NCBI RefSeq assembly: GCF_000422565.1
Contig: NZ_AUMA01000008.1
Coordinates: 1-64,000 of the forward strand
Source: Desulfovibrio aminophilus DSM 12254
GTDB lineage: Bacteria; Desulfobacterota; Desulfovibrionia; Desulfovibrionales; Desulfovibrionaceae
Direction: 5' to 3'
Length of the DNA: 64,000 nucleotides
Shown: positions 1 to 64,000 of the stretch, one piece after another
Layout: each line of letters opens with the position of its first letter
How positions within the stretch are numbered: the first letter of the stretch is position 1
Notes under the pieces: model-generated
Database searches by the model: none
Seen by the model: only the letters and a program-made list of their open reading frames with translations
Told to the model about the DNA's origin: nothing
Position numbers and translations under genes: made by a program

Positions 1-269
1 CCGGAGTCCGCATCTCCATGGACGGCCGAGGCCGTTGGATGGATAACGTGATGATCGAACGTCTTTGGCGTTCACTGAAATACGAATGCGTGTATCTGCG
101 CGAACTGGAAACGGGAAGCGAGCTGCGGCAGGCCTTGTCCTGGTGGTTCGATTTCTACAACAACCGCCGCCCGCATAAGACCTTTGACGGCAGAAAGCCG
201 ATGGAGATATATCAAGTGCTCAAGCCAGAGGGGGTACCCCCTCTGGCTTGCCCAGAAAAGGCGGCATAG
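1..269 (+). CDS. IS3-family transposase (OrfB, DDE integrase core), C-terminal part
   Basis: This is the 3' end of a transposase of the rve/integrase-core type; the reading frame is open to the left edge, so the gene is cut by the window. The visible part carries signatures typical of IS3 OrfB: SMDGRGRWMDNVMIERLW, then LKYECVY, then a WFDFYNNRRPHKTFDG block. The terminal catalytic Glu of the DDE triad is the E of MIERLW. The enzyme would cut and rejoin DNA at the ends of its own element. The gene ends about 60 bases before the inferred element border. Whether the element is intact cannot be judged here. Confidence 0.85.
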   Translation, partial: GVRISMDGRGRWMDNVMIERLWRSLKYECVYLRELETGSELRQALSWWFDFYNNRRPHKTFDGRKPMEIYQVLKPEGVPPLACPEKAA

Positions 270-331
270 CCCATGAACCTGTCCACCTTAGTTTTGCCGC
301 CGAGTGGTCCAAAAACCGGACCCACTTCTGA
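1..331 (+). mobile_element. Right end of an IS3-family insertion sequence
   Basis: The window opens inside an insertion sequence. It contains the last part of an IS3-type transposase (1-269) and then a short non-coding tail with a small dyad (GGTCC at 306-310, GGACC at 318-322) that probably belongs to the terminal inverted repeat. The exact right border is inferred to lie near 325-335, because receiver-domain coding sequence resumes directly after. The left end and any target-site duplication lie outside the window. Confidence 0.65.
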
Positions 332-569
332 CTTCACAGTCGCCATCGTCGATATCCGCCTCCCTGATATAGGTGGATTCGCTTTTATTGAGCGTGCCAG
401 TCACATCAATCCTGAACTGCGGTACATCATCCACACGGGTTCTCTTGACTGCGCAAATGACAGACTGCAGCACGGGGCAGCGAACCGGATAGAGGCTGTG
501 CTCACCAAGCCCGTGGGCCGGTTGCAAGATTTCTTAGACATCCTTGACCGCGTGGGTTGTGCAAAATGA
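332..569 (+). pseudogene. Response-regulator receiver domain, 5'-truncated by the IS element
   Basis: The reading frame continuing out of the IS end encodes the second half of a receiver domain: VAIVDIRLPDIGG holds the phospho-acceptor Asp and VLTKPVG the conserved Lys. Strands beta1-beta2 and the acidic Asp pair of a normal receiver are missing and replaced by IS sequence. A start codon at 273 exists but lies in IS DNA and would give a non-native N-terminus. The stop overlaps the start of the next gene (ATGA at 566-569), so the two were once translationally coupled, probably as a two-component cascade. The product is unlikely to fold or be phosphorylated. Confidence 0.7.
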
Positions 570-1954
570 ATGCTTCTGACCCGACCCGCATCCTGATCAT
601 CGAGGACGAGCCAATGTTGAGGCTCACCTTAGGCGACCATCTGCGCGATCAAGGTTTTGAGGTTTTTGAGGCTGGGGATGGCCAGACCGGCCTCGACCTT
701 TTCCGTACGCAGCACCCCTCCCTTGTCACTCTGGATTTGCGCATGACTCCGTTGGACGGTCATGCGGTTCTCGCCGCAATCCGCCAGGAAGACCAGGATG
801 TTCCTGTGATCATCATCTCCGGGCAAGGGCAGATGAATGACGTCATTCTGGCCCTGCGCGCCGGGGCCTTCGATTACCTTCAGAAGCCGATCTTCGACAT
901 GGCCATCCTGGACCACGCATTGGACCGCGCCCTGGAGCGCAGCGCTCTGAAGCGCGGCAACGCCAGACTCTCGCGCTCTTTTTTAGCCGAAGGCCCCCAA
1001 CGCCCCGAGGACTTCGCGCTGTTGCTCACCACAAACAAACGCATGCGGGACATCTTTCGATACTGTGAAGCCGTGGCCCAAAGCCTTGAACCTGTGCTTA
1101 TCACAGGGGAGACGGGCGTGGGCAAGGAACTGCTGGCCCGTGCCCTGCACCGTTCCAGCCGCCGCGTTGGGCCGTTTGTTGCGGTGAACGTGGCCGGATT
1201 GGATGACCAAGCCTTCTCGGACACGCTCTTCGGCCATGTGCGCGGTGCCTTTACCGGGGCGGATCGCCCGCGAGAAGGCCTTATGGAAAAGGCTGCGGGG
1301 GGAACGTTGTTTCTGGACGAGGTGGGTGACCTGGGCCAGCAGGCCCAGGTGCGCCTGCTCCGGGTACTGCAAGAGCGCGAATACCATCCGCTGGGCAGCG
1401 ACACTCTCAGGCCGCTGCGGGCGCGGGTTCTCGCCGCCACCAACAGGCAGATCGACGAACTGCGTGGTGGTCGAGGCTTCCGGAGCGACTTCTTCTACCG
1501 GCTGGCTACCCATGCCGTGACCCTGCCGCCTCTGAGGGAACGGTCCGAGGACATTCCCCTTCTTATAAGGCACTTCCTGACCGAGGCCTGCGTCCCACTT
1601 GGACGGCCCGTGCCGGCCTGCCCACCTTCTTTGCTGGCTCGGCTTAAGGCCTATTCTTTTCCCGGCAACGTGCGCGAGCTGAAGGCCATGGCCCATGACG
1701 CTCTCGGTCGCAGCACTGGAGGTCTTCTTGGGCCGGAGGCTTTTCCAGCCCTTGCCGTGCTGCCAGATGCCCATGACTGCCGCAACGCGCATAAAAATCC
1801 TTTTGCCGATTTGCCTTCTTTGCCCACTCTTCGCGCCGCAGCCGACGCCTTGGTTATCGAAGCAATGCGCCGCGCCGAGGGCGTGCAGAAGACAGCCGCC
1901 GTTCTTCTGGGCATCAGCCCCCAGGCCTTAAGTGAACGCTTGAAACGCGGCTAA
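566..1954 (+). CDS. Sigma-54-dependent response regulator (NtrC family)
   Basis: The protein has three domains: an N-terminal receiver with phospho-acceptor Asp57 (TLDLRM), a central AAA+ sigma-54 activator domain (Walker A GETGVGKE near residue 180, the sigma-54 contact loop GAFTGA near 226, Walker B TLFLDEVGD near 250), and a C-terminal Fis-type helix-turn-helix (KTAAVLLGISPQALSERL near 440-460). About 462 residues is normal for the family. The ATG at 566 overlaps the stop of the truncated receiver gene; a TTG nine bases upstream is less likely. It should open sigma-54 promoters, and a matching element lies 190 bases downstream before the HD-GYP operon. Its cognate kinase is not certain; the convergent PAS kinase is a candidate. 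Confidence 0.93.
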   Translation: MNASDPTRILIIEDEPMLRLTLGDHLRDQGFEVFEAGDGQTGLDLFRTQHPSLVTLDLRMTPLDGHAVLAAIRQEDQDVPVIIISGQGQMNDVILALRAGAFDYLQKPIFDMAILDHALDRALERSALKRGNARLSRSFLAEGPQRPEDFALLLTTNKRMRDIFRYCEAVAQSLEPVLITGETGVGKELLARALHRSSRRVGPFVAVNVAGLDDQAFSDTLFGHVRGAFTGADRPREGLMEKAAGGTLFLDEVGDLGQQAQVRLLRVLQEREYHPLGSDTLRPLRARVLAATNRQIDELRGGRGFRSDFFYRLATHAVTLPPLRERSEDIPLLIRHFLTEACVPLGRPVPACPPSLLARLKAYSFPGNVRELKAMAHDALGRSTGGLLGPEAFPALAVLPDAHDCRNAHKNPFADLPSLPTLRAAADALVIEAMRRAEGVQKTAAVLLGISPQALSERLKRG

Positions 1955-1961
1955 GGTCTCA

Positions 1962-1995
1962 ATCAGGTTTTCCTGATCGCCTCAGTCTTTCTTTA
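1962..1995 (+). terminator. Possible weak terminator after the sigma-54 regulator
   Basis: ATCAGG (1962-1967) and CCTGAT (1972-1977) form a 6-bp stem with a TTTT loop, followed by a pyrimidine/T-rich stretch. The stem is AT-rich and the T-run is not immediate, so efficiency is doubtful. Confidence 0.35.
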
Positions 1996-2140
1996 TTTTT
2001 CTGTAACAGTCTGTTTCCCCAGAATAAACAATCCAGCCACACAAGCTCCGCTCAAGAAATCTGGAGCGGCACCAGTCTACGCAGAGTGCATATTAGCACG
2101 CATCCTGCTGTAATAGTTCGCTTCAACCAAGGCGCTATTA

Positions 2141-2157
2141 CTGGCACGGCTCTTGAG
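2141..2157 (+). promoter_or_regulatory. Sigma-54 (-24/-12) promoter of the HD-GYP/PilZ/CheW/MCP operon
   Basis: CTGGCACGGCTCTTGAG fits the sigma-54 consensus TGGCACG-N4-TTGC. The -24 GG is at 2143-2144 and the -12 pair at 2155-2156 is GA instead of GC. It is placed about 40 bases before the ribosome-binding site of the HD-GYP gene and just after a gene for a sigma-54 activator. Confidence 0.65.
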
Positions 2158-2196
2158 TAATCCCGGGCAATGATCGCCAGCGCAGGAGGTTCCGGG

Positions 2197-3240
2197 ATGG
2201 CGAAGATTCTATGCATCGACGACGAACCCCTCATGCGTATGACTACCAGGGATTACCTGATGGACATGGGGCATGAAGTGCTGGAGGCGGCCAGCGGCGC
2301 CGAAGGGGTGGCCATGTTCCGCCGGCATCGGCCGGACATCGTGCTCTCGGACCTGAGCATGCCGAGTGGAGACGGCTTCCTCGTAGTGACCCAGTTGGCG
2401 GAGGAGTCCCCAGAGACGCCAGTGGTCATCATCTCCGGCACGGGCACCGTGGACAAAGCGGTCAAGACTCTGCGCATGGGCGCCTGGGATTACCTCACAA
2501 AGCCCCTGCACGACATGAATCTTCTGGGGCAGACCGTGGAGCGGGTGCTTAAGAAGGCCCAAGAGCGTATGGCTGCCGACCAGTATCATCTGCGACTGGA
2601 GAGCAGAACCCGCGAACTGGAGCGGGAACTGCTGGACTGGACCCGCAGCCACCAGGACACTGTGCAACGGCTGGAATCGGCTCTCAAGAGGAGCATCAAC
2701 TCATTCAACATCGCCCTGCGCGAGAAGGATCCGTATACCGCCGGACATAACGAGCGCGTCGCCAGCATCGCCGTAGACATCGGGGCGGCCATGGGACTGG
2801 GGAGCAAGATGCAGGAGACGCTCATGCTGGCCGGGCGGTTGCACGACATCGGCAAGATTGGCGTGTCTGAGGCCATTCTGAACAAACGCGGCACATTGAG
2901 CGCGCATGAATTCGAGCAGATCAAGACTCACGTGCGAGGGAGCTACCGCATCCTGCGCAGCATTCCTTTCGACGGGCCAGTGGCCCAGGTGGTGCTCCAA
3001 CACCACGAGCGCTTCGATGGCACCGGCTATCCTGAAGGGCTGGTCGGGGAGGCCATACTTTTGGAAGCGCGCATCCTCGCCGTCGCCGATGTCTACGAAG
3101 CCCTGACCTCCGACCGCCCCTACCGGGCAGGGCTTAGCCCAGCCGATGCTGCTCGCCATATCCTCACGAATGCCGGCACACATTTTTGCCCCCACTGCGC
3201 TGACGCATTCGGACAGTATATTTCCAAGCACCAGTCCTGA
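2197..3240 (+). CDS. Response regulator with HD-GYP domain (cyclic-di-GMP phosphodiesterase)
   Basis: An N-terminal receiver (phospho-acceptor Asp52 in LSDLSMP) is joined by a charged helical linker (about residues 125-165) to an HD-GYP domain. The metal-binding motif HDIGK is near residue 215 and the signature HHERFDGTGYP near 268, so the metal-site residues look complete. Proteins of this type hydrolyse cyclic-di-GMP. The start at 2197 has AGGAGG seven bases upstream; an earlier ATG at 2170 has none. It is the first gene of an operon with a PilZ-like protein, CheW and a chemoreceptor, so phosphorylation would link a sensory input to the cyclic-di-GMP level. The sigma-54-like promoter lies directly upstream. 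Confidence 0.93.
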   Translation: MAKILCIDDEPLMRMTTRDYLMDMGHEVLEAASGAEGVAMFRRHRPDIVLSDLSMPSGDGFLVVTQLAEESPETPVVIISGTGTVDKAVKTLRMGAWDYLTKPLHDMNLLGQTVERVLKKAQERMAADQYHLRLESRTRELERELLDWTRSHQDTVQRLESALKRSINSFNIALREKDPYTAGHNERVASIAVDIGAAMGLGSKMQETLMLAGRLHDIGKIGVSEAILNKRGTLSAHEFEQIKTHVRGSYRILRSIPFDGPVAQVVLQHHERFDGTGYPEGLVGEAILLEARILAVADVYEALTSDRPYRAGLSPADAARHILTNAGTHFCPHCADAFGQYISKHQS

Positions 3241-3251
3241 AGGAGAATGAC

Positions 3252-3605
3252 ATGGACTTGCAACACACCAAACCTCCGTTCAGCCTGCTCGCGTATGGCA
3301 ATAATCAGGCCTGCCGCCTCACCGGTGCCAAGGAGTATCAAGCCGAGCTCATCTCCATCGGCGCGCGTGGAGCCCGCGTGCGCCTGTGCGCCATGGCTGA
3401 AGGCTTGCTACGCTTCGGGGAGCATTGCCTGCTGCATCTGGATCTTCGTCTCGACGACCAGCCTGTTTCTCCAACCCCTTGCGAGGTGTCCTGGATGAAT
3501 GGCCGCGAGGCGGGCCTCGCCTTCAGCTCCTGCATCGACATCAGCATCCTGGCCCTGCAACAACTCATCGCCCTGGGCCCGCAGGCCCGGAAGGAGGCAG
3601 CATGA
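3252..3605 (+). CDS. PilZ-like domain protein
   Basis: This protein of 117 residues has the beta-barrel pattern of PilZ domains: AELISIGARGARVRL (the D/N-x-S-x-x-G region in a divergent form) and, later, EVSWMNGREAGLAF. PilZ proteins usually bind cyclic-di-GMP through RxxxR and D/NxSxxG motifs; here the first motif is not clear, so binding is uncertain. It has a good ribosome-binding site (AAGGAG), follows the HD-GYP gene by 11 bases and overlaps the CheW start as ATGA. Context suggests an effector or sensor for the cyclic-di-GMP controlled by the preceding enzyme. Confidence 0.6.
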   Translation: MDLQHTKPPFSLLAYGNNQACRLTGAKEYQAELISIGARGARVRLCAMAEGLLRFGEHCLLHLDLRLDDQPVSPTPCEVSWMNGREAGLAFSSCIDISILALQQLIALGPQARKEAA

Positions 3606-4111
3606 ACGCCGAAACGACCATCAGCAGCACCACGGAGTCCCTGCTTCAGCTCGTCACCTTCAAGGTGGCAGAGGAGGAGTACGGGGTGGACATTCTCTCG
3701 GTGCAGGAGATCATCCGCCATACGGGCATCACCAAAGTGCCCAGCGCGCCGGTCTTTGTTGAGGGCATTTTGAACCTGCGCGGCAAGGTCATCCCCATCG
3801 TCGACATGCGCAAGCGCTTCGGCCTTGTGTCCAAGGAGCCTGACCCACAGACACGCATCGTGGTCTTCGCCCTGGAGAGCGGGGTCATCGGCTGCCTGGT
3901 GGACTCGGTCTCCGAGGTGCTGCGCTTGCCCTCCTCCATGGTGGAAGCCGCTCCGGCCGTCGTTTCCGGGGTGGACTCCAAATACATCCGCGGAGTTGGG
4001 CGGCTGGGGAGCGAACGCGACGGCCGCCTGCTCATCCTGTTGGACTCCGGCCAGATGTTGACCGTGGAAGAGATGGACGCCCTCCATGGGCAAGCCGCAA
4101 GCGCTCAGTGA
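3602..4111 (+). CDS. cheW: Chemotaxis coupling protein CheW
   Basis: This is a single CheW domain of 169 residues. Visible hallmarks are QLVTFKVAEEEYGVDI, VQEIIRHTGITKVPSAP, GILNLRGKVIPIVDMRKRFGL and the C-terminal DGRLLILLDSGQML. CheW bridges chemoreceptors and the CheA kinase. The start at 3602 has AAGGAGG upstream and overlaps the PilZ-like gene by four bases. The chemoreceptor gene follows 65 bases later. No CheA, CheR or CheB is in the window, so the pair either docks into a chemosensory array encoded elsewhere or is an accessory set brought by the island. Confidence 0.95.
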   Translation: MNAETTISSTTESLLQLVTFKVAEEEYGVDILSVQEIIRHTGITKVPSAPVFVEGILNLRGKVIPIVDMRKRFGLVSKEPDPQTRIVVFALESGVIGCLVDSVSEVLRLPSSMVEAAPAVVSGVDSKYIRGVGRLGSERDGRLLILLDSGQMLTVEEMDALHGQAASAQ

Positions 4112-4176
4112 TCCGGACAATAGGGCGCCGGGCATGGGCTCGGCGCACCAACACCAAATTAGCCTAGGAGGCCACG

Positions 4177-5946
4177 ATGAACACCCTGCGCAACCTGAAA
4201 CTCCGCACCAAGCTGCTCGCCAGTTTTTTCGTCGTCTCGCTGCTCACCCTTGCGGTGGGCTTTTACGGCAGCATCAAGATGAACGAGATCAGCGATAACG
4301 AGACGAAGCTCTACGAGAAGAGCATGGTTCCCCTCGGCCAGATCGCCGAGGTGTCCATCCACTTTCAGCGCATGCGCGCCAATCTGGTCATGGCCGCTCA
4401 TGCCAAGGACAAGGCCGAGCTGGACGATGCCGTGGAGAATATCCTGAAGTTCCGGGCCGTCATCAAGGACAACCTCGAAACGTACAAGAACGGCATAACT
4501 TCTGACAAGGAGCGCGCCCTCTACGAGCAACTGCTGGAACGCCGCCAGCTCTACATCGCCGTACTGGACAAGGTCATGGCCCTGGCCAAGGACGGCAAGG
4601 AAGCCGAGGCGGCCGCCCTTGTGGCTGGCGAAGCGCGCAAGACCGGACGCGCATACCAGGCCACCATCGACGAGCTCACGGACCTCAACCTTGCCGACGC
4701 CAAGGTCATCTCCGACGCCGACACCGTCAGCGCCAACACGGCCTCGAAAATGATGTACGCGGTTATGGCCCTGTCCTTCATCGCCTCCATCGGCTTGGGG
4801 GTGCTGCTCACTTCCAATGTCTCCGCCCAGCTGGGCGAGGATCCGGGCTACCTGGGCGAGGTGGCGGGCAAGATCGCCGGCGGCGATCTGGACGTGGCCT
4901 TCCGTGTCCAGCAGAAGCGGGGTGGCGTGTATGCCGTCATGCAGGACATGGTGCAGACCATGAAGGGCAAGATCGCCGAGGCCGAACAGAAGACCGCCGA
5001 GGCCGCCGAGCAGGCCCGGCTGGCGCAGATCGCCACGGACGAAGCCAACGAGGCCAAGGCCAGGGCGGAACGGGCCAAGGCCGAGGGCATGATCGCCGCC
5101 GCACAGCAGCTGGAGAAGATCGTGGAGGCCGTCAGCTCCGCCAGCGAGGAGCTCTCCGCCCAGATCGAGCAGTCCAGCCGAGGCACCGAGGTGCAGAGCC
5201 AGCGCGTGGCCGAGACCGCCACGGCCATGGAGGAGATGAACGCCACCGTGCTTGAGGTGGCCAAGAACGCCTCCCAGGCGGCGGACTCCTCGGGCAACGC
5301 CCGCGCCAAGGCGCTCGAGGGCGCCAAGGTCGTGGCCCACGCGGTGGAGAGCATCACCGACGTGCAGAACAAGTCAGTGACCTTGAAGAACGACATGGCC
5401 GTGCTGGGCAAGCAGGCCGAGGGCATCGGCCAGATCATGAACGTCATCAGCGACATCGCGGATCAAACCAATCTGCTGGCCTTGAACGCCGCCATCGAGG
5501 CCGCCCGGGCCGGAGACGCCGGGCGCGGCTTCGCCGTGGTGGCCGACGAGGTGCGCAAGCTGGCGGAAAAGACCATGGCCGCCACCAAGGAGGTGGGCGA
5601 AGCCGTCAGCGGCATCCAGCAGGGCGCGCGCAAGAATCTGGAGAACGTGGAGCACTCCGTGGTCACCATCGAGAAGGCCACCAGCCTGGCCAACGAGTCC
5701 GGCGCGGCCCTGAAGGAGATCGTGGCCCTGGTGGAGGTGTCCACCGACCAGGTGCGCTCCATCGCCGCCGCCAGCGAGGAACAGTCCGCCGCCAGCGAGG
5801 AGATCAACCACAGCATAGAGGACATCAACCGCATCTCCGGCGAGACCGCAAGCGCCATGAACCAGTCCGCCCAGGCCGTGGTAGACTTGGCGAGCCAGGC
5901 GCAGACTCTGCGTACGATCATCGAAAACATGAAGAGCGGCGCCTAG
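4177..5946 (+). CDS. Methyl-accepting chemotaxis protein with 4-helix-bundle sensor
   Basis: The protein has 589 residues: transmembrane helix 1 (about 11-33), a periplasmic helical bundle of the 4HB_MCP type (35-185, with [11 protein letters not shown] and the [12 protein letters not shown] stretch), transmembrane helix 2 (about 190-212), HAMP, a coiled-coil rich in Ala, Glu and Lys, and a cytoplasmic signalling domain. The hairpin tip is near residue 430 ([20 protein letters not shown] and the following [18 protein letters not shown]). There is no CheR-binding pentapeptide at the C-terminus. The ribosome-binding site is AGGAGG. It is the last gene of the operon, closed by a strong terminator. 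The ligand is unknown. Confidence 0.95.
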
Positions 5947-5969
5947 GACTGACGCGAAGATGCGGCTTC

Positions 5970-6005
5970 AGCCCCCGCTGGAACCTGGTCCGGCGGGGGC
6001 TTTTC
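5970..6005 (+). terminator. Rho-independent terminator after the chemoreceptor gene
   Basis: AGCCCCCGC (5970-5978) pairs with GCGGGGGCT (5993-6001), followed by TTT. It lies between the convergent chemoreceptor and PAS-kinase genes; on the minus strand the U-tract is poor, so it mainly serves the plus strand. Confidence 0.85.
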
Positions 6006-6007
6006 AT

Positions 6008-8899
6008 TCAGGCTTTCGCCGTTGTGGCGGGGCGCTTCAGGGGGAGGCGGATGCTGAAGCGTGTGTTCTGGTCCGGGACGCTCACCACGCTCATGCTGCC
6101 CCCGTGGGTGGTGGTGATGATGAAGTAGGAAACGGAGAGACCCAACCCTGTGCCCTCTCCCACTGCTTTGGTGGTATAAAATGGTTCGAACACTCGGTTC
6201 AGTTGGTCGGCTGGGATGCCCGGACCGTTGTCCTCCACCTCGATGAGGGCCTCGGCATCCTCCCTGGCTGTGCGCACGATGATGGTCGGATTTGCCGTGC
6301 CAGCCCTTGCCATGGCCTGCGCGGCGTTGCGCAAGAGGTTCAGAAGCACCTGCTCAATCTCGGAGGGGATGCAGGGAATGGAGGGGAGCGCGTCCGAGAG
6401 TTCCAGACGTACATCGACCTGACGGAAGTCGTACTTCTTCTTGAGGTCGTAATCCTGCTTCGCCAGGGAGACGGCTTGGCGCACCAAGGCGGCCATGTCC
6501 TGGTCCACGATGCCGGAGTCACTGCGGCGGCTGAAGTTCAGCATGTGCCGCACGATGCCTGCGGCGCGCTGTCCGGCCTCGAGGATGCTGTCCAGGTAGC
6601 GGGAAATATTGCGGCGGCGCATGAATTCTTGGAGCGTCTCCAAATCCAGGCCCAGCGCGGTGGCTTCCTCCCTGTTGGCCGGCAGTGCGGGATCGAGGCG
6701 TCGCTGCACTCCCTGCACGGATTGAGAGATGATGCCCAGGGGATTGTTGATTTCATGCGCCATGCCGGCGGCCAAGCCGCCAAGGGACATCATCTTTTCC
6801 GTCTGCACCATGGCCTGCTGCACCAGTTTTGTTTCCGTGATGTCGCGCACGATGTTCAGTGAGCAGCGTTCCCCGTTAATTTCTATATGTTGGCATGAAT
6901 TCAAGGCGGTGCGAAGGGCACCGTCCTTGCGGCGCATCACGAACTCATAGTCCAGCACCATCCCGCCGCGCCGCAGCTGGTCCAGGAACACCAAGCGGCT
7001 TGCAGGGTCGTTCCACAGGCGCAGTTCGTCACCGTTCCTACCTACGGCCTCTTCTTTGGAGTAGCCGGTGAGGAGTTCGAAGGCGGCGTTCACATCCAGG
7101 ATTATGCTGTCTCTCAGCCGTGCAATTGAGATGCTGTATGGCGCCAGATTGTAGATCTTGGAGAATTTTTCTTCCGAGAGGCGCAGGCTGCGTTCGGCCT
7201 CCTTGCGTTTGGAGATATCCCGTGTGAAGGCCAGAAAATAGCGTGTTCCGCCCACATGCATGGGCGTCAGCGAGGTCTCAATCTCGGCAATACCGCCGTC
7301 CATCCGTTGGCACAGCCACTCGAAGTGCAGCCGTTCACCGGACTCGACCTGCTTGAGTATCCGTTCCATCATCTGTCTCGTGTCAGCCCCACCCGTCTGC
7401 ACCTGCGGGGCGAAGTCCGCCGGAGTCCGGCCGATAATTTCTTCCCGCGTGCGACCAGTGAGGGCGGTTGCGCTGGGGTTGCAGTCCACTATGGTCGGGC
7501 CGTCCATCACCAGGATGGTGTCCTGGGCGGACTCGAAGAGGGTACGATACATTTGTTCGCTGGCAGCAAGGGCCAGTTCCGCCTGCTTCCGGGCATTGAT
7601 GTTCTGGATGATGCCCAGCATCTGCACCGGCCGTCCGTTGTCTCCCGCCTGAAAAACCCCGCTGTCGTGCACGTAGACATAGTGGCCGGTCTTGTGCCGC
7701 ATGCGGTATTCCATGTCGAACTTTTCGCCGCTCGCGCAGACCTCATTCAATTTCCACAAAACCTCCGGCGCGTCGTAGGGATGCAACAGGTTTTCCCAGA
7801 GCTGTATGGGACCGTCCAGCTCTTGTCGCTCGAAACCCAACACCTCGCGCACGGCTCCGATCCACTGCATGTTGCCCGCCAACAGGTCATAATCGTAAAA
7901 GATGTGCTGGGCAGCAGCGTTCACTATCTCGAAGCGCTGTGTCCAGAACAGCAGTTCGCGTTCATGCTCCTTGCGCTGGCTGAGATCCTCCACGACGCCA
8001 TGCACCCGAGCAGGACGCCCCTCGTCGTCAAAGCCGAGCGAAATACTGACAACGACAGGCAGCTGGCTGCCGTCCTTGCGGCGGAGCATCAATTCCCTGC
8101 GCACTCCAGCCGGGGAGGACAACAGTTCTTTCAACATCTCCTCGCGCGTACCAGTCTGCGCATACAGGGAGCGCGGGTCAACGCGGAGGAATTCGTCACG
8201 GCTTTCGTAGCCGGACATCCGTACCAGTTCCGGGTTGACCTCCTCGATCTGTCCGCCGAACGTAGAGAGAAAAATGCCAAGGGGGGCGTTGTTGAAGATC
8301 GCGCTGAGCCGCTCCTCGCTTTCCATGGCGCGACGGCGAGCCTGCTCAATCTCGGTGACGTCGAGAAGGATGCCCGCCAATCCTCCTGCCTCGCCTTCGT
8401 GGTCAGGGAGGAGACTGGTCAGGAGTTGGAACGTGCCGCCTGAAAAGGGGACATATTCCTGAACAGTCTCTCCGCCCAAGGTTCTCTTGAAGTATTCCTG
8501 CAAGTCTGCCCGGTTCGGATGCACGTCCTGGAATTTCTTGCCCAGGCTACCCCCTGTCGGGCGCTTGATTAGATTCAGACCCATGCCTTCGGAGAGCAGC
8601 ACCGTGCCCTCGCGGTCAAGGATGAAAAAGATGGTGTTGGTGTGGTCAAGGATGGTGCGCAGTCCTGTATCTCGCCTGATCAGATCCTGTTGCAGCTCAA
8701 TGGACTTGCCAAGTTTGGCGGCCTTCGCGGCCAGTTGCTTCTCGTAGCGCTTTCGCTGCGCAAGAAGCACGGCAAGCGCGGCCACGGCAATGAAGCTGCA
8801 GACAAGAGTGATGCCGAGTTGAACGGCTTGGCTTGGGAACCAGGCAAGCATAGGAGATGCCATGCCCCAGGGGGTGTCGATCAGGGGAGGTGCTGCCAT
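6008..8899 (-). CDS. Membrane-anchored multi-PAS sensor histidine kinase
   Basis: This large kinase of 963 residues has one N-terminal transmembrane segment (about 27-48, LGITLVCSFIAVAALAVLLA), a short coiled-coil, and about five PAS domains in a row (roughly 75-690), several ending in PAC-like motifs such as LAFTRDISKRKEAE. A HisKA/HATPase pair follows: phospho-His in MAHEINNPLG near residue 711, N-box EQVLLNLLRNAAQA near 850, then VEDNGPGIP and GTGLGLSV. The NtrB-like catalytic core suits partnership with a sigma-54 response regulator, and such a regulator lies in the same island; the pairing is an inference. With almost no periplasmic part, sensing is probably cytoplasmic or redox/ligand-based through PAS. 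No heme or flavin residues can be assigned by eye. Confidence 0.93.
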   Translation of the reverse strand: MAAPPLIDTPWGMASPMLAWFPSQAVQLGITLVCSFIAVAALAVLLAQRKRYEKQLAAKAAKLGKSIELQQDLIRRDTGLRTILDHTNTIFFILDREGTVLLSEGMGLNLIKRPTGGSLGKKFQDVHPNRADLQEYFKRTLGGETVQEYVPFSGGTFQLLTSLLPDHEGEAGGLAGILLDVTEIEQARRRAMESEERLSAIFNNAPLGIFLSTFGGQIEEVNPELVRMSGYESRDEFLRVDPRSLYAQTGTREEMLKELLSSPAGVRRELMLRRKDGSQLPVVVSISLGFDDEGRPARVHGVVEDLSQRKEHERELLFWTQRFEIVNAAAQHIFYDYDLLAGNMQWIGAVREVLGFERQELDGPIQLWENLLHPYDAPEVLWKLNEVCASGEKFDMEYRMRHKTGHYVYVHDSGVFQAGDNGRPVQMLGIIQNINARKQAELALAASEQMYRTLFESAQDTILVMDGPTIVDCNPSATALTGRTREEIIGRTPADFAPQVQTGGADTRQMMERILKQVESGERLHFEWLCQRMDGGIAEIETSLTPMHVGGTRYFLAFTRDISKRKEAERSLRLSEEKFSKIYNLAPYSISIARLRDSIILDVNAAFELLTGYSKEEAVGRNGDELRLWNDPASRLVFLDQLRRGGMVLDYEFVMRRKDGALRTALNSCQHIEINGERCSLNIVRDITETKLVQQAMVQTEKMMSLGGLAAGMAHEINNPLGIISQSVQGVQRRLDPALPANREEATALGLDLETLQEFMRRRNISRYLDSILEAGQRAAGIVRHMLNFSRRSDSGIVDQDMAALVRQAVSLAKQDYDLKKKYDFRQVDVRLELSDALPSIPCIPSEIEQVLLNLLRNAAQAMARAGTANPTIIVRTAREDAEALIEVEDNGPGIPADQLNRVFEPFYTTKAVGEGTGLGLSVSYFIITTTHGGSMSVVSVPDQNTRFSIRLPLKRPATTAKA

Positions 8900-8948
8900 A
8901 GCGGCGATGTCCCTTTACTGTAGGCTTGAAAATAAATAAATAATTTAT

Positions 8949-8977
8949 ATATTATCGGAAGGGCTAAAAAAGAGCAA
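8949..8977 (-). promoter_or_regulatory. Possible sigma-70 promoter of the PAS kinase
   Basis: On the minus strand TTGCTC (8977-8972), a 17-base spacer and TAATAT (8954-8949) form a promoter-like element in an AT-rich patch about 50 bases before the kinase start. Matches are 3/6 and 4/6. Confidence 0.4.
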
Positions 8978-9409
8978 GGAAAGCGCACTGGCCGTGGTCG
9001 GAGAGTGCGATACGCGAAGGGGCAACTTCATTATCCCCAAAAAACAATTGCCACTCGAGAACACCAGAGCATATGGACACATCATGCAGCGATAGTTCAA
9101 CCATTAATTTGCAGCATAACGAGCCATGAAAATGGAAGAATTTCGATTCAAAATGAGCAACTCAAAAGTTGCATATCATCACGCCGCTAAATCCATCATA
9201 AACTGATTTACTAGGCCAGCCTTCTGAACGTTTGCGGTATACAAGCATCCAGAAGGGAAGCCTCGATGAGAATTAGGCAAAAGGAGCCCCGCAGAGCCGA
9301 TCCAGCACAATGACGTGCGGTCTTTTACGCCGGAAAAGACTCCCGATCCAGTCATCCTCACGGAAAACAGCCGAGAGTTCTGCGGTACGGAGAGTCACTC
9401 CTCTGAGCT

Positions 9410-9444
9410 GGTTGCCGGAGGTTCAAATCCTTTCACCCCGACCA
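9410..9444 (+). other. tRNA-Pro-like 3' fragment (probable integration attachment site)
   Basis: The stretch ends in GGTTCAAATCCTTTCACCCCGACCA, matching the T-arm, the 3' acceptor strand CACCCCG, discriminator A and CCA of bacterial tRNA-Pro. The 5' acceptor strand CGGGGTG and the D and anticodon arms are absent upstream, so this is not a functional tRNA. The T-stem pairs only with G-U wobbles. Integrases often recombine at tRNA 3' ends and leave such a copy at the far side of an island. Confidence 0.5.
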
Positions 9445-9458
9445 AGATCATGAAGAAG

Positions 9459-9490
9459 AACGGGCACGTCGTGGCGTACCCGTTTTCGTT
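9459..9490 (+). terminator. Terminator following the tRNA-like fragment
   Basis: AACGGG (9459-9464) pairs with CCCGTT (9479-9484), extended inward by ACG/CGT after a C-A mismatch, and is followed by TTCGTTT. Its place 15 bases after a tRNA 3' end is what a native tRNA gene would show. Confidence 0.7.
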
Positions 9491-9651
9491 TCCGGACCGG
9501 CTTCGGTCCGCCCTTCCCTTTGCTGTCCTCGGCCCCGATTGAAAGTCTCCACGATGGCTGTTCCGTGCGTCCGTTCCGCGCGCCTCTGAGCCACCTGCGG
9601 CGCATTGCGTCGCGCAATGTGCCCGGCGTCGGCGTGTAGTCCCATTCTTAC

Positions 9652-9698
9652 AAGGCGTGAGGGCTTTCCTACAAATTTGTGGGTCTCACGCCTTTTCC
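9652..9698. promoter_or_regulatory. Nested dyad hairpin (terminator, attenuator or operator)
   Basis: AAGGCGTGAG (9652-9661) and CTCACGCCTT (9685-9694) form a perfect 10-bp outer arm. Inside it CC-T-ACAAATTTGT-G-GG (9668-9683) is a second palindrome. The outer arm is followed by TTCC, so a terminator or attenuator is possible; the inner dyad could instead be a DNA-binding site. Confidence 0.5.
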
Positions 9699-9758
9699 AT
9701 AATCGATGATCGCAAGGATTCACCTCGCGAAGGATGGACCTTCGCCGATCCCCCCCAT

Positions 9759-9791
9759 CCCCGGCCGGCCGCCGACCGGCGCCGGCCGGGG
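9759..9791 (+). promoter_or_regulatory. GC-rich leader hairpin before the first TorD-like gene
   Basis: CCCCGGCCGGC (9759-9769) and GCCGGCCGGGG (9781-9791) are a perfect 11-bp stem. There is no U-tract; the ribosome-binding site AGGAGG starts ten bases later. A role in mRNA stability or translation control is possible. Confidence 0.55.
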
Positions 9792-9809
9792 CGCTCCAAA
9801 AGGAGGCGT

Positions 9810-10370
9810 ATGCAGGAATCTCAACACGAAGCCCAGACGCTCGCGTCCCTGAGAGATTTTTTCATCGCTCAGGACGGAGCCGAGCTGGAGGCCGCCGTCG
9901 GGAGGCTCCCCGAGGATCTCAAGTCCGCCGTTCCAGCCGTGCCGGACTGGGATGCCGCCGAGTTCGACTTCAACCGCTTCTTCGTCGGCCCCCGCATCCT
10001 GGCCGCCCCCCCCTATGCTTCCGTCTATCTGTCCCCCGAGCCGCAGGTCATGGGCGAGGCGGCCCTTGAGGCCCGGAGGATCTACGCGGCCCTGGGCCTG
10101 CAATCCCCGTTCGACGCCCGGCTCCCGGACGACCATCTGAGTCTCGAGCTCGACGCGTTGCGCATCATGCAGGGGGTTCTGTCCCACACGCCATCGGAGC
10201 CGCTGAAGGAGTTGCGGGACTGTTTCGTTCACGAACACCTGAACGTCTGGGTTCCGCTTTTCGCCAGGCAGGTCAGGATGGTCGCGCCCGAGCATACGAT
10301 CATCCGTTTCATGGCGGACGCCGTGGAGCGGTGCGTGGAGTCGGTCGCCGAGTCGAAGGGCAGGTTCTAG
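9810..10370 (+). CDS. TorD/DmsD-family molybdoenzyme maturation chaperone
   Basis: The protein has 186 residues. Family members bind the Tat signal and apo-form of molybdopterin enzymes in the cytoplasm until the cofactor is inserted. The helical pattern and blocks such as DFNRFFVGP, ASVYLSPEPQVMG and the C-terminal CFVHEHLNVWVPLFARQV agree with TorD; the motif HEHLNVWVP is typical. The start at 9810 has AGGAGG three to four bases upstream, while the open frame extends back into the leader. It is the first gene of the reductase cluster, 27 bases before a Tat-dependent catalytic subunit that is its likely client. Confidence 0.88.
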   Translation: MQESQHEAQTLASLRDFFIAQDGAELEAAVGRLPEDLKSAVPAVPDWDAAEFDFNRFFVGPRILAAPPYASVYLSPEPQVMGEAALEARRIYAALGLQSPFDARLPDDHLSLELDALRIMQGVLSHTPSEPLKELRDCFVHEHLNVWVPLFARQVRMVAPEHTIIRFMADAVERCVESVAESKGRF

Positions 10371-10397
10371 CCGTTTCTCTACCCGGAGGAAGGAAAG

Positions 10398-12653
10398 ATG
10401 GAGAAGGAGAGAAAATTGATGAACAGCTCGTTGCTCAATGAGATGTCGAGGCGGAGCTTCGTGAAGCTGCTGACGGCCGGTGGAGCGGCTGCGATGCTGC
10501 ACGGAGGCCTGCTCACGCCGAAGGCCTTCGCCGGACCGGCGAAGACGGCGGGCGGTTGCAAGGCCTTCCACAGCGCCTGTCAGCGGAACTGCTACGACAC
10601 GTGCGCCATGCTGTCGTATGTCGACGACGGCGTGTTGAAGTACGTCGAGGGCGACAAACAGTCGACGTTCACGAACGGCGGTCTCTGCGTCAAGGGCTAC
10701 AGCTATCCCCGGCGGGTCTACAGCCCGGACCGCATCAAGTATCCGATGAAGCAGATCGGGCGCGGCACCGGCAACTGGAAGCGCATTTCCTGGGAAGAGG
10801 CGATCGACAGCATCTGCGACAAGATCCTGAGCATCAAGAAAGAGGATGGTCATCTTCTCGGGCTCGCCCTGGACAAGAATTCCGGCAGCGAGGGCATCAC
10901 CAACTGCGCCGTCATCCAGGGGTTGTTCACCGGGCTGGGCTACACGACCCGCTTTGAAGGAAGCAACTGCTGGCCCGCCGGTTACGACGCGCAGTACTTC
11001 GACTTCGGCGACATGGTCTGCAACGACCCCGAGGATCTGGCCAACGCCGGATACATCATCCTCTGGGGCGTGAATCCGGCCTGGACCTCCATTCACACCA
11101 TGAAGTTCATCTACGCCGCGAAGGAACGCGGCGCGAAGGTGGTCTGTATCGATCCCGTGCTGACCCAGACGGCGGCGAAGTGCGACGAATACCTCGCCCC
11201 GAAGATGGGCACGGACGGCGCCCTGGCCCTCGGCATGGCCCGCCACATCCTGGACCTGGGCCTCGCTGACCGGGGCTGGGTCGCGGACAATGCCCTGGGA
11301 TTCCCGGAGTTCGAACAGTACCTCCGGGAGAAGGTGACGGTGCAGTGGGCCGCCGAGGAGACCGGCATCCCCGCCGAGACCATCGCCCGCATCGCGGAAG
11401 AGTTCGCGAAAGCCAAGCCCGCGACGATCTGGATCGGCTACGGCCTGCAGCGGCACACCAACGGCGGTCGCGCGGTCCGTTCCATCGACGCCCTGGTCGC
11501 GATGACGGGCAACGTCGGCAAGAAGGGCGGCGGCGCGCGTTACGGTCAGGAATTCACCTGGGACTTCGAGTACTGGCCGAAGAGCAAGATGAGCCCCCCG
11601 GCCGGCTCCATCGGATTCGTCAATCCCGCGAAGCAGAAGCCCGGTGAGCCGACGGTGTATTCCAACCGTTCGCTCAACCGCAATCAGGCCGCCAGGGAGA
11701 TGCGGAAGGCGGATCCGAAGATCCGCATGTTGTGGGTGTCCTGCAGCAATCCGATGAGCCAGTATCCCAACCGCAACGAAATGGAGAAGATGTACCGCGG
11801 GCTCGACATGCTCGTCGTCGTCGACCAGTTCTTCACCCAGACCGCCGAACTGGCGGACATCGTCCTGCCGACCACGACGCAGTTCGAGGAATGGCAGGTC
11901 AACGTGTCGTACTGGCACTACTGGCTGGCGATCAACGAGCAGTGCATCGAGCCGTTGTTCGAGGCGAAGCCGAACACCGTCATCTCCGCGCTCGTCTCCA
12001 AGAGGATGAACGAGCTGAGCCCTGGATCATGCACCTATCAGCAGGATCTCACGCCGAAAGAGTGCATGATCCGCAACTTCAACGACACGATCCACAAGCT
12101 GAACGGGATCTCCTCCTGGGAAGATCTCCTGAAGGGTCCCGTGAAGGCGAAGCGCAATCCCGTCTCCTGGGCTGAGGGCAAGTTCAAGACTCCCTCCGGG
12201 AAATACGAGTTCCTGTCGGCGAAGGCCGCGGAATACGGCCATCCCGCGTTGCCCGAGTATCACTCGCGCCGCCCGAATCACGACAAGTTCGTCGTCCTCA
12301 CGCCGCATACGAAGTTCGGTCTCCATTCGCAGTTCATCAATCTCGACTGGATGCGGGACTTCAATCCCGAGCCGTGCGTCTACATCAATCCGAATTCCGC
12401 GCGGAGCAAGAACATCGTGAGCGGCGACATGGTCCGCGTCTACAACAAGTTCGGCGAGGTCGCGGTGAAGGCCCAGGTCACCGACAACGTGCCTGAAGAC
12501 ACGCTGCTCATGTATGAAGCCTGGTTCAAGAACGAGAAATTCAATGTCCAGAACGTCCTGGATGACGCCGTAGCGGACATGGGCGCCTATCAGTTCGGCG
12601 GTCATCGCGGTCCGGCGATCCAGGAACAGTTCGCGAACGTGGAAAAAATGTAG
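10398..12653 (+). CDS. DMSO-reductase-family molybdopterin oxidoreductase, catalytic subunit (module 1, substrate unknown)
   Basis: The protein has 751 residues. A twin-arginine signal (SRRSFVKLL, residues 17-25) sends the folded enzyme across the membrane. The N-terminal [4Fe-4S] ligands are C61, C65, C69 and C97 in a CxxxCxxxC plus C arrangement, followed by bis-MGD binding regions and a C-terminal molydopterin dinucleotide-binding domain (VVLTPHTKFGLHSQF onward). It is clearly related to DmsA but much shorter and divergent from the DmsA in module 2. Where DmsA has the Mo-ligand Ser, this protein reads FEGSNCWPAGYD, so C191 or S189 could bind Mo. It is followed by its own FeS and membrane subunits. 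The substrate may be an S- or N-oxide or another oxyanion. Confidence 0.9.
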   Translation: MEKERKLMNSSLLNEMSRRSFVKLLTAGGAAAMLHGGLLTPKAFAGPAKTAGGCKAFHSACQRNCYDTCAMLSYVDDGVLKYVEGDKQSTFTNGGLCVKGYSYPRRVYSPDRIKYPMKQIGRGTGNWKRISWEEAIDSICDKILSIKKEDGHLLGLALDKNSGSEGITNCAVIQGLFTGLGYTTRFEGSNCWPAGYDAQYFDFGDMVCNDPEDLANAGYIILWGVNPAWTSIHTMKFIYAAKERGAKVVCIDPVLTQTAAKCDEYLAPKMGTDGALALGMARHILDLGLADRGWVADNALGFPEFEQYLREKVTVQWAAEETGIPAETIARIAEEFAKAKPATIWIGYGLQRHTNGGRAVRSIDALVAMTGNVGKKGGGARYGQEFTWDFEYWPKSKMSPPAGSIGFVNPAKQKPGEPTVYSNRSLNRNQAAREMRKADPKIRMLWVSCSNPMSQYPNRNEMEKMYRGLDMLVVVDQFFTQTAELADIVLPTTTQFEEWQVNVSYWHYWLAINEQCIEPLFEAKPNTVISALVSKRMNELSPGSCTYQQDLTPKECMIRNFNDTIHKLNGISSWEDLLKGPVKAKRNPVSWAEGKFKTPSGKYEFLSAKAAEYGHPALPEYHSRRPNHDKFVVLTPHTKFGLHSQFINLDWMRDFNPEPCVYINPNSARSKNIVSGDMVRVYNKFGEVAVKAQVTDNVPEDTLLMYEAWFKNEKFNVQNVLDDAVADMGAYQFGGHRGPAIQEQFANVEKM

Positions 12654-12661
12654 CGGGGTGA

Positions 12662-13228
12662 ATGATGAGCAAGCAGCTTGCTTTTTACGTAGACTCGCAG
12701 AAGTGCATCGGATGCTTCTCGTGCGCCATGGCATGCAAGAACATGTATCATCCCGAGCCGGGAGTGAAATGGCGTCAGGTCTATCCTCTTTCGGAAGACA
12801 TCTATCCGCATCACGAACGCGCCTTCTATTCTCTCGCCTGCAACCACTGCGAGCATCCGACCTGCCTGGAGTGCTGTCCCGTCGGCGCCTACACGAAGAG
12901 GGAGGACGGCATCGTCGTCCATGACCAGGACAAGTGCATCGGGTGCGGCAACTGTGTGCGGTCCTGCCCGTACGGCGCGCCGCAGTACAACCCGAAGCTG
13001 AAGAAGGCCGAAAAGTGCAGCATGTGTTGGGAACGCATCGACGCCAAGCTTGAGCCCGCCTGCGTGCAGGCCTGCCCGGTCAAGGCGCTGCGGATCATCG
13101 ACCTGTCCGAGTTCGATGACGCCGAGGCGTTGCATTATCCTCCCGGATTCCCGCGTTTCGAGAGTCTCAACCCGTCCGTCCGCTTCAAACTGCCCCGGCA
13201 TCCCCATGTTGTCAGGAGGAATGGCTGA
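12662..13228 (+). CDS. DmsB-like four-cluster ferredoxin subunit (module 1)
   Basis: The protein of 188 residues carries the four cysteine groups of DmsB-type electron-transfer subunits: CIGCFSCAMAC, CNHCEHPTCLECCP, CIGCGNCVRSCP and CSMCWERIDAK...CVQACP, enough for four [4Fe-4S] clusters. It has no signal peptide and would be exported bound to the Tat-carrying catalytic subunit. It passes electrons from the membrane anchor to the molybdenum site. It begins eight bases after the catalytic subunit and its stop overlaps the next start by one base. Two ATG codons are adjacent (12662 and 12665); either may start. Confidence 0.93.
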   Translation: MMSKQLAFYVDSQKCIGCFSCAMACKNMYHPEPGVKWRQVYPLSEDIYPHHERAFYSLACNHCEHPTCLECCPVGAYTKREDGIVVHDQDKCIGCGNCVRSCPYGAPQYNPKLKKAEKCSMCWERIDAKLEPACVQACPVKALRIIDLSEFDDAEALHYPPGFPRFESLNPSVRFKLPRHPHVVRRNG

Positions 13229-14025
13229 TGAACGACGCGAACTACTCCCTCGTGCTGTTTACCGTGCTCGCCCAAGGCTCCGTCGGGATGATCGTGACGA
13301 GCTACCTGTGCTTCCGGCTGGCGGGGCGGGGTGAAATGCCGCACATCCGGCGCGAATGGATCATGGCCGGAGTGCTGCTTCTGGCGGGCCTGACCGCTTC
13401 GTTGTTTCACATCGGGCATCCCTTCGGCGCGGCGGCGGCGCTCACCCACGTGGCGACGTCCTGGCTGAGCCGTGAGGTGATCGCCGTCTGCCTGTTCGGC
13501 GCGCTGACGGCGTACACGATCGTCGCGATGCGCAAGAGCCTGCCCGCGTCCTTGATGCTCGGCACGGCGATCCTCGGCGTCGTGTCCCTCGTCGTGTCCG
13601 GGGCCGCGTACGCGCCCCCGAGCCTCCCCGCGCTCAACAACGCCTCGCCGATCGCCTTGTTCCTCCTGACGGCGGCGAGCATCGGCCTGGCCTCGAAGAG
13701 CTTCTTCGGCCCGAAGGACGATGACGGCTTCGTGGCCCAGTGGCTGATCTTCGTGCTCATCGCGTCGATCGCCGTCAGGATCATCCTGCCGAGCATCTGG
13801 TCCTCCGGCGGCGCGGTGATGATGAAGACGGGGCAGGCCTGGTTCGCCTCGCCCGTGTTCTGGCTGCACATCGTCCTGCTCGCCGCGCCGATTCCCTTCC
13901 TGCTGAAGAGCAAGGCGTTGAAGCCGTGGATGTTCGTGGCCGTTCTCGCAGCCGAGCTGCTCGGCCGCCTGACGTTCTTCGTCGGCACGGCCGCGACCTA
14001 CCAGAACATCGGACATCTGTTTTAA
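13228..14025 (+). CDS. DmsC-like membrane anchor subunit (module 1)
   Basis: A hydrophobic protein of 265 residues with about eight transmembrane helices. The DmsC signature is visible as LFHIGHPFGAAAALTHVATSWLSREV near residues 53-78 and the C-terminal ELLGRLTFFVGT. Such anchors oxidise menaquinol and hold the FeS and catalytic subunits at the outer face of the cytoplasmic membrane. AGGAGG stands seven bases before the start, and the start overlaps the stop of the FeS subunit. With the two preceding genes it makes a complete three-subunit reductase. Confidence 0.92.
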   Translation: MNDANYSLVLFTVLAQGSVGMIVTSYLCFRLAGRGEMPHIRREWIMAGVLLLAGLTASLFHIGHPFGAAAALTHVATSWLSREVIAVCLFGALTAYTIVAMRKSLPASLMLGTAILGVVSLVVSGAAYAPPSLPALNNASPIALFLLTAASIGLASKSFFGPKDDDGFVAQWLIFVLIASIAVRIILPSIWSSGGAVMMKTGQAWFASPVFWLHIVLLAAPIPFLLKSKALKPWMFVAVLAAELLGRLTFFVGTAATYQNIGHLF

Positions 14026-14031
14026 CTGACC

Positions 14032-14066
14032 GGCCGCCGCGATTCAGCGGACGAATCGCGGCGGCC
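14032..14066 (+). promoter_or_regulatory. Intercistronic GC-rich hairpin before the FmdE-like gene
   Basis: GGCCGCCGCGATT (14032-14044) and AATCGCGGCGGCC (14054-14066) form a perfect 13-bp stem with no U-tract after it. It lies seven bases after the membrane-anchor stop and seven bases before the ribosome-binding region of the next gene. It could protect mRNA ends or lower read-through. Confidence 0.6.
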
Positions 14067-14081
14067 GCAATCGAGGTCGAA

Positions 14082-14933
14082 ATGGATATCGGGAATTACA
14101 GCTTCAGCGAATTCAAGAATCTCGCGGCGGCGTTCCACAGTTACCCCGCGCCCGGTCTTCTGCTGGGCGGGTACATGGTCGAGCGGGCGAGGAGGGAGCT
14201 TCCGGACGGAATATTGTTCGAGGCCATCGTCGAAACCCCGAAGTGCCTGCCCGACGCGGTCCAACTTCTCACGCCGTGCAGCATCGGCAACGGCTGGATG
14301 AAGATCGTCAACTATGGACGCTACGCCCTGGCCCTGTACGACAAGTATGAGGGAACGGGCTTCCGCGTCTTCGTCGATTCCGAAAAGATCAGGAAGTGGC
14401 CCGAGCTGTCCGGCTGGTTCTACAAACTGAAGCCCAAGAAGGAACAGGATTCGGATCGCCTGCTGCGGGAGATCGAAGCCGCCGGCGACACGATCTGCGG
14501 CATCGAAACGATCCGCGTCGCGCGGAAATTCCTCGGCAAGCTTCCGTCGAGCAGGATTTCCGATTGCCCCATCTGCGGCGAGGCGTTTCCCGTCAATGAC
14601 GGCGCCGTCTGCCGGGGCTGCCAGGAGAAGGCCATATACGACACGAGGGACGACGATCGCGCGCGCGAGAGCCCCTCGCTGCGCTCCATGCCCGTGGCCG
14701 CCGCGGTCGGGAAGACGGCGCTGCACGACATGACGCAGATCGTCCCGGGGAAGATGAAGGGCGCGGCCTTCAAGGCCGGGCAGGTCATCAGCGCGGGCGA
14801 CGTGTGCCGTCTGCAGCAGATGGGCAAGAACAACGTGTTCGTCGAGGACGCCGCCGGTGTCGGCTCCGAGTGGGTTCATGAAAATGACGCCGCGCGGGAA
14901 TTCGCGCGGAGAATGGCGGGCCGGAACGTCTAG
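14082..14933 (+). CDS. FmdE/molybdopterin-binding fusion protein, N-terminal half (stops at in-frame TAG)
   Basis: The 283 residues before the stop hold an FmdE-like domain (about 1-150; FSEFKNLAAAFHSYPAPGLLLGGYM at the start, with the conserved early His and Gly), a treble-clef zinc motif near 163-181 (CPICGE...VCRGC), and the beginning of a MoeA-like region (VGKTALHDMTQIVPG...GQVISAGDVCRLQQMGKNNVFV). FmdE was first seen in molybdenum formylmethanofuran dehydrogenase operons, and fusions of this kind accompany molybdoenzyme genes. The role is probably in handling molybdopterin or Mo for the two reductases. The TAG at 14931-14933 is in frame with 256 further codons of the same protein, so the gene is either a recent pseudogene or read through. 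Confidence 0.8.
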   Translation: MDIGNYSFSEFKNLAAAFHSYPAPGLLLGGYMVERARRELPDGILFEAIVETPKCLPDAVQLLTPCSIGNGWMKIVNYGRYALALYDKYEGTGFRVFVDSEKIRKWPELSGWFYKLKPKKEQDSDRLLREIEAAGDTICGIETIRVARKFLGKLPSSRISDCPICGEAFPVNDGAVCRGCQEKAIYDTRDDDRARESPSLRSMPVAAAVGKTALHDMTQIVPGKMKGAAFKAGQVISAGDVCRLQQMGKNNVFVEDAAGVGSEWVHENDAAREFARRMAGRNV

Positions 14934-15704
14934 TTCGGCGAGGCCGACGAGGGGAAGGTCGTCTTCACGGCGAAGATCGACGGCCTGCTGACCCTGGATC
15001 GCGACAAGCTGAAGGCCTTCAACCTCGTTCCCGGCGTGATGTGCGCCTCGCGCCACGGCGACGCCATGGTCGAACAGGCCAAGCCCATCGCGGGGTGTCG
15101 CGCGATTCCGCTGTATCTTTCGCGCGCGGACTTCTCGAAGGCGCAGCATGTCCTTGGCACGGAGCCCATCTTCAACGTCGTCCCGTTCCGCGAGGCCAAG
15201 GTCGGAATCATCGTCACCGGCACGGAGGTCTTCACCGGCCTGATCGAGGACAAGTTCATCCCGGTGGTCAGGGCCAAGGTGGAAAAGCTCGGCTGCACCG
15301 TCGTGGGCGGCGAGATCCAGCCTGACGACAGGAAGCGCATCGCGGACAGCGCCGAGCGGATGATCGCCGACGGCGCCGACATCATCATCACGACCGCCGG
15401 TCTTTCCGTCGATCCCGACGACGTGACGCGGGCCGCGCTGCACGACGTGGGCATGAGCGACGCCCTGTACGGCATGCCCGCGCTTCCTGGAGCCATGAGC
15501 CTGGTGGGGAAGATCGGGAGCGTGGACATCATCGGCGTCCCCGCCTGCGCGATCTTCTTCAAGGCGACCGGCTTCGACCTCATTCTGCCGCGCGTCGTCG
15601 CCGGACTGCCCATCACGCGGAACGATCTCGCCGACTATGCGGAGGGAGGATTTTGTCTGGGATGCAAGTCCTGCACATTCCCCAAGTGCCCGTTCGGCAA
15701 GTAA
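14934..15704 (+). pseudogene. FmdE/molybdopterin-binding fusion protein, C-terminal half after the TAG
   Basis: The frame continues without shift after the TAG. It encodes the rest of the MoeA-like part (GKVVFTAKIDGLLTLDRDKL, NLVPGVMCASRHGD), a MoaB/MogA-like molybdopterin-binding domain (VGIIVTGTEVFTGLIEDKFI, TTAGLSVDPDDVT, LPGAMSL, GVPACAIFF) and a cysteine-rich tail (CLGCKSCTFPKCPFGK). The MPT-binding motifs look intact. The first ATG (15036) has no ribosome-binding site and would cut into a conserved block, so independent translation is doubtful. A single base change from many sense codons (for example CAG, AAG, TAC or TGG) would explain the stop. Confidence 0.7.
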
Positions 15705-15728
15705 GCAAAACACGTTGAGGAGGATGAC

Positions 15729-18161
15729 ATGGATAGCGGAAAAGAAACCATGCGGACGGACGAGAAGAGAAGATCGCTGTTGAAATGGGCCGCGGCGATC
15801 GGTTGCGTGAGCGCGCTCCCCGGGGCCGGTCTGCTCGCGGGCGGGAAGCGGGCGGCCGCCTCCAGCGCGAAGCCGGGCGAGAAAGTCGTCTGGACCTCCT
15901 GCAACGTCAACTGCGGGAGCCGTTGCGTCCTGCGCGCGCACGTCTCCGACGGAATCATCACGCGCATCGAGACCGACGACCTCGGCGACGACCAGTACGG
16001 CGACCATCAGGTGCGCGCCTGCCTGCGCGGCCGTTCGATGCGGCAGCGGGTCTACGCCAAGGAACGGCTGAAATATCCCATGCGCCGGGTCGGCAGGCGC
16101 GGGGAAGGGAAGTTCGAGCGCATCAGCTGGGACGAGGCCCTGGACGAGATCGCGGCCCGACTGAAGAAGACCATCGCCAAGTGGGGCAACGAAGCCGTCT
16201 ACCTGAATTACGGCACGGGAAACCTCGGCGCCGTCATGTCCAAGTCCTGGCCCACCGGCTCCACCCCGGTCGCCCGCCTCATGAACTGCCTCGGCGGCTA
16301 CCTGAACCAGTACGGCACGTACAGCGACGCCATGATCGACATGGCCCTGCCGTACACCTTCGGCGACGGCTGGGTCGAGGGCAACGCCTTCTCGGACATC
16401 GCCTACAGCAAGCTGGTCGTGTTCTTCGGCAACAACCCCGGCGCGACGCGGATGAGCGGCGGCGGCGTGCTGCATGACATCCTGACCGCGCGGAAGAAGG
16501 GCGACACGAAGATCATCGTCGTCGACCCCCGCTATACGGACACGGCGGCCGCCATGGCGGACGAATGGATCCCCATCCGTCCCGGGACCGACGCCGCCCT
16601 CGTCTGCGGCCTGGCCCACGTCATGATCACGGAAGGCCTTGAGGACAAGGATTTCATCAGGAAATACACCGTGGGGTTCGACGAGGACTCCATGCCCGAG
16701 GGCGTGCCCGCCGGGAACTCCTACAAGTCCTATATCCTGGGCCTGGGCGAGGACAAAACCCCCAAGACGCCCGAATGGGCCGCGTCCATCACCGGCATTC
16801 CCGCCCGGCGCATCGTGCAGCTCGCCCGTGAGATCGCGGGCGCGAAGCCGTGCTACATCGCGCAGGGCTGGTCCGTGCAGCGCCAGGCCAACGGCGAGCA
16901 GAACTGCCGCGCCGTGTGCATGCTGCCCATCCTGACCGGCAACGTCGGGGTGCGCGGCGGCAATACGGGCGCCCGGGAAGACGGCTACTGGCTTCCGTTC
17001 ACGCGTTTCCCCGTGCTGAAGAATCCGGTGTCCACCTCGATCTCCTGCTTTCTGTGGACCGACGCCATCGAGCGCGGCCCGGAGATGACCGCCAAGCGGG
17101 ACGGCGTGCGGGGCCGGGACAAGTTGCAGGTTCCGATCAAGTTCATCTGGAACTACGCCGGAAACTGCCTGGTCAACCAGCACGCGGACTCGGGAAAGAC
17201 CGCGCGGATACTGGCCGACGACACCAAGTGCGAAACGATCGTCGTCATCGACAACTTCATGACCCCGAGCGCCAAGTTCGCGGACATTCTCCTCCCCGCC
17301 GTGACCAACCTGGAGGAAGACGACTTCGCGCAGCACGGCTTCGTTTCCGAGATGGGCTACGTGATCTTCGCCCAGAAGGCCATCGAGCCGTTGTTCGAGT
17401 CGCGGTCCGTGTACGACATGTGCGCCGACATCGCGAAGCGCTTCGGCGTGGAGCGGCAGTTCACCGAGGGACGGACGCGCCGGGAGTGGATGCAGTACCT
17501 TCTCGACCAATCCCGCATCAAGCTTCCGGAATTGCCGGAGAAACTGGACGACGCCTTCGCCATGGGGATCTTCAAGAAGCGGATAACGGATCTTCCGGGC
17601 ATCCCCTACAAGGACTTCCGCGACGATCCGGTCAAGAACCCCGTCAAGACGCCGTCCGGAAAGCTGGAAATCTTCTCCAAGCGCCTCTGGGAGATCGGCA
17701 GGGAATGGGATCTCCCGCAGGGGGACCGGATTTCCGGCCTGCCCGAATACAACGCCACCTGGGAAGGCGTGGCCGATCCGTTGCGGGCGAAGTATCCGCT
17801 GCAACTCATCGGGCACCATTACAAGCAGCGGACGCACTCCACATACGGCAACGTCGACTGGCTGAAGAAGGTCGCTCCGCAGGAACTCTGGATCAATCCG
17901 GTCGACGCCGAGGCCCGCGGCATCGCGCACGGGGACGAGGTCAAGGTCTCCAACGACCGGGGGGTCGTGTTCACCACGGCGAAGGTGACGCCCCGGATCA
18001 TGCCCGGCGTCCTGTCTCTTCCCGAGGGCGCGTGGTTCACGCCGGATTCGGGCGGCAATGACCATGGCGGATGCGTCAACGTCCTCACGTCATTGCGTCC
18101 CTCGCCACTGGCGAAGGGCAATGCCCAGCATACCAATCTTGTGGAAGTCAAAAAGGCTTAG
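15729..18161 (+). CDS. dmsA: Anaerobic dimethyl sulfoxide reductase catalytic subunit DmsA (module 2)
   Basis: The protein has 810 residues and reads closely like E. coli DmsA over its whole length (for example YGTGNLG, SWPTGSTPVARLMNCLGGYL, GNNPGATRMSGGG, GRTRREWMQYL, HYKQRTHSTYGNVDWL, RPSPLAKGN). A twin-arginine signal (KRRSLLKWAAAIG) is at residues 13-25. The FeS0 ligands are C58, C62, C66 and C98, and S199 in GTYSDAM matches the Mo-coordinating Ser of DmsA. The enzyme reduces DMSO and related S- and N-oxides with electrons from menaquinol. AGGAGG precedes the start. It is followed directly by dmsB and dmsC. Confidence 0.96.
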   Translation: MDSGKETMRTDEKRRSLLKWAAAIGCVSALPGAGLLAGGKRAAASSAKPGEKVVWTSCNVNCGSRCVLRAHVSDGIITRIETDDLGDDQYGDHQVRACLRGRSMRQRVYAKERLKYPMRRVGRRGEGKFERISWDEALDEIAARLKKTIAKWGNEAVYLNYGTGNLGAVMSKSWPTGSTPVARLMNCLGGYLNQYGTYSDAMIDMALPYTFGDGWVEGNAFSDIAYSKLVVFFGNNPGATRMSGGGVLHDILTARKKGDTKIIVVDPRYTDTAAAMADEWIPIRPGTDAALVCGLAHVMITEGLEDKDFIRKYTVGFDEDSMPEGVPAGNSYKSYILGLGEDKTPKTPEWAASITGIPARRIVQLAREIAGAKPCYIAQGWSVQRQANGEQNCRAVCMLPILTGNVGVRGGNTGAREDGYWLPFTRFPVLKNPVSTSISCFLWTDAIERGPEMTAKRDGVRGRDKLQVPIKFIWNYAGNCLVNQHADSGKTARILADDTKCETIVVIDNFMTPSAKFADILLPAVTNLEEDDFAQHGFVSEMGYVIFAQKAIEPLFESRSVYDMCADIAKRFGVERQFTEGRTRREWMQYLLDQSRIKLPELPEKLDDAFAMGIFKKRITDLPGIPYKDFRDDPVKNPVKTPSGKLEIFSKRLWEIGREWDLPQGDRISGLPEYNATWEGVADPLRAKYPLQLIGHHYKQRTHSTYGNVDWLKKVAPQELWINPVDAEARGIAHGDEVKVSNDRGVVFTTAKVTPRIMPGVLSLPEGAWFTPDSGGNDHGGCVNVLTSLRPSPLAKGNAQHTNLVEVKKA

Positions 18162-18173
18162 TGGGGACACGCC

Positions 18174-18791
18174 ATGAAGAAACCGTCGTTTCACGTCGAC
18201 TTGAACAAGTGTACCGGGTGCAAGACATGCATGATCGCCTGCATGGACAAGAACAATACGAACGAAAACATACTGTTCCGGCGTGTCGTCGAATATTCTG
18301 GCGGAAGCTGGGTCCGCAATGCCGACGGCACGTATGAGCAGAACATCTTCGCGTATTATGTGTCGATGGCCTGCAATCATTGCGAGGATCCGATCTGCGT
18401 GAAGTCCTGCCCGACGACCGCCATGCACAAGGACGAGAACGGCATCGTGAGCGTCGACCATGAAAAGTGCGTCGGGTGCAGATATTGCGAGCTGGTTTGT
18501 CCCTATTCCGCTCCGCAGATCGACGCCCGCCTGGGAAAGATGACGAAGTGCGACTTCTGCCGCGATTATCTCGAGCAGGGACGCCCCCCGGCCTGCGTCG
18601 CCGCCTGTCCGACCCGCGCGCTCACCTTCGGCGACTATGAGACGCTTCAGAAGCGGTACGGAGAAGCGCAGACGTTCGCGCCGCTTCCCGATCCGGCGAT
18701 CACGAAGCCCCGTTTGTTCCTCACCGCGAACAAGAACGCGCGGCAGCTCGGGGCGAGCAACGGAAAGATTCAAAACCCCGAAGAGGTGTAG
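18174..18791 (+). CDS. dmsB: Dimethyl sulfoxide reductase FeS subunit DmsB (module 2)
   Basis: This protein has 205 residues, the usual DmsB length, with four ferredoxin-type cysteine groups: CTGCKTCMIAC, CNHCEDPICVKSCP, CVGCRYCELVCP and CDFCRDYLEQG...CVAACP. Stretches such as EYSGGSW, AYYVSMACNHCEDP and the ending NPEEV follow E. coli DmsB closely. It conducts electrons through four [4Fe-4S] clusters from DmsC to DmsA. It starts 12 bases after dmsA and ends two bases before dmsC. Compared with the FeS subunit of module 1 it keeps the longer C-terminal tail. Confidence 0.95.
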   Translation: MKKPSFHVDLNKCTGCKTCMIACMDKNNTNENILFRRVVEYSGGSWVRNADGTYEQNIFAYYVSMACNHCEDPICVKSCPTTAMHKDENGIVSVDHEKCVGCRYCELVCPYSAPQIDARLGKMTKCDFCRDYLEQGRPPACVAACPTRALTFGDYETLQKRYGEAQTFAPLPDPAITKPRLFLTANKNARQLGASNGKIQNPEEV

Positions 18792-18793
18792 TC

Positions 18794-19654
18794 ATGCTCA
18801 CAGCAGAATGGAGTCTGGTCTTCTTCACCGTCATCGTGCAGGTGGCCGCCGGCATGCTGCTCGCCGCCGAAACCGCGAAAACGACCGTGCGTCTTGAGAC
18901 GGGCGGCCTGCTGCGGCTTCAGGCCCCGATCGCGTGCGGCCTGGTCGCGCTCGGGTTCATCTTCTCCGGCGCGCATCTCGGGTCGCCGATGCACAGCCTG
19001 TTCACGCTCTTCAACGTGCCGCATTCGCCCTTGAGCAGGGAGATCGTGGCCGTCGGGCTCCTGCTGGCCGCCGCGATCGCCCTCGCGTACCTGCGTCTGA
19101 AAAAGGGCAATGAGGCGAAGGTGCTGGGCATCGTGGCCGCGATCCTCGGCATCGTCGCCGTGTTGTCCATGACCCGGGTCTACATGGTGTCCACCGTGCC
19201 CGTGTGGAACAACTCCGCCACCTGGCTCGGCTTTCTCGGGACGATGCTGCTTGTCGGGCCGATGATCGCCGGAACCGTGTTCCTCTACCAGGCGAAGGGC
19301 GCTTCGGACGTCGATGCGCGGCCGATGTTCAAGGTCTTCTCCATCATCTTCGCCGTCGGGTTCGCCTTGAAACTCATCGGCATTCCGATGTCGACGGCCG
19401 CATTCTCCTCGCTGTCGCAACTCGGCCTGTCGTCCTATTCACCGATCGCCGGCGCGGGAACGGCCCTGTTCATCACGAGGCTGCTTCTGCTGATCGTCGG
19501 CGTGGGCCTGTTCTGCAAGGTCGTTCTCGGCGTCCAGGGGGATGGGCGGACGCCGCGCATGAATCTGTGCGCGTGCGCCGCTCTGCTGGTCGTCATGGGT
19601 GAACTGTTGGACCGCGCGATGTTCTTCGGGGCGTATGCCAGGATAGGCCTGTAG
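18794..19654 (+). CDS. dmsC: Dimethyl sulfoxide reductase membrane anchor DmsC (module 2)
   Basis: The protein has 286 residues and about eight transmembrane helices. Its DmsC signature is AHLGSPMHSLFTLFNVPHSPLSREIV near residues 57-82, with the C-terminal MGELLDRAMFFGAYARIGL. It anchors DmsAB and takes electrons from menaquinol. The gap to dmsB is two bases, so translation is coupled. It is clearly homologous to the module-1 anchor but not a recent duplicate, since identity by eye is limited to the family motifs. Confidence 0.94.
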   Translation: MLTAEWSLVFFTVIVQVAAGMLLAAETAKTTVRLETGGLLRLQAPIACGLVALGFIFSGAHLGSPMHSLFTLFNVPHSPLSREIVAVGLLLAAAIALAYLRLKKGNEAKVLGIVAAILGIVAVLSMTRVYMVSTVPVWNNSATWLGFLGTMLLVGPMIAGTVFLYQAKGASDVDARPMFKVFSIIFAVGFALKLIGIPMSTAAFSSLSQLGLSSYSPIAGAGTALFITRLLLLIVGVGLFCKVVLGVQGDGRTPRMNLCACAALLVVMGELLDRAMFFGAYARIGL

Positions 19655-19665
19655 GAATGACAATC

Positions 19666-19693
19666 GGCGGCCCGGCGATCGCGCCGGGCCGCC
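19666..19693 (+). promoter_or_regulatory. Intercistronic GC-rich hairpin before the second chaperone gene
   Basis: GGCGGCCCGGC (19666-19676) and GCCGGGCCGCC (19683-19693) form a perfect 11-bp stem with a six-base loop and no U-tract. It sits just after dmsC and 13 bases before the chaperone start, the same arrangement as the hairpin at 14032-14066 after the module-1 anchor. Confidence 0.6.
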
Positions 19694-19706
19694 CTGAAGA
19701 AAAATC

Positions 19707-20354
19707 ATGAACGACGACATCCGCTTTTCACGACTCGCCGTCGCGTTCTTCTTCCTCGGGAACGGCTATGCATTCCCCCCGCGGGCGGAATTGCTGAGTG
19801 CATTGCGGGATGACCGCCTGTTCGACGACTGGGTTTTGCCGATTCAGACGGACGGGGGCCGGAAGGGACTCGCGATGCTGCGGGAATTCGCGGCCGGATA
19901 CGATGATTCCGGGCTCGTCGCGGTGCGGCGGGATTTCGACGGCCTCTTCGTCTGTTCCGATCGTCCGGTGCCGATTTGGGAATCGGCCTGGGTGAACGGC
20001 GACGGATTGTTGTTTCAGAAGACAAGCCTTGATGTGTCGCGCCGCTACGAGGCGAATGGATTCACTTTTCCCAGGACATGCAACGAGCCTGCCGACCATT
20101 TCGGTTTCGAGCTGCTGTTCGTCTCCAGCTTGTCGAACGACATTCACGCCTGCATGGACAGGGGCGACGCCGCGAACGCCCGCCGCATCGTCACGGAACT
20201 CGACCGGTTTGTGGACGAACATGTGCTGCAATGGGCCGACGCCTTCCTGTCCGAGGTGTTGAAAAGGACGGGAAGCCGCTACTATGCCGGGTGTTCCCTG
20301 CTGTGCTCGGACGCCATCACGACCCTGCGCCGTTTCTTGGGCGAGTGGGAATGA
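19707..20354 (+). CDS. TorD/DmsD-family chaperone (module 2)
   Basis: The 215-residue protein shows the all-helical TorD pattern: RLAVAFFFLGNGYAFPP at the start, VPIWESAWV (the family P-x-x-E-S block), FTFPRTCNEPADHFGFELLFVSSL and a final helix VDEHVLQWADAFLSEV. It probably guards the DmsA Tat signal until bis-MGD insertion. It lies downstream of dmsABC and is different in sequence from the chaperone that opens the cluster, so each module seems to have its own chaperone. The ribosome-binding region (GAAGAAAA) is weak and close to the upstream hairpin. Confidence 0.85.
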   Translation: MNDDIRFSRLAVAFFFLGNGYAFPPRAELLSALRDDRLFDDWVLPIQTDGGRKGLAMLREFAAGYDDSGLVAVRRDFDGLFVCSDRPVPIWESAWVNGDGLLFQKTSLDVSRRYEANGFTFPRTCNEPADHFGFELLFVSSLSNDIHACMDRGDAANARRIVTELDRFVDEHVLQWADAFLSEVLKRTGSRYYAGCSLLCSDAITTLRRFLGEWE

Positions 20355-20360
20355 ACCGTC

Positions 20361-21404
20361 ATGCCCCGGGTCATCGTCAACGCGGCGCGATGCGTGAATG
20401 CGAGAAAAACCGTCTGCTCCCGGTGCGCCGACATCTGTCATTCCCATTCGATCCGCCTGGGCGGCATGCCCTCGATCGACCGCCTGTCCTGCAATGACTG
20501 CGGCGCATGCGCCGCCATATGCCCGACGGACGCGCTCGCGGCTTTCGACTCCGGGCGCTTTCTCGGGAGGGTCCGCCGCTTGCCGAAAAGCGCGTCGATC
20601 GTGCTGGGATGCAAGATGGTCGCGGGACCGGGTTCGGATGTGGTCGGCATCGAACATTGTTTCTCGGCGCTGGGGGCTGATGCCCTGATGGGGCTCGTGG
20701 CCCTGGGATTTGCAAGCGTCGTCTTCGCTCACGGAGATTGCGCGGGCTGCACGGAAGGCGACAGGCTGCGCGGCTTCGAACGCATGCTGGAGGAGACGGC
20801 GAACTGGCTCTCGGTGTTCGGCCTGCGGGACGGCGTGCGTCTTGAACGACGCCGCATCCCCGAGGCCGCCGGGCGGCAGGCCCGGGTCGATCATTCCAGG
20901 CGCAATTTCTTGTCCGCGTTTTTCAACGGGAGGAGGGAGCCGGGCGGTTCCATGTCCGAAAAGAGTCCGCTGCCCGCCGACGCCGCGCCCGACAAGCACG
21001 AGAATCTCGTGCGGCAGTTGCGCCGCATCCGCCGGAACCATCCGATCGCCCCGGAGCCTGGGCGGCATCCGGTTCAGATCGCGGACACGTGCAACGCCTG
21101 CGGTGCGTGCGGCGCGGTGTGCCCGACCGGGGCCCTGCAGTGTTCAGCAGGGGGAGACCGCTTCCGGGTGGATCATACGCCGTCGAAATGTCTCCGCTGC
21201 ACCCTTTGCGTGAGCGTATGCGGGAAAAAGTGCATCACGTTCAACTGCGACGGATATTCCCTACCGCTTCTTGACGGAACTGAAGTCGTCGCGGACTTCG
21301 CGTGCCTGAAATGCGTCCGGTGCAACTCCTCATCGAAGGAATTGTCGAAGGACGGCCTCTGCGCCATCTGCGACAAAAAAGTGCGGATAGGAATCCGGAC
21401 CTAG
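20361..21404 (+). CDS. Polyferredoxin-like 4Fe-4S protein of the reductase cluster
   Basis: The protein has 347 residues. The N-terminal part has cysteines C11, C19, C22 and C26 and a classical CNDCGACAAICP (C44-C54). A middle domain without clusters contains GDCAGCTEGDRLRGF. A second ferredoxin pair follows (CNACGACGAVCP and CLRCTLCVSVC), then a C-terminal CLKCVRC...LCAICDKK knuckle that may bind zinc. There is no signal peptide or membrane segment, so it is cytoplasmic. It starts six bases after the chaperone. Similar ferredoxins occur near TorD genes; a role in electron supply or in cluster or cofactor insertion is possible but unproven. Confidence 0.8.
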   Translation: MPRVIVNAARCVNARKTVCSRCADICHSHSIRLGGMPSIDRLSCNDCGACAAICPTDALAAFDSGRFLGRVRRLPKSASIVLGCKMVAGPGSDVVGIEHCFSALGADALMGLVALGFASVVFAHGDCAGCTEGDRLRGFERMLEETANWLSVFGLRDGVRLERRRIPEAAGRQARVDHSRRNFLSAFFNGRREPGGSMSEKSPLPADAAPDKHENLVRQLRRIRRNHPIAPEPGRHPVQIADTCNACGACGAVCPTGALQCSAGGDRFRVDHTPSKCLRCTLCVSVCGKKCITFNCDGYSLPLLDGTEVVADFACLKCVRCNSSSKELSKDGLCAICDKKVRIGIRT

Positions 21405-21414
21405 AAGGAGGCCG

Positions 21415-21552
21415 ATGATGCGCCGCCCTCCGGCGGCGTCCCTGTTCGAGCCTGGACGGTGGGAGGTTCGGCGCGGTATATGGGGCGGCGACGGGGGCGT
21501 TCGGGCCCGGAGGCGAGGAACTGGAGACGCTCTGGTGAAGGGACTCTCATGA
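21415..21552 (+). CDS. Possible 45-residue small protein between ferredoxin and sensor kinase
   Basis: An ATG at 21415 stands four bases after AAGGAGG (21404-21410) and opens a frame of 45 codons whose stop TGA overlaps the start of the sensor kinase as ATGA at 21549-21552. The translation is rich in Arg and Gly (MMRRPPAASLFEPGRWEVRR at the start, GDALVKGLS at the end) with no membrane segment or known motif. The good ribosome-binding site and the overlap favour a translated coupling ORF; the biased composition argues caution. No relative is recognised. Confidence 0.45.
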   Translation: MMRRPPAASLFEPGRWEVRRGIWGGDGGVRARRRGTGDALVKGLS

Positions 21553-23162
21553 AAACAGCCGATGGCGGGAAAAAAGACGGCGGCGCGCGCATTCTGTTCC
21601 AGATGTGCGCCGTCCTGCTGATCCTCCTTTCCTGTGCCGGGAACGCCCGGGCGCGGCAGGACGCCGAAAAACTCCTGGTCGGCATCTTCGAGGACCAGCC
21701 GCAAATATTCCTGGATGAAAAAGGTCGGGAGCAAGGGCTGTTCGTCGACGTCCTGGAGGACATCGCCGCGAAGGAGCACATCGACATCCAGTACGTCTAC
21801 GGCACCTGGATCGACCTGCTCGACAAGCTCGACCGGGGCGAGATCGACCTGCTGCCGGCCACCTACTATACGAAGGAGCGGGCGCGGAAGTTTCTGTTCA
21901 CCGCCGACTACCTCCTGATGGACTGGGGACAGCTTTGGACCGGCGACAACTCTTCGGTCAATTCCATCTTCGACCTTGAAGGCGGGAGCCTGGGAGTCGT
22001 CCGGGGCAACGCTTTCACGCAGCCGTTTCTGGGGCTGCTCGAGAGCTTCAGGATCTCCTGCACCGTCGTCGAGTTCGACGAGCATACGGCATTGTTCTCG
22101 GAACTGGAGCGTGGAACGGTCGACGCCGCGATCGTCGGGAGGTACGCCGGGTTTCTGAAGGGCAGGAAAGACAGGTTGAAGGCGATCCCTTTCGTCTTCA
22201 ACCCCTGCGAGGTCCGTTACGCCGCGCCGAAGGACGGCGGCGAATGGATCATCGGCCTTCTGGATCGCCATATCGCGGCGATGAAGGCCGACAAGAATTC
22301 CGTCTATTACGCCTCATTCAACAAGTGGTTCAACCCGAAGCCGGACTGGACCCTCCCATCCTGGTTTTGGCCCACGATCGGCGGATGTGCCGCCGCCGCG
22401 GCGCTGCTGTTGTCCCTCAGCGTCATCCTGAAACGGCAGGTGACGCTCAGGACGGCCAAGCTCGTGGAGGCCAACGAGGCCCTCACCGCCTCGCGGGACC
22501 AGATCCGCCGTCTGATCGTCCATCAGCAGAAGGAGTTGGAGGACGAGCGGCGCCGCTTCGCCCATCAGGTTCATGACGACCTGGGGCAGACCATGACCGC
22601 GATCAAGATCAATCTCGTTTTCCTGGGGAAGTTCTTGGAGTCGCCCGGCGAAAAGGCGCGGGAGAAGCTGTCGCTCCTGATCGATTTGATCAACGGCGCG
22701 CTGGTGTCCGTCCGGAGCATCTCCAACGACATCAGCCCGAAGCAGTTGGACGATCTGGGCTTGGCCGCGACCGTGAAATGGCACGCGATGAATTTCTCGA
22801 AGGTCGTCAACATACCGATTCATTTCAATGGCACGACCGAGCGGTTCAATCTCACGCGCGAACAGCGGATCGCCATCTACCGCATCTTCCAGGAGGCGCT
22901 GACCAACGTGGTCCGCCATGCGGCGGCGACGGCCGTCACCGTCCAGGTCCGGCGCGTCGGCCAGTCCATCGAGCTGATCGTCGAAGACGACGGAACCGGG
23001 TTCACGGCCGAGGAGTTGATCAAGAAAGGCTCGTTCGGCGTCATCGGGATGAAGGAAAAGGCCTACGCGCTCGACGGCGAGCTTGATATAGACTCCGTGC
23101 GCGGACAGGGGACGCGCGTTCGGCTTCTGGTGCCCATTCATCCAGAGGAGCGGATCGCGTGA
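21549..23162 (+). CDS. Sensor histidine kinase with periplasmic solute-binding domain (NarX/HisKA_3 type)
   Basis: The protein has 537 residues: a signal peptide (about 1-35, ILFQMCAVLLILLSCAGNARA), a periplasmic domain of the SBP_bac_3 type (40-255; EKLLVGIFEDQPQIFLDEKG, QGLFVDVLEDIA, DLLPATYYTKERA, LGVVRGNAF), a transmembrane helix (about 273-295), a coiled-coil, HisKA_3 with phospho-His in HQVHDDLGQ near residue 340, and a HATPase ending in GVIGMKEKA. It would sense a small molecule in the periplasm and phosphorylate the NarL-like regulator whose gene overlaps its stop. Its place at the end of the reductase cluster suggests the ligand is a reductase substrate. The start at 21549 is set by the signal peptide and the ATGA overlap. 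Confidence 0.92.
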   Translation: MKTADGGKKDGGARILFQMCAVLLILLSCAGNARARQDAEKLLVGIFEDQPQIFLDEKGREQGLFVDVLEDIAAKEHIDIQYVYGTWIDLLDKLDRGEIDLLPATYYTKERARKFLFTADYLLMDWGQLWTGDNSSVNSIFDLEGGSLGVVRGNAFTQPFLGLLESFRISCTVVEFDEHTALFSELERGTVDAAIVGRYAGFLKGRKDRLKAIPFVFNPCEVRYAAPKDGGEWIIGLLDRHIAAMKADKNSVYYASFNKWFNPKPDWTLPSWFWPTIGGCAAAAALLLSLSVILKRQVTLRTAKLVEANEALTASRDQIRRLIVHQQKELEDERRRFAHQVHDDLGQTMTAIKINLVFLGKFLESPGEKAREKLSLLIDLINGALVSVRSISNDISPKQLDDLGLAATVKWHAMNFSKVVNIPIHFNGTTERFNLTREQRIAIYRIFQEALTNVVRHAAATAVTVQVRRVGQSIELIVEDDGTGFTAEELIKKGSFGVIGMKEKAYALDGELDIDSVRGQGTRVRLLVPIHPEERIA

Positions 23163-23788
23163 AGATTCTCCTCGTCGATGACCACGGAATCGTCCGCTGC
23201 GGGATCAGGGAGGTCGCGCAGGAGTACTCCCCGGACCTCGAGTTCGAGGAGGCCTCGACCTCGCAGGAGGCCATGCGCAAGATAGCCGCCGAGGCCTTCG
23301 GACTGGTCCTGCTCGACTTGTCCCTCCCGGACGAGTCCGGGTTGGAGACGATGCGGAAGATACGCAACGTGCGCCCGGAGCTGCCCGTACTCGTCCTCAG
23401 CATGCACCTGGAAAGTGAGTACGTCGTGGCCGCCTTCAGGGCCGGAGCCAACGGCTATCTGCCGAAAAGCTTCGCGGCCGAGGAACTCGTCACGGCCATT
23501 TCGGACGTGCTGGACGGGAAGCGCTACATCAGCCCGGCGCTGACGGCGGATCTGCTGGACGAGAAGGTCAGCCAGTACGGCAAGGCGGCTGACAGAACCC
23601 TGTCGGAACGCGAGAAACAGGTGCTCATCCTGCTGGCCCAGGGCGAGAAGCTGTGCGACGTCGCCGAGCGGATGGGGTTGAACCCCAAGACCGTCGGCAC
23701 GTATAAGATCCGGGCCATGAAGAAGCTCGGCCTGAAGAACAACGCCCAACTGTTCCAGTACATGGCCAAGTGCGGCTTCCGCCTGTGA
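23159..23788 (+). CDS. NarL/LuxR-family response regulator
   Basis: The 209-residue regulator has a receiver domain with phospho-acceptor Asp53 (LLDLSLPDESG) and the conserved Lys in YLPKSFA, then a LuxR-type helix-turn-helix (LSEREKQVLILLAQG...VAERMGLNPKTVGTYKIRAMKKLG). It starts with GTG overlapping the kinase stop, so the pair is co-expressed. It probably activates the reductase operon. The only notable palindrome near a cluster promoter is the nested dyad at 9652-9694, but no link has been shown. Confidence 0.95.
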   Translation: MKILLVDDHGIVRCGIREVAQEYSPDLEFEEASTSQEAMRKIAAEAFGLVLLDLSLPDESGLETMRKIRNVRPELPVLVLSMHLESEYVVAAFRAGANGYLPKSFAAEELVTAISDVLDGKRYISPALTADLLDEKVSQYGKAADRTLSEREKQVLILLAQGEKLCDVAERMGLNPKTVGTYKIRAMKKLGLKNNAQLFQYMAKCGFRL

Positions 23789-23871
23789 CCGGCGCCCGCT
23801 GGACGCGTACGCTGCCGGTTCCTCCCTGGGCGGATTGCGTTCCTCATTCATCTCCTGCTACTGAAAGATCT

Positions 23872-24195
23872 ATGGGATTGCTCAAGTCCATCCGCGCGGA
23901 AATGCGTTCGCCCTTCGCCCTGACCGCCTTGCGGGCCAGTGAGCTGGAAGTCGGAAACCCTTTGCCCAGGGCCGCGTTTCTGCTCGTCTTTCTCGGCGAG
24001 TCGGCAGTACGCGTGCTGCTCGGCCAGGAGGGGACGGACCTCCTCGTCAAGCCGCTGCCGCACGGCCTCTGCGCCGCGGCGGGGGTGGGGCTGTTCTGCT
24101 GGATCGTGGACCGGCTGTACGATTCGCAGTGCCCGCCGCCGATCGGTCAGAGGCCTGATGAGGACGGGCTTTCTCTGCCGCGTCTCCGCGCCTGA
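23872..24195 (+). CDS. Hypothetical protein, possibly membrane-associated
   Basis: A frame of 107 codons begins with MGLLKSIRAEMRSPF and includes two moderately hydrophobic stretches (PRAAFLLVFLGESAVRVLLG and GLCAAAGVGLFCWIVDRLY). No family is recognised. The upstream GAAAGA is a weak ribosome-binding site. It lies alone between the two-component genes and the convergent BASS transporter gene and may be an accessory remnant. Coding potential is uncertain. Confidence 0.35.
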   Translation: MGLLKSIRAEMRSPFALTALRASELEVGNPLPRAAFLLVFLGESAVRVLLGQEGTDLLVKPLPHGLCAAAGVGLFCWIVDRLYDSQCPPPIGQRPDEDGLSLPRLRA

Positions 24196-24225
24196 CGGAT
24201 CAGCTCGGTGCGGAAACCCGTCGGT

Positions 24226-25185
24226 TCAGGACGGACCCCTTAGCCCTTCGTTTTTTCTGTCCGAGGCCTGCCGCGCGCTCCAGCGGCGTGCCAGGACCGC
24301 GCCGGTCATGTTCTGGATCAGGCTGAAGAGCGCGCCGGGCAGGGCGGCCAGGACCGTGAAGTGTTTGACCGCCAGGGCCACGGCCAGCCCCGAGTTCTGC
24401 ATGCCCACCTCGATGGCGATGGTCCGTGCCTCGGTCGTGTTGCGCCGGAAGAGCCGCGTCAGGCCGTAGCCCAGGCCGAAGCCCAGGAGGTTGTGGGCCG
24501 TCACGGCCAGCAGCGCCAGGCCGGGGAAGGCCAGGATGGCCTCGCGGTTGAGGGCCATGACGCAGGCGATGACCAGCGAGATGACCAGGATCGAGACCGA
24601 TGGCAGGGCGCGCTGCACCGGGGCCAGATGGCGGCGCAGGAGACGGCGCAGGATCAGGCCGTCCATCAGCGGGAAGACCACGATCCAGAACACCGAGCGC
24701 ATCATGCCGTAGAAGTCGATCTCGATGCGGTGGCCGAGAATCCATTCCACCAGGGCCGGGGTGGCCAGGGGCGCGAGCACGGTGGAGCAGAGCGTCAGGA
24801 GCACGGACAGGGCCACGTCGGCCCGGGCCAGATAGGCGATGACGTTGGAGGCCGTGCCGCCGGGGCACGCGCCCACCAGGACCAGCCCCACCAGCAGATC
24901 CCGGGGCAGTCCGAGGACCGCGCCCAGCGTCACGGCCGCCAGGGGCATGACCGAGTATTGCAGGCTCAGGCCGATGAGGATCGAGGGCCAGCGCGCGGCC
25001 GCGCCCTTGAAGTCCTCCCAGTCCAGGGTCATGCCCATGCCGAACATGATCAGGCCCAGGGCGGGGGCGATGAAGGCCCCGGCCCAGGAGAACAGCTCCG
25101 GTCGGAGCAGGGCCAGGCCCGAAAGCCCGGCGGCGATGAGCGGAAAATGACGTTCCAGTCCTTGAGGCTTGGTGATCTGCTGCAT
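24226..25185 (-). CDS. BASS-family transporter (bile acid:sodium symporter-like)
   Basis: The 319-residue protein has about nine to ten transmembrane helices. Family motifs are GLIMFGMGMTLDWEDF near residue 45, LVGACPGGTASNVIAYLARAD in the first half, and TIAIEVGMQNSGLAVALA in the second half; the last two form the sodium-binding crossover region in known BASS structures. Members move organic anions such as pyruvate, pantoate or taurocholate with sodium. The substrate cannot be told from sequence. AGGAGG precedes the start. It is transcribed away from ilvBN. Confidence 0.9.
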   Translation of the reverse strand: MQQITKPQGLERHFPLIAAGLSGLALLRPELFSWAGAFIAPALGLIMFGMGMTLDWEDFKGAAARWPSILIGLSLQYSVMPLAAVTLGAVLGLPRDLLVGLVLVGACPGGTASNVIAYLARADVALSVLLTLCSTVLAPLATPALVEWILGHRIEIDFYGMMRSVFWIVVFPLMDGLILRRLLRRHLAPVQRALPSVSILVISLVIACVMALNREAILAFPGLALLAVTAHNLLGFGLGYGLTRLFRRNTTEARTIAIEVGMQNSGLAVALAVKHFTVLAALPGALFSLIQNMTGAVLARRWSARQASDRKNEGLRGPS

Positions 25186-25268
25186 GATCCTCCTGGCCCG
25201 GCTCCCGGGCGCGCCCCCTTCCCTATGGGCGGAAGCCGGATCAAGTCAACCCGGATGGCGATTCGGCC

Positions 25269-25297
25269 TTGACCTTTCGACTTGGGAAAGGCTACAG
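25269..25297 (+). promoter_or_regulatory. Possible promoter of the ilvBN attenuator operon
   Basis: TTGACC (25269-25274), a 17-base spacer and CTACAG (25292-25297) lie about 40 bases before the leader-peptide start. The -35 match is good and the -10 match poor. Confidence 0.3.
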
Positions 25298-25337
25298 CTC
25301 GAATCAGTACCGGAAACCGCAACCAGCGAGAACCCGC

Positions 25338-25433
25338 ATGAACCGCATTCACGCCGCCACCGCCGCCCAGGGCTTCCAGGCCCTATCCGCCGTCGTGGTC
25401 GTCGTACGCCTCGTAGGCGTCTGCGCGTCGTAG
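25338..25433 (+). CDS. ilvBN leader peptide (attenuation control)
   Basis: The short frame from ATG 25338 to TAG 25431-25433 encodes 31 residues, including the run AVVVVVRLVGV. Six of the 13 last residues before the stop are Val, with Leu codons mixed in, as in known ilvB leaders. Several are codons that look rare in this GC-rich genome (GTA twice, CTA for Leu). A small hairpin ACGCCT-CGT-AGGCGT overlaps the Val/Leu codons, and a strong terminator hairpin begins 25 bases after the stop. Stalling of ribosomes when charged tRNA-Val or tRNA-Leu is short would be expected to let transcription pass into ilvBN. Confidence 0.8.
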   Translation: MNRIHAATAAQGFQALSAVVVVVRLVGVCAS

Positions 25434-25457
25434 CGGGTCCGGTCACATCAGGCAACC

Positions 25458-25497
25458 AACCCCCCGTCGGCGCGCGTCGGCGGGGGGTTCGCGTTTT
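25458..25497 (+). terminator. Attenuator terminator of the ilvBN operon
   Basis: AACCCCCCG (25458-25466) and CGGGGGGTT (25481-25489) form a perfect 9-bp stem followed by CGCGTTTT. It stands between the Val-rich leader peptide and ilvB. Confidence 0.8.
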
Positions 25498-25563
25498 CCG
25501 CGCCCGTGGAGAACAGGACCAGCGCCGGCGGCGTCAGGGGGCACCCCGAGAGGAGGAGTGTCC

Positions 25564-27255
25564 ATGCAGAGCATGTCCGGAGCGGAACTGGTCATCCGCC
25601 TGCTGGAGCGTCAAGGAGTGGAGTGCATCGCCGGGATTCCCGGCGGCGCGAACCTGCCTCTCTACGACGCCCTGTCCAAAAGTCCAGCCATTCGTCACGT
25701 CCTGGCCCGCCACGAGCAGGGCGCGGGCTTCATCGCCCAGGGCATGGCCCGGTCCACGGGGCGGCCCGCCGTCTTCTTCGCCACCTCCGGACCGGGAGCC
25801 ACCAACACGCTCACGGCCCTGGCCGACGCCAAGCTCGACTCCGTGCCGGTGATCTGCATCACCGGCCAGGTGTCGCGTCCGCTCATCGGCACGGACGCCT
25901 TCCAGGAGGTGGACATCTACGGCATGAGCATCCCGGTCACCAAACACAACTTTCTGGTGCGTTCGGTGGAGGACCTGCCGCGCGTCATCACGGAGGCCTT
26001 CCGCATCGCCGCCTCCGGGCGTCCCGGCCCGGTGCTGGTGGACATCCCCAAGGACGTCCAGACCGCGACCATCGTCCTTTCGACTCTGCCCGAGCCCGCC
26101 GGGCCGGACCCGGTGGAGCCCCCGGACGCCGAGTCCCTGACCCGGGCCGCGCGCATGATCGACGAGGCCGAGCGGCCCATCCTGCTCCTGGGTGGCGGAG
26201 TGGCGGCCTCGGGTGCATCTGGGGCGGCCTTCCGTCTGGCCGAGCGGGCAGGACTGCCCACGACCATGTCCCTGCTTGGGCTCGGGGCCATGCCCGAGAA
26301 TCATCCCCTGCATCTGGGCATGCTCGGGATGCACGGCGCGCGCTGCGTGAACATGCTCATGGAGGAGTGCGACCTGCTGCTGGTGGCCGGGGCGCGCCTG
26401 GACGACCGGGCCACGGGCCAGGTGGAGCGTTTCTGTCCCAAGGCCAAGCTCATCCATATGGACATCGACCAAAGCGAACTGGACAAGCTCAAGCAGGCCC
26501 ATCTGGGGATCATGGCCGACGCGGGCACGGCTCTGACGGCCCTGGCGGGCCTCGTGGCCCTCTCCGAGAGGCGGGAGTGGCTGGCCCGCGTGGCCGAGTG
26601 CAAGGCCGCCCATCCGTTGCTCTTGTCCGGCTCGGATGACCCGCGCGCGCCTTACGGCCTGGTGCGCCGCACCGGCGAAATCCTCGGCCCGGAGGCCATC
26701 GTGACCACGGACGTGGGCCAGCACCAGATGCGCGCGGCCCAGGCCTATCCGGGCCTGCGCCCCCGCCGCTGGCTGACCTCGGGCGGCCTGGGCACCATGG
26801 GTTTCGGCCTGCCCGCGGCCATCGGCGCGGCCCTGGCCCATCCGGATCGTCCCGTGGTCTGCTTCACCGGCGACGGCAGCCTGCTCATGAACATCCAGGA
26901 GCTGGCCACGGCGGCCGAGACCGGCGTGAACGTGAAGATCGTCCTGGCCAACAACAACGGCCTGGGCCTGGTGCAGCAGCAACAGGATCTGTTCTACGGA
27001 CGGCGCATCTTCGGCTCGGGCTACCGGCTGCGGGTGGACTTCCCGCGCGTGGCCGAGGGCTTCGGCGTGCATGCCGTGGACCTGGGAAGCAGTCGCGATC
27101 CGTTGGCGGACCTGGAGCGGGCGCTGCTGCGCGAAGGCCCCTGTCTGGTCAACGTGCCCGTGGCCGCCGAGGAGAACGTCTACCCCATGGTGCCGCCAGG
27201 AGCGGCCAACATCGAGATGATCGGAGGGGAAGCCCATGCGCATGCTCACGCCTGA
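25564..27255 (+). CDS. ilvB: Acetolactate synthase large subunit IlvB
   Basis: The 563-residue enzyme makes 2-acetolactate from pyruvate, the first common step of valine, leucine and isoleucine synthesis. Visible features are the catalytic Glu in ARHEQGAGF (near residue 50), [32 protein letters not shown], the central FAD-type domain, and the thiamine-diphosphate motif [12 protein letters not shown]...[12 protein letters not shown]. The ATG at 25564 has AGGAGG at 25551-25556 with good spacing; a GTG six bases earlier is too close. It overlaps ilvN by 20 bases. Control is by the upstream leader and attenuator. Confidence 0.95.
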
Positions 27256-27580
27256 AGACGGAACCCGTCCCGCCCGCGCGCTTACCGCCCTGCGGCTCAC
27301 GGTGAACAACCATCCCGGCGTCATGTCGCATATCTGCGGCCTGTTCGCCCGCCGGGCCTTCAACGTGGAGGGCATCCTCTGCACGCCGCTGGGCGGCGGG
27401 GCCATCAGCCGGATCTGGCTCCTGGTCCAGGAGGACGAACGCCTGGAGCAGATGATCCGTCAGGTGCGCAAGCTCCAGGACGTGCTGGAGGTCCTGCCCT
27501 ACGCGGCCGACGAGGGCGCCTTCACCAGCCTGGACGCCTGCGTGGAGGGCTGGGAGCGGGGACGGACCCTGCTGGCCTGA
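27236..27580 (+). CDS. ilvN: Acetolactate synthase small regulatory subunit IlvN
   Basis: A 114-residue protein with one ACT domain ([30 protein letters not shown], then [29 protein letters not shown]). This is the short form of the acetolactate synthase small subunit, close to E. coli IlvN in size. It binds branched-chain amino acids and gives feedback control to IlvB. The start lies inside the end of ilvB (20-base overlap), so the subunits are translated together. A strong terminator follows. Confidence 0.93.
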
Positions 27581-27602
27581 TCCCCCGCGGCGGGTATTGA
27601 GG

Positions 27603-27643
27603 AAGAGCCCTTCCCGTTATGCGGGAGGGGCTCTTTCCGTTTC
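27603..27643 (+). terminator. Terminator after ilvN
   Basis: AAGAGCCCTTCCCG (27603-27616) pairs with CGGGAGGGGCTCTT (27622-27635), 14 pairs with one G-U, followed by TCCGTTT. The mirror strand also has a T-run, so it may serve the small minus-strand gene ending at 27655. Confidence 0.85.
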
Positions 27644-27654
27644 GCTTGCGGCGG

Positions 27655-27852
27655 TCAGGCGCGGGATTTCTCCCGGCAGGCGGCGTCGGTGCAGGGACCG
27701 TGGTCCGGCGCCTTGTCCAGGGGGCCTTCGAAGGCTTCCTTGCCGCACCAGCAGCAATAGCGCCGGTACGGCTTGGGTCTGGAATAGTCGGGCTTGGGAT
27801 CGTTGTGCCAGCAGTGCCGCCCGCTGGGGGCGTGAGCGCAGTCGTCGTCCAT
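27655..27852 (-). CDS. Small cysteine-rich protein, putative zinc-binding
   Basis: A protein of 65 residues starting MDDDCAHAPSGRHCWHND, with a later YCCWCGKEAFEG and a C-terminal GPCTDAACREK. The Cys/His spacing suggests one zinc knuckle, though no named family is recognised. The start at 27852 has GGAGG eight bases upstream on the minus strand; a longer start at 27879 lacks this. It stands alone between the ilvBN terminator and a chemoreceptor gene. Confidence 0.6.
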   Translation of the reverse strand: MDDDCAHAPSGRHCWHNDPKPDYSRPKPYRRYCCWCGKEAFEGPLDKAPDHGPCTDAACREKSRA

Positions 27853-28044
27853 GGTGGCCTCCGGCTTTTCATTCAGCATGACACGCCGTGGCGGCGGACG
27901 ACATGATTAAGCTCCTGGGCTGCGGAGTTTTCGAGTTGCGTTATAAAAAATGAGTTTCGTCTTTTCTTTTCCGCGGCCCGGATGTTATGCTGCAGACATG
28001 CAATTGTGTCATAAAAAGAAGTAGAAACGATATTGGAGGCCGAA

Positions 28045-30147
28045 ATGCGCATGTCGATAAAAGTGAAACTCATCGCGGGACTCCTGGCCGTCGTCACGAT
28101 CATCATGCTCGGCATCTTCGCCGTCATCGGCCTGAACTTCAGCTCCCAGTCCATCGACGCCTTCATCCGTTCGGCCACGGGCGAGATGTCCCAGGTGGAC
28201 TACGCCATCAATCTCTTTCTGGATGAAAGCATGATGAACGCCGAGATGATGGCGCGGCATCCCTTGACCGCGCGTCTCGGCGAGATCACCACCAGCCATG
28301 TGAACACCACGGAGAAGCGCAAGGCCCGGGTCGCACCGGACGATGCCGTGGGGCGCGAAGTGGTGGATTTCTTCACGGCGGTGCAGAATACGCATCCGGC
28401 CTATGTCGAGGTCTTCCTCGGCACGGAGAAGGGCGCCTTCGTCTCCGCGCTGGAGGAGAGCGACATGCCGGCCGGATACGACCCCCGCAAACGCCCCTGG
28501 TACAAGGAGGCCTTGCCGATTCGGGATAGGGCCTCGCTGTCCAAGGCCTACGTCTCCACCACAGGCGAGGCCGTCACCAGCGTCATGCGCACCGTAGTCC
28601 GCAACGGGGACGTCCTGGGCGTGGTCGGCGTGGACATTTCTCTCAAGCGTCTGACCGATTTGGTCAAATCCATCCGCCTCGGGCAGACGGGCTACATGGT
28701 GCTCATCCAGGACGACGGCGTGATTCTGGCCGATCCGCGCCATGAGGATCAGAATTTCAAGAATGTCAGCGAACTGAAGGAAAAATCTCTGGAGAAGATG
28801 TTCAAAATCGGCTCGGGCAACACCGACGCCGTGGTCGACGGCAAGGACTACCTCGGGCTGGTGCTGACTTCCAAGAAGACCGGCTGGCGTCTGGTAGGCC
28901 TCATCGAACGGGCCGAGATCACGGCTCCGGTGAGGCAGACGCTGGTCATGCTCGGCGGGGCCTGCCTGGTCGCCCTGGCGTTGCTGGCGGCGGCCATCTG
29001 GTTCCTGGCCAACACCACCATCATCCGGCCGCTCATGCGCGTGGCCGACTTCCTGGGGGCCATCGCCAAGGGCGTCTACGACCACCGCCTGAGCCATTCC
29101 CGCACGGATGAGATCGGGCACATCTACGATTCGCTGAACAGCACGGCCCAGGTGCTTCAGGACAATATCGAGGAGATTCGGACCAAGAGCCGCGAGGCCG
29201 AGGACAAGGCCCGGGCAGCCGAACAGGCCACCGCCGCCGCCGAGGAGGCCCGGACCAAGGCCGAGCGGGCCAGAGCCGAGGGCATGCTGCACGCGGCCCA
29301 ACGCCTGGAGGAGGTCGTCCGGCGCATCGGCGAGGCCTCCGAGCGCATCACCTCCAAGTCCCGGGACATCCAGGGCGGCACCGAGACCCAGCGTGACCGC
29401 ATTCAGGCAACGGCCACGGCCATGGAGGAGATGAACGCCACGGTGCTGGAGGTGGCCAAGAACGCCAGCAACGCGGCCGAGCAGGGCAAGCTGGCCAAGG
29501 ACAAGGCCCAGGAGGGCGCCACCGTGGTCGAGCACTCCATCGAGGCCATGAACACCACCCAACGGCAGGCCGAGGTGCTCCAGGCCAACATGTCCCAGCT
29601 GGACGACCGGGCCCGGGCCATCGGCAGCGTGATCACCGTCATCGAGGATATCGCGGACCAGACCAACCTCCTGGCGCTCAACGCGGCCATCGAGGCGGCC
29701 CGGGCGGGCGAGGCCGGGCGAGGCTTCGCCGTGGTGGCCGACGAGGTGCGCAAGCTGGCCGAGAAGACCATGACCGCCACCAAGGAGGTCGGCGAGTCCA
29801 TCCTGTCGATCCAGAAGGTGGCCGCGGCGAACATCTCCTCCATGCAGGGGGCCCTGGACGACCTGTCCAAGGCCACGGGCCTGGCCCGGGATTCCGGCGG
29901 CGCGCTCACGGAGATCGTGGCCAACACCGAAGCCTCGGCCGGGCAGATCCAGAGCATCGCCACGGCGGCCGAGGAACAGGCGGCGGCCTCGGAGGAGATC
30001 AACCGCTCCATCGAGGAGATCAACTCCATCGCTCTGGCCACCTCGAACAACGTGGAGGAGTCGCTGGAGAGCCTGGAGGCCCTCGGGCAACAGGCCACGG
30101 CGCTTTCCGGGCTGATCAACCAACTCAAGAGCGAGGCCGGACAATAA
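28045..30147 (+). CDS. Methyl-accepting chemotaxis protein with dCache sensor
   Basis: The receptor of about 700 residues has transmembrane helix 1 (about 8-32), a large periplasmic dCache_1 domain (35-290; the RPWYKEAL and [15 protein letters not shown] blocks are typical), transmembrane helix 2 (about 300-322), HAMP and a signalling domain with tip [20 protein letters not shown]. The signalling half is almost the same as in the 4HB receptor at 4177-5946, so both should join the same class of array. No CheR-docking tail is seen. The start at 28045 has GGAGG five bases upstream. dCache receptors often bind amino acids or organic acids; the ligand here is unknown. Confidence 0.95.
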
Positions 30148-30219
30148 GGAGAGCGGCGATGCTTGCCAAGATTGGAACGAGCGCATAAGAAGCCACGGCA
30201 AGAATATACAGGAGGCAGC

Positions 30220-30714
30220 ATGCCCTCGTTCGACATCGTCAGTCAGGTGGACCTGCAGGAAGTGGACAACGCCTGCAACAACGTGCGCAAGGAAATCGCC
30301 ACGCGCTTCGATTTTCGGAACGTGCCCACGGAGATCGAGCTGAACAAGAAGGACAAGCGCATCCAGGTCACCACCGGCAGCGAAACGCACCTCAAGTCCG
30401 TGCGCGAGCTGCTCATGGGCCACTGCGTGCGCCGCAAGGTGGACCCCAAGTGTCTGGAGTTCGGCAAGCACGAGCCCACGTCCCAGGGCCGCGTCAAGGC
30501 CGAGGTCAAGATCCGCGAGGGCATCGTCAAGGAGACCGCCCAGAAGATCGTCAAGGCGATCAAGGGTTCGCCGTTTTCCAAGGTGCAGGCGGCCATTCAG
30601 GACGAACAGGTGCGGGTCACGGGCAAGAAGCTCGACGATCTGCAGGGCGTCATCCAGCTCGTGCGTGGCATGGACCTGGACGTGCCGGTGCAGTTCGTGA
30701 ACATGAAACAGTGA
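30220..30714 (+). CDS. YajQ-family nucleotide-binding protein
   Basis: The 164-residue protein matches YajQ from end to end: [34 protein letters not shown], then [29 protein letters not shown] and the C-terminal QFVNMKQ. Some relatives bind cyclic-di-GMP and act with transcription factors; others were reported to bind nucleic acid. The start at 30220 has AGGAGG; the open frame extends upstream without a site. It follows the chemoreceptor gene by 72 bases and is closed by a 15-bp hairpin. Confidence 0.92.
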
Positions 30715-30731
30715 AGCGGCCGCGCCGCGAT

Positions 30732-30776
30732 GAAAGAAGCGCCCCCGTCCGGCAGGATGGGGGCGCTTCTTTCATT
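30732..30776. terminator. Bidirectional terminator between yajQ and the NikL-like gene
   Basis: GAAAGAAGCGCCCCC (30732-30746) and GGGGGCGCTTCTTTC (30759-30773) form a perfect 15-bp stem. T-rich ends on both strands let it stop the two convergent units. Confidence 0.9.
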
Positions 30777-30791
30777 CTCTCGGGTGAGACC

Positions 30792-31400
30792 TCAGCCCTT
30801 GCGCCGCCGCGCGGCCATGACCAGCGCGCCCAGGCCCATGATGAAACCCAGGCCGCCGAGGATCTCGGCCGCCCCGGGATCGCCGGTTTCGGCCTCGCCG
30901 ATCTGCTTGCGCAGGGGGGCCAGCTTGGCCTCCACGATGCGGTTCACGGTCTGTTCCAGGGCGGCGGCGTCTGCCGGGGCTGAAGGCTGAGCCTGGGGCG
31001 CGGAGTCCTGCGCCCCGGCGGGCGGAGCAGTGGTCGTGACGGCTCCCGGCCCGGACTCCAGATAGTCCTCGGGCTTCATCTCCCACTGGCCCTGGTGGCC
31101 TTCTCCAGCCTTGACCACCAGCGTCAGCCCCGGCCGCTTCTCGCGGAATTCCGCCGGGATGGGGAAAGACCATTTGCCGTCGTCGTCCGTGACGCCGCTG
31201 AGCAGGACCGCGCCCGTGGCCGTGTCGCGGACCTCCACGCCCCCCTGGTTCACGGCGCGCTTACCGCCGAAGCTGCTTTCGGTGTGAATGGCGCCGTTCT
31301 CGGCGTAGGCGAAGATATTCACCTTGTGGGCCAGGGCCGGAAGGGCCGCGCAGAGGACAAGCAGGGCCGCGAGGGCTATGCGGGCCGCGTGACGGTTCAT
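30792..31400 (-). CDS. NikL/CbiL-like periplasmic protein with C-terminal anchor
   Basis: The 202-residue protein has a signal peptide (ARIALAALLVLCAALPALA), then HKVNIFAYAENGAIHTESSFGG, a carboxypeptidase-regulatory-like beta domain (GGVEVRDTATGAVLLSGVTDDDGKWSFPIP), a Pro/Ala-rich spacer and a terminal membrane helix (GGLGFIMGLGALVMAARRRKG). This layout is that of the extra component found with nickel and cobalt ECF transporters, where His1 of the mature protein may bind metal. No CbiM/NikM, Q or O gene is next to it, so it is an orphan here. AAGGAG precedes the start at 31400. Confidence 0.65.
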   Translation of the reverse strand: MNRHAARIALAALLVLCAALPALAHKVNIFAYAENGAIHTESSFGGKRAVNQGGVEVRDTATGAVLLSGVTDDDGKWSFPIPAEFREKRPGLTLVVKAGEGHQGQWEMKPEDYLESGPGAVTTTAPPAGAQDSAPQAQPSAPADAAALEQTVNRIVEAKLAPLRKQIGEAETGDPGAAEILGGLGFIMGLGALVMAARRRKG

Positions 31401-31477
31401 GGGGCGCTCCTTGTTACGATTGGTCGTATGAGGAGCGTTTCGTAGCACATTTTTGAACTTGGTGGCAACATCCCCGT

Positions 31478-32725
31478 TCAGGCGAAGTCGGCCAGCAAGG
31501 CTCCGATATGCACCCCGGCGACCACGGGATCCTCGTGGAACTGCTGGCGGATGCGCCAGCATGCCTGGGTCAGCTGATCCGAGGTGATGCCGGTGCGCAG
31601 GGCCGTGTAGGCCTCGATGAAGGCGGCCAGCTTGTCGCACATCTTGAGCAGTTCGCCGTCCTTGGGGTCCAGCTCGTCGTGGTTGCAGTCCCGGCTCAGC
31701 TCCGTGCTGCTCATGGCCCGGGCGTGGCCGTTCTCGACCACCGCGGCGGTGAATTCCGAGCCGGTTTCCTGGCCGAGGTAGTAGCCCAGGCGGCCGGCCA
31801 CGTCAGCGAATCCGTTGGTGCGCAGGGGGTCCATGACCAGGCGTTGCAGTTCGCGGTTTTCGTAGGCCTTGATGAGATCCGCGATTTCCGGGGCCGAGAG
31901 CTTCACCGGCGAGATGATGTCGCGGGTGAGCAGTTCGGGCAGGTCATGAAACAGGCCGGAGAAGAAGTTGTTCTGCCGCCGGGCGCGGCAGGCTCCCACC
32001 TCCAGGCTGAAGAACCAGGCGAAGGCGGCCACCACGAAGACGTGGCCGAGCACCGAAGTCTCCGGGATGCGCGGGGTCTGGGACCAGCGCTTCTGGAAGC
32101 GCAGGTGCCCGCAGATGCCCGCGAAGCGGCCGAGGACGCTCTCGCTTCCGGCCAGCAGGTCCGTGACGCCGGGCAGGTCTTCAAGGCCGCGCAGGCGGTC
32201 CACGAAGCTCTTCTCGATCTCGGCCATCTCGTCGTCGGCGCGGTTCAGGGTCTTGAGCAGCTTGAATTCGGAATAGCTGGCGAAGAGGTGCGCCGCCAGA
32301 AGGATGCGCCGGGCCGGAGTGTCGTCCACGGGGTTCATCAGGTGCCTGGTCATGCGTTCCCAGGTTTCCTCGCCCAGGGGCGTGACCCGGGGGCGAAGCT
32401 GGTCCAGAACCCAGGCGGTGAGCTTGCGGTAGTCCGCCGGGTTGGCCTTGATCTGATAGAAGACCGGCGGCTTGATGTCCGTGATGACCAAACGGTAGAA
32501 ATAGTCGAAGAGGCCGCCCTCCACGATCTCGTCGCCCAGGCGCAGACGCTCGTCCAGGGAGAGGTTCCGGGAGCTGAGCATGAACAGGAGCCAGGCCGTG
32601 ATCATCTTGTGGCCCTGCTTGTCCACCTCCACCAGCTCCATGGGCCGCAACTTGTCGTTCCAGCGCTTCATGAACGAACCGGAGAAAACCAGCTCCAGCA
32701 GGCTCTTGCGGATGATCGTGTACAT
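31478..32725 (-). CDS. HD-domain phosphohydrolase (YfbR-like)
   Basis: The 415-residue cytoplasmic protein has an HD superfamily domain in the middle: H in SVLGHVFVVA near residue 228 and the metal pair in FFSGLFHDLPELLTRDIISPVK near 258, with later Asp in CDKLAAFIEAY. The HDLPE-TRDI form is typical of YfbR-type 5'-deoxynucleotidases. The N-terminal 200 residues are extra compared with YfbR and resemble no domain I can name. It ends 77 bases before the NikL-like gene and starts 24 bases after the methyltransferase gene on the same strand. Confidence 0.78.
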   Translation of the reverse strand: MYTIIRKSLLELVFSGSFMKRWNDKLRPMELVEVDKQGHKMITAWLLFMLSSRNLSLDERLRLGDEIVEGGLFDYFYRLVITDIKPPVFYQIKANPADYRKLTAWVLDQLRPRVTPLGEETWERMTRHLMNPVDDTPARRILLAAHLFASYSEFKLLKTLNRADDEMAEIEKSFVDRLRGLEDLPGVTDLLAGSESVLGRFAGICGHLRFQKRWSQTPRIPETSVLGHVFVVAAFAWFFSLEVGACRARRQNNFFSGLFHDLPELLTRDIISPVKLSAPEIADLIKAYENRELQRLVMDPLRTNGFADVAGRLGYYLGQETGSEFTAAVVENGHARAMSSTELSRDCNHDELDPKDGELLKMCDKLAAFIEAYTALRTGITSDQLTQACWRIRQQFHEDPVVAGVHIGALLADFA

Positions 32726-32749
32726 GGGCCTCGTCCTCCTCGGCGGTCC

Positions 32750-34099
32750 TCAGGCCAGACGCGTGAGCAGGGCCACGGTCTCCACGTGGGCCGTGTGCGG
32801 GAACAGATCCACGGGCCGCGCGGCGGCCAGGGAATAATTCGGGGCCAGCAAGGCCACGTCGCGGGCCAGGGTGGCCGGGTCGCAAGACACCGCCAGCAGC
32901 CGCCGGGGGGCCAGCTCCAGGATGGCCTCGCGGGCCGCGTCGTCCAGTCCGGCGCGCGGCGGGTCGCAGACCAGAACCTCGGGATGGGGCAGGTCGCGGA
33001 ACAGGTCGGCGTCCACCCGACCGGCGGTGAACAGGCAGTTGTCCAGGCCGTTGGCGGCGGCGTTCTCGCGGGCGTCGGCCACGGCCTCCTCGGAAATTTC
33101 GAAGCCGTAGACCCGGGCCGCGTGGCGGGCCAGGGTCAGGCTGATGCCGCCCACGCCGCAATAGAGGTCATAGACCACTTCCGCGCCGGTCAGACCGGCC
33201 ATGTCCAGGATTTCGGCGTAGAGCAGCCCGGCGGCGGCCGTGTTGGTCTGGAAAAAGGCGTTGGCCGAGACGCGGAAGCGCAGCCCGCCCAGTTCTTCCT
33301 CGATATGGTCCGCGCCCAGGGCCAGGATGCCTTCCTCGCCCACGGCCAGGGAGGCGCGGTTGGAGCTGGTGGAATGGGCGAAGCCGGTCAGCGCGGGCAC
33401 GGCCTCCTTGAGAGCCTGTCCAAGCGCGGCTGCCGTCTTGTAGTGGCGGGAATCGGGGCTGGTGATGCAGTGGGCCAGGATCTGGCCCGTGACCGTGGAT
33501 TGGCGGATCACGAGATGACGCCAGAATCCTCGGTGCCGCCCGTTCCAGGCGGCCACGCCCGAGGCCCGGCAGAACTCCCGGGCGGCGTTCAGCAGGCGCG
33601 CGCTCTCCGGGGACTGGAGGCGGCAATCCGTGAGGTTCACCACCCGGCTGCCGCCGCGTTCCTTGAGGCCCAGGCGCAGGCCCGCGCCATCGCCCTCGAA
33701 GGCGTATTCCATCTTGTTGCGGTAGTGGACGACCTCCGGCGACCCCAGGATGGGCCGCTGGTCCACGCTCCAGACGCCGCCGATGCGGGCCAAGGCGTCG
33801 GCCACGTGCTGGTTCTTCCAGCGCAACTGCTCGGCGTAATCCAGATCCTGCATGAGGCAGCCGCCGCAGGTTCCGAAGTGGGGGCAGAAGGGCGCCCGCC
33901 AGTGCTCGGACTGGCGCAGAACCTCCACGGCCCGCGCCTCGGCGAAGCGTTTCTTGACGCGGTCCACCTGGGCCAGCACGCGCTGGCCGGGCAGACTTCG
34001 CTCCACGAAGACCACCAGGCCGTCCACGCGGGCCACGCCCCGGCCGCCCAGGGCCAGGGCCGTGATCTCGCACTCGATCCGGTCGTTCTTTTCGATCAT
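32750..34099 (-). CDS. rlmD: 23S rRNA (uracil-5-)-methyltransferase, RlmD-like
   Basis: The 449-residue enzyme has an N-terminal TRAM domain (ECEITALALGGRGVARVDGLVVFVE), an FeS-cluster motif CPHFGTCGGCLMQDL, and a SAM-dependent methyltransferase domain with YDLYCGVGGISLTLA and CDPPRAGLDD. The catalytic Cys is in VSCDPATLARDVALL. The enzyme methylates uracil C5 in RNA, most likely U1939 of 23S rRNA; the related RlmC and TrmA types cannot be fully excluded. It lies in a minus-strand group with a radical SAM gene upstream. Confidence 0.88.
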   Translation of the reverse strand: MIEKNDRIECEITALALGGRGVARVDGLVVFVERSLPGQRVLAQVDRVKKRFAEARAVEVLRQSEHWRAPFCPHFGTCGGCLMQDLDYAEQLRWKNQHVADALARIGGVWSVDQRPILGSPEVVHYRNKMEYAFEGDGAGLRLGLKERGGSRVVNLTDCRLQSPESARLLNAAREFCRASGVAAWNGRHRGFWRHLVIRQSTVTGQILAHCITSPDSRHYKTAAALGQALKEAVPALTGFAHSTSSNRASLAVGEEGILALGADHIEEELGGLRFRVSANAFFQTNTAAAGLLYAEILDMAGLTGAEVVYDLYCGVGGISLTLARHAARVYGFEISEEAVADARENAAANGLDNCLFTAGRVDADLFRDLPHPEVLVCDPPRAGLDDAAREAILELAPRRLLAVSCDPATLARDVALLAPNYSLAAARPVDLFPHTAHVETVALLTRLA

Positions 34100-34121
34100 T
34101 GCTGCATGCTCCGGTGTGGGC

Positions 34122-35387
34122 TCATCGCTCCACGTAGGGGTTGAAGTAGCCGAATCCCAGCTCCGGGCAGGCTTTTTTCAGGCGCTTGCGGAAGTTCAGG
34201 AAGCCCATGGTCGGGCCCGGGTCGAAGGGTCGGGTGAGGTTCCGGTACAGGTCCGGGTCCAGGTTCAGGTTGCGCAGTTGGATGAAGTTCACTCCGCGTG
34301 AGCGGACCAGCCCGGTCAGGGCCTCCAATTCGGCTTCGCCGTCGGTGAAGCCGGGGAAGAACAGCAGGTTCAGGGAGACGAACAGGCCCTCGGCATGGGC
34401 GGCGGCGATGCTTTCGAGCACGTCCTCGAAGGCGTAGCCGTGCGGCCGGTAGTAGGCCTCGTAGGGATCCTTGCGGGCGCTGTTCAGGCTGACCCGGATG
34501 GAGCTGACTCCGGCCCGGGCCAGGTCCGGGATGGTCGCGGGCAGGCTCGCGTTGGTGTTCACGTTCACCGTGCCCGGGCCGCCCTTGGCCCGGTAGCGGG
34601 CCGTGGATTCGGCGATGAGCGCGGCCTCGGTCAGGGGCTCGCCCTCGCAGCCCTGCCCGAAGGAGAGGATCGGGCGGCGTTCGCGGGAGGCGTGATGGAG
34701 CATGATCTCCGAGACCTCCCCAGCCGTGGGCGTGAAGGCGATGCGGCACTGGGTGGCCGGGAAGCCCGAGTTCTCGGGCTGCTGCGAGATGCAGCCCACG
34801 CAACGTGCGTTGCAGGTCCGGGAAGTGGGCAGGGGAGCCTCGTAGCGGCCCAGGGCCAGATTCTTGGCTGCCGGGCAGCCGTAGGTCAGGGCGCAGTGGG
34901 TCAGGTGGCGGACCAGACGGTTTTCCGGCATGGCGGCCAGCAGCCCGCGCGCGCCGCTCTCGATGCGCTCGCGCGGAATGCCGCAAAAGACCTGGCGTGT
35001 GTCCTCGTCCACCCGCTTGGCGCAGACCCAGAAGCGGTCTTCGGCGAAGCCCACGGCTCCGTAGGCGAAAAGCGGCAGGACCGGGGCGTCGGCCTCTTTC
35101 TCGAAGGCCGGGTGCGCCGTGAGGGTGTAGGCCGGGGTCACGAAAGCGGCCACGGCCGTCTCCTCCAGCACCTCCACCTGTCCGGTCTCGGGGTTCAGGC
35201 CCATGGCCCTGCGGCCGGGCAGGAGAAAAAATTCGCTTTCCTCCGGCAGGGGGATGAACTCGTCCGGCCGGGGCAGGGTGAGTTCGTCCCCGCGTGAGCA
35301 GAGCATGAGCAGGTCGGGGTGATCGTAGATGCTGCCGTCGGGTCCGGCGAAGACGAGGCTGGGAGGGGTTTTCTTGTGCGCGCTCAT
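34122..35387 (-). CDS. Radical SAM protein
   Basis: The 421-residue enzyme has the CxxxCxxC motif in SRTCNARCVGCISQQPE near residue 197, followed by FGQGCEGEPL (the GGE-like SAM-binding region) and VNVNTNASLP. A 190-residue N-terminal part of unknown fold precedes it (LVFAGPDGSIYDHPDLLMLC at the start). The reaction is unknown; the pattern of conserved blocks is that of an uncharacterised radical SAM family seen in related anaerobes. Its start at 35387 overlaps the stop of the deacetylase gene by four bases, so the two are translationally coupled. Confidence 0.85.
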   Translation of the reverse strand: MSAHKKTPPSLVFAGPDGSIYDHPDLLMLCSRGDELTLPRPDEFIPLPEESEFFLLPGRRAMGLNPETGQVEVLEETAVAAFVTPAYTLTAHPAFEKEADAPVLPLFAYGAVGFAEDRFWVCAKRVDEDTRQVFCGIPRERIESGARGLLAAMPENRLVRHLTHCALTYGCPAAKNLALGRYEAPLPTSRTCNARCVGCISQQPENSGFPATQCRIAFTPTAGEVSEIMLHHASRERRPILSFGQGCEGEPLTEAALIAESTARYRAKGGPGTVNVNTNASLPATIPDLARAGVSSIRVSLNSARKDPYEAYYRPHGYAFEDVLESIAAAHAEGLFVSLNLLFFPGFTDGEAELEALTGLVRSRGVNFIQLRNLNLDPDLYRNLTRPFDPGPTMGFLNFRKRLKKACPELGFGYFNPYVER

Positions 35388-36430
35388 TGGTGTTTCGCGT
35401 CCGTAGGTCGGGGGTGCTGGGTGCCTCCGCCCAGGAAAAGAGTGTCGTACTGGACGTTGTCGCCGGGCTTGGCGAAGTAGCCGTCGCGGACGGTTTCCGG
35501 GGTTCCGGCCTGGAGCAGGTCGCTCACCGTGACGAAGCGGTAGCCTTCCGCGGCCAGCAGCCGGGTCAGGATGGGCACCACCAGTTGGGTGTTCTTTGGC
35601 ACGGCGTTGGCGTGCAGGAGGATGATCGAGCCGGGGCGTACGCGCTTCATGGCGTACTCGGCGCTTTTTCGCGGCGACCCCGATCCGTCGTCCCATTCCC
35701 CGAGCACGTCCCACTGGATGACCGGCAGACCCAGGTCGGCCAGGAGATCCAGGGTCCGCGCGGAGTTGCGGCCGTAAGGCAGGCGGAAGAGCCGGGGAAC
35801 CGGCGGCACCGCCGTCATCTCGGCCGAGAGGCCCCGGTCTGCGGCCCGGCGGGCCAGCTCGCCGCGCAGCAGTTCGTACTGGGCCTGGGTCCAGAGCACC
35901 TGGCGACGGGCCTCGGCGTCGTCCACCACGGCCATGTTGGCGTGGGTCCAGGCGTGGTTGCCCACCTCGAACAGGGGGTCGGCCATGAGCTGCATGGCCT
36001 TTTCCGGGTGGGAGCGCATCCACTTGCCGCCCGCGAAGAAGGTGGATGGAATGCGTTGGGCGCGGAGATGATTGATGATCTCGTTCTGGTAGCCGGCCAC
36101 GTTGGTGGCCCGTTCGCAGAGGTCGAAGGTCAGGGCCACGAGGCGTTCGCCCTTGGCCGGACTCACGCGGCGGATGACCTCGCGCAGGCCGTCGGGCACG
36201 GGCGGCAGGATGGTTTCCGGGGTCAGGCGCGCGGGCGGGCTGTGGTCCGGGGGCTGGGCCCAGGGTTTGGTCACCACGCGGTCGGCCGGGGAGCCCGCCA
36301 GTTGGGCGTCGTTCCAGATGCCGCGCAGCAAGGCTTCCGAGCCGCAGGCCGCGGCATGGCTGGTGGAGGCCGCCAGAAAGAACAGGGCGGCCAGGACGAG
36401 GCGCGTGACTGTCGGCATGGGCCGGAACAT
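35384..36430 (-). CDS. Polysaccharide deacetylase-like protein (NodB fold, TFDLCE type)
   Basis: The protein of about 348 residues has a signal peptide (VTRLVLAALFFLAASTSHAA) and a NodB homology domain: motif 1 is LVALTFDLCE, motif 2 GNHAWTHANM (H-x-x-x-H metal pair), motif 3 RLFRLPYGRNS, and a late IILLHANAVPKNT. Motif 1 lacks the second Asp of the usual TFDDG, a change found across a whole subfamily, so activity may be altered. It would act on sugar polymers outside the cytoplasm. The start may be at 36430 or 36418; neither has a clear ribosome-binding site. It overlaps the radical SAM gene. Confidence 0.82.
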   Translation of the reverse strand: MFRPMPTVTRLVLAALFFLAASTSHAAACGSEALLRGIWNDAQLAGSPADRVVTKPWAQPPDHSPPARLTPETILPPVPDGLREVIRRVSPAKGERLVALTFDLCERATNVAGYQNEIINHLRAQRIPSTFFAGGKWMRSHPEKAMQLMADPLFEVGNHAWTHANMAVVDDAEARRQVLWTQAQYELLRGELARRAADRGLSAEMTAVPPVPRLFRLPYGRNSARTLDLLADLGLPVIQWDVLGEWDDGSGSPRKSAEYAMKRVRPGSIILLHANAVPKNTQLVVPILTRLLAAEGYRFVTVSDLLQAGTPETVRDGYFAKPGDNVQYDTLFLGGGTQHPRPTDAKHQ

Positions 36431-36471
36431 ACGGCGAACGGATGATCCTGGCAAGGCGGCCGGGGCGGCGT

Positions 36472-36645
36472 TCAGTAGGAGAAGGGGAATTTGCGGCCTT
36501 CCTTCTCGTAGTTCTTGTTCTTGTCGAAGTCGAAGTTGGGCAGATCGCTGGGCGGCTTGATGCGGCGTCGGGCGAGGAGGGCGACGATCACGGCCAACCC
36601 CAGAAGGGCGAGGCCTCCTATCAAGGCGTGAATCCAAAGGCTCAT
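36472..36645 (-). CDS. 57-residue single-pass membrane protein
   Basis: On the minus strand an ATG at 36645 opens a 57-codon frame. It encodes one clean transmembrane helix (WIHALIGGLALLGLAVIVAL, residues 4-23), a basic stop-transfer segment RRRIKPP and a charged tail ending in KEGRKFPFSY. The topology, with a positive inside flank, supports a real protein with the tail in the cytoplasm. No family is recognised. There is no strong ribosome-binding site. It lies between the rpsI terminator and the deacetylase gene. Confidence 0.6.
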   Translation of the reverse strand: MSLWIHALIGGLALLGLAVIVALLARRRIKPPSDLPNFDFDKNKNYEKEGRKFPFSY

Positions 36646-36664
36646 TGGTCGATCCCGTGAGTGG

Positions 36665-36702
36665 AAAGGGAAAAGGCCGGCGCCGCTGGCGGCGCCGGCC
36701 TT
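36665..36702 (-). terminator. Terminator after rpsI
   Basis: On the minus strand AAGGCCGGCGCCG and CGGCGCCGGCCTT (36702-36690 and 36685-36673) form a perfect 13-bp stem followed by TTCCCTTTCC. Confidence 0.88.
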
Positions 36703-36727
36703 GAAGCAACCTGATTGAAAACCCGGC

Positions 36728-37117
36728 TTAACGCTTGGAGTACTGGAAGCGGGCGCGGGCGCTCTTCAAACCGTACTTCTTGCGTTCCTTCTCGCGGGCG
36801 TCTCGGGTCAGGAAACCGGCCTTCTTGAGGACGCCGCGCAGCTCGGGATCCAGCTCGATGAGAGCGCGGGCGATGCCGTGCCGCACGGCCTGGGCCTGAC
36901 CGGCCACGCCGCCGCCGTTCACGTTGATGGCGATGTCGAGCTTGTCCATGGTGCGGGTGATCTTGAGCGGCTGCTGCACGATCATCTGCAGGGCCTTGCG
37001 GGGAAAGTACTCCTCGAAGGGCCGTTCGTTGACCGTGATCTTGCCCGAGCCCTTGTAAAGGCGCGTCCGGGCCACAGCGTTCTTCCTCTTGCCGGTGCCG
37101 TAATTGAAATCACTCAT
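36728..37117 (-). CDS. rpsI: 30S ribosomal protein S9
   Basis: The 129-residue protein is a full-length S9: [21 protein letters not shown] at the start (first 20 residues fit), [22 protein letters not shown] in the middle, and the basic end [17 protein letters not shown] that reaches to the P-site tRNA. It follows rplM on the same strand with a 33-base gap, the standard bacterial L13-S9 operon. A strong terminator lies after it. Confidence 0.98.
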
Positions 37118-37150
37118 TCGCTGACTCCCGAAAGGGATTAGTAGGTCCGT

Positions 37151-37579
37151 CTACAGGTCCAGGGGCTTGGGCTGCTGCGAGGCATGGGGATGCTCGGAAC
37201 CCGCGTAGACCTTGAGCTTGTTCAGCAGGCGGCGGGAAAGCCGATTCTTGGGGAGCATGCCCTTCACAGCGGCGCGCAGCACTTCCTCGGGCTTCTTGTC
37301 CAGCATCTGGCGCAGAGTGCGCTCCTTGAGGCCGCCCGGGTGATTGGTGTGCTTGTAGTACATCTTCTTGTCGAGCTTCCTGCCGGTCACGGCCACCTTC
37401 TCCGCGTTGACCACGACGACGAAATCGCCGTTGTCCATGTGCGGAGCGAACTCCGGCTTGTGCTTTCCACGCAGCCGGTGGGCGATCCGGGAGGCCAGGC
37501 GGCCGAGGATTTTGTCCGAGGCGTCCACCACGAACCACTCGCGGTTGAGCTCGCTTTCCTTGGGCGTATATGTCTTCAT
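37151..37579 (-). CDS. rplM: 50S ribosomal protein L13
   Basis: The 142-residue protein matches L13: [40 protein letters not shown], then [13 protein letters not shown] and [23 protein letters not shown]. The start at 37579 has AAGGAG seven bases upstream; an upstream in-frame ATG has no such site. It is an early assembly protein of the 50S subunit and the first gene of the L13-S9 operon. Confidence 0.98.
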
Positions 37580-37613
37580 CAACGTGCTCCTTGCTCGAAA
37601 CTGGGAACCAGGA

Positions 37614-37642
37614 CGTTTACGGATTTTTATCGCATCTGTCAA
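37614..37642 (-). promoter_or_regulatory. Promoter of rplM-rpsI
   Basis: On the minus strand TTGACA (37642-37637) is a perfect -35 with a 17-base spacer to TAAACG (37619-37614). It is about 35 bases before the rplM start. A perfect 8-bp dyad, CGGAAAAT/ATTTTCCG (37648-37664), adjoins its upstream edge and may be a regulator site or the alaS 3' hairpin. Confidence 0.6.
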
Positions 37643-37678
37643 CAACTCGGAAAATTATTTTCCGCGCCGGGGCTTCGG

Positions 37679-40318
37679 TCATCCCGCGGCCACCAGCTCC
37701 AGGAGCTTGGCCAGGGCCCGGTCCAGGCCCGAGGGGTCCGTGCCTCCGGCCTGGGCCATGTCCGGCCGCCCGCCGCCCGAACCGCCCACCTCGGCGGCCA
37801 CTTCCTTGATGAGCGCCGGCGCCGTGAAGCGCCCATGCAGATCCTTGCTCACCGAGAGGATCACCGTGGCCTTGCCGCCCTCGGCTGCGGCCAGACAGAC
37901 GATTCCGGAGGGAAGCTTGGAACGCAGGGCGTCCATCTGCTCCCGCAGCGCCTTCACGTTGCCGATCTCGCTCTTGAGCGCCAGGACCTTGATCCCGTTC
38001 ACCTCGCGCGCGTCGTCCATCAGGTCGCGGCCCGCGCCGGAGGCCATCTTGGCCTGGAGGCGCTCCATTTCCTTGTGGGCGTCCTTGACCTGGCCCTGGA
38101 GGGCCTTGATCTTCTCGGCCAACTGCTCGGGCTTGGCCTTGAGCAGGGACGCGGCCTTGAGAACCTCCTGCTTGTGGGCCTGGAAATGCGCCAGGGCGTT
38201 CAGGCCCGTGGCCGCCTCGATGCGCCGGATGCCGGAGGCCACGCCGGATTCGGACAGGATGACGAAGCTCCCGGCCTGTCCCGTGGCGCTCATGTGCGTG
38301 CCGCCGCAGAGCTCCATGCTCACGCCCGGCACCTCCACCACGCGCACCTCGTCGCCGTACTTCTCGCCGAAGAGGGCGGTGGCGCCCTTGGCCGCGGCGG
38401 CCTTCTGGCTCATGACCCGGGTGGACACCGGCCGGTCGTCGAGGATGGCCCGGTTGACGAAGTCCTCCACGGCCGCGATCTCCTCGGGAGTCATGGCGGC
38501 GATGTGGGTGAAGTCGAAGCGCAGCCGGTCCGGGCCCACCAGGGAGCCGGACTGCTTGGCGTGGGGGCCGAGCACCTCGTGCAGGGCCGCGTGCAGCAGG
38601 TGGGTGCAGGTGTGGTTGCGGGCCGTGGCCGCGCGGGATTCGGCGTCCACCGCGAGCTTGGCCTCCTGCCCGGGCAGCAGCTCGCCCTCGCTGACGAAGA
38701 CCTTGAGCGCGGTCAGTTCCGGCGACGGCTTGAGGGTGTCCAGCACGTCGGCCGCGCCGGTGAGGGTCAGGGCCTGGCCGGTGTCGCCCAGCTGGCCGCC
38801 GGACTCGCCGTAGAAGGGCGTGCTTTCGGTGACCAGGAAGCCGCCCTGGCCCTGGATCAGCCGGGGGACGCTCCGGCCCTCGGTGTCGAGCACGGCCACG
38901 ACCGGGCTCTCGGCCTCCAGGGTTTCGTAGCCCACGAAGCGGTTCTTGGTCCCGGCCTCGAGCAACGTCTGGAAGAGCGAGGCCACGTCCTTCTCGCCGG
39001 AGCCCTTCCAGGCCTTCTTGGCCCGTTCCTTCTGCTGCTTCATGCAGGCCCGGAATCCGGCCTCGTCCACGGAAAAGCCCTGCTTCTCGGCCACGTCGTT
39101 GACGATGTCCAGGGGGAAACCGTAGGTGTCGTAGAGCCGGAAGGCCAGTTCGCCGGAAATGGCCGGGGTTCCGGCCTTGCGAAGAACGGCCATTTCCTCT
39201 TCGAGAAGGGCCAGGCCCTTGTCCAGGGTGTGGCTGAAGCGATCTTCCTCCTCGCGCACCACCTTGAGCAGGAAGTCGCGCCCGGCGGTCAGCTCGGGGA
39301 ATGCCTCGCCCATTTCGTCGATGACCTTGCCCACGGTTTCGTGCAGGAAGGGATCCGTGAGGCCGATGAGCCGGCCGAAGCGCGAGGCCCGGCGGATGAG
39401 GCGGCGCAGGACGTAGCCCCGGCCCTCGTTGGAGGGCAGGATCTGGTCGGTGATGAGGAAGGCCGCCGCCCGGCTGTGGTCCGCGATGACCTGCAGGGCG
39501 GTGTCCGCGTCCTTGTCGGCGTGGTACTCGAGTCCGGCCTTCTTGCAGGCGAAGTCGATGATCGGGGTGAACAGGTCGGACTCGTAGTTGGAGCGCACGC
39601 CCTGAAGCACGGCGGCGATGCGCTCCAGGCCCATGCCGGTGTCGATGGACGGCCGGGGCAGGGGCACACGCTTGCCGTCCTCGGTCTGGTCATACTGCAT
39701 GAAGACCAGGTTCCAGATTTCCAGGAAGCGGTCGCAGTCGCAGGCGCCGATGCCGCAGTTGGGGCCGCAGGCCATGTCCGCGCCCTGGTCGATGTGGATT
39801 TCCGAGCAGGGGCCGCAGGGGCCGGTGTCGCCCATGGACCAGAAGTTGTCCTTCTCGCCCAGGCGGTAGATGCGCGAGGGCTCGACCCCGGCCACCTTCT
39901 GCCAGAGATCGAAGGCCTCGTCGTCGTCGCGGTAGATGGTGATGTAGAGGCGGCTCTTGTCCAGGCCGAGATCCTCGGTGAGCAGGGTCCAGGCGAATTT
40001 GATGGCTTCGGCCTTGAAGTAGTCGCCGAAGGAGAAGTTGCCGAGCATTTCGAAGAAGGTGTGATGGCGCGCGGTGCGGCCCACGTTCTCCAGGTCGTTG
40101 TGCTTGCCGCCCACGCGCAGACACTTCTGGGTCGTGGTGGCCCGGGAATAGGGGCGCTTCTCCTGGCCCAGGAAGACCTTCTTGAACTGGACCATGCCCG
40201 CGTTGGTGAACAGGAGCGAGGGGTCGTCCTTGGGCACCAGGGGGGAGGAATGCACCACGGTGTGGCCGTGCTTTTCGAAGTACTGCAGGAAACGCTTGCG
40301 GATCTCGGCTGCTTTCAT
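37679..40318 (-). CDS. alaS: Alanyl-tRNA synthetase
   Basis: The 879-residue enzyme has the class II catalytic core at the N-terminus ([45 protein letters not shown]), the editing domain with metal ligands in [17 protein letters not shown] and [11 protein letters not shown], and the C-Ala/oligomerisation region at the end. It charges tRNA-Ala and clears Ser and Gly mischarging. Length is normal for bacteria. The start at 40318 is set by family alignment; upstream in-frame sequence is the recA-alaS spacer. It follows recA on the minus strand after a strong terminator, as in many related bacteria. Confidence 0.97.
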
Positions 40319-40348
40319 GGGGTTGCTCGTTTGGATCGGTGTCTTCTC

Positions 40349-40379
40349 GAAAAAATGGCCCCGGGACGCCCGGGGCCTT
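40349..40379 (-). terminator. Terminator after recA
   Basis: On the minus strand GGCCCCGGG, loop CGT, and CCCGGGGCC are followed by ATTTTTTCG. The hairpin is between recA and alaS, so alaS probably needs its own promoter or read-through. Confidence 0.85.
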
Positions 40380-40404
40380 GGTTGCGTCGCGCGGACGGGA
40401 GGAT

Positions 40405-41451
40405 CTATTCCTCGGGCTCGGCCGGGGCTTCCTCCTGGCGGGTCAGACCCAGGTGCTCCAGGAGCTTGGCCTCGACCTTCTGGCGCAGCTCGGCGTTGTC
40501 GGCCAGCAGGGCGCGGACGTTCTCCTTGCCCTGGCCCAGGCGCTCGGAGCCGAAGGCGAACCATGAGCCGCTTTGCTCAATGATGCCGTGCTCCACGCCC
40601 ATGTCGATGAGTTCACCCTCGCGGGACATGCCCGTTCCATAGAGGATGTCCACCAGGGCCTCGCGGAAGGGCGGGGCGACCTTGTTCTTGACCACCTTGA
40701 TGCGCACCCGGGAGCCGTAGGCCTCCTCCTTGTCCTTGAGGCTCTGGATGCGCCGGATGTCCATGCGCACCGAGGCGTAGAACTTGAGGGCGTTGCCGCC
40801 GGTGGTAGTCTCGGGGTTGCCGTAGCCGGTCATGCCGATCTTCATGCGGATCTGGTTGATGAAGATGACCGCGGCGCGGGACTTGTGGATGGTGCCGGTG
40901 AGCTTGCGCAGGGCGTGCGACATGAGCCGGGCCTGTCCGCCCACCTGGGTCTCGCCCATCTGACCTTCCAGTTCGGCCTGGGGGATGAGCGCGGCCACGG
41001 AGTCGATGATCACCACGTCCACCGCGCCGGAGCGCACGAGCAGGTCCGCGATCTCCAGGGCCTGTTCGCCGTAGTCGGGCTGGGAGATGAGCAGTTCGTC
41101 GGTCTTCACGCCCAGGCGGCGCGCGTAGCTGATGTCCAGGGCGTGCTCGGCGTCGACGAAGGCCGCCGTGCCGCCGCGTTTCTGGATTTCAGCGATGACG
41201 TGCAAGGCCAGGGTGGTCTTGCCCGAGGATTCCGGGCCGTAGATTTCCGAGACGCGGCCCTTGGGAATGCCGCCCACGCCCAAGGCCAGGTCCAGGCCGA
41301 TGGAGCCGGTGGGGATGACCGGGATCACATGGTCGGCCTGATCGTCCATGCGCATGATGGAGCCCTTGCCGAACTTGCGTTCGATGCTCGTCAGAGCCGT
41401 ATTCAGGGCTTCCTTACGCAGGTCTTCGGGGGCGGCGGTCTTCTTGGCCAT
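40405..41451 (-). CDS. recA: Recombinase RecA
   Basis: The 348-residue protein is a standard RecA: GSIMRMDD, Walker [21 protein letters not shown], Walker [49 protein letters not shown] (L2 DNA loop), and an acidic tail EEAPAEPEE. It forms filaments on single-stranded DNA for recombination and repair. The start at 41451 has GGAGGGAGGAG just upstream. No SOS-type operator could be recognised by eye in the 160 bases before the gene. Confidence 0.98.
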
Positions 41452-41614
41452 GTGCTCCTCCCTCCAGGGGTTGAATGCCGCGAAGAACGCCTGCTTAGCA
41501 GATCGGGGAGCGGGCGGCAACCGGTCGGGAGGTTGGGGGTGGGGCCCCCGCAGTGTTTTTTCTTGTTCGCGGGGCGGCCGCCGGAGTACAGGAAGGGGGA
41601 CGGGGGATTCGCGC

Positions 41615-43624
41615 ATGTCCGAGCAGCAGACCGGCGGTCCGGCCGCCGAGAACGCCGCCCTGCGGGAGCGGGTCGCACTTCTGGAGCGCCTTCTGGATGA
41701 GGAGCGCCGCCTGTTCGCGGGCGGCGCGGGGGTGGTCTTTCGGTGCGGCCCGGGCCCGGGCTGGCCCGTGGAGGCCGCGATGGGCAACGTGAGGGGCGTC
41801 ACCGGCCGCAGCCCCGGCGAATTTCTCGACGGCGCGCCGTTCGCCGAGCTGATCCATCCAGAGGACCGCGCCCGTGTGGAGCGCTTCCTCGGGGAGCAGG
41901 AGTCGCGGGGGCGGGACTGCTTCGTCCAGGAATACCGCATTCTCCTGCCGGACGGCGCCGTCCGCTGGGTCGAGGACCACACCGTCATCGAACGCGATGG
42001 TGCGGGCCGCGCCGTGCGCTACCAGTGCGCGCTCCAGGACGTCACCGAGCGCAAGCGCTTCGAGCTGGCCGTGCTCGGCTCCCACCGGCTCATGACCACG
42101 CTCTTCGACGGCCTGGATCTCTCGCTCTACGTGGCCGATATGGACACCCATGAAATCCTCTACACCAACGAGCACATGCGCCGCCTGTTCGGCAAGCCGC
42201 TCACCGGGGGGATATGCTACCGGGAGCTCCAGGACCGCGACAGTCCCTGCCCGTTCTGCACCAACGACATCATCCGGACCCTGAAGGGCGGCATCTACCG
42301 TTGGGAATACGGCAATCCGCTCGTCGGCAGGCACGCCCTGCTCATGGACCGGGTCATCCGCTGGCCCGACGGCCGCGACGTGCGCCTGGAAATCTGTCTG
42401 GACATCACCGAACGCCGCCAGGCCGAGAGCGCGCTCCAGGCCCGCGACGCCGTGCTTCAGGCCGTGAGCCTGGCCGCCGAGACCCTGCTGCGCGGGACGG
42501 ACTGGGGCCGGGACATGGACATGGTCCTGGCCGCTCTGGGGCGGGCCGTGGGGGTTTGCCGGGCGTACATCTTCCGTAATCGCTTGGCGCCGGACGACAC
42601 GCTGGTCATGGACCACGCCTTCGAGTGGTGCGCTCCCGGAGTGCGGGCCCAGATCGGCAATCCCGACCTTCAGGGCGTGCGCTATGCCGAAGTCTGTCCC
42701 CGCTGGGCTCGCGTCCTGGGGCGGGGAATTCCCCTGCACGGCCTGGTGGCGGACTTCCCGGAGAAGGAACGGACCGTCCTGGAGGCCCAGGAGATCAAGG
42801 CCCTGCTGGCCGTGCCCATATTCGTGGCCGGAACGTGGTGGGGCTTCATCGGCTTCGACGACTGCAAGCGCGCGAGGATATGGTCCTCGGCCGAAGTGGA
42901 CGCCCTGGCCACGGCCGCGGGCATCATCGGCGGGGCCATCCAGCGCCGCCATGTCGAGCGGGCCTTGCGGCGGTCCCTGGACGAGCAGAAGGCCCTCTTC
43001 CAGGAGGTGCACCACCGGGTCAAGAACAACCTCCAGGTGGTCTCCAGCCTCTTGGACATGGCCGCCCGGCGGCTGGCTCCCGGGCCAGCTTCCGAGGCCC
43101 TGGGCGACGTGCGCCAGCGGGTCCGGGCCATGGCCCTGATCCATGCCGGGCTCTACGGCGGCCCGCGTTTCGACCGTGTGGATTTCGCGGCCTACGCCGC
43201 CGACCTGTACGGGCACGTCTCCAGCCTCTACCCGGAGGCGGCCCGGCGGCTCTCGGCGCGTTTCCTCATGCCGCCCCTGGAACTGCCCCTGGTCAAGGCC
43301 GTGCCCTGCGCCCTGATTCTCAACGAGGCCCTGACCAACGTCTTCCGCCACGCGTATCCGGGTGGCCGTTCGGGCGAGGTGCGGGTTGGGTGGACCTCTC
43401 CGGCCCCGGGTCGGGTGCGGCTGTTCGTGGTCGACGACGGCGTGGGCCTGCCCGAGGGAGGTGAGCAGACGCCGTCCGGCGGCATGGGCTTCAAGCTCCT
43501 GCGGGGACTGGCCGGGCATCAGTTGGGCGGCCGTCTGGAACTGCGCGGGGGGCCGGGCCTGGAGGTGGCCGTGGAGTTCTGCCCGGAGCCGGGGCCGGAA
43601 GGCCTTGAGCCCGGCCCGGTTTGA
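41615..43624 (+). CDS. Soluble PAS-PAS-GAF sensor histidine kinase (HisKA_2 type)
   Basis: The 669-residue kinase has no membrane segment. It begins with a short coiled-coil, then two PAS domains (about 45-155 and 165-275; the second contains [17 protein letters not shown], a cysteine-rich stretch that could sense redox state), a GAF domain (about 290-440; [20 protein letters not shown]) and a HisKA_2/HATPase core with phospho-His in [17 protein letters not shown] near residue 465, N-box [15 protein letters not shown] and [11 protein letters not shown]. The upstream GGAAGGGGG at some distance serves as ribosome-binding site. It is divergent from recA and followed 23 bases later by a receiver-kinase hybrid. 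Confidence 0.9.
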
Positions 43625-43647
43625 CAGGCGCGACACCCGGGAGCTAG

Positions 43648-44820
43648 ATGAGAATGAATGGAAATGTCATGTCCTTGGATCGGAAAAGCCTTGCCGGATC
43701 AGGGGCGCAGTGGAGGCGACGCGGCATGAACGGCGTGAGCGGTACAGGATGGCGGAGCGGGGACGCCGCGTTTTTCGCTGGTCGGCCGGATGTCGGCGGC
43801 GGGAGGGACGTGTCGGCGGAACGGCGCGTCCATTCCGTTCTTGTGGTGGACGACGAGGCCCTCATCTGCGTCCAGCTGGGCGAGATTCTGGAGGCCGCCG
43901 GCCACCGTCTGGCCGGGACGGCGGCCACGGCGGAACAGGCCGTGGCCCGGGCCCGCGAGCTGGCCCCGGACCTGGTGCTCATGGACATCGTCATGCCCGG
44001 CGAAACCGACGGCCTGGACGCCTGTCGGATCATCCAGGAGGAGCTGGGCATTCCGGTGATCCTGGTCACGGCCTACGGCTTCGAGCCCTACCTGAGCCGG
44101 GTGCGCGGGGTCGCGCCCTACGGCTATGTGCTCAAGCCCTATGCCGATGAGCAGATCCTGGCCGCCGTGGAGGTGGCCCTGTCCCGGCGGCGCAACGAAT
44201 GCGCCTCGTCCCGGGCCCAGGGTCTGCGCGTCCGCGAGACCCACCACCGGGCCAAGAACAGCTTCATGCTGGCCCACAGCCTGCTGCGCCTGCGCCAGGA
44301 GGAGGTCGATTCCGAGGAGGCCCGTCGCTGTCTGGGCGAGGCCGCCGGGCAGGTCTTCTCCCTGGCCAAGATCCACGAGCACCTGCACGGCTTGGGCGAG
44401 GACGAGACCGTGGACTGCCGCGGCTACCTAGAAGGGCTCATCCGCGCCTTGGTCCAGGTCTTCGGCCCGGCGGCCGCGCGGGTCCGGGTGGAACTGGCGG
44501 CCGACGACCTGCGGCTGCCGGCCGCCCAGGCCATCCCTTGCGGCCTGGTGCTCAACGAGCTGCTGACCAACGTCTTCAAGCACGCCTTCCCCGACGGCGG
44601 CGAGGGCGCGGTGATGGTCTCCCTGCGCGGGAGCGGGGACTCCGTGCGCCTGGAGGTCCGCGACGACGGCGTGGGTTTCTCCTCCAGGGGCGGATCTCGC
44701 CACGAGGGGCTGGGCATGGAACTGATCTCGGCCCTGGCCGAGCAGTTGGGCGGCTGGTTCCGCCGGTCCCAGGCCGAGACCGGGGCCGCCTGCCTCCTGG
44801 AGTTTCCTCGACAGCCCTGA
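43648..44820 (+). CDS. Receiver domain fused to a HisKA_2 histidine kinase
   Basis: The 390-residue protein has a receiver domain (about 60-180; VLVVDDEALICV, phospho-acceptor Asp in LVLMDIVMPG near residue 112, Lys in GYVLKPYAD) followed by a HisKA_2 core (ETHHRAKNSFMLAHSLLRLR near 197, ending in a HATPase with VLNELLTNVFKHAFPDGG and GLGMELISALAEQLGG). The H-box has HHRAKNS where the neighbour has HHRVKNN. The first 54 residues are low-complexity; a GTG at 43810 directly before the receiver is an alternative start. It likely receives phosphate and passes on a signal. No output domain is present in either gene. Confidence 0.88.
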   Translation: MRMNGNVMSLDRKSLAGSGAQWRRRGMNGVSGTGWRSGDAAFFAGRPDVGGGRDVSAERRVHSVLVVDDEALICVQLGEILEAAGHRLAGTAATAEQAVARARELAPDLVLMDIVMPGETDGLDACRIIQEELGIPVILVTAYGFEPYLSRVRGVAPYGYVLKPYADEQILAAVEVALSRRRNECASSRAQGLRVRETHHRAKNSFMLAHSLLRLRQEEVDSEEARRCLGEAAGQVFSLAKIHEHLHGLGEDETVDCRGYLEGLIRALVQVFGPAAARVRVELAADDLRLPAAQAIPCGLVLNELLTNVFKHAFPDGGEGAVMVSLRGSGDSVRLEVRDDGVGFSSRGGSRHEGLGMELISALAEQLGGWFRRSQAETGAACLLEFPRQP

Positions 44821-44879
44821 TGCTCCGCCCGGCGCGAATGCGCTTGCCTGCCGGGGCGTCCTCGGGTAAGGGCCCCCGA

Positions 44880-45923
44880 ATGAACTCCCGCACCGACGTT
44901 CTGGTCCTGTTTTCCGGCGGCCTGGACAGCATCCTGGCCTGCAAGGTTCTTCAGGACCAGGGGCTCCGGGTTCTCGGCCTGCATTTCGTCACGCCCTTTT
45001 TCGGCAAGCCGCGCAAGCTTCCCCTGTGGCGGGAGACCTACGGCCTGGATATCGAGGCCGTGGACGTCTCCGAGGAGTACGTGCGCATGCTGGCCGCCCC
45101 GGTCCACGGGTGGGGCAAGGCCATGAACCCCTGCGTGGACTGCAAGATCCTCATGCTTTCCCGGGCCCGCGCGATGATGACCGCCTGTGGGGCCAAGGCC
45201 CTGGCCAGCGGCGAGGTGGTGGGCCAGCGGCCCATGTCCCAGCGCCGGGACGCCCTGAACATCATCAGCCGCGACGCCGGAGTCCGGGGCGTGCTCGTGC
45301 GGCCGCTCAGCGCCCTGCTCGTGGAGCCCACGGCTGTGGAGGAGGCGGGCTTCGTGGACCGCTCCCGGCTGTTAGACATCGGCGGTCGCGGCCGCAAACG
45401 CCAGCTGGCCCTGGCCCGGGAGTACGGCATCGTGGACATCCCCACCCCGGCGGGAGGGTGCTGCCTCACCGAGCCGGAGGCCGCCGCGCGCATCTGCAAG
45501 GTCTACGCCCACCGCCCTTCGCCCTCGCCCGCCGATTGCGCCCTGGCGGGCATCGGCCGCCAGTACTGGGCCGGTGACCTCTGGCTGTCCGTGGGTCGCA
45601 ACGAATCGGACAACCGGCGCCTGGAATCCCTGGCCGAGCCCGGGGACATCCTCTTCAAGACCCGCAATTTTCCCGGCCCCCTGGTTCTGGGACGGGGCGG
45701 CTCGGGAACCTGGGATCCCGAGGCCGTGCGCGACGCGGCCGCCTTCACGGCCTCCTTCTCGCCCAAGGCCGTGCGCGTCGGCGGGCCGGTGGAGGTGGGG
45801 CTGACCCGCGACGGTCGCCTGGCCCAGGTCGTGGTCCAGCCGGAACGCTCCACGCCGCTCGGCTGGACCGAGCCCACTCCGGACTTCCTGCGCGAGTGGA
45901 AGGCCTCCCGCGCGGAGCGCTGA
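44880..45923 (+). CDS. PP-loop ATP pyrophosphatase, thiouridylase (MnmA/ThiI)-like
   Basis: The 347-residue protein starts with an N-type ATP-pyrophosphatase motif, LFSGGLDSILACKVL, and continues with MNPCVDCKILMLSRARAM, which is close to the catalytic Cys region of MnmA. A second cysteine pair is in TPAGGCCLTEPEAAARI. The C-terminal 120 residues form a separate domain (WLSVGRNESDNRRLESLA) like those in DUF814-type proteins. A role in sulfur transfer to tRNA uridine is likely; a true MnmA would have different C-terminal domains, so the exact target is open. It follows the receiver-kinase gene by 59 bases. Confidence 0.75.
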   Translation: MNSRTDVLVLFSGGLDSILACKVLQDQGLRVLGLHFVTPFFGKPRKLPLWRETYGLDIEAVDVSEEYVRMLAAPVHGWGKAMNPCVDCKILMLSRARAMMTACGAKALASGEVVGQRPMSQRRDALNIISRDAGVRGVLVRPLSALLVEPTAVEEAGFVDRSRLLDIGGRGRKRQLALAREYGIVDIPTPAGGCCLTEPEAAARICKVYAHRPSPSPADCALAGIGRQYWAGDLWLSVGRNESDNRRLESLAEPGDILFKTRNFPGPLVLGRGGSGTWDPEAVRDAAAFTASFSPKAVRVGGPVEVGLTRDGRLAQVVVQPERSTPLGWTEPTPDFLREWKASRAER

Positions 45924-46016
45924 CCGCTTTCCCTTGCCAGCTCATCGGAAAGGCCTTATTCTCCCGCTTAGTCTCATCCCGATGAACGGGAGAAAACACG
46001 TCCAAGGAGGATCGTG

Positions 46017-46748
46017 ATGGTTCCTTATTCGACCCAGACCGCCCGCGCCCGGACCGAAGTGCTCAGCGCCTTCATGCGCGGGGTGTACGGCTGGATGAGC
46101 GCCGGCCTGTTGGTCACCGCCGTGGTCGCCTGGCTCACCGCCACCAGCCCGGCCCTGTTCAGCCTCGTGTTCAGCGTGAACCCGGCAACGGGCGCCGCCG
46201 GACCGAGCATGCTCTTCTGGGTGCTGGTCATCGCCCAGCTCGGCCTGGTCTTCGCCCTTTCCGGAGCCGTGCAGCGCATGTCCGGCGGCATGGCCACCGG
46301 CCTGTTCCTGGCCTACAGCGCGCTTACCGGCGTGACGCTCTCGTCCATCTTCCTGGTCTATTCCCTGGGCTCCATCGCCAAGACCTTCCTGGTGGCCTCG
46401 GGCATGTTCGGGGCCATGAGCGTCTACGGGCTGGTCACGCGGCGCGACCTCACCGGCATGGGCAGCTTCCTGTTCATGGGACTCATCGGCATCGTCCTGG
46501 CCTCGCTGGTGAACATGTTCTTTCAGAGCGCCGCCGCCGACTTCGTCATCTCGGTGCTGGGCGTGATCATCTTCACCGGCCTCACGGCCTACGACACCCA
46601 GCGTCTGAAGGACATGGGCGAGGTGGCCGCCTACGGCGACGCCACGGCCCTGCGACGGGGCACCATCCTGGGCGCGCTGACCCTCTACCTCGACTTCATC
46701 AACCTCTTCCTCATGCTCCTGCGTTTCATGGGCCAGTCCCGCGAGTAG
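46017..46748 (+). CDS. BI-1/YccA-family membrane protein
   Basis: The 243-residue protein has seven transmembrane helices and the Bax-inhibitor-1 family signatures: VYGWMSAGLLVTAVVAWLTA at the N-terminus, YSALTGVTLSSIFLVYSLGS in the middle and TAYDTQRLKDMGE near the C-terminus with its conserved Asp. Bacterial relatives are pH-gated calcium-leak channels or partners of FtsH. The start at 46017 has AAGGAGG six bases upstream; the GTG three bases earlier is too close. A terminator hairpin follows directly. Confidence 0.92.
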   Translation: MVPYSTQTARARTEVLSAFMRGVYGWMSAGLLVTAVVAWLTATSPALFSLVFSVNPATGAAGPSMLFWVLVIAQLGLVFALSGAVQRMSGGMATGLFLAYSALTGVTLSSIFLVYSLGSIAKTFLVASGMFGAMSVYGLVTRRDLTGMGSFLFMGLIGIVLASLVNMFFQSAAADFVISVLGVIIFTGLTAYDTQRLKDMGEVAAYGDATALRRGTILGALTLYLDFINLFLMLLRFMGQSRE

Positions 46749-46756
46749 CAGTTCGG

Positions 46757-46783
46757 GGGGCCCGGCCATGCCGGGCCCCTTTC
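46757..46783 (+). terminator. Terminator between the BI-1 gene and lpxK
   Basis: GGGGCCCGG (46757-46765) pairs with CCGGGCCCC (46771-46779), followed by TTTCC. It ends only a few bases before the lpxK start, so it may attenuate transcription into lpxK. Confidence 0.8.
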
Positions 46784-46791
46784 CGAGCCCC

Positions 46792-47934
46792 ATGCAGCGG
46801 CTCCTCTCCATACAGAAGGCCTTGCGGCCCATGCTGACGCCCCTTGGAGCGATCTACTCCGGACTCATGGCCCTGCGCCGCCAGGGGTACGAACACGGCC
46901 TGCTGCCGTCCTGGTCCCCGCCAGCGCCCACGGTGGCCGTGGGCAACATCGGCTGGGGCGGCACGGGCAAGACGCCCCTGGCGGGCTGGCTCCTGTCCTG
47001 GGCCGAGGAGCGCGGCCTGCGCGCCGCCCTGCTGACCCGGGGCTACCGCGCCCGGCCCAAGTCCTATCCCTACCACGTTCAGCCCGGAGCACTGGCCGAG
47101 GAGGCCGGGGACGAACCCCTGCTCCTGGCCCGCGAGCATCCGCGCGCCGTGGTCGTGGTGGACCCGGAACGCTCCCGGGGCGGTCGCTTCGCCTGCGAAC
47201 GCTTCGACCCCCGCTTCCTGGTCTTGGACGACGGCTTTCAGCACCTGGCCGTGGAGCGGGACATGAACCTCGTGCTGTTGCGGGCCGAGGATCTGGGCGA
47301 CCAATGGAATCGCGTGCTGCCCGCCGGATCCTGGCGCGAGGGGCGCTCGGCCTTGTCCAGCGCCTCGGCCTTTCTGCTCAAGGTCGGCCCCAAGACCTTC
47401 CAGGCCCTGGAGCCGCTGCTCCGCGAACGTCTGGAGCCGCTGGGCAAGCCGGTATTCAGTTTTTCCCTGACTCCCGTGGGCCTGCGTTCCGTGTCCGGCG
47501 GCGGGCAGCCCGAGCCCGTGGAGGGCGACTACCTCCTGGTCTCGGGCGTGGGCAATCCGGCCCAGGTGGAGCGCACGGCCGCCGTCTTTCTGGGGCGGCC
47601 ACCGGCCCGACACCTCGTCTTCCCGGACCACCATTTCTTCACCAAGCGGGACGTGACCCGCATCCAGATGGAGGCCGGAAGCCTGTGTTGTTCGCGGGTG
47701 ATCTGCACGCCCAAGGACGCGGTCAAGCTCGGCCCCCTGGCCGACGAGAGCTTTTCGGCCCTGGACCTGCGGCTGGCCTTCGGGCCGTCGCTGTTCACCC
47801 CGGCCCGCTTCGACGACTGGTTCGGACGTCGCTGGGAGGCCTTGGAGGTGCGCCGGGACGAACGCCTGGCCCGGGCCGCGCGCCGCGCGAAGCCCGGACG
47901 GGGCGCAACCGCGGGAGGGGAGCATGGGACGTAG
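46792..47934 (+). CDS. lpxK: Tetraacyldisaccharide 4'-kinase LpxK
   Basis: The 380-residue enzyme phosphorylates the 4' position of the lipid A disaccharide at the inner membrane. Visible are the N-terminal membrane-binding helix (LTPLGAIYSGLMALRRQGYE), the P-loop in VGNIGWGGTGKTPLAGWL, LTRGYRARPKSYP, the conserved DDGFQH motif, and FPDHHFFTKRDV near the end. The start at 46792 is chosen by family length; the ribosome-binding site is poor and the frame opens upstream inside the terminator. It overlaps rnr by 11 bases. Confidence 0.93.
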   Translation: MQRLLSIQKALRPMLTPLGAIYSGLMALRRQGYEHGLLPSWSPPAPTVAVGNIGWGGTGKTPLAGWLLSWAEERGLRAALLTRGYRARPKSYPYHVQPGALAEEAGDEPLLLAREHPRAVVVVDPERSRGGRFACERFDPRFLVLDDGFQHLAVERDMNLVLLRAEDLGDQWNRVLPAGSWREGRSALSSASAFLLKVGPKTFQALEPLLRERLEPLGKPVFSFSLTPVGLRSVSGGGQPEPVEGDYLLVSGVGNPAQVERTAAVFLGRPPARHLVFPDHHFFTKRDVTRIQMEAGSLCCSRVICTPKDAVKLGPLADESFSALDLRLAFGPSLFTPARFDDWFGRRWEALEVRRDERLARAARRAKPGRGATAGGEHGT

Positions 47935-50140
47935 GCGTGGGAAGAAGGTGGAGAAGGAACGCCGCGCGAGCGTGGAGACCAGGGAACTGCTGGCGCTCTT
48001 CCGCGAGAGCAGGAAGCCCCTCTCAGGGCGGGAAATCTTCAAGGCCCTGGGCGTGGACCGGTCCGGCCGGGCCAGTGTGCGCGACGGGCTGACGGAACTC
48101 CTGGAGTCCGGGACCATCATCCAGATCCGCAACGCCTTCGGCTTGGCCGAGCGGATGCGGCTGGTCACCGGCGTCATGGAGGTCCACCGGGGCGGCATCG
48201 GCTTCGTCCTGCCCGACGACCCCCGGCGCAAGGACGTCTTCGTTCCGGCCCACGACATGGCTGGCGCCTGGCACGGCGACCGCGTGGTGGTGGCCATCGT
48301 GCGCGAGCGCAAGGACCGCCGGGCCGAGGGCCGGGTGGTGCGCATCCTGGAGCGCGGCCGCAAGACCCTCACTGCCAAGGTGCTCAAGCGCATGGGCCAG
48401 GTTTTTCTCTGCCGCCCCACGGACCCGCGCCTGGACTTCGGGGTCATGGCCGCGCCCAGGGACAAGGGGCTCAAGCCCGCCCCGGGCCTGATCGTGACCC
48501 TGGAACCGGGCGAGCAGGTGGAATTCCGGCTCTGGGAGGGCGAGATCCTGGACGTCCTGGGCCCGGAGGAGGACGTGGCGGTCCAGGAAGCCCTGGTCAA
48601 GACGAACCACGCCGTCCCCACGCGCTTCCCGTCCCCGGCCCTGGACCAGGCCGAGGCCCTGCCCGAGGCCCCCGGTCCCGCGGACTTCCGGGGCCGCGAG
48701 GACCTGCGCGGGCTGCCCTTCGTGACCATCGACGGGGCCACGGCCCGGGACTTCGACGACGCGGTCTTCGTGGAGTCGCGCGGTCGGGCTTTCCGACTCT
48801 GGGTGGCCATCGCGGACGTGGCCCACTACGTCCGGCCCGGAACGCCCCTGGACCGCGAGGCCGAGGAACGGGGCAATTCCTACTATTTCCCCCGTTCGGT
48901 GGAACCCATGTTCCCGGAGCGGCTGTCCAACGGCCTGTGCAGCCTGAACCCGAACACGCCCCGGCTGGCAATGGCCGTGCGCCTGGACTGCTCGGCCAAA
49001 GGAGTGCCCGGCGACTTCAACGTCTTTCCCGCGGTGATCGAGAGCCACGGGCGGCTGACCTACGGCCAGGTCAAGCGGGCCCTGCTGGACAAGGACGAGG
49101 AGGAGCGCAAGGGCCTGGGGCCGCTCCTGCCCATGCTCGAGAAGGCCGAGCGTCTGGCCCGGCTGATGAACGCCCGCCGGAGCGAACGCGGCAGTCTGGA
49201 CTTCGACCTGCCCGAGCCGGAGATCCTCTTCAATCTTTCCGGCGAGACCGAGGACATCCGGCCCAAGGTCCGCCACTTCGGGCACCAGATCATCGAGGAG
49301 TTCATGATCGCCGCCAACGAGGCCGTGGCGACCTTCCTCTCCGAGCGCGAACTGCCCTGTCTCTACCGCGTGCATCCCGAGCCGGACGCGGACAAGCTCA
49401 AAAATCTCTTTCAGCTCCTGGCCCGCACGGACGGCGAGAACGCCGGAAAGCGCGCCCTGCCCAAGGAGATCACGCCCAGCGACCTTCAGGCCCTGCTGGA
49501 CGAGGTGGAGGGCACGGAGCGGGAGTTCCTGGTCAACCGGCTCATGCTCCGCTCCATGATGCAGGCCCGCTACTCCCCGGTGAACGAGGGACACTTCGGT
49601 CTGGCCTCGGAGTGCTACTGCCACTTCACCTCGCCCATCCGACGCTACGCCGACCTGGTGGTCCACCGGCTGGTCAAGACAGCCCTGTCCGGGGCGGGCC
49701 AGACCCGCGACCCCATTCCGGCGCACAAGGCCTTGGCCGCCCTGGGCACGCATCTGAGCCGTCGCGAGCGCACGGCCATGGAAGCCGAACGCGAGATCCT
49801 CAAGCGCGTCACCGTGCTCTTCCTCAAGGACAAGGTGGGCCGGACCTTCTCCGGCGTCATCTCCTCGCTCATGGACTTCGGCTTCTGGGTCGAGCTGGGT
49901 GACGTCCTGGCCGAGGGCATGGTCCGCCTCTCCAGCCTGGACGACGACTACTACACCTACATGTCCGACCGGGAGATGATCGTGGGCGGCCGCACAGGGC
50001 GGATCTTCCGTCTGGGGCAAGCCGTGGAGGTGGTGCTTGAGGACGTGAACCTGGAGCGGCTGGAGGTCAATCTGGTCCTGGCCCGGGGCGCGGGCGGAAA
50101 ATCGCCGCGCCGGGGAGGGAAGTGGAGCTCGCGGGCCTGA
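47924..50140 (+). CDS. rnr: Ribonuclease R
   Basis: The 738-residue 3'-5' exoribonuclease has an N-terminal winged-helix-like region, cold-shock domains (GIGFVLPDDPRRKDVFVPAHD), the RNB catalytic domain with the Asp cluster in TIDGATARDFDDAVF, ERGNSYYFP and HFTSPIRRYADL, and a C-terminal S1 domain (GVISSLMDFGFWVELGD). It degrades structured RNA and takes part in RNA quality control. GGAGGGGAG precedes the start. It begins inside the end of lpxK and its own end overlaps the DedA gene by 19 bases. Confidence 0.95.
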   Translation: MGRRRGKKVEKERRASVETRELLALFRESRKPLSGREIFKALGVDRSGRASVRDGLTELLESGTIIQIRNAFGLAERMRLVTGVMEVHRGGIGFVLPDDPRRKDVFVPAHDMAGAWHGDRVVVAIVRERKDRRAEGRVVRILERGRKTLTAKVLKRMGQVFLCRPTDPRLDFGVMAAPRDKGLKPAPGLIVTLEPGEQVEFRLWEGEILDVLGPEEDVAVQEALVKTNHAVPTRFPSPALDQAEALPEAPGPADFRGREDLRGLPFVTIDGATARDFDDAVFVESRGRAFRLWVAIADVAHYVRPGTPLDREAEERGNSYYFPRSVEPMFPERLSNGLCSLNPNTPRLAMAVRLDCSAKGVPGDFNVFPAVIESHGRLTYGQVKRALLDKDEEERKGLGPLLPMLEKAERLARLMNARRSERGSLDFDLPEPEILFNLSGETEDIRPKVRHFGHQIIEEFMIAANEAVATFLSERELPCLYRVHPEPDADKLKNLFQLLARTDGENAGKRALPKEITPSDLQALLDEVEGTEREFLVNRLMLRSMMQARYSPVNEGHFGLASECYCHFTSPIRRYADLVVHRLVKTALSGAGQTRDPIPAHKALAALGTHLSRRERTAMEAEREILKRVTVLFLKDKVGRTFSGVISSLMDFGFWVELGDVLAEGMVRLSSLDDDYYTYMSDREMIVGGRTGRIFRLGQAVEVVLEDVNLERLEVNLVLARGAGGKSPRRGGKWSSRA

Positions 50141-50673
50141 TCGCGGCCCACGGTTACTGGGCCCTGACCCTGGGCGCCTTCCTGGAGGGCGAGACCATCC
50201 TGGTTCTGGCCGGGGTGGCCGCGCATCGCGGCTATCTGGACCTGCGGCTGGTCATTCTGGTGGCCTTCGCGGGCAGCCTCCTGGGCGACCAGTTCTTTTT
50301 TCTCATGGCCCGGCGGCACGCGGGCTGGCTCCTGCGACGGCTGGATGCTTGGCGCTCCAAGGTGGACGCCGTGCATCGCCACCTGGAACGGCGCCAACTC
50401 CTGATCATGCTCGGCTTCCGCTTCGTCTACGGCATTCGGGTGGTCACGCCGGTGGTCATCGGCCTGAGCCGTGTCCCGGCCTGGCGTTTCGCCGTGTGCA
50501 ACGCGGCGGGCGCGGCGGTCTGGGCCGTGGTCGTGGGGAGCGGCGGCTACCTGCTGGGCAACGCCGTGAACGTGTTCCTGGAGAACGCCCGCGTGGCCGA
50601 GTTGGCCGCCTTCGGCCTGGCGGTCGTTTTGGGCCTGGGGCTGTGGCTCCGGCGGCGGTCGCGTCGCCGCTAG
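50122..50673 (+). CDS. DedA-family membrane protein
   Basis: A 183-residue membrane protein with the DedA (SNARE-associated/VTT) pattern: TLGAFLEGETILVLAGVAA near the start (the conserved acidic re-entrant loop), LLGDQFFFLMAR, then FRFVYGIRVVTPVVIGLSRVP (with the conserved Arg) and GAAVWAVVV. Members help flip undecaprenyl phosphate or phospholipids. It starts with GTG after GGAGGG, overlapping rnr by 19 bases. Its stop overlaps the convergent cheV stop by four bases. Confidence 0.92.
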   Translation: MELAGLIAAHGYWALTLGAFLEGETILVLAGVAAHRGYLDLRLVILVAFAGSLLGDQFFFLMARRHAGWLLRRLDAWRSKVDAVHRHLERRQLLIMLGFRFVYGIRVVTPVVIGLSRVPAWRFAVCNAAGAAVWAVVVGSGGYLLGNAVNVFLENARVAELAAFGLAVVLGLGLWLRRRSRRR

Positions 50674-51656
50674 CAGGCCTTCTTTTCCAGTCCCAGCGGT
50701 CCCTGACGGGCCTCGATGAGTTCGTAGGCCCGATTGGTCAGGGTCGTGATGTCCGGTTTGGAGACCTGGTCGTCCGCGCCCACGGACTCGCCCTTGTGGC
50801 GCAGCCGGTCGGTGATGAGCGAGGAGAACAGGATCACCGGCAGTTCCTTGAGCACCGGGTCGTCCTTGATGCGCTTGGTCAGGTTGTGGCCGTCCATGAC
50901 CGGCATCTCGATGTCCGAGACCACGATGTCCACGTAATCGAAGAGGGCCTTGCCGTCTCGCGCTGCCTGGGCCTTGATCTGTTCCAGCGTATCCCAGGCC
51001 TCCTTGCCGGTGGTGGTCCTGGTGACCTGGAATCCGGCTTTCTCCAACATTCCCGCGATCATGCGGCGGATGGAGGCCGAGTCGTCGGCGATGAGGGCCT
51101 TGAGGCACTCCTTGGCCGGGCGTTCACGGCGCATCTCTTCCGGGTTCAGGCGCATGGCCAGGCTGGGGTTGAGGTCGCCGAGGACTTTTTCCATGTCCAG
51201 GATGAGCAGGATGCGGTCCTCGAAGCGGACCACGCCCGTCACCGAGTCGTTGGAGAAGGAGGTGATGTGGGCATCAGGCGGCTCGACCTCCTGCCAGCTG
51301 ATGCGGTGGATGCGGGTCACCCCCGAGACCATGAAGGCCGAAATGGTGCGGTTGAATTCCGAAACGATGACTTTGGCGTCGTCCGAGGCCTTGATGGTCT
51401 TCTTCAGCCAGCGCGAGAGATCCACCAGGGGGATGACCTTGGAGCGCAGGTTGAAGGTGCCGAGCACCGCCGGATTGGAACGACCGGGCATACGGGTGAC
51501 TGCGGGCATGCGGATGATCTCCAGGACCTTGGCCACGTTCACGCCGTAGAAGCCCCGGTACGGCTCACCGCCCTCGGGGTTTTCCTCGTCTATGTAGAAT
51601 TCGACCAGTTCCAGCTCGTTGGTGCCGGATTCCAGCAAAATGTTGGTCTGGGCCAT
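50670..51656 (-). CDS. cheV: Chemotaxis protein CheV
   Basis: The 328-residue protein has a CheW domain (about 10-165; LVEFYIDEENPEGG, FYGVNVAKVLEIIRMP, GTFNLRSKVIPLVDLSRWL) and a C-terminal receiver domain (about 185-315; ALIADDSASIRRMIAGML, phospho-acceptor Asp in VVSDIEMPVMDG, Lys in QVSKPDI). CheV couples receptors to CheA and adapts by phosphorylation. A GAGGGGGGA site precedes the start. It is transcribed away from the repressor gene and shares an AT-rich intergenic region with it. Confidence 0.96.
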   Translation of the reverse strand: MAQTNILLESGTNELELVEFYIDEENPEGGEPYRGFYGVNVAKVLEIIRMPAVTRMPGRSNPAVLGTFNLRSKVIPLVDLSRWLKKTIKASDDAKVIVSEFNRTISAFMVSGVTRIHRISWQEVEPPDAHITSFSNDSVTGVVRFEDRILLILDMEKVLGDLNPSLAMRLNPEEMRRERPAKECLKALIADDSASIRRMIAGMLEKAGFQVTRTTTGKEAWDTLEQIKAQAARDGKALFDYVDIVVSDIEMPVMDGHNLTKRIKDDPVLKELPVILFSSLITDRLRHKGESVGADDQVSKPDITTLTNRAYELIEARQGPLGLEKKAC

Positions 51657-51763
51657 GCCGACGTCCCCCCTCGGCGTATCCGCCGCATTTTTCTCATCTA
51701 TCACGCTAGGGAAGATCATTCCGAATGTAAATGGAAAGGGGGCGAGGAACGAAAATAATAATC

Positions 51764-51807
51764 CTTTGTCTGAATCATTGACAGAGTGTTTAAGAAAAGT
51801 TAAGCGA
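51764..51807 (+). promoter_or_regulatory. Promoter and dyad before the S24 repressor gene
   Basis: TTGACA (51779-51784) with a 17-base spacer to TAAGCG (51802-51807) is a likely promoter. An imperfect dyad CTTTGTC/GACAGAG (51764-51770 and 51780-51786) covers the -35 element. The half-site ATTGACA recurs in the palindrome behind the gene at 52511-52517, so autoregulation is plausible. Confidence 0.5.
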
Positions 51808-51825
51808 ATGACAACAGGAGGCCGC

Positions 51826-52482
51826 ATGGGCCGTCGGGATGGTTTCGAGGCGTTTTTTCAGCGGTTGACCGAGGAGACGGATATCGCCTCCCAGTCCGAT
51901 CTGGCCCGGGCCCTGGGCCTGGGGCGGGCCGCCGTGTCCCTGGCCAAACGCAAGGACCAGGTTCCGGCCCGCTGGGTTCTCGATCTGGCCCAGGCCAACG
52001 GACTGAACCCGGCTTGGCTCGGGGGAGGTCGCGGAACCCCGAGGTTCGCACCGGCCGTTCCCGAGGGCGACGGCTTCGAGAGGGTGCCCAAGGTGCGGGC
52101 CCGGCTCTGCGCCGGAGGCGGTTCCTTCGAAACCGATGGGCAGGTGGAGGGCTGGTACGCCTTCCGCGCGGACTGGCTGCGGGCCCGGGGCAACCCCGTG
52201 AGCATGGTGCTCATGTCCGTGGTGGGCAACAGCATGGAGCCTGAAATCCGCGAGGGCGACACCGTGCTCGTGGACCAGTCCCGTTCCGACATCCTGGCCG
52301 GAGGCATCTACGCCGTGGGCGTCGAGGACACGGTCATGGTCAAGCGCATCGAGAAGCTTCCCGGCCAGCTCGTGCTGCGCAGCGACAATCCGGACTATGA
52401 TCCCGTGCATCTGGCGGGCGATCAGCTTGACAGCGTGCGGGTCATCGGGCGGGTGCTTTGGGTTTCGCGGGAATACCGGTAG
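51826..52482 (+). CDS. S24/LexA-type repressor with N-terminal helix-turn-helix
   Basis: The 218-residue protein has an N-terminal CI-type helix-turn-helix (SQSDLARALGLGRAAVSLAKR, about 19-40) and a C-terminal S24 peptidase-like domain. The catalytic Ser is in VVGNSMEPEIREGD and the Lys in VMVKRIEKL, and both are present, so self-cleavage is possible. The expected Ala-Gly cleavage site may be in RLCAGGG near residue 99. Such proteins repress prophage or stress genes. AGGAGG precedes the start. No phage structural genes are nearby; palindromes stand before and after the gene. Confidence 0.88.
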   Translation: MGRRDGFEAFFQRLTEETDIASQSDLARALGLGRAAVSLAKRKDQVPARWVLDLAQANGLNPAWLGGGRGTPRFAPAVPEGDGFERVPKVRARLCAGGGSFETDGQVEGWYAFRADWLRARGNPVSMVLMSVVGNSMEPEIREGDTVLVDQSRSDILAGGIYAVGVEDTVMVKRIEKLPGQLVLRSDNPDYDPVHLAGDQLDSVRVIGRVLWVSREYR

Positions 52483-52498
52483 TTTTTTTTGTCGCCGA

Positions 52499-52540
52499 TG
52501 TCAATTTTATATTGACAAAAACCAGGCATGGGTTTAGTTA
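52499..52540 (+). promoter_or_regulatory. Palindromic operator overlapping a promoter before the small zinc-ribbon gene
   Basis: TGTCAAT-TTTAT-ATTGACA (52499-52517) is a perfect 7-bp inverted repeat. Its right arm contains TTGACA (52512-52517), a perfect -35, with a 17-base spacer to TAGTTA (52535-52540). The site is 17 bases after the repressor stop and 104 before the start of the small gene. Confidence 0.6.
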
Positions 52541-52620
52541 TGAACAACATTTCCATTGATGGTGATTGCACGGGGTATCGCGGTTTCGCCTTTCAGAACT
52601 TCGAGGCAAGGAGAACGTCC

Positions 52621-52788
52621 ATGCAAAAGAGATTCTGTTCCTGCGGCGCGCCGGTTCTGGTGGAGTACAAGCTCAACAGCGCCCGTCCCTGGGAAACCCG
52701 TTTCTGGGGGCAAGGAGCCGTGGAGCGTCGCAGTCTGGCCGTCTGCCCTTGCTGCGGCCGCAGACTGGACATCCACTCCCTGCGATAA
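52621..52788 (+). CDS. Small zinc-ribbon protein
   Basis: The 55-residue protein has two cysteine pairs, CSCGAP near the start and CPCCGRRLD near the end, as in a rubredoxin-like zinc ribbon, with a basic and aromatic middle (YKLNSARPWETRFWG). The function is unknown. The ATG at 52621 has AAGGAG ten bases upstream; the frame extends upstream to 52528 without a site. It follows the repressor gene and the palindromic promoter, so it may be its direct target. Confidence 0.65.
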   Translation: MQKRFCSCGAPVLVEYKLNSARPWETRFWGQGAVERRSLAVCPCCGRRLDIHSLR

Positions 52789-53280
52789 TTTTTTTCGGCG
52801 AAAGTCTTTTTTTCCGCTCCCTCTCCCTCTCGCAAGGTCCGGGCCGTTTCTCCGTCGCGGCGGCCCGGACCTGTACTCCTGACGCGGTGCGCCAGGTGAG
52901 TCATTTTTCTGAACGCTGGAGCGATTTGGACTGCGCCCCGCGACTCTCGACCAGCGCCGATTTCCCCGCTCTGCCGACCGCAAACCGTTGACACAGGTGA
53001 AGAAGCCGTAACGCCGTTATAATCTGAGCGATTCGGCCTTTTCTTCTCCTGTGAAATTGGCTATGCACTAAAAAATGTCTAAAGATTGTCCGGACCCCTT
53101 GTGGCGGCGAGGCGCGCGGGGCGGAAACGACAACGATGACGAAATATGACAATCCAGGTGAAAGCCATTATAATGACTGGGAAAAACAGTCGCTTGGACG
53201 GGTGGAAGCGGTTCAGGTCTTCCGGAGGGATGGGCCACGGTGACGCCTGAAGCGGCGGCCGGAACGCGGAAGGACATCGG
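52789..53280. other. Non-coding stretch before the pilus operon
   Basis: About 490 bases have no convincing gene. They hold a perfect 12-bp hairpin AGGTCCGGGCCG/CGGCCCGGACCT (52835-52846 with 52861-52872) without a U-tract, a TATAAT at 53018-53023 without a well-spaced -35, and the pilus promoter at 53146-53174. The two TATAAT sites are both preceded by AGGTGAA about 15-20 bases upstream. Confidence 0.6.
53146..53174 (+). promoter_or_regulatory. Sigma-70-type promoter of the pilus biogenesis operon
   Basis: ATGACA (53146-53151), exactly 17 bases, and a perfect TATAAT (53169-53174) stand 106 bases before the GTG start of the PilM-PilN gene. Confidence 0.65.
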
Positions 53281-55134
53281 GTGAAGAAGCGGGACAGACT
53301 CGACTCCACGGAAGCCTTGTTGCAGGTCATCCGGGAAGGCGCTTCTCCCCAAGGCGCGCCCGGCCCCGTGTCTTCGGCGGCCGAATCCGCCGCTCCGCTC
53401 CGCAAGGTGCGCTTCCGCCGACCCCGGTTTTCCCTCGGCTTCGGCGGCCTGCGGCGCGGGGCCGCGCTGGGTGTGGATCTGCGCGAGGACAGCCTGTGCA
53501 TGGTCAAGATGTCGCGCGGGGATTCCCCGCGTGTGCTGGACGCCGCGCGCATGCCTTATCCGGACGGCCTGACCCCCGATTCTCCCGATTTTTCCGCCTT
53601 CCTTGGCGATTGTCTGCGGCGCATGAACGGTGGTCTGGGGCAGGCCGAAATCTGGACCCTCATCCGTTCCAGCGACTTCGACCTGGTCCCGGTGCTCATC
53701 CCCAAGGTGTCTCCCCGGCGGGTGGAGGAGAGCGCCTACTGGAAGCTCCAGAAGGAGCGCAAGTTTTCCGACGAAGAGTCGATGCTTGATCTGCGGTCCC
53801 AAGGCCCGGTGAGCGACAAGGGCGTGGACAAGATCGAGGTTTTGGCCTGCCTGGCCAGGCGGGAGGACGTGGAGGCCGTCGCGCGGCTCTTCTCCCGCGC
53901 CGGGGTGCAGCTGGCCGGAGTGACCACCATCCCCGGCGTCCAACTCAACGCCCTGCGCCGCGCCGGGACCGACCCTGGGGGCATCGCCGCGATCCTGCAC
54001 ATGGACGCGGGATTCTCCTGCATCACCATCTGCGAGGGCCGCAAGGTGCTCTTCTGCCGGACCATCAAATCCGGAGCCAACAGCATGGCCGAGGCGCTGT
54101 TGGAGTCCATGCCGGACGCCTTGCGTGTCCAGTCCCTGGACCTTGCCGCGTCCCGCAGGCTGTTGTCGGCCAAGTTGCTCTGCCAGGAGTCCGCCGCCGG
54201 CGGGGAGTGCCTGGACCCCGAGGCGGTCTTTCAGATCGTGGAGCCGGCGATGGGACGCCTGGCGCGCCAAGTGGAGCGCACCCTGGACTACTTCTTCGCC
54301 AACTTCGGCCAGCGCGTGGAACGGATCGTGTTTTCCGGGGAGCTCTTCGCCTGCGCCCAGGTGCGCAATTTCATGGCCGGTCAGTTGGGACTGCGCGAGG
54401 AGACCTTCGATCCGCTGCTCCACCGAGGCGACTTGGCTCGTTGGGCCCTGGCCGAGGAGTCCGATCGACTGGACATGGCTCTCGCGGGCGCCTTGGCTTT
54501 TTCCGACGGAGCGTTCACGCTCAATCTGCACGAGAACTACCGCCGCCGGGCCGCGGCGCGCCGCCGGGCGCGGCTCAACGACTTGGTCGCCGCGGCCGCG
54601 GCTCTGCTCATCGTCGTGGCTGGCGGACTGTACTTCCTCGGCCAGACCCAGGTGCGCGGCCGCGAGGCTGAACTGCGGAGGATGGAACAGACACTGGCGC
54701 GTTTTCAGCCGCCGTTGGAGGCGCCTGCCCTGCTCAAGCTGGCTGCGGATGTCGGGGTTCTGCGGCGTGATCTCAAGGACGCCGGGGAGCGCCTGGAAAC
54801 CCTGGCCGTGCTGGCCGAGCTGTCCAACATCCTGCCGCCGAACGTGAAGGTTCTCAACCTGACCCTGGATTTCGGCAAGGCGTCCGCGCCGCAGCCGCAG
54901 GGAAGACAGCCCGCCCAGGGGGCGGCGGTCAAGAACGGCCCCACGCGGCTCATGGTCGTGGACGCCATGATTCTGGGCGATCCCGGCGAGTTCGACACCA
55001 CGCTGTCGCGTTTTCTCATCGAACTGGACGCCTCGCCCCTGTTCGGGGCCCCGGTGATCCATTCCAACGCGGTTCAGGATTTCGTGCCCGAGGGCAAGGT
55101 CATGCATGTGGTCCTGCACATCGGGCTGGCTTAG
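53281..55134 (+). CDS. PilM-PilN fusion protein (type IV pilus inner-membrane platform)
   Basis: The 617-residue protein joins two parts that are usually separate. Residues about 60-420 resemble the actin-like PilM/MshI/GspL-cytoplasmic domain (GVDLREDSLCMVKMSRG, VSPRRVEESAYWKLQKE, HMDAGFSCITICEGRKVLF, RIVFSGELF). A transmembrane helix at about 433-455 leads into a PilN-like periplasmic coiled-coil and ferredoxin-fold region (LSNILPPNVKVLNLTLDF, FDTTLSRFLIELDASPLF). It should link the cytoplasmic ATPase complex to the periplasmic PilO-PilP-secretin ring. It starts with GTG after GGAAGGAC and is the first gene of the operon. Confidence 0.85.
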   Translation: MKKRDRLDSTEALLQVIREGASPQGAPGPVSSAAESAAPLRKVRFRRPRFSLGFGGLRRGAALGVDLREDSLCMVKMSRGDSPRVLDAARMPYPDGLTPDSPDFSAFLGDCLRRMNGGLGQAEIWTLIRSSDFDLVPVLIPKVSPRRVEESAYWKLQKERKFSDEESMLDLRSQGPVSDKGVDKIEVLACLARREDVEAVARLFSRAGVQLAGVTTIPGVQLNALRRAGTDPGGIAAILHMDAGFSCITICEGRKVLFCRTIKSGANSMAEALLESMPDALRVQSLDLAASRRLLSAKLLCQESAAGGECLDPEAVFQIVEPAMGRLARQVERTLDYFFANFGQRVERIVFSGELFACAQVRNFMAGQLGLREETFDPLLHRGDLARWALAEESDRLDMALAGALAFSDGAFTLNLHENYRRRAAARRRARLNDLVAAAAALLIVVAGGLYFLGQTQVRGREAELRRMEQTLARFQPPLEAPALLKLAADVGVLRRDLKDAGERLETLAVLAELSNILPPNVKVLNLTLDFGKASAPQPQGRQPAQGAAVKNGPTRLMVVDAMILGDPGEFDTTLSRFLIELDASPLFGAPVIHSNAVQDFVPEGKVMHVVLHIGLA

Positions 55135-55143
55135 GGGGCGGCG

Positions 55144-55677
55144 GTGGAATGGAAGCTCAAACCCGAGGACACCCGGCTCCTGCTCAAGTCGCTGTTAGCC
55201 CTGGCGATCATCGGGATAGTGGCCGCCGTGCTGGTGATTCCCTCGCGTGCGCGGCTCGCGGATCTGGACACGGCCATCGCCGGGGTCCAGGAGAAGATCG
55301 CCCGCCAGGAAGCTTTCGCGCCGATGTTCGCCGAGTTGCGGCGGGCGGCCGAGCGGGAGGCGGGCCTGAGCTTCGGTTTCCCGGCCCATGCTCCGCTGGA
55401 CCGGCAGAAACTTCAGGATTTGCCGGGGTTGGTGCAGGGCAAGGCGCAGGCCGCCGGCCTGAGCGTCCTGGAAATGACCCTGGACGTGAACTCGGTGCTG
55501 TTGGATCGTTCGCGGGTCATGCTTCAGGGGGTTTTTTCCGGTCAGCTCGCGCAGTTCCGGCTGTTCTACCTGGAGTTGCAAAGTCTGCCGAGCCTCAACC
55601 GGGTGGAGCGTGTGGAGGTTCGGGCAGTGCCCGAGGGGCTGGAATTTTTCGTTCAGATGCGTTTCGCCCTGACGTGA
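55144..55677 (+). CDS. PilO/MshJ-like pilus assembly protein
   Basis: The 177-residue protein has one N-terminal transmembrane helix (LLLKSLLALAIIGIVAAVLVIPS), a coiled-coil (about 35-70) and a C-terminal ferredoxin-like fold (VMLQGVFSGQLAQFRLFYLELQSLPSLNRVERVEVRA). This is the PilO/GspM pattern. It forms dimers with PilN-type proteins in the periplasm. It starts with GTG nine bases after the previous gene. Confidence 0.75.
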   Translation: MEWKLKPEDTRLLLKSLLALAIIGIVAAVLVIPSRARLADLDTAIAGVQEKIARQEAFAPMFAELRRAAEREAGLSFGFPAHAPLDRQKLQDLPGLVQGKAQAAGLSVLEMTLDVNSVLLDRSRVMLQGVFSGQLAQFRLFYLELQSLPSLNRVERVEVRAVPEGLEFFVQMRFALT

Positions 55678-55693
55678 GCAAAGGTGCTGGTGC

Positions 55694-56227
55694 GTGTTGC
55701 AGAAAAGGCAGGCCATACTGGTGGGGCTCATGCTCCTGACCCTGGGGTACGCGGCGTTCGATCTGCTTTCCGGCAAGCCCGGAAAGCAGGCGGCCGGTCG
55801 CCCGAGCGTCGAGGAGGCCCGTCAGGAGGCGGCCAGGACCGTGCAGGCTGCCCGGCAGATGTTGGAAAAGACGCCCATGACCGAGGTGGACCAGCACCGT
55901 GTGGACCTGTTGCGCCGGGAGCCCCCGCTCTCGCCGTTCTACGCCTCGGAGGGGGAGTTCTTTTTTCCCGGCTCGTCGGGGGTGGCCGAGGGTGACGGCT
56001 TGAGCTACAAGGGGTTCGTGCGCGCGGGGGACCGTCTGCTGGCCGTGATCAGCGGCGTCGAATATGCCGTGGGCGAGGAGATCGAGGGCACGGGCTTCGT
56101 GGTTTCGAGCATCCAGCCGAGCTACGTCGAGCTGGTGCGCAAGGACGGCGGCGGCCGCGTTGGCGCACGCAAGCTGCCGTTGGTGGAGGATCCCGTCAAA
56201 ACCGTGGATGTGAAGGTGGGCAGGTAG
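55694..56227 (+). CDS. PilP/MshK-like pilus assembly protein
   Basis: The 177-residue protein has an N-terminal membrane helix (AILVGLMLLTLGYAAFDLL), a long helical linker and a C-terminal small beta domain (FVRAGDRLLAVISGVEYAVGEEIEGTGFVVSSIQPSYVELVRKDG) of the PilP/GspC homology type. These proteins connect the inner-membrane platform to the secretin. There is no lipobox, unlike classical PilP. It starts with GTG and lies between the PilO-like and secretin genes, which supports the call. Confidence 0.72.
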   Translation: MLQKRQAILVGLMLLTLGYAAFDLLSGKPGKQAAGRPSVEEARQEAARTVQAARQMLEKTPMTEVDQHRVDLLRREPPLSPFYASEGEFFFPGSSGVAEGDGLSYKGFVRAGDRLLAVISGVEYAVGEEIEGTGFVVSSIQPSYVELVRKDGGGRVGARKLPLVEDPVKTVDVKVGR

Positions 56228-56232
56228 AGGGC

Positions 56233-57924
56233 ATGGGATTCTTCATCCGACACCGCGTACTTCGAGCCGCCGCGCTGCTCCTGTGCCTGCTTCCCCTGGC
56301 CTGCGCCGAGAAGAAGGCGCCTGAAACCGACCCGGGCATGGACAAGTACAAGGTCATGGCCGAGCAGTCCCAGGGGCATTCCGTGCCCAAGTCCGCCGGG
56401 GTGGACCCGGAACGCCGGGAGGTGGTCCACCAGCAGAAGATCGTGGCCCGGCCCACCGAGGAGACAGAGCGCCCCCTGCCGACGGTCAAGGTTTCCCTGC
56501 GCATGCACAACGCCGATGTGGTGGCCCTGCTCCAAGCCCTGGCCCGGGCCGCGCGTCAGAGCATCGTGGTCAGCCCCAAGGTCGAGGGCGCGGTCAGCGT
56601 GAACATCCAGGACATGCCCTGGGATCAAGTCTTCCGGGGCGTGCTGCGCTCCAACAAGTTGGCCTTCGCCTGGGAGGGCGACATCATCCGGGTCATGACC
56701 CTGGAGGACATGGAGTCCGACCTCCAGTTCGACGTGCTGCGCAAGAAGCGCCTCACCGAGCGCCTGTCCATGGAGAAGACCTCGCCCCTGACCACCAGCG
56801 TGATCAAGGTCAAGTTCGCGGATGTGAAGAATCTCAAGGACAGCCTGGAGAAATTTCTGACCAAGGATCCGGAGGGCAAGGTGCTCGGCTCCATCGACGT
56901 GGACGCCAACACCAACTCGGTCATCGTCCAGACCATCGCCACGGACCAGGACAAGTTCCTCCGGCTGGTGGAGAACCTGGACCGGCCGCGTTCCCAGATC
57001 AAGCTGCGGGCCTACATCGTGGAGACCACCCAGGACACCGCCCGGGCCCTGGGCGTGCAGTGGGGCGGTTCCTTCGCCGGCGACGTGCGCTCCGGCAACA
57101 AGGCCTGGGTCGTCCCGGGCGGCTCGAACACCTCGGCCACGGACCCCCAGAAGGGCGGGGCCAAGTACAATCTGGGCACGGGCATGTCCGGCCTGGGCTA
57201 CGGCCTGGATTTCACGCCGAGCAACTACCCGAAGCAGGGCGGCACCGGCGCCACGGCCCTGGGACTCATGTTCGGCAAGATCGGCGGCAACATCCTGGAA
57301 CTCCAGCTCAAGGCTCTGCAGGACGAGGGCAAGCTGAACATCATCTCCAGCCCCTCCATCACCACCCTGGACAACCAGAAGGCCTACACCGAGAGCGGGG
57401 AGCGGGTGCCGTACCAGACCATCGAGGGCACGGGCGCGGACCAGACCACCTCCGTGGAGTTCCAGGACGTGGTCCTGCGCCTGGAGATCACCCCGCACAT
57501 CATCGACGCGGACTTCCTCAAACTGGCCGTGCTCATCAAGAAGGACGAGGTGGACACGTCCCGGGAGGTGGACGGCAACCCGTTCATCATCAAGAAACAG
57601 ACCGAGACCACGCTCATCGCCCGCGACGGCGAGACCGTGGTCATCTCCGGCCTGAGCAAGCAGCGCACGTCCAAGGCCAGCGCGGGCGTTCCGGGACTCA
57701 AGAACGCGCCCGGCGTGGGCTGGCTCTTCGGCAGCAAGGAGAGCACCGAGACCCTCGACGAGTACCTCATCTTCATCACCCCCGAGGTGCTGGCCGAGTG
57801 GCGGCCGGGAGAGATCCAGAAGACGTTGTCGGAAATCGAGCGGGAGCTTGAGGACAAGCGCCGCCGCGAGGCCGCCGAGATCGAGGCCGCTTCCGGCGCG
57901 CGCCCGACGGAGGCCCGTCAGTGA
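56233..57924 (+). CDS. Secretin (PilQ/MshL-type) outer-membrane lipoprotein
   Basis: The 563-residue protein has a lipoprotein signal (LLLCLLPLACAEKK, Cys near residue 24), a secretin N0-type domain (VSLRMHNADVVALLQALARA, SVNIQDMPWDQVFRGVL), an N1-type domain (VIKVKFADVKNLKDSLEKFL, NTNSVIVQTIATDQDK) and the secretin core (RAYIVETTQDTARALGVQWG, LNIISSPSITTLDNQKA, RLEITPHIID, ETVVISGLSKQ, VPGLKNAPGVGWLFGSK, YLIFITPEVL). It forms the outer-membrane gate for the pilus. Its length and lipidation are closer to MshL than to PilQ with AMIN domains. Its stop overlaps the ATPase start. Confidence 0.93.
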   Translation: MGFFIRHRVLRAAALLLCLLPLACAEKKAPETDPGMDKYKVMAEQSQGHSVPKSAGVDPERREVVHQQKIVARPTEETERPLPTVKVSLRMHNADVVALLQALARAARQSIVVSPKVEGAVSVNIQDMPWDQVFRGVLRSNKLAFAWEGDIIRVMTLEDMESDLQFDVLRKKRLTERLSMEKTSPLTTSVIKVKFADVKNLKDSLEKFLTKDPEGKVLGSIDVDANTNSVIVQTIATDQDKFLRLVENLDRPRSQIKLRAYIVETTQDTARALGVQWGGSFAGDVRSGNKAWVVPGGSNTSATDPQKGGAKYNLGTGMSGLGYGLDFTPSNYPKQGGTGATALGLMFGKIGGNILELQLKALQDEGKLNIISSPSITTLDNQKAYTESGERVPYQTIEGTGADQTTSVEFQDVVLRLEITPHIIDADFLKLAVLIKKDEVDTSREVDGNPFIIKKQTETTLIARDGETVVISGLSKQRTSKASAGVPGLKNAPGVGWLFGSKESTETLDEYLIFITPEVLAEWRPGEIQKTLSEIERELEDKRRREAAEIEAASGARPTEARQ

Positions 57925-59537
57925 ACTATTACGCGCCCCTTGGGCTGGCCCGAGAGCCTTTCTCCAACTCGCCGGACCCCAATTTCCTTTACGACTCGGT
58001 CCAGCACGCCTCCTGCCTCCAGCAGCTGGAGATTTCGGTGCGCCTGCGGCGTGGGCTGTGCGTGGTCACCGGCGAGATCGGCACGGGCAAGACCACGCTC
58101 TGCCGCCGCTTCGTCCGGCACTTGTCCCAGAGCCCGGAGATCGCCGTGCATCTCCTGCTTGACCCGCTTTTCCCCTCGGGCGAGGCCTTCCTGCGCGTGC
58201 TCTTCGGCTTCTTCACCGGCCGCGAGGCCGCGCCCGGCGTGGATGTCTGGCGGCTCAAGGAGGGCATCAAGAAGGCCCTCTTCCGCCTGGGCGTGCGTGA
58301 AGGCCGCCTGCCGGTGCTGATCATCGACGAAGGGCAGAAGCTCACGCCCGAATGCCTGGAGCTGCTGCGCGAACTGTTGAACTACGAGACCAACGCCCAG
58401 AAACTTCTGCAGATCGTGGTCTTCGCCCAGCGCGAGATCGAGCCTGTGCTGGAGGAGATGCGGAACCTTCTGGACCGGGTCAACTGCTACCACCGCCTGC
58501 GGCCCCTGGATTTCGCCGAGACGCGGGCCATGATCCGCTTCCGGCTGACCGAGGCCGCCGCGGACAAGAGCGCCCCGCCGGACCTTTTCTCCGGCCTGGC
58601 CTGCTGGGCCGTGCATCGGGCCAGCGGCGGCTACCCGCGGCGCATCGTGCGGCTCTGCCACAAGGTCGTTCTGGAGCTGCTCATCCGCCGCAAGGGCCGC
58701 GCGGGCTGGCGGCTGGTGCGCGCCTGCGTGGGGCAGGAGCGGCGCCAGGTGCGCCGGGCATTCAGTCACGCGGTCATCGCTCTGTCCGTCCTGTTCATGG
58801 CCTGCGCCGGGGTCTGGGCTCTGTACCGCTTCGATCTGGGCGGCGTGCGCCAGAACCGGACCATCGCCGGGCTCACCGAGGCCGCCGCGCGCATCCTGCC
58901 CGTCGAGCCCGCCAGGGAAGTGCGCCGTCCCGTGGCCGAGCCCGTGACCGAGACTCCGGCCGCGCCCGTGGTCGTCCCCGCTCCGGCGGAGCAGGAGGCT
59001 CCGGCGGCGTCCGCTCCCTCCAGGGAGGAACCCGCCGTGCTCGGTACGCTGCGCCTGGAGCAGGGCGAGCTTCCGAGAGAAGTGGTCCGCGACGTTTACG
59101 GCGCGGCGAGTGACGAACTTTTGGCCCTCGTGCTGGCCGCCAACCCCAGCCTGAAGTCGCCCGACGAATCCCGGCCCGGACTGGAAATCCGCCTGCCCGA
59201 GCCCCCGGAGAATCGCGACCCGGCCTTCAAGCGGCTCATCTGGGTGCAGCTGGCCCGCGCCGGAAGCCTGGACAAGGCCTACGCCGAACTGCGGAGGCTG
59301 GGACGCCTTTCCACTCCCCTGCGGCTGTTGGTCTGGCGCGGCCGGGGGCAGGGCGCCGAGTTTTCCGTGGTCGCGGAGACCCCGTTCTTGAGCGAATCCC
59401 CGGCGCTGGCCCTCATCGGCTCACTGCCTGCCGGCCTGAAGGACGAGGCCCGCATGCTCCAGTTCGCCCGCAAGGATGGGCGATTCCTGGGCCGCCTGGA
59501 CGCGACCACCCTGCGCCTGGTTAAGAACGGCGGATAG
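57921..59537 (+). CDS. ExeA/MshM-like AAA ATPase with periplasmic LysM-like tail
   Basis: The 538-residue protein starts with YYAPLGLAREPFSNSPDPNF, the mark of ExeA/GspA-type ATPases. Walker A is GEIGTGKTTL (near residue 51) and Walker B LPVLIIDEGQKL (near 133). A transmembrane helix (about 275-297) leads to a Pro/Ala-rich spacer and a LysM-like segment (LRLEQGELPREVVRDVYG...LAANPSLKSPDESRPGLEIRLP), then a C-terminal SPOR-like domain. ExeA-type proteins bind peptidoglycan to help place the secretin. Here the usual peptidoglycan domain seems replaced by LysM/SPOR-like ones; these two are by-eye calls. It overlaps the secretin gene by four bases. Confidence 0.85.
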   Translation: MNYYAPLGLAREPFSNSPDPNFLYDSVQHASCLQQLEISVRLRRGLCVVTGEIGTGKTTLCRRFVRHLSQSPEIAVHLLLDPLFPSGEAFLRVLFGFFTGREAAPGVDVWRLKEGIKKALFRLGVREGRLPVLIIDEGQKLTPECLELLRELLNYETNAQKLLQIVVFAQREIEPVLEEMRNLLDRVNCYHRLRPLDFAETRAMIRFRLTEAAADKSAPPDLFSGLACWAVHRASGGYPRRIVRLCHKVVLELLIRRKGRAGWRLVRACVGQERRQVRRAFSHAVIALSVLFMACAGVWALYRFDLGGVRQNRTIAGLTEAAARILPVEPAREVRRPVAEPVTETPAAPVVVPAPAEQEAPAASAPSREEPAVLGTLRLEQGELPREVVRDVYGAASDELLALVLAANPSLKSPDESRPGLEIRLPEPPENRDPAFKRLIWVQLARAGSLDKAYAELRRLGRLSTPLRLLVWRGRGQGAEFSVVAETPFLSESPALALIGSLPAGLKDEARMLQFARKDGRFLGRLDATTLRLVKNGG

Positions 59538-59550
59538 GCGGAAGGACATC

Positions 59551-61248
59551 ATGGCCATTCGTGAGCGCAAGCGTCTGGGCGAGCTGCTCCTGGAGAACGG
59601 GATGATCTCCCAGTCCCAGCTGGAGCAGGCCCTGGCCGGGCAGAAGGAGTCCGGCCTCAAACTCGGCCAGTACCTCATCCAGTCCGGCCTGCTCAAGGAG
59701 CAGCAGATCGTCGATCTGGTCAGCCGCCAGCTCAAGATTCCCAAGTATTCCCCGGACAAGTATCCCTATGAGGACGGGGCCTCGGCCCTGGTCTCCGAGG
59801 AACTGGCCCAGAAGAACCGTCTCGTGCCCCTGGCGCGCAAGGGCAACCGGCTGCTCATCGCCATGCCCGACCCCATGGACATCAACGCCCTGGACACGGT
59901 GGAGATCGCCACCAACCTCGAGGTGGAGCCGGTCATCTGCTCGGAGAACGATTTCGATCTGCTCTTCGACTCCATTTACGGCCGGGGGGGACTGTCCGAG
60001 GACGTCTACGACGGCGTGGAGGACGAGGAGACGGCGGCCAAGGAGGAGGAGCCCGGGGACATTGCCGTCGACACCCTGCAGGACGAGGCCGACCAGGCCC
60101 CGATCATTCGCATGGTCAACTCGATCCTGAACCAGGCCGTGCGCGAGAAGGCCAGCGACATCCATCTGAGCCCCGAGCGGGAGTACGTCCACTCGCGCTT
60201 CCGCGTGGACGGCAAGCTTCGGGCAGTGCCCGCCCCGCCGAAGAACGTCTTCCTGCCCCTGGTCTCGCGCATCAAGATCATGGCCAACATGGACATCGCG
60301 GTGAGCAAGATTCCGCAGGACGGCCGCTTCTCCTTCAAGGCCCAGAACAAGGAATTCAACGTCCGCGTCTCGTCGCTGCCCACCATCCACGGCGAGAACC
60401 TCGTGCTTCGGCTTCTGGACCGCAACGCCCACGGCCTGACCCTGCCCGAACTGGGGCTGGCCGAGACGGACATGGCCAAGATCCGCAAGGCCGTGGAAAA
60501 GCCTTACGGCCTCATCGTCTCCGCCGGACCCACGGGCTCGGGCAAGACCACCACGCTCTATTCCATCCTGCGCCACATCAACCGGCCGGACATCAACATC
60601 ATCACCCTGGAAGACCCGGTGGAGTACCGCATCCAGGGCATCCGCCAAGTACAGCTCAACCGCCGCGCGGGCATGACCTTCGCCTCGGGCCTGCGCTCCA
60701 TCCTGCGCCAGGATCCGGACGTCATCCTGGTGGGCGAGATCCGCGACCAGGAGACGGCCTCCATCGCCACCCAGGCGGCCCTCACCGGCCACAAGGTGCT
60801 GACCACCCTGCACACCAACGACGCGGCCTCGGCCACCGTGCGGCTCATCGACATGGGCGTGGAGCCCTTCCTCGTCTCCTCGGTCATGCTCGTCACGGTG
60901 AGCCAGCGCCTCGTGCGCCGCAACTGCCCGCACTGCCTGGAGGAGTACACGCCCTCCGAAGAGCTGCAACGGACCCTCGGCCTGACCCCGGGGAAATACG
61001 TCTTCAAACGCGGGACGGGCTGCCGCAAGTGCATGCAGACCGGTTTTTCCGGCCGCATGGCCCTGTTCGAGGTTCTGGCCGTGGACGACGCCATCCAGGA
61101 CCTCATCCTGAAGCGCGCCTCGGCCCGGGAGATATCCAAAGCCGCCGTGGTCTCCAAACGCATGCGCCTGCTGCGCGCCGACGCCCTGACCAAGGCCGTG
61201 CGCGGCCTGACCACCCTGGAAGAGGCCGCCACGGCGGTGATGAGCTGA
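59551..61248 (+). CDS. Pilus assembly ATPase (PilB/GspE/MshE type)
   Basis: The 565-residue ATPase has an N-terminal GspE/MshEN domain (RLGELLLENGMISQSQLEQAL; such domains can bind cyclic-di-GMP) and the catalytic core: SDIHLSPER, Walker A GPTGSGKTTTLYS, Asp box ITLEDPVEYR, Walker B VILVGEIRDQETA, His box LTTLHTNDAASA. A zinc motif is split as CPHC...CRKC. It powers pilus extension. GGAAGGAC precedes the start at 59551. PilT at the right end of the window would power retraction. Confidence 0.95.
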   Translation: MAIRERKRLGELLLENGMISQSQLEQALAGQKESGLKLGQYLIQSGLLKEQQIVDLVSRQLKIPKYSPDKYPYEDGASALVSEELAQKNRLVPLARKGNRLLIAMPDPMDINALDTVEIATNLEVEPVICSENDFDLLFDSIYGRGGLSEDVYDGVEDEETAAKEEEPGDIAVDTLQDEADQAPIIRMVNSILNQAVREKASDIHLSPEREYVHSRFRVDGKLRAVPAPPKNVFLPLVSRIKIMANMDIAVSKIPQDGRFSFKAQNKEFNVRVSSLPTIHGENLVLRLLDRNAHGLTLPELGLAETDMAKIRKAVEKPYGLIVSAGPTGSGKTTTLYSILRHINRPDINIITLEDPVEYRIQGIRQVQLNRRAGMTFASGLRSILRQDPDVILVGEIRDQETASIATQAALTGHKVLTTLHTNDAASATVRLIDMGVEPFLVSSVMLVTVSQRLVRRNCPHCLEEYTPSEELQRTLGLTPGKYVFKRGTGCRKCMQTGFSGRMALFEVLAVDDAIQDLILKRASAREISKAAVVSKRMRLLRADALTKAVRGLTTLEEAATAVMS

Positions 61249-61261
61249 CGGGGAGCCCGGC

Positions 61262-62491
61262 GTGCCGTCCTTCACCTACAAGGCCATCACGGAGAGCGGC
61301 TCGCGGGTCTCCGGCAGCCTGGAGGCCGAGAGCGCCGAGGCCGCGCGCATGCTCGTGGCGGAGAAGGGGCTCATTCCCTCCTCGGTTCGCCGGGCGCGGA
61401 GCGGCGGTCAGGTCAAGGCGGGCGGGAGCTGGGCGGCCCGGTTCACGGCGGTCAAGCCCCAGGACGTGATCCTCTTCACCAAGCAGTTCCGCACCATGCT
61501 CTCGGCGGGCATCGCCGTGGTCCAGACCCTGGAGGTTCTGGAGAACCAGACCGAGAACCCCAGGCTGCGTGCCGCGATCATCGACATCGCCCAGGACATC
61601 CGCCAGGGCGCTTCGCTCTACCGGGCCTTCTTCAAGCATTCAGCGGTGTTCACGCCGCTCTACTGCAACATGATCCGGGCGGGCGAGATCTCGGGCACGC
61701 TCATCGACGTGCTGGGGCGGCTCATCTACATCGTGGAGCACGAGTTCAAGGTCAAGAAGGACATCAAGAGCGCCCTGACCTACCCGGTCATCGTGCTCGT
61801 GGCCCTGGTCATCGCCTTCTTCGTCCTGGTGCTGTTCGTCTTTCCCAACTTCATCAGCCTGTTCAGGAACGCGGGCGTGTCCCTGCCCATGCCCACCCGG
61901 GTCATGATCGGCATCCACGCGATCCTGACGCATTACTGGGCCCTGGTTCTGCCCCTGGTCGCGGGCGGGTTCTTCGGTCTGGCGGTCTGGTTCCGGACGA
62001 CCCGGGGACGGCTCTTCCGCGACACCATGCTCCTGCGTCTGCCGATCCTGGGCAAGGTCTTCGCCAAGGCGGCCATGGCCCGTTTCGCCAGCATCTTCGC
62101 CATTCTCCAGGCCAGCGGCATCACGGTGCTGGAGTCGGTGGAGATCATCTCCGGGACCATCGGCAACGCGGCCATCGCGGCCCAGTTCGACACGCTCCGG
62201 GAGAAGCTGGAGCAGGGCCGTGGCCTGGCCGAGCCCCTGCGCTCGGCGCGCTACTTCACGCCCATGATGATCACCATGATCGCCATCGGCGAGGAGTCGG
62301 GCCAGTTGGAGGAGATGCTCAAGGAGGCGGCCCAGCACTATGACGACGAGGTGGAGTACTCGGTGTCCAAGATGAGCGAGCTCATCGGGCCGGTGCTCGT
62401 GGCGGGGCTTACGGGCGTGGTGGGCTTCTTCGCCCTGGCCGTGTTCCTGCCTCTGGTGGAGCTCATGCAGAAGTCCATGGCCGGGATGTGA
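61262..62491 (+). CDS. Pilus inner-membrane platform protein (PilC/GspF/MshG)
   Basis: The 409-residue protein shows the two T2SSF repeats: FTKQFRTMLSAGIAVVQTLEVLE...RAAIIDIAQDIRQGASLYRAF and FASIFAILQASGITVLESVEIISG, each followed by membrane helices, and a C-terminal VLVAGLTGVVGFFALAVFLPLVELMQ. The N-terminal SFTYKAITESGSRVSGSLEAE is typical. It anchors the ATPase and supports pilin insertion. It starts with GTG 13 bases after the ATPase gene. Confidence 0.94.
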   Translation: MPSFTYKAITESGSRVSGSLEAESAEAARMLVAEKGLIPSSVRRARSGGQVKAGGSWAARFTAVKPQDVILFTKQFRTMLSAGIAVVQTLEVLENQTENPRLRAAIIDIAQDIRQGASLYRAFFKHSAVFTPLYCNMIRAGEISGTLIDVLGRLIYIVEHEFKVKKDIKSALTYPVIVLVALVIAFFVLVLFVFPNFISLFRNAGVSLPMPTRVMIGIHAILTHYWALVLPLVAGGFFGLAVWFRTTRGRLFRDTMLLRLPILGKVFAKAAMARFASIFAILQASGITVLESVEIISGTIGNAAIAAQFDTLREKLEQGRGLAEPLRSARYFTPMMITMIAIGEESGQLEEMLKEAAQHYDDEVEYSVSKMSELIGPVLVAGLTGVVGFFALAVFLPLVELMQKSMAGM

Positions 62492-62597
62492 GCGTGACGG
62501 AAAACCGACTCGGCGGAACCGGGCGCGAATGCCTTTGATCCGGCGGATGATATAGAACGGCAAGGGGTTGCGGGCGGACCATGATTATGTCGCCCGG

Positions 62598-62614
62598 CTG
62601 GCACGGAACTTGTA
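62598..62614 (+). promoter_or_regulatory. Sigma-54 (-24/-12) promoter of the pilin gene
   Basis: CTGGCACGGAACTTGTA fits TGGCACG-N4-TTGC with the -24 GG at 62600-62601 and GT in place of GC at 62612-62613. It is 106 bases before the pilin start. Pilin genes are often sigma-54 dependent. Confidence 0.7.
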
Positions 62615-62719
62615 GTTTTTTGCTGGAAGCCCGCGTCTCCTTTGGGTAAGAGAAGAGGCACTGGCAGGGCTGAAAAAAAACGATCCGCCCCGGGGGGCGG
62701 GCACACAGGAGGAGACTTC

Positions 62720-63127
62720 ATGTCCCGCGAAAACAAGAGGAAGCAGGGCGGCTTCACGCTCATCGAACTCATCTCGGTCATCATCATCCTGGGCATCCTG
62801 GCTGCGGTGCTGACGCCGAAGTATTTCGACATGAGCACCCAGGCGGAGAACGCGGCCAGGCGAGGCGCCACCTCTGAAGCCGTCGCCCGGTTCAACATGT
62901 CGTACGCGAAATATGTTCTCGATCATGGTACGCCGGGTACGTCCGCCACGGTGGGCCTCCCCTTGCTTGCTGTTGACGATTATCTCGGCGTGAGCCCTGT
63001 TGATGTTGGCGACTATGAGTTTACTTATACCGCGCCCGATGCCGACAACGTGTTCGTCGTCATCGCCCGGGATGGCTGGACCGGCACGGGAAACTACGGC
63101 AACGCCACCATCCCCTGGCCCAAGTGA
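62720..63127 (+). CDS. Type IV pilin / pseudopilin
   Basis: The 135-residue prepilin has the class III leader and cleavage site KRKQGG before FTLIELISVIIILGILAAVL, with the Glu5 of the mature protein. The mature protein is about 123 residues with two short blocks of variable sequence and no Cys pair, so a disulfide-bounded D-region is absent. The part after residue 50 is lower in GC than neighbouring genes. It would be cut by a PilD-type peptidase encoded elsewhere. AGGAGGAG precedes the start; a sigma-54-like promoter is upstream and a terminator downstream, so it is a single-gene unit. Confidence 0.93.
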   Translation: MSRENKRKQGGFTLIELISVIIILGILAAVLTPKYFDMSTQAENAARRGATSEAVARFNMSYAKYVLDHGTPGTSATVGLPLLAVDDYLGVSPVDVGDYEFTYTAPDADNVFVVIARDGWTGTGNYGNATIPWPK

Positions 63128-63150
63128 CGTTTGATTGACGCAAATCGACA

Positions 63151-63176
63151 AGGGAGCCTCCGGGCTCCCTTTTTTC
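63151..63176 (+). terminator. Terminator after the pilin gene
   Basis: AGGGAGCC (63151-63158) pairs with GGCTCCCT (63163-63170), followed by TTTTT. Confidence 0.92.
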
Positions 63177-63263
63177 ATGGCGTTTCCGCCCGGTCTTGCC
63201 TTGGTCCGGCCGGGCGGATAAGGTATCCGAAATCCGAATCTTTCGTTCTCACGCGGAGGCCCG

Positions 63264-64000
63264 ATGGCCCAGATCAACGCCTTCTTCAAGATGCTCCACG
63301 AGCACGGCGGCTCGGACCTGCACCTGTCCAGCGGCTCCCAGCCCATGATGCGCCTGCGCGGCGAGCTGCACCGCTTCAAGTTCAAGGTGCTGGGTCACGA
63401 CGAACTGGTGCGGATGCTCTACGAGATCACCCCGGAGAACAAGGTCAAGCTCTTCGAGGAGACCGGGGACGTGGACTTCGGTTACGACGTGCCGGGGCTG
63501 GCCCGCTACCGGGTGAACTTCTTCCGCCAGATGAACGGCATCTCGGCCGTGTTCCGCCAGATTCCCGAGAAGATCCTCACCCTGGAGGAACTGGGCCTGC
63601 CGGAAAAGCTCCAGGATCTGGCCCTGCTGCCCAAGGGGCTGGTGCTCGTCACCGGGCCCACGGGGTCGGGCAAGTCCACCACCCTGGCGGCCATCCTGAA
63701 CTATGCCAACAAGGTCCGCAAGGACCACATCATCACCATCGAGGACCCCATTGAGTTCGTGCACAAGCCCATGAGCTGCCTGGTGAACCAACGCGAGGTG
63801 GGCCGCGACACGAAGAGCTTCAAGGCCGCGCTGCGCGGGGCCCTGCGCGAGGACCCGGACATCATCCTGGTGGGCGAGATGCGCGACTACGAGACCATCG
63901 CCCTGGCCCTGGAGGCCGCCGAAACCGGCCACCTCGTGCTCTCCACCCTGCACACGGTCTCGGCCGCCAAGACCGTGGACCGGGTCATCGAGGTCTTTCC
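63264..64000 (+). CDS. pilT: Twitching motility ATPase PilT, N-terminal part
   Basis: The frame runs off the right edge; 245 codons are seen of an expected 350 or so. Features are GGSDLHLSSGSQPMMRLRGEL, Walker A GPTGSGKSTTLAA, Asp box IITIEDPIEF, Walker B IILVGEMRDYETIALALEAAETGH and the His box LSTLHT. PilT drives pilus retraction. GGAGG precedes the start at 63264. It has its own position after the pilin terminator, so it needs a separate promoter, which could not be assigned with confidence. Confidence 0.95.
   Translation, partial: MAQINAFFKMLHEHGGSDLHLSSGSQPMMRLRGELHRFKFKVLGHDELVRMLYEITPENKVKLFEETGDVDFGYDVPGLARYRVNFFRQMNGISAVFRQIPEKILTLEELGLPEKLQDLALLPKGLVLVTGPTGSGKSTTLAAILNYANKVRKDHIITIEDPIEFVHKPMSCLVNQREVGRDTKSFKAALRGALREDPDIILVGEMRDYETIALALEAAETGHLVLSTLHTVSAAKTVDRVIEVF

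Follow-up and report, generated by a model that had tools for sequence, protein, structure and literature searches.

DmsABC and YnfEFGH of E. coli follow an A-B-C plan with a catalytic subunit, a DmsB-like Fe-S subunit and a DmsC-type anchor, accompanied by a TorD chaperone. Within the anchor DmsC of E. coli, His65 and Glu87 are required for menaquinol (PMC8076601). The selenate reductase SrnABCD from Enterobacter cloacae, described alongside YnfE and DmsD, is a Tat-exported enzyme encoded by a four-gene operon of A, B and C subunits plus a TorD-like chaperone (PMC12724226). Compounds of S, Se and As are the targets of Cys-ligated members (PMC7331816), and a survey has reported unnamed Cys-using MopB branches, the best hits of which are acetylene hydratase-, Psr- or DmsA-like (PMC10100899).

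Here, we analyzed a 64,000-nucleotide stretch of Desulfovibrio aminophilus DSM 12254 (the window), in which two unlike reductase modules lie side by side. Our main finding is a widespread, uncharacterised Cys-ligated Dms-like operon, which constitutes module 1; its pairing with DmsABC is itself local.

Organisation of the locus and its DmsABC module

The segment 9810-23788 is encoded throughout on the forward strand and contains both reductase modules, its neighbouring genes being spaced by -4 to 144 bp. All genes named in the first-pass annotation, which had placed them on a single strand with small gaps, were confirmed. Such an arrangement allows one long transcript. That two substrates might be handled under one sensor, as the first-pass annotation proposed, is a conjecture drawn from the local order. 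Promoter and terminator scans gave signals no higher than those of shuffled sequences, and the Rfam search returned no match. A hairpin of 12 pairs, all GC, lies between DmsC2 and TorD2 (19666-19693), possibly marking a point of mRNA processing or attenuation.

The catalytic subunit of module 2, DmsA2 (15729-18161, 810 residues), belongs to the DmsA/YnfE family and exceeds the cut-off of TIGR02166 (1192 bits versus 777.7), as does DmsB2 (18174-18791) that of TIGR02951 (228 bits versus 214). Ser199 of DmsA2 aligns with the Mo ligand Ser147 of the DMSOR chain 1dms. The anchor DmsC2 (18794-19654) keeps the menaquinol residues corresponding to His65 and Glu87 in the E. coli protein, and DmsB2 retains the Cys pattern of DmsB. 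DmsA2 clusters with E. coli DmsA, YnfE and YnfF in a quick tree, where the DmsA clade has a support of 100, and has relatives in 14 of the 44 sampled genera of the family. Module 2 resembles DmsABC/YnfEFGH of E. coli in both passed cut-offs, the Ser ligand, the DmsC anchor and the shared clade, and is by its sequence a canonical DmsABC. The most likely acceptor would be DMSO or a related S-/N-oxide, or else selenate, which its Ynf relatives reduce.

Downstream of the anchor, domain and family profiles identify TorD2 as a DmsD-like chaperone (19707-20354). It is followed by a polyferredoxin (20361-21404), a recurrent companion of DmsABC-TorD according to its domain profile and neighbourhoods, by a histidine kinase with an SBP_bac_3 sensor and HisKA_3 (starting at 21459 or, likelier, at the ATG at 21549, and ending at 23162), and by a LuxR-type response regulator (23159-23788, domain profile). 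Upstream of DmsA2, a gene at 14082-15704 joins FmdE (14082-14933), a zinc finger and a molybdopterin-binding part (FmdE-MPT). The first-pass annotation rightly recognised an FmdE/molybdopterin-binding gene here; it is not intact as a single gene, being one fusion of 557-573 residues in relatives and split in the window by an in-frame TAG at 14931-14933. The closely related genome G028 (97% DNA identity) reads GAG at this codon. We read the TAG as a nonsense change or a sequence error. Pyrrolysine at this position was rejected because PylS was not found in the window genome and G028 carries GAG.

CatA1, a putatively Cys-ligated catalytic subunit

Module 1 opens with TorD1 (9810-10370; 186 residues from the ATG at 9810; PF02613, 2e-24), a Tat/Moco chaperone, followed by the Mo-bisPGD catalytic subunit CatA1 (10398-12653; 751 residues), which is predicted to be Tat-exported, the Fe-S subunit FeS1 (12662-13228) and anchor1 (13228-14025). 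The 16 Cys of FeS1 are arranged as in four-cluster subunits of the DmsB type. Anchor1, a PF04976 protein of the DmsC type, has eight predicted transmembrane segments together with the equivalents of His65 and Glu87 of the DmsC quinol site. Because of this Cys pattern, the transmembrane segments and the quinol residues, module 1 would be a complete menaquinol-linked exported reductase. Electrons would flow from menaquinol through anchor1 and FeS1 to CatA1, which would reduce an oxidised substrate outside the cytoplasmic membrane, and TorD1 is probably the chaperone of its own module. As judged from their sequences, both enzymes of the locus are Tat-type, Fe-S-containing and quinol-linked.

CatA1 falls under every NCBIfam curated cut-off in the profile search, including TIGR02166 (312 bits, cut-off 777.7) and the PhsA model (247 bits, cut-off 694). 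The candidate Mo ligand Cys191 lies in the motif G-x-x-C-W-P-A-G and is invariant in the aligned orthologues, as is the FS0 Cys. Cys191 aligns with Cys173, the Mo ligand of PsrA, which is the best PDB sequence match. The AlphaFold model of CatA1 (mean pLDDT 67) supported assignment to the general Mo-bisPGD fold only, with formate dehydrogenases, Nap, Arr, Psr and others all at Z of about 29-36. A reference search for PhsA in the family returned no match, its positive control being silent as well.

We also ran the phylogeny of both catalytic subunits that had been called for, and CatA1 and DmsA2 fell into separate clades. In this quick tree, with deep forks open and TtrA-like loci left out of the final version, the CatA1 clade is distinct (support 99 with the nearest outgroup and 97 without it) and has members in Firmicutes, Nitrospirota, Campylobacterota, Deferribacterota, Chloroflexota and Pseudomonadota. 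CatA1 lies outside the DmsA (100), PsrA (98) and ArrA-like groups; the PsrA clade takes in two other Mo proteins of the window genome (L002 and L004), not CatA1. The earlier view that the two modules are not recent duplicates holds, given about 34% identity, 751 versus 810 residues, Cys versus Ser as the ligand and different clades.

Compared with known systems, module 1 shares with DmsABC/YnfEFGH the A-B-C plan, the DmsB-like Fe-S subunit, the DmsC-type anchor and TorD. However, CatA1 has Cys for Ser, reaches only 312 of 778 bits and occupies a separate branch. With PsrABC/PhsABC it shares the Cys Mo ligand (Cys191/Cys173), Tat export and the quinol link, as predicted here, whereas anchor1 is of the DmsC type (PF04976) and CatA1 stands outside the PsrA clade. 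The operon resembles that of SrnABCD in its four genes, its A, B and C subunits with a TorD-like chaperone and its Tat export (PMC12724226), but SrnA is set apart from CatA1 by description, being presented beside YnfE, which groups, like YnfF, with DmsA and not with CatA1. SrdA was likewise set apart by description, as it groups with TtrA (PMC10100899). With its mixed best hits, CatA1 can be likened, by description only, to the novel Cys-ligated MopB lineages of the same survey (PMC10100899). Our literature search found no paper that names the CatA1 clade.

The Cys ligand, the match to PsrA and the occurrence of the operon in Seleniivibrio and Sulfurospirillum could suggest that CatA1 is a known reductase missed by the models, such as the antimonate reductase AnrA, the polysulfide/thiosulfate reductases Psr/Phs or the selenate reductase Srd. 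We consider this improbable, with CatA1 below all curated cut-offs and outside the PsrA and ArrA groups of the tree and with a DmsC-type anchor beside it. Module 1 instead appears to encode the complete respiratory system of a Cys-ligated clade that is widespread and uncharacterised. As for its substrate, a chalcogen or pnictogen oxyanion may be somewhat likelier than an S-/N-oxide, because the described quinol-linked Cys-ligated members act on such compounds. We hold this preference lightly because CatA1 is nearer to the Ser/Asp enzymes than to PsrA/ArrA in the quick tree with its open forks.

Distribution and neighbours of the two modules

We sampled 149 genomes from 44 genera of the family, in which TorD1-CatA1-FeS1-anchor1 is a fixed operon; TorD1 precedes CatA1 in nearly all relatives. 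Besides Desulfovibrionaceae, the operon occurs in Chloroflexi, Deferribacterota, Citrobacter, Raoultella, Kluyvera, Rouxiella, Bacillus, Pelosinus, Sporomusa, Sulfurospirillum and Seleniivibrio, among others. E. coli plasmids carry it as well, and public annotation gives it generic names only. All 27 module 1 loci of the family outside the genus lack DmsABC, as do most of the 80 named CatA1 loci, a set that is the output of a pattern-limited scan and not a frequency. DmsABC loci without CatA1 also occur in the family. Adjacency of CatA1 and DmsABC was found in only two of the 149 genomes, the window genome (G000) and G028. The first-pass annotation had said that conserved synteny of the separate modules alone would refute its reading, and this is largely what we found, since outside the genus the modules are conserved only separately. 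The two catalytic subunits co-occur only weakly: both are present in 8 of the 149 genomes, against 4.3 expected (P = 0.036), and in 7 of the 44 genera, against 4.8 expected (P = 0.12).

A LuxR-type protein of about 450 residues, truncated in some cases, resides directly upstream of module 1 at 22 of the 27 loci outside the genus, and we found no full copy of it in the window genome. A small secreted-looking protein of about 140 residues also recurs beside module 1 (L053, 13390-13809, and similar). Among the 15 DmsABC loci of the family that were read, FmdE-MPT is present in five and the polyferredoxin in four. One DmsABC locus (L083) carries a kinase/regulator pair resembling that of the window (36% and 41%); another (L080) has an SBP_bac_3 hybrid kinase and a sigma-54 regulator between FmdE-MPT and DmsA, and open reading frames are similarly placed in L084 and L086. 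FmdE-MPT, the polyferredoxin and SBP_bac_3-type kinases mainly accompany DmsABC, and module 2, comprising FmdE-MPT, DmsABC, TorD2, the polyferredoxin and the kinase/regulator pair, seems to be the usual DmsABC locus of the family. With the loss of the LuxR-type regulator that usually accompanies it, module 1 may now, as a guess, answer to the DmsABC two-component pair.

Two further kinds of pairing were observed among Firmicutes. In Desulforadius, two Cytobacillus and a Clostridiaceae metagenome-assembled genome (n = 4 loci), CatA1 relatives of 34-36% identity and without a Tat signal lie within a few kb of DmsABC-TorD (L169, L170, L171 and L174). PucR-type regulators were seen there in the two loci scanned for them (L169 and L170), and a radical SAM protein is nearby in L170 and L171. 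In Pelosinus, Sporomusa, Desulfosporosinus and Bacillus, a Tat-exported CatA1 is paired with a shorter paralogue that shares about 40% identity with CatA1 of the window (L132, L137, L131 and L141), with a PucR-type regulator where scanned (L132). Only these pairings hint independently that enzymes of this kind function two by two, and the adjacency to DmsABC argues against full independence of the modules. CatA1-type and Dms-type enzymes might even be a recurrent functional pair, joined independently in the genus and in Firmicutes, in which the Cys-ligated enzyme feeds or drains the DmsABC reaction under common control; we give this proposal little credence.

It is also unlikely, if marginally less so, that the locus encodes one pathway in which the second reductase consumes the product of the first and both are activated by the kinase/regulator pair. 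The contiguous layout on a single strand, the inheritance of both modules together in two genomes of the genus, the loss of the usual regulator of module 1 from the window genome and the independent placement of distant CatA1 relatives beside DmsABC in the four Firmicutes loci would all fit such a pathway. However, the modules adjoin in no other genome examined from the family, DmsA is missing from most CatA1 genomes, as CatA1 is from most DmsA genomes, a separate chaperone, Fe-S subunit and anchor are encoded in each module, and the partner in Firmicutes is signal-less and distant.

A variable segment at a tRNA-Pro scar

DNA homology between the window and G028 starts abruptly at 9405 and continues at about 97% through both modules; in G028, an additional gene of the chemoreceptor type separates the polyferredoxin from the kinase. 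The start coincides with a 40-nt 3' fragment of tRNA-Pro(TGG) (9405-9444, forward strand), an att-like scar, and the complete tRNA-Pro gene matching it sits on contig C5. Upstream of 9405, the sequences of the window and G028 differ, which suggests different integrated elements at a shared tRNA-Pro site. G060 matches the window again only from about 24287 onward, and a search of this genome (87% complete) detected neither catalytic subunit at the thresholds used. Because of the abrupt start, the identity of about 97% with G028 and the resumption in G060, the stretch from 9.4 to 24.2 kb appears to vary as a single segment within the genus. Calling it one island is fair at this level, as G028 keeps the segment together and the comparison with G060 did not find it there.

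Module 1 is also found near insertion sequences on E. coli plasmids, where TorD-CatA1-FeS-anchor lies beside such elements and an lldPRD set (L176, 8016-11622; L177, 2946-9259), and in L177 an IS66 element interrupts the catalytic gene. The flanks gave no clue to the substrate, either in Citrobacter (ahpF side) or on the E. coli plasmids (lldPRD, insertion sequences). Together with the tRNA-Pro scar, the differing upstream sequence in G028 and the separate branch occupied by the genus's CatA1, which stands 52-60% from all others, this setting makes it conceivable, though we would not bet on it, that a mobile respiratory module landed by chance next to DmsABC at the integration site and is functionally unlinked to it. 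Against this stand the 97% identity at which the modules are kept together in two genomes, the operon-like gene spacing and the adjacency of FmdE-MPT to module 1 in another genus (L054). We regard the locus as probably a genus-specific respiratory island that carries two self-contained menaquinol-linked Mo-bisPGD reductases.

The operon of module 1 combines a Dms-like body with a Psr-like metal ligand and is spread over sulfate reducers, Enterobacterales, Bacilli, Sporomusaceae, Chloroflexi, Deferribacterota and E. coli plasmids. Its substrate, once found, would name a currently anonymous anaerobic respiration.
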